Notes under the pieces: model-generated | Databases searched by the model: none | The model's input: the letters and a program-made list of their open reading frames with translations, nothing else | Told to the model about the DNA's origin: nothing | From: a virus | IMG/VR virus record: IMGVR_UViG_3300030108_003905 | Coordinates: 21,750 to 44,831 of that record | Reading direction: 5' to 3' (one strand) | DNA length: 23,082 nt | Position numbers and translations under genes: made by a program | Part shown: in pieces, positions 1 to 23,082 of the stretch | Numbering within the stretch: position 1 is the first letter of the stretch | How the letters are laid out: the number at the start of each line of letters is the position of its first letter

Positions 1-173
1 TCACAATTGTGTATCGTTTCACATAAATTACACCCTCTTTGCATACAAGTGTAATCACAGAAGGTATCTCCTTCTTCACAGTTAGCCACATATTTTGTTT
101 GCCCTTTCATGCAAATGGCTTTGACACCTTCACCTTCTCTTAATTCTGTTCTACAATTATTACATCTACTCAT
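1..173 (-). CDS. Cys-rich zinc-ribbon-like small protein, partial (3' end outside window)
   Basis: Reading leftward from the ATG at 173, 57 codons run off the window edge without a stop. The peptide has nine cysteines in 57 residues (C4, C7, C21, C32, C39, C43, C48, C51, C57), with CxxC pairs at 4-7 and 48-51, suggesting one or two structural zinc sites. The start overlaps the stop of the glycosylase-like gene as ATGA, with GGAGGTGA just upstream as ribosome-binding site, so it is translationally coupled to that gene. Function unknown. Confidence 0.75.
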   Translation of the reverse strand, partial: MSRCNNCRTELREGEGVKAICMKGQTKYVANCEEGDTFCDYTCMQRGCNLCETIHNC

Positions 174-688
174 GCCGTCACCTCCACGCCTCGCCACCAG
201 TCAGGCGGACTGGTGTGTCTGTAATGCACACCTCCGGGGCTGTCTACCTTCGACTGGTAATATGCACGGTATGCGACCACTGGGTCGTCGTCTTTGTATT
301 CGTCAGGCATGGCCTGTACGAATGGTGTAGGGTCGCCAGTAGGTATGAGAGCGATAAGCATCCCACGCATACGACCTATTGCGTCATGACAAGCATGTAC
401 TTTACCGAACCGCTTGCTGTACTCACGGCATAACTCGTCACCATGTTGAGCAAGCCAAGAGTAATTGCTACGAGTGTCACCCGCCCATACTGTGCAGGGA
501 TGGTGATGATAGCCACCCTTGTAGGGTGTGCCACTCTTGGTCAGTGGCATCTGCTCATCAGTCGCACCGTGCCGGCGGAGTGCTGATGCCATCATTTGTG
601 CTGTTTCCACACACATCTTAGGCAACCGCACACAGTCAATCGCTTGTGCTGCTTTTCTTGCGCTTCTGTCTAATACAAATATGTTCAT
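170..688 (-). CDS. Pyrimidine dimer DNA glycosylase-like phage protein (Pyr_excise / T4 endonuclease V-like family)
   Basis: A 172-residue protein matching a common tailed-virus family often annotated as pyrimidine dimer glycosylase. It has the N-terminal MNIFVLD, 'LPKMCVETAQMM' at 22-33, an HPC..W stretch at 63-68 followed by NYSWL (75-79), a 'CREYSKRFGKVH' block at 87-98, and the C-terminal MPDEYK...AYRAYY...PPDWW segment. Family members of known function cut DNA at UV photodimers. In T4 endonuclease V the nucleophile is the threonine exposed after Met removal; here residue 2 is Asn, so catalysis is uncertain. The start at 688 overlaps the upstream stop as ATGA and preserves the family N-terminus. 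The family match is fairly secure; the activity is inference. Confidence 0.68.
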   Translation of the reverse strand: MNIFVLDRSARKAAQAIDCVRLPKMCVETAQMMASALRRHGATDEQMPLTKSGTPYKGGYHHHPCTVWAGDTRSNYSWLAQHGDELCREYSKRFGKVHACHDAIGRMRGMLIALIPTGDPTPFVQAMPDEYKDDDPVVAYRAYYQSKVDSPGGVHYRHTSPPDWWRGVEVTA

Positions 689-1050
689 TCGTCCACTTCC
701 ATGTATTCAGCGATGTAGTCATCAATGTAGGACTGAGGAGCCTTCGGCTTACCGCTACAGTGAGTGCACCAAAGATTCTTCATCTGAACGTTCTCCCAAA
801 AATCGGAGCCGATGTTACCCTTGCTGTCAAAGCAAACGAGGAGTCCTTCTTGTCCCTCCTTGTCCAACGTCCAGTAAGGGTCACCGCAACCGCAGTCAGG
901 TTCTAAGAACGAAGACCAACTGTCAGGTTTGTACCACTCGCTGTCGTAAGTCTCAATCGCTTCCAGCCTCAATTCCTCGCGACGAATAGCCGTCGCTCGT
1001 TCTTCATCAGTCAATGCTGCAAATTGTTTCATGTCTTCTAATTTCATCAT
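685..1050 (-). CDS. Hypothetical protein with putative zinc-binding cysteines
   Basis: A 121-residue acidic protein, not recognised. A charged helical N-terminus (DEERATAIRREELRLEAIE) is followed by a CGC motif (C53, C55), C73, and a CTHC knuckle (C95, C98), which together could form one zinc site. The start at 1050 is the first of two adjacent ATGs and overlaps the upstream stop as ATGA. Its own stop overlaps the glycosylase-like start in the same way. No strong Shine-Dalgarno sequence is visible, so translation may depend on coupling. Confidence 0.75.
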   Translation of the reverse strand: MMKLEDMKQFAALTDEERATAIRREELRLEAIETYDSEWYKPDSWSSFLEPDCGCGDPYWTLDKEGQEGLLVCFDSKGNIGSDFWENVQMKNLWCTHCSGKPKAPQSYIDDYIAEYMEVDE

Positions 1051-1307
1051 TCTTTGTCACCTTCGTATCGCCATACTGTGTCGTTACCTGCAATCGTACA
1101 CACCATGAGGTCTTCGGGCCTCCACCCCTCCTCAAGCAGTTGCTCAAGATTGTACTCGGCTCCGCTTGACGAATGCATAACAAAGCCAAGTCGTGGCGGG
1201 TCAATCAGGTTACGCATCTCCCACACTAATGTTTCGGGGAGGCAATATTCCTCATCGTGGTCAATCAGATATTCTCTTTCTTCTGTTACTTCAATTGTAA
1301 TTATCAT
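1047..1307 (-). CDS. Hypothetical acidic protein (86 aa)
   Basis: Not recognised. The protein begins MIITIEVTEERE and is acidic, with a strand-rich start, a predicted helix (LEQLLEEGW), and no cysteine motif. An in-frame start at 1364 would add 19 residues, but those overlap the upstream gene and have no ribosome-binding site. The start at 1307 follows a leader (AGGAAGTGAATAGAATG) almost identical to that of the next gene upstream (start 1657), so 1307 is preferred. It ends in an ATGA overlap with the following gene. Confidence 0.75.
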   Translation of the reverse strand: MIITIEVTEEREYLIDHDEEYCLPETLVWEMRNLIDPPRLGFVMHSSSGAEYNLEQLLEEGWRPEDLMVCTIAGNDTVWRYEGDKE

Positions 1308-1312
1308 TCTAT

Positions 1313-1657
1313 TCACTTCCTGTCTTTTTGTAGTGTGTCTGCATACTGTGATGACCAACCACACGGGAACTTCGTACGGTATGAATCACCATGTATGGCT
1401 TTCCTCTCCTCGCTGTATTGTCGATACATCGCCCCTATTGTTTCCCCTAATCTCTTTGGGACAGTCGAACCGTTCGCCCATTCAATTACGAAATCAGAAA
1501 CAGCCGCCCGACCTTCTGAGTCGAGGCCATTGAGTTGTAAAAGTGTGTCGTGTAGCATGGGCAGTCCGAAGAACGATGCGCGATGCCCATCTGATTTCAC
1601 CACTCCACGTCGTGCTACTTGTCGGGCGTCGTCCGTCCATTTTTCTTCAATTGTCAT
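1313..1657 (-). CDS. Hypothetical protein (114 aa)
   Basis: Not recognised. It begins MTIEEKWTDDARQVARRG and is mostly helical and soluble-looking, with one cysteine and no membrane segment. A GTG codon at 1666 is an alternative start three codons earlier, but it lies only two bases past AGGAA; the ATG at 1657 has better spacing and matches the leader of the next gene (AGGAAGTGAATAAAATG). It starts 1 nt after the upstream stop. Confidence 0.72.
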   Translation of the reverse strand: MTIEEKWTDDARQVARRGVVKSDGHRASFFGLPMLHDTLLQLNGLDSEGRAAVSDFVIEWANGSTVPKRLGETIGAMYRQYSEERKAIHGDSYRTKFPCGWSSQYADTLQKDRK

Positions 1658-1658
1658 T

Positions 1659-1919
1659 TTATTCACTTCCTGTTACAACCACCACAATCTTTCCTTTGTT
1701 GTGTTGGTCAACCGTCCACATGCTCAGTTCAGTGTCTGTCATGTGCGCTCGATTCTGTTCGTCGTTGCAGTTCATGCACCAGTCGACATCCTCTTTGGCA
1801 AGGTCCTCGTGTTGCCACATCGGTTTGCCGCAGTTCTCACAGGGCTGACTCTCGTCGCCCTCTTCGATAATCAGTGCGCGTAGTTTCAATCCCCACATCG
1901 GGACAACCTCGACTCTCAT
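1659..1919 (-). CDS. Small zinc-finger protein (two CxxC knuckles)
   Basis: An 86-residue protein with a classic two-knuckle zinc ribbon, CENC at 27-30 and CMNC at 48-51, followed by a short strand-rich tail (KIVVVVTGSE). Such domains bind nucleic acid or protein in many viral regulators; here the ligand pattern is visible but the target is unknown. It overlaps the upstream gene by ATGA. Its final codons (GGA AGT GAA) double as the Shine-Dalgarno leader for the next gene. Confidence 0.78.
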   Translation of the reverse strand: MRVEVVPMWGLKLRALIIEEGDESQPCENCGKPMWQHEDLAKEDVDWCMNCNDEQNRAHMTDTELSMWTVDQHNKGKIVVVVTGSE

Positions 1920-2164
1920 TCTTTCACCTCGTCAATCGAGTTCATGATAGCCTGAGCCAACGAGTACGCATCCTCTTTGCTCATCCGAACACCCTGCTTT
2001 GTCCAACCTGCTCCCGAAGGATGGTCGGCAATGCGACGTACACGGATGTCCATGCGATAGTCGTCAGGTTCGTTTTCATTGGTCACCGTGCTGAGTACAA
2101 CCTCAGCCTGACCTTTCCATTTTCGTTCTGTACATGGCCTTCGCCATTGAATCGTTTGTGTCAT
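1916..2164 (-). CDS. Hypothetical protein, possibly PC4-like
   Basis: An 82-residue protein with a basic N-terminus (QTIQWRRPCTERKWKGQ), two strand-rich blocks (EVVLSTVT, YRMDIRVRRI), and a C-terminal helix after 'WTKQGVRMSKEDAYSLAQAI'. Strands followed by a G(V/I)xLS-like turn and a helix resemble PC4-type single-strand DNA-binding proteins, but the similarity is weak and is offered only as a hypothesis. It is joined by ATGA overlaps on both sides. Confidence 0.7.
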   Translation of the reverse strand: MTQTIQWRRPCTERKWKGQAEVVLSTVTNENEPDDYRMDIRVRRIADHPSGAGWTKQGVRMSKEDAYSLAQAIMNSIDEVKE

Positions 2165-2259
2165 TCTTTATCCTCCAGTGCATCCAACAAGGCATCTTCT
2201 CCATACATCTCAATCAACGCATCCAAGAGCAATATGTTTGCATAAACAGTATGTTTCAT
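2161..2259 (-). CDS. Very small hypothetical protein (32 aa)
   Basis: A 32-residue reading frame, MKHTVYANILLLDALIEMY..., ending DALEDKE. It is preceded by GGAGGTATGAAGAATG, the same leader as the next gene upstream, and overlaps both neighbours as ATGA. The sequence is amphipathic and likely one helix (LLLDALIEM, ALLDAL). The shared leader and the overlaps are the main support for it being real. Confidence 0.65.
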   Translation of the reverse strand: MKHTVYANILLLDALIEMYGEDALLDALEDKE

Positions 2260-2354
2260 TCTTCATACCTCCCACATTCAACACAACATTGCTTTTGATA
2301 TACGTCACAAAAGCGATATTCGTATTCACCACAAGTTATGCATTTCTCTTTCAT
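2256..2354 (-). CDS. Very small Cys-rich zinc-ribbon protein (32 aa)
   Basis: A 32-residue frame beginning MKEKCITCGEYEYRFC, with CxxC at 5-8, C16, and a CCxxC cluster at 23-27. This is enough for a minimal zinc knuckle. It starts after GAGGAGGTATGAAGA, and its own 3' end supplies the matching leader for the following gene. The cysteine pairing argues for a real protein despite its size. Function unknown. Confidence 0.7.
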   Translation of the reverse strand: MKEKCITCGEYEYRFCDVYQKQCCVECGRYEE

Positions 2355-2367
2355 TCTTCATACCTCC

Positions 2368-2634
2368 TCAGAAATACTCACTCTTGAGCGTCTCGATAGC
2401 ACACGCTCGACAGTATCGATTGCTTGCATACATGCCTTCTAACTGAATGTAAAGTCGAGTTGCTTCTTTACCACAACCGTTACAACATTCGACAGTGAAC
2501 AAGTCCTTGTCAATTGCTTGCTTGAATGTCAAAGCCTTGCGCTTGTTCCACGCTGCGATGCGTCGTTCCTCAGCCTTCGCCTTTCGTTCCTTTGATTCTC
2601 TTGCAAGTTTTTGCCTGAATGTTTCTTCTGTCAT
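2368..2634 (-). CDS. Small protein with charged N-terminal helix and C-terminal zinc ribbon
   Basis: An 88-residue protein. Residues 1-40 form a highly charged, Lys/Arg/Glu-rich helix (ARESKERKAKAEERR), which could bind nucleic acid or form a coiled coil. CCNGC at 50-54 and CRAC at 75-78 form a zinc ribbon. Two ATGs compete (2640 and 2634); 2634 sits about 8 nt after GAGG, a proper spacing, while 2640 is too close, so 2634 is chosen. It ends 13 nt before the next gene. Confidence 0.75.
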   Translation of the reverse strand: MTEETFRQKLARESKERKAKAEERRIAAWNKRKALTFKQAIDKDLFTVECCNGCGKEATRLYIQLEGMYASNRYCRACAIETLKSEYF

Positions 2635-2639
2635 GTTCA

Positions 2640-2816
2640 TCACCTCATACCTGCGTCACGATAGGCACTAATCCAGTCCTCAAGTTCCTTGAAAAATTCA
2701 CTCTCATCGACTCTACCTTTGAATCCCTTTGCGGGAAATTCATCAGGGTCGCAGTAGTATTCACAAAACGCCAACACTGCGTGTCCAAAATCCATTATTC
2801 CTTTTCTTCCAACCAT
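2640..2816 (-). CDS. Small hypothetical protein (58 aa)
   Basis: Not recognised. It begins MVGRKGIMDFGHAVLAFCEYYCDP, with an aromatic helix, two cysteines and an acidic second half. It follows the array's standard junction box, GGAGGAATGAACATG, in which the first ATG is 1 nt from the Shine-Dalgarno sequence and the second (2816) is 7 nt away; the second is taken as the start. Its stop overlaps the next start region as TGATG. Confidence 0.72.
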   Translation of the reverse strand: MVGRKGIMDFGHAVLAFCEYYCDPDEFPAKGFKGRVDESEFFKELEDWISAYRDAGMR

Positions 2817-2818
2817 GT

Positions 2819-2983
2819 TCATTCCTCCTCTCGTAGTGCAAAGCAATGTGAGCAAGCCATCGTGCCGTCCACATCATACTCCTCGACGCTGTCGACAATC
2901 TTGCCACACACGTCACATTCGTACGCTGCGTTCGCTCGGTCCTCCCACATCTGTGCGTCCATTCTTTCATACCAGTCGTGCAT
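2819..2983 (-). CDS. Small zinc-finger protein (54 aa)
   Basis: A 54-residue protein, MHDWYERMDAQMWED..., with CDVC at 23-26 and CSHC at 44-47, a complete four-Cys zinc ribbon, ending in an acidic REEE tail. A longer in-frame start at 3076 would overlap the upstream gene and lacks a ribosome-binding site; the ATG at 2983 follows GGAGGAATGAC with good spacing. The last codons GAG GAG GAA TGA supply the ribosome-binding site of the next gene. Confidence 0.75.
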   Translation of the reverse strand: MHDWYERMDAQMWEDRANAAYECDVCGKIVDSVEEYDVDGTMACSHCFALREEE

Positions 2984-2984
2984 G

Positions 2985-3122
2985 TCATTCCTCCTCGTTT
3001 GTATTGTACGGGTCAAGTCCCGCATCAACGAAAGCCTCGTAGTGATTGCCGAACATACTCTCAAGGTACTCAACATAGAGCAACAGGGTTTCGTATTGTT
3101 TTGTCATGAGGAATTCATTCAT
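2985..3122 (-). CDS. Small hypothetical protein (45 aa)
   Basis: A 45-residue protein, MNEFLMTKQYETLLLYVEYL..., probably one amphipathic helix followed by an acidic tail (TNEEE). Not recognised. The start at 3122 is the second ATG of the junction box GGAGGAATGAACATG. A longer frame back to 3281 is open but would run through most of the upstream gene and has no ribosome-binding site. Confidence 0.68.
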   Translation of the reverse strand: MNEFLMTKQYETLLLYVEYLESMFGNHYEAFVDAGLDPYNTNEEE

Positions 3123-3124
3123 GT

Positions 3125-3343
3125 TCATTCCTCCTCGTCTGTTAGTGTGCATCGGTTCGGCAACACCACTCGTGGGGCTGCGTCGTCTATATTGTGGAAC
3201 GCCTCGAAGCCACGCGTCGTCTTGCGTACCATGTAACCTACATGTGCACCCGGAACTCGGTGAGCATGTACAACCTGCCACCAGTGTTCGTTGACGTATT
3301 CCAAATCCAAGTATGAGTTCTGACCTACAGTCAGCCGAGTCAT
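3125..3343 (-). CDS. Hypothetical protein (72 aa)
   Basis: Not recognised. A strand-rich protein (SYLDLEYVNEHWWQVV, HVGYMVRKT) with several His and Trp residues and an acidic TDEEE tail formed by the next gene's Shine-Dalgarno region. The start at 3343 overlaps the upstream stop as ATGA, with GGAGG about 11 nt upstream. Confidence 0.75.
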   Translation of the reverse strand: MTRLTVGQNSYLDLEYVNEHWWQVVHAHRVPGAHVGYMVRKTTRGFEAFHNIDDAAPRVVLPNRCTLTDEEE

Positions 3344-3588
3344 TCTAACTCGCCTCCGTTCTCGATGATGTCGAACTCGCCCGGTGCGTCAGGGTAGTGC
3401 TGGTCCAAGAACTCAAACACTCGCAAACACATTCCTTGGAAGTGTTTCTTCTGATTCTCCAGTCGTTCGACGGCTTTCTTGAGAAATTCTAAGGTGAGAA
3501 AGCACGAGTCACCAAACTCTTGTCGAGTATGCACTCCGTAGTTTGCTTGTAATTCTTCAATCAATTCTGTTGGTGTTTTCCAAATCAT
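3340..3588 (-). CDS. Hypothetical helical protein (82 aa)
   Basis: Begins MIWKTPTELIEELQANYG; largely helical, with a probable coiled-coil segment (FLKKAVERLENQKKHFQ), two cysteines and no recognised family. A longer start at 3621 adds 11 residues but lies inside the upstream gene; the ATG at 3588 overlaps the upstream stop as ATGA and has GAGGAG 7-8 nt upstream. Confidence 0.75.
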   Translation of the reverse strand: MIWKTPTELIEELQANYGVHTRQEFGDSCFLTLEFLKKAVERLENQKKHFQGMCLRVFEFLDQHYPDAPGEFDIIENGGELE

Positions 3589-3824
3589 TCGTTCAACTCC
3601 TCGTATCGGTTCTCGCACCACTCGACGATAGCGTCAGTCATCGTGAACTCCATTTCGCACCACATTTCGTCGATGACACCGTGCACGAGGGAGTGCAAAT
3701 CATCAGGCGACAAGTACAGCGCCAGTTTTTCTTTCAGTTTGTTGAAGCCATTGTCATGGTTTAGCCAGTCAGTCACCCAGTTGAGTGTGTGTTCTTGTAT
3801 CTTTTCTAATCCTTCTTCGTTCAT
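3585..3824 (-). CDS. Hypothetical helical acidic protein (79 aa)
   Basis: Not recognised. An acidic, Trp-rich helical protein (LNWVTDWLNHDNGF, VIDEMWCEMEF, DAIVEWCENRYEEL). The start at 3824 overlaps the preceding stop as ATGA. The C-terminal EELNE is encoded by bases that also provide the next ribosome-binding site. Confidence 0.75.
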   Translation of the reverse strand: MNEEGLEKIQEHTLNWVTDWLNHDNGFNKLKEKLALYLSPDDLHSLVHGVIDEMWCEMEFTMTDAIVEWCENRYEELNE

Positions 3825-4177
3825 CGACTCACCTTCTCAAAGTTCATTTGTATTTCTTTGGCAGTTGTATCATAGCACCACAGTTCTGACATGCTCAGTT
3901 GCCCTCTCATTACCACGCCACAGTTGTTGCACATCCATTTGACATCAATGATGCCATCTCCGTAACCCCCATCGACGTGAGTGATTGTCATGTAGTCATG
4001 TGTGCATTTGATGCGCTCCTTCACCGAGCGAACACGGTCTTCCATTCGTGCAATCACACTGTTGTAATCCCGACTGTATTCTTCTTGGGTAAGCGTTCCC
4101 TCTGCAAGCATTTTGCTGGCAGCGTGGCACGCAGCCTCCAAGTGTCCAAGCATATCTGTTATCGTTTGTTCTGACAT
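3821..4177 (-). CDS. Hypothetical protein with coiled-coil-like N-terminus and CNNC zinc knuckle
   Basis: A 118-residue protein. Residues 1-57 are helical and include an EEYSRDYNSVIARMEDRV stretch; C58 with H60 and CNNC at 83-86 form a probable zinc site on two strands. The arrangement (helix, Cys, about 25 residues, CxxC) recurs in the gene at 7319-7741. The start at 4177 is the second ATG of GGAGGAATGAATATG. Confidence 0.75.
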   Translation of the reverse strand: MSEQTITDMLGHLEAACHAASKMLAEGTLTQEEYSRDYNSVIARMEDRVRSVKERIKCTHDYMTITHVDGGYGDGIIDVKWMCNNCGVVMRGQLSMSELWCYDTTAKEIQMNFEKVSR

Positions 4178-4179
4178 AT

Positions 4180-4329
4180 TCATTCCTCCCAGTTGATGTA
4201 GTCATCCCAATCATCCCTGATGATTGACCACATGTTCAGTTGTACCTTTCCCTCTACGCCGTCGCTTCGACGTAGCGTGAAGTATACTTCTTGGCCTTGC
4301 CAATCAATGTCTTGTATTCTAAAATCCAT
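4180..4329 (-). CDS. Small hypothetical protein (49 aa)
   Basis: A complete 49-residue frame, MDFRIQDIDWQGQEVYFTLRR..., ending DDYINWEE. It is strand-rich then acidic, with many Trp/Tyr and no cysteines. It lies between genes ending at 4332 and starting at 4177, has GAGGAGGA 5 nt before its ATG, and its last codons (GGGAGGAATGA) supply the next junction box. Not recognised. Confidence 0.7.
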   Translation of the reverse strand: MDFRIQDIDWQGQEVYFTLRRSDGVEGKVQLNMWSIIRDDWDDYINWEE

Positions 4330-4331
4330 CC

Positions 4332-5018
4332 TCATTCCTCCTCTTCGTTCCATTCGTAAATCGCAGGCCGACCACGCAAGTGAATCGGCAGTCGCTCACC
4401 ACTGATACCACAGACGGAACCAAGGACAACCATGCGCCCCAGTTCTTCGTCTCGTGCATCGACAATCTCAGCCGCCTCAGGTGGATGCACCACCCGATAA
4501 GTCACAACCTCAGTGCGATAGTTCTCCAAGAAGTCTGTGCCAACAAGCAACTCAAAGTCACGTGGTGGCAACAGAATCTGATGGTCGCACACTGAGCAGG
4601 GAACCTCGACGCCCCAGTCCTCGTAGGACAGCGCCTTGCCTTCGTCGTCCGTACCCTCTTGCTCGCCCAAGAATCGCCACCGTGCTGCCTCAAAGTTGTA
4701 GGCTGCAATTGGTAGCGAGCACTCAGGGTTCGGGCATTGCATCGACTCCAGTTGCTGTTGCTTGAGTCCCAGTGAGAACTCAAATTGCTCGTCAGGGTCG
4801 CCAATCACACGGGCTTCTGATTCGTCAAGGACCCATCCCCTCTTCTCGACCTCACCCTTGATGACACCATGCACCTTCGCAGCATCCATAGAATTGAATG
4901 TTGCAAGCAGTTTCAGTTCGTCACCTTCACCTTTCATGTAGACAAGACCTTGTCCGGTCAAATCCCACACTTGGTATGGCTGTAAGTTATTCAAAATCTC
5001 GTTCAGTTCGTTCTCCAT
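4332..5018 (-). CDS. Hypothetical protein with split zinc ribbon (228 aa)
   Basis: A longer hypothetical protein. The N-terminal about 90 residues look like a mixed alpha/beta domain (VWDLTGQGLVYMKG, DAAKVHGVIKGEVEKRGW). A zinc ribbon is formed by CPNPEC (95-100) and CSVC (141-144), separated by about 40 residues. A strand-rich C-terminal region follows, ending in four glutamates. The start at 5018 is preceded by AGAGG and lies inside the end of the upstream gene (32-nt overlap, the largest in this array). Function unknown. Confidence 0.78.
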   Translation of the reverse strand: MENELNEILNNLQPYQVWDLTGQGLVYMKGEGDELKLLATFNSMDAAKVHGVIKGEVEKRGWVLDESEARVIGDPDEQFEFSLGLKQQQLESMQCPNPECSLPIAAYNFEAARWRFLGEQEGTDDEGKALSYEDWGVEVPCSVCDHQILLPPRDFELLVGTDFLENYRTEVVTYRVVHPPEAAEIVDARDEELGRMVVLGSVCGISGERLPIHLRGRPAIYEWNEEEE

Positions 5019-5328
5019 TTTCTTCCCTCTTTTCCTTCAAGAATTCCTCAGTCGTCCAAATGACTCTGTCGCAGCAGCGCAATACGAGCAACCTGTACTG
5101 GTTCGTTGCAAAGATGAGTGTGTCACCAACGGTTCGCTCACCGCACCGAGGACAGTCACCGATGGGAACTTGAGCGCTGAGGAGAATCTCCTCGTGCTCA
5201 GTCTTCCCGCTGTAGGTAACCATCGCAGGTATGGCAATCGGATGTCCAAGCAGTGAGTATCTTGCCTCACCGTCAGGACAAAAGTAACCGTCGTTGTCAA
5301 AGTCTTGTGCTCGCATTCTGTCTGCCAT
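4987..5328 (-). CDS. Hypothetical zinc-ribbon protein (113 aa)
   Basis: A 113-residue protein with CPRC at 59-62, a CC pair at 85-86 and C17, consistent with a zinc ribbon between strands (IPAMVTYSG, LIFATNQYRLLVL), and a highly charged C-terminal helix (FLKEKREENGERTER). The start at 5328 shares bases with the stop of the DUF932 gene (TGATG); an internal ATG at residue 5 is an alternative. It sits directly downstream of the DUF932 gene. Function unknown. Confidence 0.75.
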   Translation of the reverse strand: MADRMRAQDFDNDGYFCPDGEARYSLLGHPIAIPAMVTYSGKTEHEEILLSAQVPIGDCPRCGERTVGDTLIFATNQYRLLVLRCCDRVIWTTEEFLKEKREENGERTERDFE

Positions 5329-6887
5329 CAGTAAATGACCTCCGAAATCATAGGGGTTGCTGCAAGCACACCCTCAATGAGTTCGGATGATGTGTCTCGC
5401 AGGTTGTCAGGCGCAATCACGCTGTTGCCGCTGTCGACCATCCATGCCGATTGGACTTGGTCAGCAACACCACGAAGCATCTTGTGTGCTGCGTGTAGTC
5501 GCTTGTCCATCTGATTGAATCCAAGTTTCTTGCCCTCAAGTGGCTTGTTCTTGTACTGGTCGTTGTCCTGATACACAGGCTTGTGTGTAATCGCACCAGT
5601 CATCACATTGTAAACGTGGTACAGGGTGTTCTTGTCCTCTTCTTGGACACGCACCCAGTGGTTCGCAGGCTTTGTCCATCCGTCCATAGCGACTCGCCAC
5701 ATGTGACCACCAGTGAGGTGGCTGATGTTGGCATTGTCGTCACGGTGAACACGTGGCTTGGTGATGAGGTCATGCTTCTCACACAGGGTCAGCAGTTTCT
5801 CAAACGACTCGGCGCTGACTTCGATGTTTCGCATCGCTTCAACCTCGGCCAGTTCCATCATCGCTTCACGAATGACTGCATCAATCTTGGATGCAAGACC
5901 TTGGAAGTCGAAGTTGCCCATCACACCCTCAGTGTGCTTGAGACTGAACAGCGTCTGTTGCTTGCCCAAGACCATACCATTGGTACAGGCAAGTCGCATG
6001 GCAATCGCATTGACCTTGTAGGCCGATGACCCGTCAAGGCTGTTGTGCACTGAGAAGCCGATGCGGTAATCACCCTGCTTCATGAAGCCGTGGTCTTGCC
6101 ACTTCTTCCCAAGGTGAGTGTTGCCGTAGTCGTCCCAGTTGACACTGCTCGATACGTCACAGTCAAGCCGTGCCTTCTTGCCCTCTTCGTAAGCGAAGAC
6201 CTTGGCATTCCATCCGTTCTTTGCAGCCAGTTCCAAGATAGGGCGGAAGCCCTTAGCGTATGGCATGGCGTAGTACGACGGACTGAATGTCCCAAGGTGA
6301 GCACCCGCAGGGCGAGCCTCAGACTTGTAGTTCGGGTTGAAGACGTGCTTGACCACCGGCTTGCCATCAAGATTGTTGATGCGTGCCACTCGGCCCATGT
6401 TGGCCTCGACATCGTCGAAGACAATGTGACCCATCTTCTCGACTGGGATGAAGTCCCAGTCAGCCGTAGCCTTGTTCTTGCGCCCACCGCTGTACAGCAT
6501 CTCGTCAAAGGGACCGACCTCAGCAACGAGTACCTCGCCGTTGTCTGAGACAGACACCTCAACTTCACCCGCTTCAAAGGCAGGTACTTCGTCTTGCACT
6601 TCTTCCTGTGGCTCGATGGTGATGGTACTCATGTCCTCACCATGCTCAAGCGCACCGGCTATCGCAATGTCGTTCGCTGTCACAATGAACGGGGCGTCGT
6701 CGCCGACCAGTTCACCTGCGCTGTCTGACACCATCAAGGCGACTCGACCGTCGCCAAGTATCTCATAGCGCTGTAGGTCACCCATCGGGATGGTTACCGT
6801 TTTCAATCCAGCCACTGACGGGTACTCAATGGTAAACCCGTTCGGACCGCTTTCTGTCACTTTTCCTATTACAGTTGTTCCTGTCAT
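5328..6887 (-). CDS. DUF932 phage/plasmid-like protein with acidic N-terminal extension
   Basis: A 519-residue protein of the DUF932 (TIGR03299, 'phage/plasmid-like') family, common in tailed viruses and plasmids and of unknown molecular role. The family core is visible: 'HNSLDGSSAYKVNAIAMRL' at 281-299, CTNGM (301-305), SLKHT (315-319), and a C-terminal YHVYNVMTG...TH segment. Before the core lies about 130 residues of small strand-rich, strongly acidic sequence (IEPQEEVQDEVPAFEAGEVEVSVSDNGE), which I do not recall as typical. The start at 6887 is the second ATG of GAGGAATGAATATG. It is the first gene after candidate promoter A, suggesting it leads its own transcription unit. Confidence 0.82.
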   Translation of the reverse strand: MTGTTVIGKVTESGPNGFTIEYPSVAGLKTVTIPMGDLQRYEILGDGRVALMVSDSAGELVGDDAPFIVTANDIAIAGALEHGEDMSTITIEPQEEVQDEVPAFEAGEVEVSVSDNGEVLVAEVGPFDEMLYSGGRKNKATADWDFIPVEKMGHIVFDDVEANMGRVARINNLDGKPVVKHVFNPNYKSEARPAGAHLGTFSPSYYAMPYAKGFRPILELAAKNGWNAKVFAYEEGKKARLDCDVSSSVNWDDYGNTHLGKKWQDHGFMKQGDYRIGFSVHNSLDGSSAYKVNAIAMRLACTNGMVLGKQQTLFSLKHTEGVMGNFDFQGLASKIDAVIREAMMELAEVEAMRNIEVSAESFEKLLTLCEKHDLITKPRVHRDDNANISHLTGGHMWRVAMDGWTKPANHWVRVQEEDKNTLYHVYNVMTGAITHKPVYQDNDQYKNKPLEGKKLGFNQMDKRLHAAHKMLRGVADQVQSAWMVDSGNSVIAPDNLRDTSSELIEGVLAATPMISEVIY

Positions 6888-6942
6888 ATTCATTCCTCTT
6901 TTTTGTTCTATTTCAATTGTTTGTTTCAATCGTCTCGATTAG

Positions 6943-6960
6943 TCCCCTAATTTTTGGGGA
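6943..6960 (-). promoter_or_regulatory. Leader hairpin upstream of DUF932 gene
   Basis: An inverted repeat with 5-bp arms TCCCC and GGGGA around an 8-nt AT-only loop. It lies between promoter A and the DUF932 start, close to the expected transcription start, so it would sit at the 5' end of the message or act as an operator. CCCCTA-type hairpins recur at 20243 and 20286. Confidence 0.4.
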
Positions 6961-6974
6961 AGTTGGCAACCCTA

Positions 6975-7000
6975 TCTTTCTTACTTCTTTAAATAGGGCA
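6975..7000 (-). promoter_or_regulatory. Candidate promoter A (TATTTAAAG TATA-like element)
   Basis: On the minus strand TGCCCTATTTAAAGAAG is followed by TAAGAAAGA. This 26-nt block matches the one at 17446-17471 with a single mismatch. It occupies the only gap over 100 nt in the leftward array, just after the stop at 7023 and about 100 nt before the DUF932 start. TATTTAAAG fits an archaeal TATA box; no bacterial -35/-10 pair is evident. Promoter function is inference. Confidence 0.55.
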
Positions 7001-7022
7001 GCCCAAAATCGATGGACTCGTA

Positions 7023-7319
7023 TTATTGTTTTTTGAATCGTATCTCTTGGTGTCGAAACACCATACCATTTTGTAATCGTACAGTCTTGCGTACTTTTCG
7101 TCGAGCGTATTTCATCGTTTTCAACATGGTTCTAAGTTCATTTCTTGTAGGTACGCTATACTTAGGAGCAATCGACTTGTTGTTGGTTTTCTGTGACAAA
7201 AGTGCATCTATAATTTCGCTGATGCTACGTTCTTCACCATCATCCATTAGTTGGTTGACTCTCTTGACGGCAAGTTTGGTTATTCCACCATTCCTTTTGT
7301 TGTTCCATGCTTTCGTCAT
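7023..7319 (-). CDS. Small basic protein, possible winged-helix DNA-binding protein
   Basis: A 98-residue strongly basic protein. 'RSISEIIDALLSQ' followed by 'VPTRNELRTMLKTMKYARR' has the helix-turn-helix plus wing spacing of small winged-helix proteins, and the C-terminus is Lys/Arg-rich. This is one of few basic proteins in an otherwise acidic array, so DNA binding is a reasonable inference. Starts at 7322 and 7319 are both possible; 7319 has better spacing from GAGG. It is the last gene before promoter A and could regulate it. Confidence 0.7.
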   Translation of the reverse strand: MTKAWNNKRNGGITKLAVKRVNQLMDDGEERSISEIIDALLSQKTNNKSIAPKYSVPTRNELRTMLKTMKYARRKVRKTVRLQNGMVFRHQEIRFKKQ

Positions 7320-7741
7320 CATTCCTCGCCCACCTGCTTGAAGAGTTTGCTCTTGTCGTATTCTTCAAACGGCTTGAGCACATCCTTGTGGTCTACTGCG
7401 CTGTATTCTGATTCGCTCGGCTGAGTGATTTCGTCAGGGGTGTCCCATTGGCTAACGGAGTTCTCTTCATCCTCAAGGTCAGTCAAGTCGATGCCCAAGT
7501 TGTGAGCATCGTTGTGTACAATCTGTGCTGACAAATCCCCTGCGACCGTAAGCCACTCCGCACCACAGTTGGTACAGAACAGGCGAACCTTGTCCACTCT
7601 TGAGAACGTGTCCTCGACTGTGAACTGCCATGTGTGTCCTTCTCTCATGCACTTCTTGAGGTCTGACATCAGTGTCAGTTTCTTTTCCAAGTCTCGTGCT
7701 TCTTGTGCTAATTCGTCAATGTGTTCGTCTATTGTTTTCAT
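7319..7741 (-). CDS. Hypothetical protein: coiled coil, zinc knuckle, acidic tail
   Basis: A 140-residue protein. Residues 1-30 form a heptad-like helix (IDELAQEARDLEKKL), then C31, H36 and CTNC at 56-59 suggest a zinc site between strands, and residues 85-140 are acidic and probably disordered. The domain order resembles the gene at 3821-4177, so the two may be distant paralogues. It overlaps its upstream neighbour by ATGA. Confidence 0.75.
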   Translation of the reverse strand: MKTIDEHIDELAQEARDLEKKLTLMSDLKKCMREGHTWQFTVEDTFSRVDKVRLFCTNCGAEWLTVAGDLSAQIVHNDAHNLGIDLTDLEDEENSVSQWDTPDEITQPSESEYSAVDHKDVLKPFEEYDKSKLFKQVGEE

Positions 7742-8079
7742 TCTTCCTCATCCTCGTAGTAACCTATCATGTCTCTCAAGCAATCAGTGGCATGTTGTAT
7801 GTCACGAATGTAGTAGTTGTCCATGCTGTCAATCATGTCCACAATCTGTTCACGCAACCGCTTGACTTCTTCAAGAAGAAGTGGTGCGTCTGCCATGAGT
7901 CGTGCGTCTGCTATACAATTCTCGTCATAGTGGATTTCAGCAAGGTTTTCTTCGGTATCATCACTGTCGGATTCCATATATGGCTGATGATATAGGCGTA
8001 TGCTATTTGAGATGCCTCCATCATCATAATAAAACCACGGCCCTTCTGTGTGTCCTTTGTATTTGTCTGTGTTAATCAT
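7738..8079 (-). CDS. GPW/LIADAPLLL-family phage protein, header + core paralogue 1
   Basis: A 113-residue member of the local tandem family. It has the N-terminal header MINTDKYKGHTEGPW, a variable acidic middle, and the core 'ARLMADAPLLLEEVKRLRE'. 'GPW...NARLIA.AP.LL' proteins are common in tailed viruses (Ea22/Ead-like proteins share this pattern) and have no firm biochemical function. The C-terminus is acidic (YYEDEEE). The core DNA (7852-7905) is nearly identical to that of its neighbours. This is the most downstream member of the array. Confidence 0.78.
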   Translation of the reverse strand: MINTDKYKGHTEGPWFYYDDGGISNSIRLYHQPYMESDSDDTEENLAEIHYDENCIADARLMADAPLLLEEVKRLREQIVDMIDSMDNYYIRDIQHATDCLRDMIGYYEDEEE

Positions 8080-8393
8080 TCAATCACTCCCATTTCTCTC
8101 ATTATCCTACAGAACTCTAATGATTCCATGTCTAAATCTAAGTAAGCCTTGATGGTTTCACGCAACCGCTTGATTTCTGCAAGCAGTAGTGGTGCGTCGG
8201 CTATGAGTAATCTGTCTTTCTCACCATCACCGTCAAGCCCTATCATAGCAAGCATGACATTACTACCTTGTTGCATCACTGCACCTTGCAGTTCTCGGTT
8301 TTGAAATCTCTCAATCATTTCATCGGAGGGTATGTATTCTCCCTCTTCCCACGGTCCCGGTGTATGTCCTTCGTATTCGTCTGTGTCAATCAT
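8076..8393 (-). CDS. GPW/LIADAPLLL-family phage protein, header + core paralogue 2
   Basis: A 105-residue paralogue with the full header MIDTDEYEGHTPGPW and the core LLIADAPLLLAEIKRLRE. The middle is variable (EMIERFQNRELQGAVMQQG) and the C-terminus (ESLEFCRIMREMGVIE) is unrelated to the other copies. GGAG about 10 nt before the ATG lies inside the end of the previous gene, and the stop overlaps the next start as TGATTGAATGATT. Function unknown. Confidence 0.78.
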   Translation of the reverse strand: MIDTDEYEGHTPGPWEEGEYIPSDEMIERFQNRELQGAVMQQGSNVMLAMIGLDGDGEKDRLLIADAPLLLAEIKRLRETIKAYLDLDMESLEFCRIMREMGVIE

Positions 8394-8546
8394 TCAATCA
8401 TCTCCTAACCATTCATGATGCACTTCAGGATGATGTTCGCTCAACCAAGCCATCAATCCTTCGTGTGTGTAGTGAGTTTCAACCAAGTCCTCGACCGTCA
8501 AACAATTTACTTTGAGCCATTCCTCGTATTTGTCTGTGTCAATCAT
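8394..8546 (-). CDS. Header-only member of the MIDTDKYE family (50 aa)
   Basis: A complete 50-residue frame, MIDTDKYEEWLKVNCLTVED..., ending HHEWLGDD. It carries the same N-terminal header as its neighbours, identical at DNA level, but neither the GPW motif nor the LIADAPLLL core. The body is an unrelated His/Glu-rich helical segment. The stop is immediately followed by the ATG of the next paralogue. It shows the header can front different bodies. Confidence 0.72.
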   Translation of the reverse strand: MIDTDKYEEWLKVNCLTVEDLVETHYTHEGLMAWLSEHHPEVHHEWLGDD

Positions 8547-8911
8547 TCTACTTCCACCTTCCATTCACTATGCTCATCATCGTCTGTCTTCACCACAACA
8601 CGATGCCCGTTCTCAAGCATCCACGCTTCACAGTGGTCAAAACAACAGTCCTCTCTATATTCATAGAAGGCTTGTACAATTTGTTCTTCAATGTGCAGTG
8701 CCTTACGCAACCGCTTGACTTCTGCAAGCAGTAGTGGTGCGTCTGCTATGAGTCTTGTTGTAGCGAAGAACAGTTTGTCCGAATCACGATAGAATGTTTG
8801 TGCAATCGTGCCGTAGTCCTGTGCATGGATAGCGCACTCATCACCTGTATCGTTTTGTTCAATTACCCATTCGCCTTCTGCGTGTCCTTCGTATTTGTCT
8901 GTGTCAATCAT
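8543..8911 (-). CDS. GPW/LIADAPLLL-family phage protein, header + core paralogue 3
   Basis: A 122-residue paralogue. The header is MIDTDKYEGHAEGEW (GEW instead of GPW), the middle contains 'CAIHAQDYGTIAQTFY', and the core is 'TRLIADAPLLLAEVKRLRK'. The C-terminal third is unique, with CCFDHC and 'WMLENGHRVVVKTDDDE', possibly a metal site. Overlaps of ATGA type join it to both neighbours. Confidence 0.78.
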   Translation of the reverse strand: MIDTDKYEGHAEGEWVIEQNDTGDECAIHAQDYGTIAQTFYRDSDKLFFATTRLIADAPLLLAEVKRLRKALHIEEQIVQAFYEYREDCCFDHCEAWMLENGHRVVVKTDDDEHSEWKVEVE

Positions 8912-9186
8912 TCAATCATCTCCTTCGATGGTGGGTATTTCTCAATGTCTACTTTGTCATCGCAAAACCATTCATTGTATCGTCTGTCCCATTCTTCATC
9001 ACGGCGTTTTCGTGTTGAATATACATACTCGTCATCACTAAAGCCATAGTGCGAATTAGCATCAGCACAAACTTCTTCAACTGTTACTGTTGTCTTTTCC
9101 ATCTTACCTGTGTCGAACGATGACTTGAAGCCAAAGCACAATAGGTTTCCATGTTCGTCATATTCGTATTCGTCTGTGTCAATCAT
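8908..9186 (-). CDS. Header-only member of the MIDTDEYE family (92 aa)
   Basis: Shares only the start MIDTDEYE with the array; the remaining about 84 residues (HGNLLCFGFKSSFDTGKMEK..., RKRRDEEWDRRYNEWF) are not related to the core-containing copies. The acidic/aromatic body is not recognised. Its end (PSKEMIE, DNA GGAGATGATTGAATGA) provides the standard junction for the next gene. Second case of the header attached to a different body. Confidence 0.75.
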   Translation of the reverse strand: MIDTDEYEYDEHGNLLCFGFKSSFDTGKMEKTTVTVEEVCADANSHYGFSDDEYVYSTRKRRDEEWDRRYNEWFCDDKVDIEKYPPSKEMIE

Positions 9187-9512
9187 TCAATCACTTCTTT
9201 CAATTCATCAATAAACATTTTGAAGAGAGGCTTGCCTACTTGGTCTTCTGTCCATTCTTGCATTTCCCCAATGATGTCCCGTATGCCTTTACGCAACCGC
9301 TTCACTTCTTCAAGGAGGAGTGGTGCGTCGGCTATGAGGTTCAAATCCGCATCGGGAAACATTTCATCGCACGCTTGGTCATCAACAAGTGCTATGACAA
9401 CTTTATCTTTCCATACAGAACCGTATTCATGAAACTCGGTCTTCTCATCTGTATCTGCTTGCCCACGCCACGGCGCAGGTGTGTGTCCTTCGTATTTGTC
9501 TATGTCAATCAT
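9183..9512 (-). CDS. GPW/LIADAPLLL-family phage protein, header + core paralogue 4
   Basis: A 109-residue paralogue with header MIDIDKYEGHTPAPW (T to I at residue 4, APW for GPW), a variable middle 'VIALVDDQACDEMFPDAD', the core 'LNLIADAPLLLEEVKRLRK', and a unique helical C-terminus ending KEVIE. The spacing between header and core matches paralogues 1 to 3. Overlaps of ATGA type on both sides. Confidence 0.78.
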   Translation of the reverse strand: MIDIDKYEGHTPAPWRGQADTDEKTEFHEYGSVWKDKVVIALVDDQACDEMFPDADLNLIADAPLLLEEVKRLRKGIRDIIGEMQEWTEDQVGKPLFKMFIDELKEVIE

Positions 9513-9739
9513 TCTTCTTCCTCTCCCATGTATTCCTTGAACAGTTTGTAGTATTCGTTGCGACCCGCTTCACCGAGTCCATCCCACACGGACTGAATGA
9601 AATCACGCAACCGCTTGTATGCTTCAAGGAGAAGTGGTGCGTCTTTCAGTAGCGCATAAGTAGCCCTGTGTTGTTCAATCGTTTCAGCCACTTCTTTCAA
9701 ATCCGATAAGTGTCCTTCGTATTTGTCTGTGTCAATCAT
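9509..9739 (-). CDS. Short header + core paralogue 5 (76 aa)
   Basis: The header MIDTDKYEGH is followed directly by a short helical linker (LSDLKEVAETIEQHRATY), then a diverged core 'LLKDAPLLLEAYKRLRD', with no GPW motif. The C-terminal helix (YYKLFKEYMGEEEE) is acidic. This copy looks like an internally shortened version of the family. ATGA overlap with both neighbours. Confidence 0.76.
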   Translation of the reverse strand: MIDTDKYEGHLSDLKEVAETIEQHRATYALLKDAPLLLEAYKRLRDFIQSVWDGLGEAGRNEYYKLFKEYMGEEEE

Positions 9740-9930
9740 TCTTCTTCATCTCCTTCCATGTAGTCCTCATAGTCCATCAGCATTGAATCGCTGTGCTGAC
9801 AAATGGTGTGCACATACTTGTTGGCCTTCGCAAGTTGCTTTCGCAACCGCTTGACTTCTTCTCGTTCCCTTTGTAATTTTTCATTGAAGTCTTTGATTAT
9901 GTCTCCACTCCAAATTGTCTCTTTAGTCAT
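9736..9930 (-). CDS. Core-tail-only member (EEVKRLRK) of the paralogue array (64 aa)
   Basis: Begins MTKETIWSGDIIKDF and contains 'REREEVKRLRKQLAKANKYV', matching the KRLR tail of the core at DNA level (TCGCAACCGCTTGACTTCTT on the plus strand) but without header or LIADAP. Predicted coiled coil. The start at 9930 follows GGAGGAATCAGAATG, a leader shared with the gene at 12100-12324, which also carries EVKRLR. A TTG start seven codons earlier lies before the Shine-Dalgarno sequence and is not used. Confidence 0.75.
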   Translation of the reverse strand: MTKETIWSGDIIKDFNEKLQREREEVKRLRKQLAKANKYVHTICQHSDSMLMDYEDYMEGDEEE

Positions 9931-11906
9931 TCTGATTCCTCCATTGTCCAACCGTTCTGTTGCTTCAATCGCTTGACCAATTCCTTGACCAAACTTTGTC
10001 GCTCTTGCACGTCACCGCCATCGAGCACTGCTCGGACGACTTCACGCTTGGCTTCGACAACCCTGTCGAAGTGTTCGTCGATGCTGTTCACAACGGATAG
10101 GTAAACAGCGCTGACGCTTTGACTCTCCTGACCAATGCGATACACACGGTCTTCGGCCTGTTCTTCATCGGTTGGCACCCATTCTCGTTCGAGGAAGAGA
10201 ACAGTGTCAGCCGCAGTGAGTGTGATACCTTCTTTCGCAGCCATAGTGTTACAGACGAGCACGTCAATCTCACCGGCTTGGAAGGCTTCGACTCGCAACT
10301 GTCGCTCGTTGCTGTTGACATCACCACTGATGGTGGACACAGTGTAGTTCTTACCCATGCCATCGACGATGCCTTTGAGCACGTCACGGTGATGGGTGAA
10401 GACAACCAGTTGCTTGTCGGTCTGTTCCAAGTATTGCTTTATCCAATCAACGGCAAACGGAACTTTGATGCGACCACAGATGTGACGCAGTTCGTTCAGC
10501 ATGTTGAGCATGTAGCCTTTGGGCAATGGCTCATCACGAGCAGCGTGTGAGTCAATGACCTGCCAGTGTTCTTCTTGGGCCAAGTCGTACTCCTCACGCT
10601 CAGTCTTAGTGAGTTCCACTGGGATGAACTGACGAACCTTGTCAGGCAACTCAGTGAGTACCTCAGACTTGAGCCTGCGAATACACAGGTCTCGTGTTCG
10701 TTCATTCAATTCCTTGATGTTGCTCGCACCAGTGAAGTCCCACCCGAAGCCGTTGTGCCACGGGTCACAGTAGCGTTGCTTGTAGTCCCACTCAGAAGGG
10801 AACTGTTGCGGACGCAGTGTGTTCAGTGAGTTGAAGAACTCCGATGGTCGGCTTGAGATAGCCGTACCACTGAGTGCAATGACTTTGTTGATTGAGCGAG
10901 CCAAGTCAATCGTCGCTTCGGTTCGCTTGGCCTTCTTGTTCTTGAGATAGTGAACCTCGTCGATGACCATTATCTTCGCCCACAGTGATTGCAGCGCTTG
11001 ACTTTGTTTGCCAACAAGGTCGTAGTTGATGATGACAATGTTGGTGTCCTCGATGGCTTGCTTGCCAGTGTTGACAACGGACACAGTCTCGTCAGGCATC
11101 CAGCGTTTGACTTCCTTGAGCCAGTTGTACTTGACGTTGGATGGTGCGACGATAATCATGGGTCGTTGGGTTGGATGAAGCGCAGCGTATGCAATCGCTT
11201 GGATGGTCTTACCAATCCCCATCTCGTCACCAATCAGACAACGTCCGTCGCTCGCCTCAGCGAACGCAACGCCAACCTCTTGGAATGGATAGAGTTCAAG
11301 ACCGTCGGGCAACGCCTCCTTGAGTCGTCGTCGCAAGTCGTCGGCATCAACCTCCTTGAGTTCAGTTGCACCACTCATCTCGACACGTTCGATGCTGTCC
11401 TCAATCTCCTGTTGGATTTGTGGACAGTCGATGATTGCCTGAGCCAGTGGTTTGTAAATGTCCTCCAACAATCCGTGCAGTGTTCTCGCCTGTCCGATTG
11501 GGATAGTCCAACACTTCTTGTCGGGATTGAATCGTCTGCCTGAGATGGCACGCACCGTCAGTCGCACTGAGTCTCGCAAGCCCTCGTCAGGAATATACGG
11601 CCAGTGCAATTCCAACTGACCACCATTCACTTCCACCCACACATCACTGGGCGAGCGCACATCAGCATCACCCACCAAAGCATACAGGGCAGAGCAATCA
11701 TACCCATGCCCTACCAGCACTTCACACGCCTTGATGATAGTGCCTCTTGCTTGCTGCACTGACCATGCCTTCTTATCCCCTTCCCACTTCACTTGGGGGA
11801 AAGGCAAAGCACTCTTGAGTGCATCCTTCGCATCAGCATTGTACGCAAAGCGCAACGCAACGCGTGCACCAAACCTATCACTGTATTGCTCAACCTCAAC
11901 TTTCAT
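9927..11906 (-). CDS. SNF2-family helicase/ATPase (SMARCAL1/HepA-like)
   Basis: A 659-residue superfamily 2 ATPase with a complete set of SNF2 motifs: Q-like FQ (208-209), Walker A GDEMGIGKT (226-234), DEVH box (316-319), motif III-like LSGTAI (345-350), and the C-terminal RecA lobe with motif VI QAEDRVYRIGQ (583-593). The N-terminal 200 residues contain two short segments ending in 'KKAWSVQ' (45-51) and 'KKCWTIPI' (130-137), reminiscent of HARP repeats in SMARCAL1-type annealing helicases. Viral relatives are thought to remodel DNA at replication or recombination intermediates. It overlaps both neighbours by ATGA. Family assignment is firm; the specific role is inferred. Confidence 0.93.
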   Translation of the reverse strand: MKVEVEQYSDRFGARVALRFAYNADAKDALKSALPFPQVKWEGDKKAWSVQQARGTIIKACEVLVGHGYDCSALYALVGDADVRSPSDVWVEVNGGQLELHWPYIPDEGLRDSVRLTVRAISGRRFNPDKKCWTIPIGQARTLHGLLEDIYKPLAQAIIDCPQIQQEIEDSIERVEMSGATELKEVDADDLRRRLKEALPDGLELYPFQEVGVAFAEASDGRCLIGDEMGIGKTIQAIAYAALHPTQRPMIIVAPSNVKYNWLKEVKRWMPDETVSVVNTGKQAIEDTNIVIINYDLVGKQSQALQSLWAKIMVIDEVHYLKNKKAKRTEATIDLARSINKVIALSGTAISSRPSEFFNSLNTLRPQQFPSEWDYKQRYCDPWHNGFGWDFTGASNIKELNERTRDLCIRRLKSEVLTELPDKVRQFIPVELTKTEREEYDLAQEEHWQVIDSHAARDEPLPKGYMLNMLNELRHICGRIKVPFAVDWIKQYLEQTDKQLVVFTHHRDVLKGIVDGMGKNYTVSTISGDVNSNERQLRVEAFQAGEIDVLVCNTMAAKEGITLTAADTVLFLEREWVPTDEEQAEDRVYRIGQESQSVSAVYLSVVNSIDEHFDRVVEAKREVVRAVLDGGDVQERQSLVKELVKRLKQQNGWTMEESE

Positions 11907-12103
11907 TCAATCAACTCGTATCTCCTCGTCTCTTCATTGTAGCGGATGAAACCATACACCAACATCAAGTGCCTCACATCTTTACCGAATGCTTGATTGC
12001 ATTGATTGGGCTTGCTCCATTCTTCGACTATCTTGTCTCGGAACTCACGCAGTTGCTTGAGTTCTTTCTGTGCTACTCGTAGTGCTATCATTGTTCCACT
12101 CAT
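11903..12103 (-). CDS. Hypothetical protein upstream of helicase (66 aa)
   Basis: Begins MSGTMIALRVAQKELKQLREFRD; helical N-terminal half, then 'VRHLMLVYGFIRYNEETRRYEL', which could be a small wing-like hairpin. Not recognised. GGGAG lies about 9 nt before the ATG at 12103, inside the end of the previous gene. It is coupled to the helicase by ATGA and may act with it. Confidence 0.75.
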   Translation of the reverse strand: MSGTMIALRVAQKELKQLREFRDKIVEEWSKPNQCNQAFGKDVRHLMLVYGFIRYNEETRRYELIE

Positions 12104-12324
12104 TCAATCACTCCCTTCATTGATTCCCATGTTTTCATGTCTTCCCACACTTCGTCGGGAATACTGTCAGCGATGTAGCGTAGTCGCTTGACTTCCGTTA
12201 TGTGTTTGACGCAATCTTGTTTCAGCGAGCGACAGTAAAGTATCAAGTCGTTGATGTCGCTACTGCCACAAAGTTCAATCATTTCTTCTTCGATTATTCC
12301 GTCCTCTTCCCAACCAAGACTCAT
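12100..12324 (-). CDS. Hypothetical protein with EVKRLR segment (74 aa)
   Basis: Begins MSLGWEEDGIIEEEMIELCG and contains 'HITEVKRLRYIADSIPDE', matching the tail of the core of the paralogue array 2.5 kb downstream both in protein and at DNA level (CGCTTGACTTC on the plus strand). It lacks the header and LIADAPLLL. The start at 12324 uses the GGAGGAATCAGAATG leader also found at 9930. Probably a displaced member of the same family. Confidence 0.75.
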   Translation of the reverse strand: MSLGWEEDGIIEEEMIELCGSSDINDLILYCRSLKQDCVKHITEVKRLRYIADSIPDEVWEDMKTWESMKGVIE

Positions 12325-12629
12325 TCTGATTCCTCCGATAGCCATTCTCCAAATTCCAATCCGTCATCCAATCCCAACTCCATGAGCATGGCGTAGTCGT
12401 CCGTCCTACCTTCGGCAAGGATGTTTCCGTCGCCCCACTCATCAAGTTCGTAGTTGGGGTAGTGTGTAAGTTGCATGTAAAATGCGTTACGAGGTGTTGT
12501 CCACACATTCATCGCTTCTTCAAGGGTATCGAAATGATGTTCCTCATCAGCGCAACCGAGCATTCCACTCTCCTTGTATGCCTCCATGTCTTCAGGTCCT
12601 TCTGTCCAAATGTCAATTGCAAATCTCAT
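12321..12629 (-). CDS. Hypothetical acidic protein (102 aa)
   Basis: Not recognised. It begins MRFAIDIWTEGPEDMEAYKE and is strongly acidic, with a strand at the start and two helical acidic segments at the end (DDYAMLMELGLDDGLEFGEW). The start at 12629 overlaps the upstream stop as ATGA. The last codons GAGGAATCAGAATGA form the ribosome-binding site of the next gene. Confidence 0.76.
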   Translation of the reverse strand: MRFAIDIWTEGPEDMEAYKESGMLGCADEEHHFDTLEEAMNVWTTPRNAFYMQLTHYPNYELDEWGDGNILAEGRTDDYAMLMELGLDDGLEFGEWLSEESE

Positions 12630-12850
12630 AGTGTCACGCCCAGTCGTGCAAGTGCATCTTCAATCTCGCTGAGTTCATCCTCGATACGACAAAGCACATC
12701 TTGGTACTCCATCTCCCCGTGATGCGAACCTTCAACATCAACACTTCTGCAATATGATTCAGCCTCTTCGATGTAGTACAGCACGCTCTCCACCATTTCT
12801 TTCGCCTGATTCAGATTCCTTACCTTGTCTTTCAAATCATCTATGTCCAT
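12626..12850 (-). CDS. Hypothetical coiled-coil protein (74 aa)
   Basis: Begins MDIDDLKDKVRNLNQAKEMV; almost entirely heptad-like helix in two segments (residues 1-25 and about 50-70: VLCRIEDELSEIEDALARL), typical of a small helical hairpin or oligomerising coiled coil. The start is the second ATG (12850) of GGAGGAATGAACATG; the first is too close to the Shine-Dalgarno sequence. Function unknown. Confidence 0.76.
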   Translation of the reverse strand: MDIDDLKDKVRNLNQAKEMVESVLYYIEEAESYCRSVDVEGSHHGEMEYQDVLCRIEDELSEIEDALARLGVTL

Positions 12851-12852
12851 GT

Positions 12853-13053
12853 TCATTCCTCCTCTTCGTTCGCCCAAACGATGTGGGCGAGTAAGTCGCC
12901 GTCACGATAGTTCTTGAGCATTGAAATCAGATAATGTTGTGCAATGCTTAGCACACCCAGCCTACTGTAATGTGGGTAGTCGTCGTCGTACCTCTCCAAT
13001 ACGATGCTCAATTCACCTTCGATTACTTCTGCATCAAATACTGTGTGTATCAT
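12853..13053 (-). CDS. Hypothetical protein (66 aa)
   Basis: Begins MIHTVFDAEVIEGELSIVLERY; two N-terminal strands, then a helical stretch (LSIAQHYLISMLKNY), ending HIVWANEEEE. No recognised family. The start is the second ATG of the GGAGGAATGAATATG junction (13053). A frame upstream to 13089 lies in the previous gene. Confidence 0.74.
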   Translation of the reverse strand: MIHTVFDAEVIEGELSIVLERYDDDYPHYSRLGVLSIAQHYLISMLKNYRDGDLLAHIVWANEEEE

Positions 13054-13055
13054 AT

Positions 13056-13769
13056 TCATTCCTCCTGTGGTGTGTCTTTGAGTGACCACTCGTAAGCATC
13101 GTCATCCCAGTGGAGATACATACCGTTGGACAGTGGCTTGCTTGTGTCGTAACTGAGATGTTCCTCAGTGTAGTGTTGAACGAGTTCTTCCATACAGATG
13201 TATGAATCACCTCGTTGGTTCAGATGCTTGATGACAAGCGACTCAATGAACTCAGCATCCTTACAGATGCGTTTGTATGTGAGCGTCGGTGCTCCGACGA
13301 AGCAGTCGCTTTGTCGTCTGTACCCTGCGTCACGCCATGTGTCCTCAGCCACACGCTTCATGATGGTGAACTGGAACTCCTCATGTGAAGTGTTACCCAC
13401 GTTGCACGACCATTCGTTGTCAGCCATGCGCTGTACGAAGTCTCGGTCTTTCAATACATCAAAGAGCAGTCGCTCCGATGCTTGAAGTTCCTGTTGCCAT
13501 TCGGTCAACTCCTCATCTTCGTCAGGCTTGTATCGACCTGCTGCACATCCGACGAACTTGCAAGCATGGATGGCTACACTGAATCGTTCAGTCGCCTCAT
13601 CCACACCGATGTTGTTGTATCGGTCAGGTGCGTTCTCGATGTCAGGGTTGATTCGACCAATCCCTGCGGTCATCGCAAGTGCTCCCATCTCACATGAGTG
13701 GAGCAGTTCAATCTCGTTCGGGGCAAAGCCCTTTTCTGTTGCATTCTTTATTCCTACTATCAGTGGCAT
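13056..13769 (-). CDS. Hypothetical protein (237 aa)
   Basis: One of the longer unknowns. It begins MPLIVGIKNATEKGFAPNEIE, has a cysteine-bearing segment (HACKFVGCAAGRY), and a C-terminal part with a possible winged-helix arrangement (FIESLVIKHLNQRGDSYICMEELVQHY). The start at 13769 is the second ATG of GGAGGAATGAACATG. It shares no obvious family motif, and its length and central position suggest a conserved viral function rather than a filler gene. Confidence 0.78.
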   Translation of the reverse strand: MPLIVGIKNATEKGFAPNEIELLHSCEMGALAMTAGIGRINPDIENAPDRYNNIGVDEATERFSVAIHACKFVGCAAGRYKPDEDEELTEWQQELQASERLLFDVLKDRDFVQRMADNEWSCNVGNTSHEEFQFTIMKRVAEDTWRDAGYRRQSDCFVGAPTLTYKRICKDAEFIESLVIKHLNQRGDSYICMEELVQHYTEEHLSYDTSKPLSNGMYLHWDDDAYEWSLKDTPQEE

Positions 13770-13771
13770 GT

Positions 13772-14212
13772 TCATTCCTCCTCCATGTATTCCTCTGCTT
13801 CGTATGGGTCAACCGTCTCAGGGTCATAGCCCTCAGCATACAAACAGACAACCTCCATACTCGGAGCCTTGCCTGCCATGATGTTGGCTCGGCATTCCTC
13901 GCCTTCCTCGTTTAAGTTGGGTGGGATGAGTCCGTGCTTGATACCGACGTCCTCACTGCGTACGAAGTTCCACGAACTGTTCTGTCGTATCACGACGGGT
14001 TGGTCAGGATGATAGGCAGCCAGTTTTGCAATCAACTGCTTCACGGTCATACCGTAGTGGTTCTTCCACTTGTCTTGTGTCTGTTGGTCAACGAACAATC
14101 TGTTGTTGTTCGCATCAAAGATACGACGAAGCACCCATGATTTGTACGGTCGCTTACTGTCAATCTCTCGTTCTTCTTCTGTCATGTCTTGCCAATGTTT
14201 TATCTCAATCAT
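13772..14212 (-). CDS. Hypothetical phage protein with 'MTVKQLIAKL..PDQPVVI' motif
   Basis: A 146-residue protein. 'YGMTVKQLIAKLAAYHPDQPVVIRQ' (about 53-77) is a motif seen in many small tailed-virus proteins (helix, PDxPV, strand), of unknown function. It has a basic/aromatic N-terminus (RPYKSWVLRRIFDANNNRLFV) and a very acidic C-terminus (EAEEYMEEE). The junction GGAGATGATTGAATGATTGAG at its start is the same type as in the MIDTD paralogue array, and the protein begins MIEIKH. Confidence 0.77.
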   Translation of the reverse strand: MIEIKHWQDMTEEEREIDSKRPYKSWVLRRIFDANNNRLFVDQQTQDKWKNHYGMTVKQLIAKLAAYHPDQPVVIRQNSSWNFVRSEDVGIKHGLIPPNLNEEGEECRANIMAGKAPSMEVVCLYAEGYDPETVDPYEAEEYMEEE

Positions 14213-15114
14213 TCAATCATCTCCTTCATCTTGTTGTAAATGTCATTCATTACTTCATGCCAGTCTTTGCTCGCTTGGTGTATAGTTTCGTGTGCATTTG
14301 TATATCGGATAGCCAACTCAGGTAACTGCGACCGAAGGTCGTCATCAGTAATCTTGGATGCCATCTCCATTATCTCGTTAGAGAGAGCAGGCCAGTCAGG
14401 GTCGATGAGGTCACCAGCCTTGTACTCCTTGTCCAGTTTCTTGTATTCCCAACGGTCAGGGTCGGACACGATGTATCGTGTACAGTACGATAAGCCGAAC
14501 GACCATGCACCATGTGAACTGGCTGTGCTACCACACCGATACGCGTCAAATGTTTTGAGTGCGCCCTCACGAATCTCGTCTTTCGACAGCACTCGCTTAG
14601 CGTTCTTCTCTTCATCTTCGACTTGACGCACAATCTTTCCAAGATGTTGTTGCTGTTCTTGAAATGCCTTTTCGTCCTTGAATGCGGTGCGCTTGTTCCA
14701 GTGTTCCTCAACGACTGCTTGCCACTCCTCCATCCTTTTACGCGTGATGTTGAATTGGTTCCACCGAATCGTTGATGTGATGCCACGGTAGTTGCCGCCA
14801 TATCGTTGGTAGCGTGTGTACGGCACGTTCAGTCTCACGTACTGTATATCACGACTGTAACCACGTGAGTTCTTTGATGAGAAAGCGTATTTCCTTCGGT
14901 GTTCCCTGAGCCAAGCCATGCTTGACCAGACTTCTTCCTCACTCATTTGTTCGCTGAGTTGTCTCATCGATGCCACTCGCCATATCTCACGGTCGGTCCT
15001 GTAGTTCACATAACGACCTTTGAGAATCGAGAGTAATTTGTTCACGCTGGGTGGCACATCCGTCCACCCAATCTTGCTCGTTTGTTCTTTCCATTCTGTC
15101 TTTGTTTCTGTCAT
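14209..15114 (-). CDS. Hypothetical protein (301 aa)
   Basis: Not recognised. The N-terminus (WTDVPPSVNKLLSILKGRYVNYRTDREIW) could fold as a small helical domain. The middle is rich in Arg/Tyr (YTRYQRYGGNYRGITSTIRW), the 150-180 segment is a charged helix, and a Cys/aromatic stretch follows (FDAYRCGSTASSHGAWSFGLSYC). The C-terminal 60 residues are helical (NEIMEMASKITDDDL, MNDIYNKMKEMIE). It starts directly after the upstream stop (TGA ATG). Soluble, no signal peptide. Confidence 0.8.
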   Translation of the reverse strand: MTETKTEWKEQTSKIGWTDVPPSVNKLLSILKGRYVNYRTDREIWRVASMRQLSEQMSEEEVWSSMAWLREHRRKYAFSSKNSRGYSRDIQYVRLNVPYTRYQRYGGNYRGITSTIRWNQFNITRKRMEEWQAVVEEHWNKRTAFKDEKAFQEQQQHLGKIVRQVEDEEKNAKRVLSKDEIREGALKTFDAYRCGSTASSHGAWSFGLSYCTRYIVSDPDRWEYKKLDKEYKAGDLIDPDWPALSNEIMEMASKITDDDLRSQLPELAIRYTNAHETIHQASKDWHEVMNDIYNKMKEMIE

Positions 15115-15345
15115 TCAATCATCTCCCAATACCATTCGCTTCGTTACCTCTCGGTCACCGAGTACCCAACGGAGTGCATAGGTCGCACCCTGCAACCCCT
15201 TGTAGTTCCTCATGTGATGCGCTCGTTCCTTCGTTGAGAGGTCTCTATCGAAGGACGCTTCTTTGCGTCGTTCACGTTCTTGTTCGACGCGTTCAAGCAG
15301 GGCTTCTATCTCAGTCCATGTTCGTTCGTATGTGAATCCAATCAT
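15115..15345 (-). CDS. Hypothetical helical protein (76 aa)
   Basis: Begins MIGFTYERTWTEIEALLERVEQERERR; a long charged helix, then a second (DLSTKERAHHMRNYKGLQGATYALRWVLGD). This resembles small helical phage proteins that count off 'LxxxRxxxYxxAL', but no family is claimed. The start at 15345 overlaps the upstream stop as ATGA with AGGAG 8 nt before it; a longer frame to 15393 lies inside the upstream gene. Confidence 0.75.
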   Translation of the reverse strand: MIGFTYERTWTEIEALLERVEQERERRKEASFDRDLSTKERAHHMRNYKGLQGATYALRWVLGDREVTKRMVLGDD

Positions 15346-15485
15346 ATGTACAACTCCTGTAGTTCCTCCATCTTGCTCAGGAAAATAGAGCAAGCGAGGT
15401 GTTGATATTCAAGTGGGCGACTGCCCACTGGGACAGCGATGCCCCATATGTCTTCACCGCAGTGTGTGCATTTGTATGCTGCCAT
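15342..15485 (-). CDS. Small zinc-finger protein (47 aa)
   Basis: A complete frame, MAAYKCTHCGEDIWGIAVPVG..., ending MEELQELYI. CTHC at 6-9 with H29 and C32 gives a probable CCHC zinc site, and the C-terminal residues form a helix. The start shares bases with the upstream stop (TGATGG); the stop overlaps the next start as ATGA. Function unknown. Confidence 0.74.
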   Translation of the reverse strand: MAAYKCTHCGEDIWGIAVPVGSRPLEYQHLACSIFLSKMEELQELYI

Positions 15486-15649
15486 CAGTAATCACCACCC
15501 TCGTCAAGTATCTTGCAAGCCTTCTCGATGTAGATGATGGCCAACCTCAAGTCATCAATGATGATGCTCGGTGCACCTACACTCTTACTCTCCATGAGAT
15601 AAGTGTGCAGTTCAGCCAAGACATAATCAATCGCTTCGTTGAAGTCCAT
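15485..15649 (-). CDS. Small helical protein (54 aa)
   Basis: A complete frame, MDFNEAIDYVLAELHTYLME..., ending LDEGGDY. Predicted two-helix hairpin (residues 2-22 and 30-48, LRLAIIYIEKACKIL) with an acidic, hydrophobic-patterned surface, possibly an oligomerisation module. It is joined to both neighbours by TGATG. Not recognised. Confidence 0.73.
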   Translation of the reverse strand: MDFNEAIDYVLAELHTYLMESKSVGAPSIIIDDLRLAIIYIEKACKILDEGGDY

Positions 15650-16005
15650 CAGAGCCACTCCTGTTTGATAGCGTAGCCACCTGCTGAATCAGGCTCACCG
15701 TTGCGATAACCATGTGGTTCAGGTGTACCGTCAGGCCAAAGGACTTGACCAAGACTGTAAATGAGATGGAAGCCCACGTCCATACCACATCCTCCAACCT
15801 TGATGGCACAGTATCGGTCACTGTACTTCCAGTCCAGTGCCTTCGCCACAAGATAAGTGAAGTCGTAGGGATAGTCGTCTTTGATTTGACGCACCTTGAT
15901 GAAGCGGGTCATGCCCGACTTCGTGACGTGTTCCAGTTGTGTGTAAAGTGTGTCGTTGGGTTTGATTTCTTCTCTTAGTTTCTCTATTGCTTCTTCTCTG
16001 TTCAT
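15649..16005 (-). CDS. Conserved phage protein with HVTKSGMTRFI and GGCGMDVGFH motifs
   Basis: A 118-residue protein of a family widespread in tailed viruses. 'HVTKSGMTRFIKV' (26-38) and 'KVGGCGMDVGFHLIYSLG' (69-86) are the recognisable blocks, with a helical N-terminus (REEAIEKLREEI) before them. I know the motif combination from many phage genomes but no assigned function. The start at 16005 is the second ATG of GGAGGAATGAACATG; the frame open to 16071 overlaps the upstream gene. Confidence 0.8.
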   Translation of the reverse strand: MNREEAIEKLREEIKPNDTLYTQLEHVTKSGMTRFIKVRQIKDDYPYDFTYLVAKALDWKYSDRYCAIKVGGCGMDVGFHLIYSLGQVLWPDGTPEPHGYRNGEPDSAGGYAIKQEWL

Positions 16006-16007
16006 GT

Positions 16008-16208
16008 TCATTCCTCCGTTAGTTTGTTGAGCATTTCTACGATGCGTGTTCTCCATCGGTCGTCGCACCACGTTGCGAGTTCAAAGATGAGTTCCTCATC
16101 GTATTCGTCTTTGTAGTATTCGCTCATCACATCCTTGAACTTCTCTTCTAAGGACAAGTCATAACCAATCATGTGCATCATCAAGTCAAACATTGCTTCG
16201 CTTACCAT
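16008..16208 (-). CDS. Hypothetical acidic helical protein (66 aa)
   Basis: Begins MVSEAMFDLMMHMIGYDLSLEEKF; Met-rich and acidic with several helices (FKDVMSEYYKDEYDEELIFELATW). ATGs at 16214 and 16208 compete; GGGAGG is 7 nt before the second, so 16208 is chosen. The stop is followed 2 nt later by the next start in a standard junction box. Not recognised. Confidence 0.73.
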   Translation of the reverse strand: MVSEAMFDLMMHMIGYDLSLEEKFKDVMSEYYKDEYDEELIFELATWCDDRWRTRIVEMLNKLTEE

Positions 16209-16210
16209 TC

Positions 16211-16276
16211 TCATGCCTCCCAGTATTCTTCGTAGATGTATTCCTCAGTCTCGATTCTGATTTTCAGTTCGCTCAT
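16211..16276 (-). CDS. Micro-protein (21 aa)
   Basis: A 21-residue frame, MSELKIRIETEEYIYEEYW followed by EA. It has a proper junction box on both sides (GAGAGGAATGAACATG before, GGGAGGCATGA at its end), exactly fills the gap between its neighbours, and overlaps the next start region. The sequence is strand-forming then acidic. Its reality rests on the junctions; it could also be a translational coupler rather than a functional protein. Confidence 0.6.
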   Translation of the reverse strand: MSELKIRIETEEYIYEEYWEA

Positions 16277-16278
16277 GT

Positions 16279-16842
16279 TCATTCCTCTCGCTTGGTAAGG
16301 TTCTTGATAACACCGAAGCACTCGTCGAAGGCTCCGCAAATTCGTTCCATGCGACCATCTAATTCGATGATAGCATCAACGAGACTCTCGTTGTCGATGA
16401 CATACTTGTCGTAGTCGAACTCAAAGTTGTCCAGTGTGTAATCCATAATCTCACTCTCGTTCCTGTCCCACAATAGTTCAGCGACCTTGCGATGCACGTC
16501 GTTTTGGAGCAACTTGTTGACGAGTTTATCCTCGATGTTGTCCATCTCCATGCGTTCCTCAAGTTCGTAAGCGACATCTTGAAGGTCAAGTTCTCCAGCG
16601 ACGTCGCATGCATCCATGTTGTATGCAACATCATGAACATCGATGTGGTTAGCCAAGTCGTACAAGTCAATGTTGTCAGCGACGTGTGACAACGCTTCGT
16701 CTATGTCGAAGTACTTGCTCAACTCTTGTACAAGGTCAGGCACCTCGCTCAACTTCTCCGAGAGTTGGTCGTAGTCAATACCGTCCATTAGGCGGTCGTC
16801 AATCTGTGCGTTTACAATTTTCTTAATCCAGTTTCGTATCAT
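16279..16842 (-). CDS. Protein with tandem 9-residue (I/L/M)DxxD(V/L)Axx repeats
   Basis: A 187-residue, very acidic protein. Residues 47-93 contain consecutive repeats: IDEALSHVADN, IDLYDLANH, IDVHDVAYN, MDACDVAGE, LDLQDVAYE, giving a strict 9-residue period that could form a short solenoid or helical ladder. The N-terminus is a basic helix (MIRNWIKKIVNAQ). A further acidic region and a helix follow. The start at 16842 follows GGAGGAATAAACATG. Function unknown. Confidence 0.78.
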   Translation of the reverse strand: MIRNWIKKIVNAQIDDRLMDGIDYDQLSEKLSEVPDLVQELSKYFDIDEALSHVADNIDLYDLANHIDVHDVAYNMDACDVAGELDLQDVAYELEERMEMDNIEDKLVNKLLQNDVHRKVAELLWDRNESEIMDYTLDNFEFDYDKYVIDNESLVDAIIELDGRMERICGAFDECFGVIKNLTKREE

Positions 16843-16844
16843 GT

Positions 16845-17273
16845 TTATTCCTCCTCAGTGTAACACTCAGGGAATTGTTCTCGTCGGGTTGCTTCGATGG
16901 CATCCCACTTGGCTTGCAGTTCAGGGCTTGCGGTCTTGTCGATGTTTGCATACATCCACAGTGTACCGTACTCCGTAAGGTATAGTTCCATTGTCGGGAT
17001 GGCCGAGGTGAAGTTACCAAGACTGAGTGTGTCTTCGACTTGACCACCCATGCGGTCCCACGTTTTCTTGATGAGTTCCTTTGCCTTGGTCATGCTGAGT
17101 TCAACACACGCAAGGTCACCGCTTGTGCAAACGGTAATCTTCGCAGGGTCTCCTCGTCGATGCGAGGGAACTGATTCATCATTCGACCTGTCCTTGTGTA
17201 GTTGGACAAGGTAAGTCAGTCGGTTCAGTGTATCGGCTTTCGTTAGTTCTGTGTATCTGTGTTCGTCTTTCAT
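16845..17273 (-). CDS. Hypothetical protein (142 aa)
   Basis: Not recognised. It begins MKDEHRYTELTKADTLNRL; a helical N-terminus, a basic loop (SVPSHRRGDPAK), then strand-rich sequence (KITVCTSGDLACVEL, ELYLTEYGTLWMYANID), a small alpha/beta fold. The start at 17273 follows GGAGGAATAAACATG, and the gene ends with the same box. Confidence 0.77.
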   Translation of the reverse strand: MKDEHRYTELTKADTLNRLTYLVQLHKDRSNDESVPSHRRGDPAKITVCTSGDLACVELSMTKAKELIKKTWDRMGGQVEDTLSLGNFTSAIPTMELYLTEYGTLWMYANIDKTASPELQAKWDAIEATRREQFPECYTEEE

Positions 17274-17275
17274 GT

Positions 17276-17413
17276 TTATTCCTCCATTGGGTTGTCGTTC
17301 TCACGCATCACTTCTTCGATGATGGGTGTCAAATCAGCACAAGGGTTTCCCCCTCGCATCAGATTTCGTATCATTGCTTTGTCAATTTCTTTCGTTGTAG
17401 GTTTTCTGTACAT
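17276..17413 (-). CDS. Small hypothetical protein (45 aa), first gene after promoter B
   Basis: A complete frame, MYRKPTTKEIDKAMIRNLMR..., ending ENDNPMEE; basic first half, acidic second half. An in-frame ATG at 17440 would add nine residues, but it precedes the GGAGGA box and lies at or upstream of the transcription start expected from promoter B, so 17413 (GGAGGAATAACGATG) is preferred. It leads the middle transcription unit. Confidence 0.7.
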   Translation of the reverse strand: MYRKPTTKEIDKAMIRNLMRGGNPCADLTPIIEEVMRENDNPMEE

Positions 17414-17436
17414 CGTTATTCCTCCTTTGGGTTGTT

Positions 17437-17592
17437 TCATTCTTCTCTTTCTTGCTTCTTTAAATAGGGCAATCCATTTTCGTTGTTCTCGTGTGTAGTT
17501 TTGTCCTCAAGGATGAGGATGAGTTCGCTTGTGCCATCAGCAAATGTGATGAGCATGTGTGGTGTTGCTTGTCCGTGTCGTGTTTGTATCAT
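17437..17592 (-). CDS. Small hypothetical protein (51 aa) whose 3' end contains promoter B
   Basis: Begins MIQTRHGQATPHMLITFADG; two strands (HMLITFADGTSELILILED), then a polar tail ending GLPYLKKQEREE. The last 13 codons contain the TATTTAAAG element used as promoter B, so coding and promoter sequence overlap. A longer frame to 17712 conflicts with the zinc-finger frame upstream; the ATG at 17592 overlaps that gene's stop as ATGA and is preferred. Function unknown. Confidence 0.68.
   Translation of the reverse strand: MIQTRHGQATPHMLITFADGTSELILILEDKTTHENNENGLPYLKKQEREE
17446..17471 (-). promoter_or_regulatory. Candidate promoter B (TATTTAAAG TATA-like element)
   Basis: On the minus strand TGCCCTATTTAAAGAAG is followed by CAAGAAAGA, matching promoter A over 26 nt with one mismatch. 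The TATA centre (about 17462) lies roughly 49 nt before the start at 17413, leaving a leader of about 20-25 nt, if transcription starts 25-27 nt downstream as in archaea. It lies inside the end of the preceding gene. Promoter function is inferred. Confidence 0.55.
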
Positions 17593-17735
17593 CTGTTCAC
17601 CCCATAGCCCAAGCCGACTGGCTTTTCGTGTGTGATTTGACAGTGCTTGCAGGTGTAGTAACTCCAAACATTTGGAGGACTCAACGCTGTTGTGAATCGA
17701 TGGCATCGACATTGGTCATCTTCTCCGCTTGTCAT
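17589..17735 (-). CDS. Small zinc-finger protein (48 aa)
   Basis: A complete frame, MTSGEDDQCRCHRFTTALSP..., ending GLGYGVNR. C9, C11, H12 and CKHC at 29-32 with H36 form a likely zinc site; 'NVWSYYTCKHC' resembles the beta hairpin of a zinc ribbon. It occupies a different frame from a longer open frame on the same strand; the cysteine pattern and ATGA junctions on both sides favour this one. Confidence 0.72.
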   Translation of the reverse strand: MTSGEDDQCRCHRFTTALSPPNVWSYYTCKHCQITHEKPVGLGYGVNR

Positions 17736-17878
17736 TGTCTCACTTCCCTTCCGTCGTCGTGCAAGTGCTTACCGCACTCGCCACACTTTTTGTAGTAACA
17801 GATGTAAAAGTGTACGCAGTCTTTGCAGTTCTCTTTCATCTCTTTGTGTAAAATATCATAGTGGTCGTCTTCAATCAT
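17732..17878 (-). CDS. Small Cys-rich zinc-ribbon protein (48 aa)
   Basis: A complete frame, MIEDDHYDILHKEMKENCKDC..., ending DDGREVRQ. CKDC (18-21), C27, CGEC (32-35) and H38/H40 give enough ligands for one or two zinc ions. It overlaps the gene upstream by 8 nt (ATGATTGA) and the next by 4 nt. Function unknown. Confidence 0.73.
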   Translation of the reverse strand: MIEDDHYDILHKEMKENCKDCVHFYICYYKKCGECGKHLHDDGREVRQ

Positions 17879-18074
17879 ATTGTTTCATCTCCTTTTCCAA
17901 CTGTGCCCACGGGTCGTCGAAGTCCAAGAAGTATTGCACCCACGAATCGATGTCATCGAGCATCACATTTCTTGGTGCTCCGCCGTGCTGACTGCACATC
18001 ATGTACAGCATGACACTGGTCAGGAATTGTTTGTCTTCAAGTGTATATCCATAAGGGTCAGGCTTGGGTTTCAT
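17871..18074 (-). CDS. Hypothetical acidic protein (67 aa)
   Basis: Begins MKPKPDPYGYTLEDKQFLTS; central helical, Met-rich stretch (SVMLYMMCSQHGG), then an acidic tail (DDIDSWVQYFLDFDDPWAQLEKEM). The same frame stays open to 18377, but that part lies antisense in codon phase to the well-supported 18079-18801 gene and has no ribosome-binding site; the ATG at 18074 follows GGAGATGATACAATG. Not recognised. Confidence 0.73.
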   Translation of the reverse strand: MKPKPDPYGYTLEDKQFLTSVMLYMMCSQHGGAPRNVMLDDIDSWVQYFLDFDDPWAQLEKEMKQYD

Positions 18075-18078
18075 TGTA

Positions 18079-18801
18079 TCATCTCCATGTTGTGTATGTC
18101 CCATCATCGTTAGCAACGAATGAAGTGTAGCCGTTCTCGCCCATGTGTGTGGCGAGGTCTCGTCGTTCCTGAGCACGCTCAGCCTGCTCTTGTTTGTACT
18201 CGTCAGTCTTGGAGTACTCAAGCCAGCGCTCCTCTTCTGCACATATTTCTTCGTGCAGTAATTGTTTGGCTGTCTTGTCAACAGCATCGAACTTGTCGTG
18301 TGTGAAGTGGTCGCCACTGATGTTGGTGATGATGTGGACAACGTGTTGTTTGTTGCGTGCGTAGTCGTACCATTCAAATCGGACTCCTTGTTTTACTTGT
18401 GCGGTTTTGATGTACTCAAGGTTCTTGTTGAACCTTGCGAGTGTTGACTCGTGAACTTTGTGAGCATACTCTTGTTTTTTGCCACCAAAGTCTGTTGCAT
18501 ACCAGCCCTTGCTCGGCATACCGAAGAAGGCGTGTGGCAGATTGCGATAAGCCCTCATGAGTGGCTCTAACTTGTCAATCACCTCGACAGTCATGCAAGC
18601 CTCAGCATAGCGAGGCTCGACTTCCCACTCGTCTCCGTTGTTGTTCCAGTCTTCGGGAGCCTGATTGTGTAGCATCTCGTTCGCCAACTCCTCAATCGCA
18701 GCAGCGATTGATTCAGTCGTGGTAAATAGAAACCGCTTGATGTCAGCGGGTTCGTCGTAGTCATATGTTTCTCTCCGTTGTTTGTATATCATTACAGGCA
18801 T
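18079..18801 (-). CDS. Hypothetical protein (240 aa)
   Basis: Begins MPVMIYKQRRETYDYDEPAD; largely helical and acidic, with aromatic patches (AYRNLPHAFFGMPSKGWYATDFGG), a strand-rich segment (VRFEWYDYARNKQHVVHIITNISG) and a charged C-terminal helix (EERWLEYSKTDEYKQEQAERAQE) before 'GYTSFVANDDGTYTTW'. No recognised domain. The start at 18801 follows GGAGGAATAAACATG; the longer frame to 18933 overlaps the preceding gene. Confidence 0.78.
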   Translation of the reverse strand: MPVMIYKQRRETYDYDEPADIKRFLFTTTESIAAAIEELANEMLHNQAPEDWNNNGDEWEVEPRYAEACMTVEVIDKLEPLMRAYRNLPHAFFGMPSKGWYATDFGGKKQEYAHKVHESTLARFNKNLEYIKTAQVKQGVRFEWYDYARNKQHVVHIITNISGDHFTHDKFDAVDKTAKQLLHEEICAEEERWLEYSKTDEYKQEQAERAQERRDLATHMGENGYTSFVANDDGTYTTWR

Positions 18802-18803
18802 GT

Positions 18804-18971
18804 TTATTCCTCCTTCAATTCCTCTTCGACAATGCGTGCCATCTCGACACCGACTTCGTGTACGAGTGTTTCTTCGTCGTTGTTGTAGTGCTTGCGTAGC
18901 AAGTTCCATACTGCGTCTTGCCAGTAAGGACAAGTCGTATCAATCCCATGAATGTCTTGCCATCGAATCAT
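18804..18971 (-). CDS. Small hypothetical protein (55 aa)
   Basis: A complete frame, MIRWQDIHGIDTTCPYWQDA..., ending EEELKEE. Trp-rich N-terminus, then a helix (VHEVGVEMARIVEEELKEE) that is acidic. It overlaps the preceding gene by ATGA, and its end forms the GGAGGAATAAACATG junction for the next. Not recognised. Confidence 0.72.
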   Translation of the reverse strand: MIRWQDIHGIDTTCPYWQDAVWNLLRKHYNNDEETLVHEVGVEMARIVEEELKEE

Positions 18972-19453
18972 TGGTTCAACTCCCGTGCTAAGTCAGCAGC
19001 GTTCTCACGCTCGGTGATTGATTCAAGTGTATCAAACACCGAAAGGATGGTATCGTTTGAAATGTCATGTCGTTGGAGACGGCGGTACAATTGTTCGGCT
19101 GTGCTTTCACTCACGTGATTGCCACACTTTGTGCAAGTGTAGTGACCTTCGTAGTTGCGGATGAGTGTGACATGTTTGCCATCCTCATCACGCTCCCATT
19201 CAAGCGAGTCCCATCGGTCCCAAAGCACTTGGAAGGTACGGTCAGGTCCAGCAGGCATTTGCTTGAAGCGCTTGTCCATGCGTGGTCCTTCGTGACCATC
19301 GCACCATGTGATTTGCTTGACTGGCTTGAACTTACGACGAGCCTTGACTCGACGTGAAGGCTGTGGCTCAGTCGGCGTCGGGGCATCAGCCCAGTGATTC
19401 CAGTTGGTGTTCGATTGCGTGCTACGTGTTTGTTTGTTCTTGTTTTTCTTCAT
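18968..19453 (-). CDS. Hypothetical basic protein with CTKC zinc knuckle (161 aa)
   Basis: The N-terminal 50 residues are Lys/Arg/Asn/Pro-rich and probably disordered (MKKNKNKQTRSTQSN..., RRVKARRKFKPVKQ), followed by C51/H54 and CTKC (107-110), which could share a zinc ion, and a C-terminal helical region (ISNDTILSVFDTLESITERENAADLAREL). The basic tail plus zinc site suggests nucleic-acid binding. Start at 19453 after GGAGGAATAAACATG. Confidence 0.76.
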   Translation of the reverse strand: MKKNKNKQTRSTQSNTNWNHWADAPTPTEPQPSRRVKARRKFKPVKQITWCDGHEGPRMDKRFKQMPAGPDRTFQVLWDRWDSLEWERDEDGKHVTLIRNYEGHYTCTKCGNHVSESTAEQLYRRLQRHDISNDTILSVFDTLESITERENAADLARELNQ

Positions 19454-19455
19454 GT

Positions 19456-19647
19456 TTATTCCTCCATTGATATTGCGAATTCGATTGAGTTGTGTGTCTC
19501 TATCCACGTGCAAGTGGCACTCCATATGCAAGGGAAGAGAAGGTCATCTAAGTCATCAGCAAGCCAAAGTGTTATGTTATCCGCAACAACTTCGGAACTG
19601 ATTGGGTCGTCTGCTGGCAACCATGAATGTTGTTTGAGTATTAGCAT
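19456..19647 (-). CDS. Small acidic protein (63 aa)
   Basis: Begins MLILKQHSWLPADDPISSEV; strands and acidic helix (VVADNITLWLADDLDDLLF), then two cysteines (CIWSATC). Not recognised. The start at 19647 follows GAGAGGAATAAACATG; the end (ATG GAG GAA TAA) is again a standard junction. Confidence 0.72.
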   Translation of the reverse strand: MLILKQHSWLPADDPISSEVVADNITLWLADDLDDLLFPCIWSATCTWIETHNSIEFAISMEE

Positions 19648-19649
19648 GT

Positions 19650-20027
19650 TTATTCCTCTCCGTTGATTAGTTCTTGTAGGTCTTCTTGGTCACGCTTGTT
19701 GGCGTACTCGTCTGCTGATTGTTTTGCTTTGTGAGCGACTTCAACGTAGTCGGTGTACATAGTGCGAAGCACTTCGGCAGGGTCAGGGTCGTCGGTAGCA
19801 AACAGCGAGCCGAGTGAGTCCTCAGAAGTAGGGCTGATGCCCATGACCTCGCACCAAACGTGGTAGCCATCGACGACTGTTGCACTGTTGCTACCGTACA
19901 CACAGTAGGAGATGATTTTCTTGCACAAGTGCAGGTTGCGATTACCTGATGAGATGCGACCAACTTGACGAGCAAGGTAGATGTAGATGTTCTTTCGGCG
20001 GGCTTCGGTTCTGTCTTGGACTGGCAT
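19650..20027 (-). CDS. Hypothetical protein (125 aa), first gene of the leftward array
   Basis: Begins MPVQDRTEARRKNIYIYLAR; a helical/basic N-terminus, then strands with cysteines (NLHLCKKIISYCVYGSNSATVVDGYHVWC), and an acidic helical C-terminus. Not recognised. The start at 20027 follows GGAGGAACAAATATG, a variant of the junction box, although no gene precedes it; it therefore has its own leader and probably the promoter near 20160. Confidence 0.75.
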   Translation of the reverse strand: MPVQDRTEARRKNIYIYLARQVGRISSGNRNLHLCKKIISYCVYGSNSATVVDGYHVWCEVMGISPTSEDSLGSLFATDDPDPAEVLRTMYTDYVEVAHKAKQSADEYANKRDQEDLQELINGEE

Positions 20028-20052
20028 ATTTGTTCCTCCATTGGCTTGCAGT

Positions 20053-20071
20053 GTCCCGTTTAGGCTGGGAC
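20053..20071 (-). promoter_or_regulatory. Leader hairpin before the 20027 gene
   Basis: Inverted repeat with 5-bp arms GTCCC and GGGAC around a 9-nt loop, in the leader between the AT-rich promoter region and the first gene of the array. A comparable short GC hairpin sits in the DUF932 leader (6943-6960). Function unknown; could mark an operator or protect the 5' end. Confidence 0.35.
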
Positions 20072-20149
20072 AAATCCTCTTTTGCAATGTATACTTCGAT
20101 GGTGTAGTAGTATTCTTGGCTCGTATACAACTTTACTACTTACATATAG

Positions 20150-20170
20150 ATTCTAATAATATATATCTAA
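20150..20170 (-). promoter_or_regulatory. Candidate promoter for the leftward array (AT-rich TATA element)
   Basis: The minus strand reads AGATATATATTATTAG here, the most AT-rich point between 19.6 and 22 kb. It is about 135 nt before the start at 20027, so the leader would be about 110 nt. It does not resemble the TATTTAAAG elements A, B and C, suggesting different control. Confidence 0.4.
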
Positions 20171-20242
20171 GAGTAAGGAGTATTGTAGGAATCGTCACGA
20201 CTTATACATCAGCGATGCATACTTCGGAAAAGTGGATTCGTC

Positions 20243-20258
20243 CCCTATGCGTATAGGG
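20243..20258. repeat. Hairpin CCCTAT-GCGT-ATAGGG
   Basis: Perfect 6-bp inverted repeat with a 4-nt loop. The CCCCTAT arm also begins the hairpin at 20286, 28 nt further on, suggesting a repeated site for one protein or a pair of structured elements. Confidence 0.5.
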
Positions 20259-20278
20259 ATAACGTGAATAGGATAAAT

Positions 20279-20342
20279 CACCACTCCCCTATACTATACG
20301 TAAGGGGTCGATTGTGAATCGTCAATCGCTGGTCGAGTGGTG
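20279..20342. repeat. Possible three-way junction (outer 8-bp stem, two inner hairpins)
   Basis: Outer arms CACCACTC (20279-20286) and GAGTGGTG (20335-20342) are perfectly complementary. Between them lie a hairpin CCCCT(A)TAC / GTAAGGGG (20286-20307, one bulged base) and a hairpin CGATT-GTG-AATCG (20309-20321). Together these would form a three-way junction or cruciform. Seen directly as complementarity; folding is inferred. Confidence 0.5.
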
Positions 20343-20487
20343 GTGTGAGGTGTTAGGTTGTGTCGCTCTCTGCGATAGGGAGGACTGGGGATGTGACGAT
20401 TAGGATGATAATGTAAAGGGGACATGGATGAGGACTGCCTATCACTGCTACGTTACCTTCTGCTCGTGGCTCCCAATTTGGTGTAGT

Positions 20488-20508
20488 GTGTTATTTGTTA
20501 GATAACAC
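20488..20508. repeat. Hairpin GTGTTAT / ATAACAC
   Basis: Perfect 7-bp inverted repeat with a 7-nt loop (TTGTTAG), isolated in the non-coding region. AT-rich compared with the surrounding hairpins. Confidence 0.45.
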
Positions 20509-20596
20509 GAACAAGCACCGTTGGCCGGTTTTCCGTCAGGTTTTACAAAGCATGACCATAGAAGACTTACGTCCTCATCCATGTGGAGTGAGAAGG

Positions 20597-20654
20597 CCAC
20601 CCACACCGTCACATCACACTGGTATCGCTCCAGTCGTGCGTGCGGTGTGGGTAG
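20597..20654. repeat. Long stem-loop with nested hairpin
   Basis: Arms CCACCCACACCG (20597-20608) and CGGTGTGGGTAG (20643-20654) pair with a single mismatch (11 of 12). Inside lies a second hairpin, ACTGG / CCAGT (20618-20634). The size and nesting suggest a structured RNA or a DNA secondary structure rather than a simple terminator. Confidence 0.5.
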
Positions 20655-20822
20655 CGGGGAGTGGGTTGCAGAGTATACACCCCCTGCAAGGGTCGTTCCC
20701 TGATTCCGAGTCCGTCGGTTCACATCAGGTGTGGGTGCTGTGTGTGCCCAAGTTGTCAGGTGTGTAAAGTCAGTTCAATACACCCGATTCAGTGCTGTAG
20801 TCGCACACACAAGGGGAATGGG

Positions 20823-20854
20823 GCCACCCACCCGACCTGAATCGAGTGGGTGGC
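20823..20854 (-). terminator. Third of three hairpins downstream of the 20911 gene
   Basis: Perfect 9-bp arms GCCACCCAC / GTGGGTGGC with a 14-nt loop that can form a further 3-bp CGA/TCG. Not followed by a T-run on the minus strand, so a classical bacterial intrinsic terminator is unlikely. Confidence 0.4.
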
Positions 20855-20860
20855 GGACAA

Positions 20861-20880
20861 CTGTGGTACGCATACCACAG
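20861..20880 (-). terminator. Second of three hairpins downstream of the 20911 gene
   Basis: Perfect 8-bp arms CTGTGGTA / TACCACAG with loop CGCA. Lies between the first and third hairpins. Could be a stable 3' end, a processing site or an operator. Confidence 0.45.
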
Positions 20881-20890
20881 GTTACGACGT

Positions 20891-20912
20891 GAGTGGGTCA
20901 GTTACCCGACTC
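20891..20912 (-). terminator. Hairpin overlapping the stop codon of the 20911 gene
   Basis: Arms GAGTGGGT and ACCC(G)ACTC pair with one bulge. The hairpin begins within the TGA stop (20911-20913), so it would form immediately behind a terminating ribosome. First of three stacked hairpins. Confidence 0.45.
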
Positions 20913-21495
20913 AAGCGTTGTTCTGAGCCTCAAGGAATGCCTTGAAGTCGAGAAGTTGTGAGTTGGTCATGTGGATGGGGGTCATCTCAGCATCAGCCAT
21001 TGGCTCAGGTGTGACACCATCGGTGATTGGTTCGCCTTCGGCGGTCATGTAACCCGCTTCGATGGCTTGTGCCTGTGTGAGTCCGTCGCCGACGTTGCCA
21101 GTGGCTCGCTTGACCTCAGCGAATTCGGCACGTGTGCATGGGTTCTTGCGACCAGTGCGCTCGCTCGGTGTCCACGGGTTCTCCTTGCCGTGGATGATGT
21201 GCATCAGCCATGCGAGGTTGGATGATTCGCCTGTGCGACCTTGACGGTCAGGCTTGCCTGTGTATGTTGCCTCGATTGCGTCAGCCATTGCTGCCGTGTC
21301 GCCTGTGATGAAGGCTCCCTGTATGCGGGTCAGTGTTTGGTGCATGATGCCAAGTCCGGATGCGTTGAGCAAGATGGCTTGCAGGTCTTTGACTGCGGCC
21401 TTCGTGCCTCTACGTAGTCGAGTCGCTAACTTCTCGACGTCCGATTCGTTGTTCATGCGTGCTTGCTGTGCTTTACTTACGTGTGTTTTACTCAT
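20911..21495 (-). CDS. Hypothetical protein (194 aa), separately transcribed leftward gene
   Basis: Not recognised. It begins MSKTHVSKAQQARMNNESDV, with a helical N-terminal half (EKLATRLRRGTKAAVKDLQAILLNASGLGIMHQTLTRIQG, residues about 22-60), a basic central part (GKPDRQGRTGESSNLAWLMHIIHGKENPWTPSERTGRKNPC) and an Ala/Glu-rich helical end. The start at 21495 has AGGTGA 6 nt upstream. It stands alone between two non-coding regions, with a promoter-like element and a structured leader before it and three hairpins behind it, the layout of an independently regulated, possibly strongly expressed, gene. DNA binding or replication control would fit the context but is not shown. Confidence 0.8.
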   Translation of the reverse strand: MSKTHVSKAQQARMNNESDVEKLATRLRRGTKAAVKDLQAILLNASGLGIMHQTLTRIQGAFITGDTAAMADAIEATYTGKPDRQGRTGESSNLAWLMHIIHGKENPWTPSERTGRKNPCTRAEFAEVKRATGNVGDGLTQAQAIEAGYMTAEGEPITDGVTPEPMADAEMTPIHMTNSQLLDFKAFLEAQNNA

Positions 21496-21504
21496 GGTTT
21501 TTCA

Positions 21505-21538
21505 CCTGTATTTGCAACCGCCCCCCTACGAATACAGG
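21505..21538 (-). promoter_or_regulatory. Leader hairpin covering part of the ribosome-binding site of the 20911 gene
   Basis: On the minus strand CCTGTATT (21538-21531) pairs perfectly with AATACAGG (21512-21505) across an 18-nt loop containing GGGGGG. The Shine-Dalgarno sequence AGGTGA (21507-21502) begins inside the second arm, so folding would hide it. The loop G-run could pair with C-runs further upstream in the leader, giving an alternative fold. The pairing is seen; a switch is inferred. Confidence 0.5.
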
Positions 21539-21544
21539 GAAGCA

Positions 21545-21578
21545 CCCCCACACCAACGGCGCTGATGCACCGTGGGGG
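21545..21578 (-). promoter_or_regulatory. Leader hairpin CCCCCAC / GTGGGGG
   Basis: Perfect 7-bp GC-rich arms around a 20-nt loop, in the leader of the 20911 gene. It is the middle of three predicted leader hairpins. Confidence 0.45.
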
Positions 21579-21583
21579 AGATG

Positions 21584-21601
21584 CCCCCCAAGTGAGGGGG
21601 G
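21584..21601 (-). promoter_or_regulatory. Leader hairpin CCCCCC / GGGGGG
   Basis: Perfect 6-bp all-GC stem with a 6-nt loop (AAGTGA on the plus strand). It lies at the expected 5' end of the message from promoter C. Its C-run could compete for the G-run in the loop of the hairpin at 21505-21538. Confidence 0.45.
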
Positions 21602-21626
21602 AAGCCGACCTATCATTATCTTCCGA

Positions 21627-21644
21627 CTTTAAATACCCCAATCC
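21627..21644 (-). promoter_or_regulatory. Candidate promoter C (GGATTGGGGTATTTAAAG)
   Basis: The minus strand reads GGATTGGGGTATTTAAAG. It shares GGATTG..(C/G)TATTTAAAG with promoter B and the TATTTAAAG core with A. It lies about 136 nt before the 21495 start, so transcription would begin near 21605, just before the first leader hairpin. Archaeal-type TATA assignment is inference. Confidence 0.5.
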
Positions 21645-21867
21645 AAAAAAGGGCAACTCACAGTGGGCTTTACCACCACTCGATAGCGACCACCAATCAC
21701 ACACGGAGGGGGCTTTACGAGGGGGGCTTTACGCCGCTTACAGAAGCATCAACAATGACACACACCCATATGTGTGGGGCTTGCCCCCGACCAACCAACC
21801 GACTACCCCACACAGCGAGGCCACTGACACACCACAGCGGCCTGACTCACACACCACAGCGAGGCGG

Positions 21868-21905
21868 CTCTCATGCGTGACTGCTGATTCGCTTTCCCAT
21901 GAGAG
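21868..21905. repeat. Inverted repeat CTCTCATG / CATGAGAG
   Basis: Perfect 8-bp arms separated by 22 nt, within the repeat-rich region. Too widely spaced for a tight hairpin; more like a two-site protein-binding element, or a cruciform. Confidence 0.45.
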
Positions 21906-21945
21906 TAGTAGCCCTTTCACGGGCGACGGCTCACCACGCCCCCTG

Positions 21946-22013
21946 TGCTGACACAGGCGACTGCCCTACTGTACGTGAGGGGGCGGCCTCTGCTGACACA
22001 GGCGGCTACCCTA
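21946..22013. repeat. 23-nt imperfect direct repeat
   Basis: TGCTGACACAGGCG(A/G)CT plus (G/A)CCCTA occurs at 21946-21968 and 21991-22013 with two mismatches and a 45-nt offset. CACAGCG repeats lie further left, at about 21807-21866. Confidence 0.5.
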
Positions 22014-22184
22014 AACGTGTGACTGCGAGCCGACACACACGTGTTGGTGTGTCCCACACGTGTAGCCGCTTTACCACACATGAGAACGGCTCACTGCGAG
22101 GGCTTTACGAGGGGCTTTACTTAGGCGGAGGGATGGCTTTACGAGGGCGCTTTACGCTGCTTGAGCCACACACGGCGCTCGACC

Positions 22185-22224
22185 AAAATTTTGAAAAATT
22201 TTTAGGGTACTAAGCCACCTTAGT
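22185..22224 (+). promoter_or_regulatory. AT-rich promoter-like stretch and hairpin before the rightward gene
   Basis: AAAATTTTGAAAAATTTTTA (from 22185) is the only AT-rich run in the divergent region and lies 70-90 nt before the ATG at 22275. It is followed by a 6-bp hairpin ACTAAG-CCAC-CTTAGT (22209-22224). Probably the promoter region of the rightward gene; no consensus is strong enough to place a start site. Confidence 0.4.
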
Positions 22225-22274
22225 GTACTAAAAGCCTGCGGCACCGTTAAGCCACAGGGCTACATGGCTCGCTC

Positions 22275-23051
22275 ATGGACCCGTTTGAAACAGCGTGGTC
22301 AATTCTCAAGGGGGACTTTATTCTCGGTGGCCAAGACGATGATTTAGGTAACTTCGCTGCTGATTACAGTGGCCCCGAATACGAGGGCACTCCCTTTGAA
22401 ACGGCACTTCCGCCCCTTCAACGATTTGAACGATACAACCCAATCAACATGCACTTCGGCACAAAGCGAATGATGATGCCGCAGTCCATGGCAAATATCT
22501 CGGAAGGTCAGGTATCTCCACGTGTGACTCGTGTGGTAGACGATGTTCCGACACAGCAACCGTACTTCCGTGGCTCGTCGATGCCCAGCGTTAGAGATGG
22601 AGGTATAGCAGCCGTCAACGTAGCAAGTGCGTTAGCCGACAAAAAGGTGAACAACTTTGATGACTTTGCCCGCTTGGTAGGTAGCACAGCGGCGCATGAG
22701 GAAGTGCATCGGCTTATTGAGCCTGAAATCCATCAATGGGCAACGCAGCAGTCAGGTGTGAAGAATCACGACCCGGAGGACTTTGAGCACTCGCTGCCTG
22801 CCACCCGTGCATATGGAATACTTAGTTCACTGGGTCATGAGAAAGGAGCCTTTGCTCTTACTCCCGGCATGACTCAAAAAGAAAAAGACAAATTTTTGAG
22901 GCGACGATATGCCTTTTCACCTTACCTCAGAGACCCTGAACGGCTCGTAAATGAACTTCACCTTGCACGAAGCCCTATGCCACCTGACTCGACTCTGACT
23001 TTGGACGAGTTGCGAGAGGCTATCGCCGCCCGAATGCGTCAGCAAGAATAA
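22275..23051 (+). CDS. Hypothetical protein with HEEVH (zincin-like) motif
   Basis: A 258-residue protein and the only rightward gene. It begins MDPFETAWSILKGDF, a short acidic/helical opening seen on many small proteins of marine viruses. Residues 137-150 read 'STAAHEEVHRLIEP', which fits the HExxH zinc-metalloprotease motif on a helix (H141, E142, H145); a third ligand might be a Glu in 'PERLVNELHLAR' (221-232) but is unproven. The N-terminal 100 residues are Pro/Met-rich and look disordered. No signal peptide or membrane segment. It begins a rightward module and could be a virion, protease or host-interaction protein; the metalloprotease idea rests on one motif. Confidence 0.78.
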   Translation: MDPFETAWSILKGDFILGGQDDDLGNFAADYSGPEYEGTPFETALPPLQRFERYNPINMHFGTKRMMMPQSMANISEGQVSPRVTRVVDDVPTQQPYFRGSSMPSVRDGGIAAVNVASALADKKVNNFDDFARLVGSTAAHEEVHRLIEPEIHQWATQQSGVKNHDPEDFEHSLPATRAYGILSSLGHEKGAFALTPGMTQKEKDKFLRRRYAFSPYLRDPERLVNELHLARSPMPPDSTLTLDELREAIAARMRQQE

Positions 23052-23082
23052 TATCACACGTCTGCCTCAGACCACCATGGTC
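23052..23082. other. Downstream of the rightward gene; short hairpin
   Basis: Contains the hairpin GTCTG-CCT-CAGAC (23060-23072) and then ACCATGGTC, whose ATG (23077) could open the next rightward gene. Too little sequence to judge. Confidence 0.3.

Follow-up and report, generated by a model that had tools for sequence, protein, structure and literature searches.

A small-gene array with short conserved coding joints in a probable magrovirus-like virus, and its likely assembly by module exchange

The window, by which we mean the whole 23,082-nt stretch of IMGVR_UViG_3300030108_003905 that was analysed, contains an array of small genes that share two short repeats lying within the coding sequence. 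Seven tandem genes begin with a 27-nt header, five of these hold a 42-nt core ending in KRLR, and other genes carry the KRLR joint alone. The header copies (9713-9739, 9486-9512, 9160-9186, 8885-8911, 8520-8546, 8367-8393 and 8053-8079, all minus strand) differ from the consensus by 0-4 mismatches. The full core copies, with 2-6 mismatches, occupy 9605-9646, 9291-9332, 8705-8746, 8160-8201 and 7852-7893 on the same strand, the first being a YKRLR variant and the last encoding ADAPLLL.EVKRLR. Genes that have KRLR and no header carry the same 18 nt, found at 9841-9858 (1 mismatch) and 12178-12195 (4 mismatches), and a KQLR version of this joint lies at 12047-12064 (4 mismatches), again on the minus strand. 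A header scan of the 44.8 kb record allowing up to 3 mismatches returned seven matches, every one of them within the array and on the same strand, whereas a reversed control pattern gave none, so the header copies are not attributable to chance. Within each genome the header copies keep a single orientation. Header and core have no evident motif in common.

Numbered along the coding (minus) strand, genes 1 (9509-9739, with the YKRLR core variant), 2 (9183-9512), 4 (8543-8911), 6 (8076-8393) and 7 (7738-8079) combine header and core, and genes 3 (8908-9186) and 5 (8394-8546) join the header to unrelated bodies without a core. The parts of these genes recur in new combinations in related loci. 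The tail of gene 1 follows another front module in L027, and relatives of its front module in L014 and L058 hold other tails; the header-to-core block of gene 2 is 89% identical in L096; and the tails of genes 4, 6 and 7 recur after different front modules in L014 and L058, in L018 and L057, and in L096 and L058, respectively. The headerless minus-strand gene at 9736-9930 shares its front half with the close relative L015, and its tail is swapped exactly after GAAGTCAAGCGGTTGCG, its KRLR joint being the left synteny breakpoint between the two loci. An SNF2-type helicase gene (9927-11906, minus strand; 98% amino acid identity in L015 and 62-68% in L016-L019) adjoins the array, which lies downstream of it in the window and L015 and upstream in L016, L017 and L018. 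Two outlying minus-strand genes complete the set. The tail of the gene at 12100-12324, which has the KRLR joint only, is fused in L018:9153-9287 to the front half of the gene at 11903-12103, and the tail of this latter gene, which bears the KQLR joint, recurs within the arrays of L008, L042 and L049. The gene coordinates of the original prediction held, but every array gene is on the minus strand; the prediction had overlooked the gene at 11903-12103. The array is real and larger than was first reported.

Most array genes end in a conserved -(E)VIE or -EEE, whose codons double as the ribosome-binding site for the gene that follows, and that gene overlaps the stop codon by ATGA; this refines an earlier statement that the C-termini differ completely. 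Strong conservation starts at the ATG, with only a Shine-Dalgarno-like bias upstream, and the start-site region folds more weakly than synonymous controls (-3.5 vs -7.1 kcal/mol).

To place the array in a wider context, over 200 array-type genes were gathered from about 60 uncultured virus contigs, and silent sites were evaluated in genes retrieved with codon-degenerate patterns, about 190 carrying the header and 115 the core. Silent sites are locked throughout header codons 2-9 (ATT in 185/186, ACA in 174/174 and GGA in 126/133, compared with 0.2-0.4 in long ORFs) and are at background again at codon 10. Those of the core are likewise locked (GTC 0.96 vs 0.22; CGG 0.76 vs 0.05), and one or two codons beyond either element conservation is back at background level. 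The predicted conservation of silent positions was thereby upheld. Header variants differ as much within a genome as between genomes (0.629 vs 0.623, p 0.55), as expected of one shared pool. The N/S ratio in header and core (0.17-0.41) resembles that of ordinary coding DNA and is biased by the amino-acid filter, and therefore cannot choose between homogenisation and nucleotide-level selection.

The exchange of modules is evident from gene comparisons. Among 182 pairs of array genes with a common front or back module, only four had both in common and 178 had one only; in a comparison with control ORFs, both halves were common in 305/592 control pairs and in 4/157 array pairs. Where one module is common, nucleotide identity drops across the core from about 0.9 to 0.25-0.3, and nearly identical tails are found behind unrelated fronts, and vice versa. 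Homology breakpoints between arrays fell at matching header or core edges in 157 of 262 cases, against about 10% expected after shifting, and were spread along the length of the joint rather than placed at one position. These counts are not independent, as the viruses are related, and the retrieval of loci by header or core favours arrays rich in these elements. In about ten virus pairs whose flanks are 85-98% identical the arrays nevertheless differ. The closest relative, L015, has a flank 95% identical to that of the window and an array of 0.7 kb compared with 2.1 kb; identity breaks off at the final bases of KRLR and returns where the last array gene has its stop/start junction. Even close relatives have almost no whole array gene in common. 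Neither outcome that would have refuted the original prediction, a full-length alignment without abrupt change or an array kept fixed among relatives, occurred: similarity changes abruptly at header and core edges, and arrays differ between close relatives. Its claim of shuffling at these two elements is supported, and the mechanism and purpose remain unproven.

The GH(T)xGPW...ADAPLLL stretch of header-and-core genes matches one viral family, phrog_1273, with strong profile matches for gene 7 (E 2e-10) and gene 2 (E 4e-8), a weaker one for gene 4 (E 0.0075) and E 0.3 for gene 6; the profile matched none of the remaining genes, header-only and KRLR-only ones included. This common match indicates that the front modules of header-and-core genes are not all unrelated and are probably homologous, though very diverged, which refines the earlier statement that bodies differ completely; the statement that tailed viruses are known to have core-type proteins held, phrog_1273 being of unknown function. 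Searched against Pfam, the array proteins gave no match above the curated cut-off. An AlphaFold model of one header-and-core protein is confident only in the C-terminal half (helices 63-90 and 94-108), which places the core, by prediction, where a long helix begins, and a Foldseek search with this model returned no match at E<=0.001. No header copy was found in cultured phages, and the only protein match among them was a single weak one (E 0.3). Header and KRLR are also found apart from each other, on bodies that are unrelated and in some cases zinc-ribbon-like.

The source is likely a magrovirus-like tailed archaeal virus, and a placement with a named magrovirus and a host link are lacking. 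Magroviruses are tailed viruses whose hosts are taken to be marine Poseidoniales archaea. The close relative G001 has PHROG matches to terminase, portal and head maturation protease, which are not shown in the 44.8 kb record of the window. This 103 kb contig also encodes a family B DNA polymerase and clamp loader, in line with Magrovirales genomes of 90-110 kb, and its polymerase has haloarchaeal tailed viruses as nearest annotated relatives. Many array carriers are contigs of 85-118 kb. A chaperonin (PF00118) is present in 47/50 contigs, including the window's own record, and is of thermosome type by PDB match (E 6e-98); the ICTV text names the Magrovirales chaperonin GroEL (PMC10768690). No named magrovirus appeared among the listed matches in the phage collection.

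Searches for recombination machinery detected no RecA, RecT or Rad52 family member in the contigs tested, so the recombination protein cannot be named. A PD-(D/E)XK exonuclease is present in 17/18 contigs, and in the window and L015-L018 the arrays have the SNF2 helicase gene as a neighbour. Several known arrangements were considered and rejected: an integron-type cassette array, as the tyrosine integrase PF00589 was absent from 16 contigs, some of them fragments; a diversity-generating retroelement, as the reverse transcriptase PF00078 was absent from 18 contigs; and an invertible shufflon, as both PF00589 and the serine recombinase PF00239 were absent in the contigs tested and header copies have one orientation per genome. 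A hairpin or attC-like site in the core was also rejected, the consensus folding (about -15 kcal/mol) with 0 compensatory changes and with pairing no better than in shuffles.

The array is, in our judgment, most likely a gene-assembly hot spot of magrovirus-like viruses in which modules are exchanged by homology-directed recombination at short coding joints. Its anatomy, silent-site conservation, module swapping and breakpoints at header and core are shown directly; short-homology recombination as the agent, the reason for the likeness of the joints and the benefit are inferred. In the proposed scheme, a cassette would consist of the start codon with its 27-nt header, a front module, a core or KRLR joint, a tail module and a C-terminus whose codons supply the Shine-Dalgarno site for the following cassette, with an ATGA overlap between the two. 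As header, core and junction scarcely vary, whether in one virus or among several, homology-directed recombination can exchange the modules. Strand annealing or crossover at these sites during co-infection and replication, using a viral exonuclease/helicase and an unidentified annealing protein, would exchange whole cassettes at header and junction, or would swap the front and tail modules that meet at the core; in either case the reading frame and the translation coupling would be preserved. The joints would stay alike as only matching joints continue recombining, and the benefit may be a varying set of small host-interaction proteins, the function of these proteins being unknown. Recombination is inferred here from sequence comparison, without experiment or read-level data for present-day events.

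Three other explanations were weighed. A dedicated site-specific system, in which an unknown viral recombinase or nuclease would recognise header and core and cut and join cassettes there, much as integrons insert cassettes, is consistent with joints that are nucleotide-conserved with sharp edges although inside coding sequence, with one orientation per genome and with the clustering of breakpoints. We consider it unlikely, given the lack of tyrosine integrase, serine recombinase and reverse transcriptase in the contigs tested, a core hairpin without compensatory change, two elements without an evident common motif and breakpoints spread over the joint. Nucleotide-level purifying selection for expression, with the header as a fixed translation-initiation element, the core as a codon-level or RNA element and the mosaic as ordinary gene gain and loss, is supported by the position of the header after the Shine-Dalgarno site and across the stop/start overlap, by the lower structure of the start region relative to synonymous controls and by the start-associated repeats known in mycobacteriophages (PMC3203893). 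It too is improbable, as it leaves unexplained the silent-site lock of the mid-gene core and why common front and tail modules start and end there, and the core hairpin lacks covariation; such selection could possibly apply to the header alongside recombination. A single old paralogous family under fast point evolution, with header and core as conserved protein motifs, would fit the match of header-and-core proteins to phrog_1273 as one domain from GH(T)xGPW to core, and is very unlikely because silent sites are conserved too, near-identical tails follow unrelated fronts and the reverse also holds (swapped-module pairs that contradict it unless they are alignment errors), and the header is found without KRLR, and KRLR without the header, on unrelated bodies. 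A bolder reading is possible but unlikely, in which magroviruses have a dedicated diversification system: unrecognised virus-encoded recombination machinery would act on the header and core joints and assemble new two-module proteins combinatorially, as a viral counterpart of cassette assembly that needs neither integrase nor reverse transcriptase.

Module exchange at coding joints has partial parallels among known systems. Promoter early stem-loops (PeSLs) of T4-type phages and similar motifs in the haloarchaeal virus HGTV-1, an example from an archaeal tailed virus (PMC3950731, citing Arbiol et al. 2010 and Sencilo et al. 2013), are also short DNA repeats between small accessory genes of tailed viruses and are linked to gene shuffling in variable regions. 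Those motifs are promoter/stem-loop elements that precede genes and shuffle whole genes, whereas the joints described here are protein-coding, at the gene start and mid-gene, have no supported stem-loop and exchange protein halves in frame. The start-associated sequences (SAS/ESAS) of cluster K mycobacteriophages (PMC3203893) are similarly short conserved repeats that mark where many unlike small genes start, and almost all of them share one orientation; SAS sits just upstream of the start codon, whereas the header starts at that codon and runs into the gene, and the array has a second repeat mid-gene. Lambdoid phages have conserved boundary sequences at gene junctions, proposed as recombination foci, which mark gene borders, while the core splits genes internally. 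Of the array proteins only the header-and-core class belongs to phrog_1273, matching from GPW to the core. Integrons likewise link exchangeable small genes by short conserved DNA, but in the array no integrase was found, a folded site is unsupported and the joints lie inside coding sequence. Viruses are known to shuffle whole genes at short repeats; the swapping of protein halves in frame, at a joint whose silent sites are conserved and across about 60 virus contigs, is undescribed in the literature searched. The array offers a natural set of two-module proteins whose joints are known, would let recombination be measured from reads in archaeal viruses that are uncultured, and is a candidate arms-race locus for viruses of archaea that abound in the ocean.

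Every gene belonging to this finding lies on the minus strand of the window, which spans bases 21750-44831 of its parent record, a 44.8 kb uncultured virus. An SNF2-type helicase (11906-9927) and a gene that ends at 7319 flank eight small overlapping genes. Seven of the eight open with a 27-nt header, ATGATTGACACAGACAAATACGAAGGA, with 0-4 mismatches, and five contain a mid-gene core, GCAGACGCACCACTTCTCCTTGCAGAAGTCAAGCGGTTGCGT, with 2-6 mismatches. The first array gene (9930-9736, minus) lacks the header but retains the final 18 nt of the core (the KRLR joint). Two outlying minus-strand genes upstream of the helicase carry the KRLR joint (12324-12100) and a KQLR version of it (12103-11903). The original prediction of a header/core gene array was thus confirmed. 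The headerless KRLR genes starting at 12324 and 9930 have an identical junction, GGAGGAATCAGAATGA, at their starts, and the genes preceding them end in EESE; this may represent a second type of conserved array junction. Many non-array genes have a stereotyped start region of their own, the leader GGAGGAAT(A/G)AA(C/T)ATG, which differs from the array header (minus-strand starts at 19453, 18801, 17273, 16842, 16005, 13769, 13053, 12850, 4177, 3122 and 2816).

Related loci were identified using codon-degenerate patterns in which amino acids were fixed and silent sites left free. These matched 61 (header) and 47 (core) IMG/VR contig stretches and a single contig among 84,980 prokaryote genomes. 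Across some 190 genes with a header, codons 2-9 are nearly fixed (ATT 185/186, GAC 166/182, ACA 174/174, GAC 175/181, AAA 157/165, TAC 154/164, GAA 140/148, GGA 126/133), whereas their usage in long ORFs from those contigs is only 0.2-0.6. Histidine at codon 10, just past the header, is encoded by CAC in 75 cases and CAT in 52. The ADAP...EVKRLR codons of 115 cores are likewise near-fixed (GTC 0.96 versus 0.22 background, CGG 0.76 versus 0.05), background usage returns one or two codons past the core, and headerless genes have KRLR bases identical to those of core genes. Header differences per 27 nt are equivalent within and between contigs (0.629 versus 0.623, p 0.55), which suggests that headers are drawn from a single shared pool, with no lineage-specific versions.

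To evaluate exchange between genes, we cut them at the core and clustered the resulting 223 front modules (162 clusters) and 197 tails (137 clusters). Module-sharing pairs had only the front in common in 81 cases, only the tail in 97, and both in 4. Under the same direct comparison, both modules were common to 4 of 157 array pairs; when other small ORFs from these loci were cut in half as a control, 305 of 592 matching pairs had both halves in common. Identity drops across the core from ~0.9 to 0.25-0.3, and in random header genes from ~0.9 within the header to 0.3 by codon 12. Homology-block ends inside arrays fall at matching headers or cores in 157 of 262 cases, compared with ~10% for shifted positions. 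These counts are not independent, as the viruses are related and the loci were retrieved through the joints themselves.

Individual swaps involve the window directly. The tails of 8079-7738 (in loci L096 and L058), 8911-8543 (L014 and L058) and 8393-8076 (L018 and L057) recur behind different fronts, and L018:9153-9287 is the front of 12103-11903 fused at KRLR to the tail of 12324-12100. The closest relative, L015, is ~95% identical over 2.3 kb including the helicase, and retains the front half of gene 9930-9736; its tail differs directly after GAAGTCAAGCGGTTGCG, and similarity restarts at the last array gene's stop/start junction, with an array of 0.7 kb versus 2.1 kb in the window. Arrays differ in some ten further locus pairs despite 85-98% identical flanks. 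Module sharing and breakpoints therefore support the predicted shuffling by recombination, leaving its mechanism and purpose open.

In the full gene collection, 160 members end in GAATGA, the stop overlapping the following ATG, and purine-rich, SD-like bases precede the header (GGAGATGATTGA, AGAGGTGATTGA, AGGTGAAGAAGA). Each cassette therefore comprises its own start, its header and its successor's ribosome-binding site, and these bases account for the -VIE or -EEE C-termini of so many array proteins. In L027 and L028, header-only genes join the header to small zinc-ribbon-like bodies (CPKCDE...CPTCD).

A TCP-1/cpn60 chaperonin is encoded by 47 of the 50 carrier contigs tested, the window's parent record among them, and was thermosome-like in the single case checked. 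The chaperonin match is split into two pieces in separate frames in G038, G039 and G048, where the gene may be broken or frameshifted. A near-complete 103 kb relative (G001) encodes terminase, portal, head protease, a clamp loader and a family B polymerase; among annotated sequences, this polymerase is closest to those of haloarchaeal tailed viruses. G001 also contains one open reading frame of 5307 codons, ~16 kb in length (L097:3953-19876). Carrier gene content agrees with the published description of magroviruses (PMC10768690; PMC12999244), tailed viruses attributed to marine Poseidoniales archaea. The chaperonin and G001 gene set make this assignment strong, though, in the absence of a tree, not formal. 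The header is absent from every annotated phage record. The one prokaryote match, L096, is labelled a Maricaulis MAG, has four header copies, shares array modules with the window at 89-92%, and is probably a misbinned virus contig.

Proteins with header and core match phrog_1273, a family of unknown function. In a structure model, confidence is limited to the C-terminal half, in which the core is predicted to begin a long helix; this position might permit different tails to be joined without breaking the fold. Because the genes are small, coupled in tandem and rapidly turned over, we infer tentatively that array products are host-interaction proteins.

Exchange directed by homology between short, identical joints in coding sequence would be the simplest account of the shuffling and probably explains it, the mechanism remaining open. 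A PD-(D/E)XK exonuclease occurs in 17 of 18 contigs; no member of the RecA, RecT or Rad52 families was detected in contigs tested, so an annealing protein is unidentified. Alternatively, the header could be a translation element, as the region around it has less structure than synonymous controls, but this leaves the mid-gene core unexplained. A site-specific enzyme acting at the joints is conceivable but unsupported: breakpoints are scattered along the joint, contigs tested yielded neither a tyrosine or serine recombinase nor a reverse transcriptase, and a candidate core hairpin lacked covariation. Even with homology-directed exchange preferred, joint conservation could reflect recombination or another nucleotide-level cause, and neither is settled.

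Virus evolution through shuffling at short repeats is known from the promoter early stem-loops (PeSLs) of T4-type phages and the start-associated sequences (SAS) of mycobacteriophages, which the array resembles. The array differs in that protein halves are exchanged in frame at a coding joint conserved at silent sites, a feature that, within the literature searched, appears to be new.
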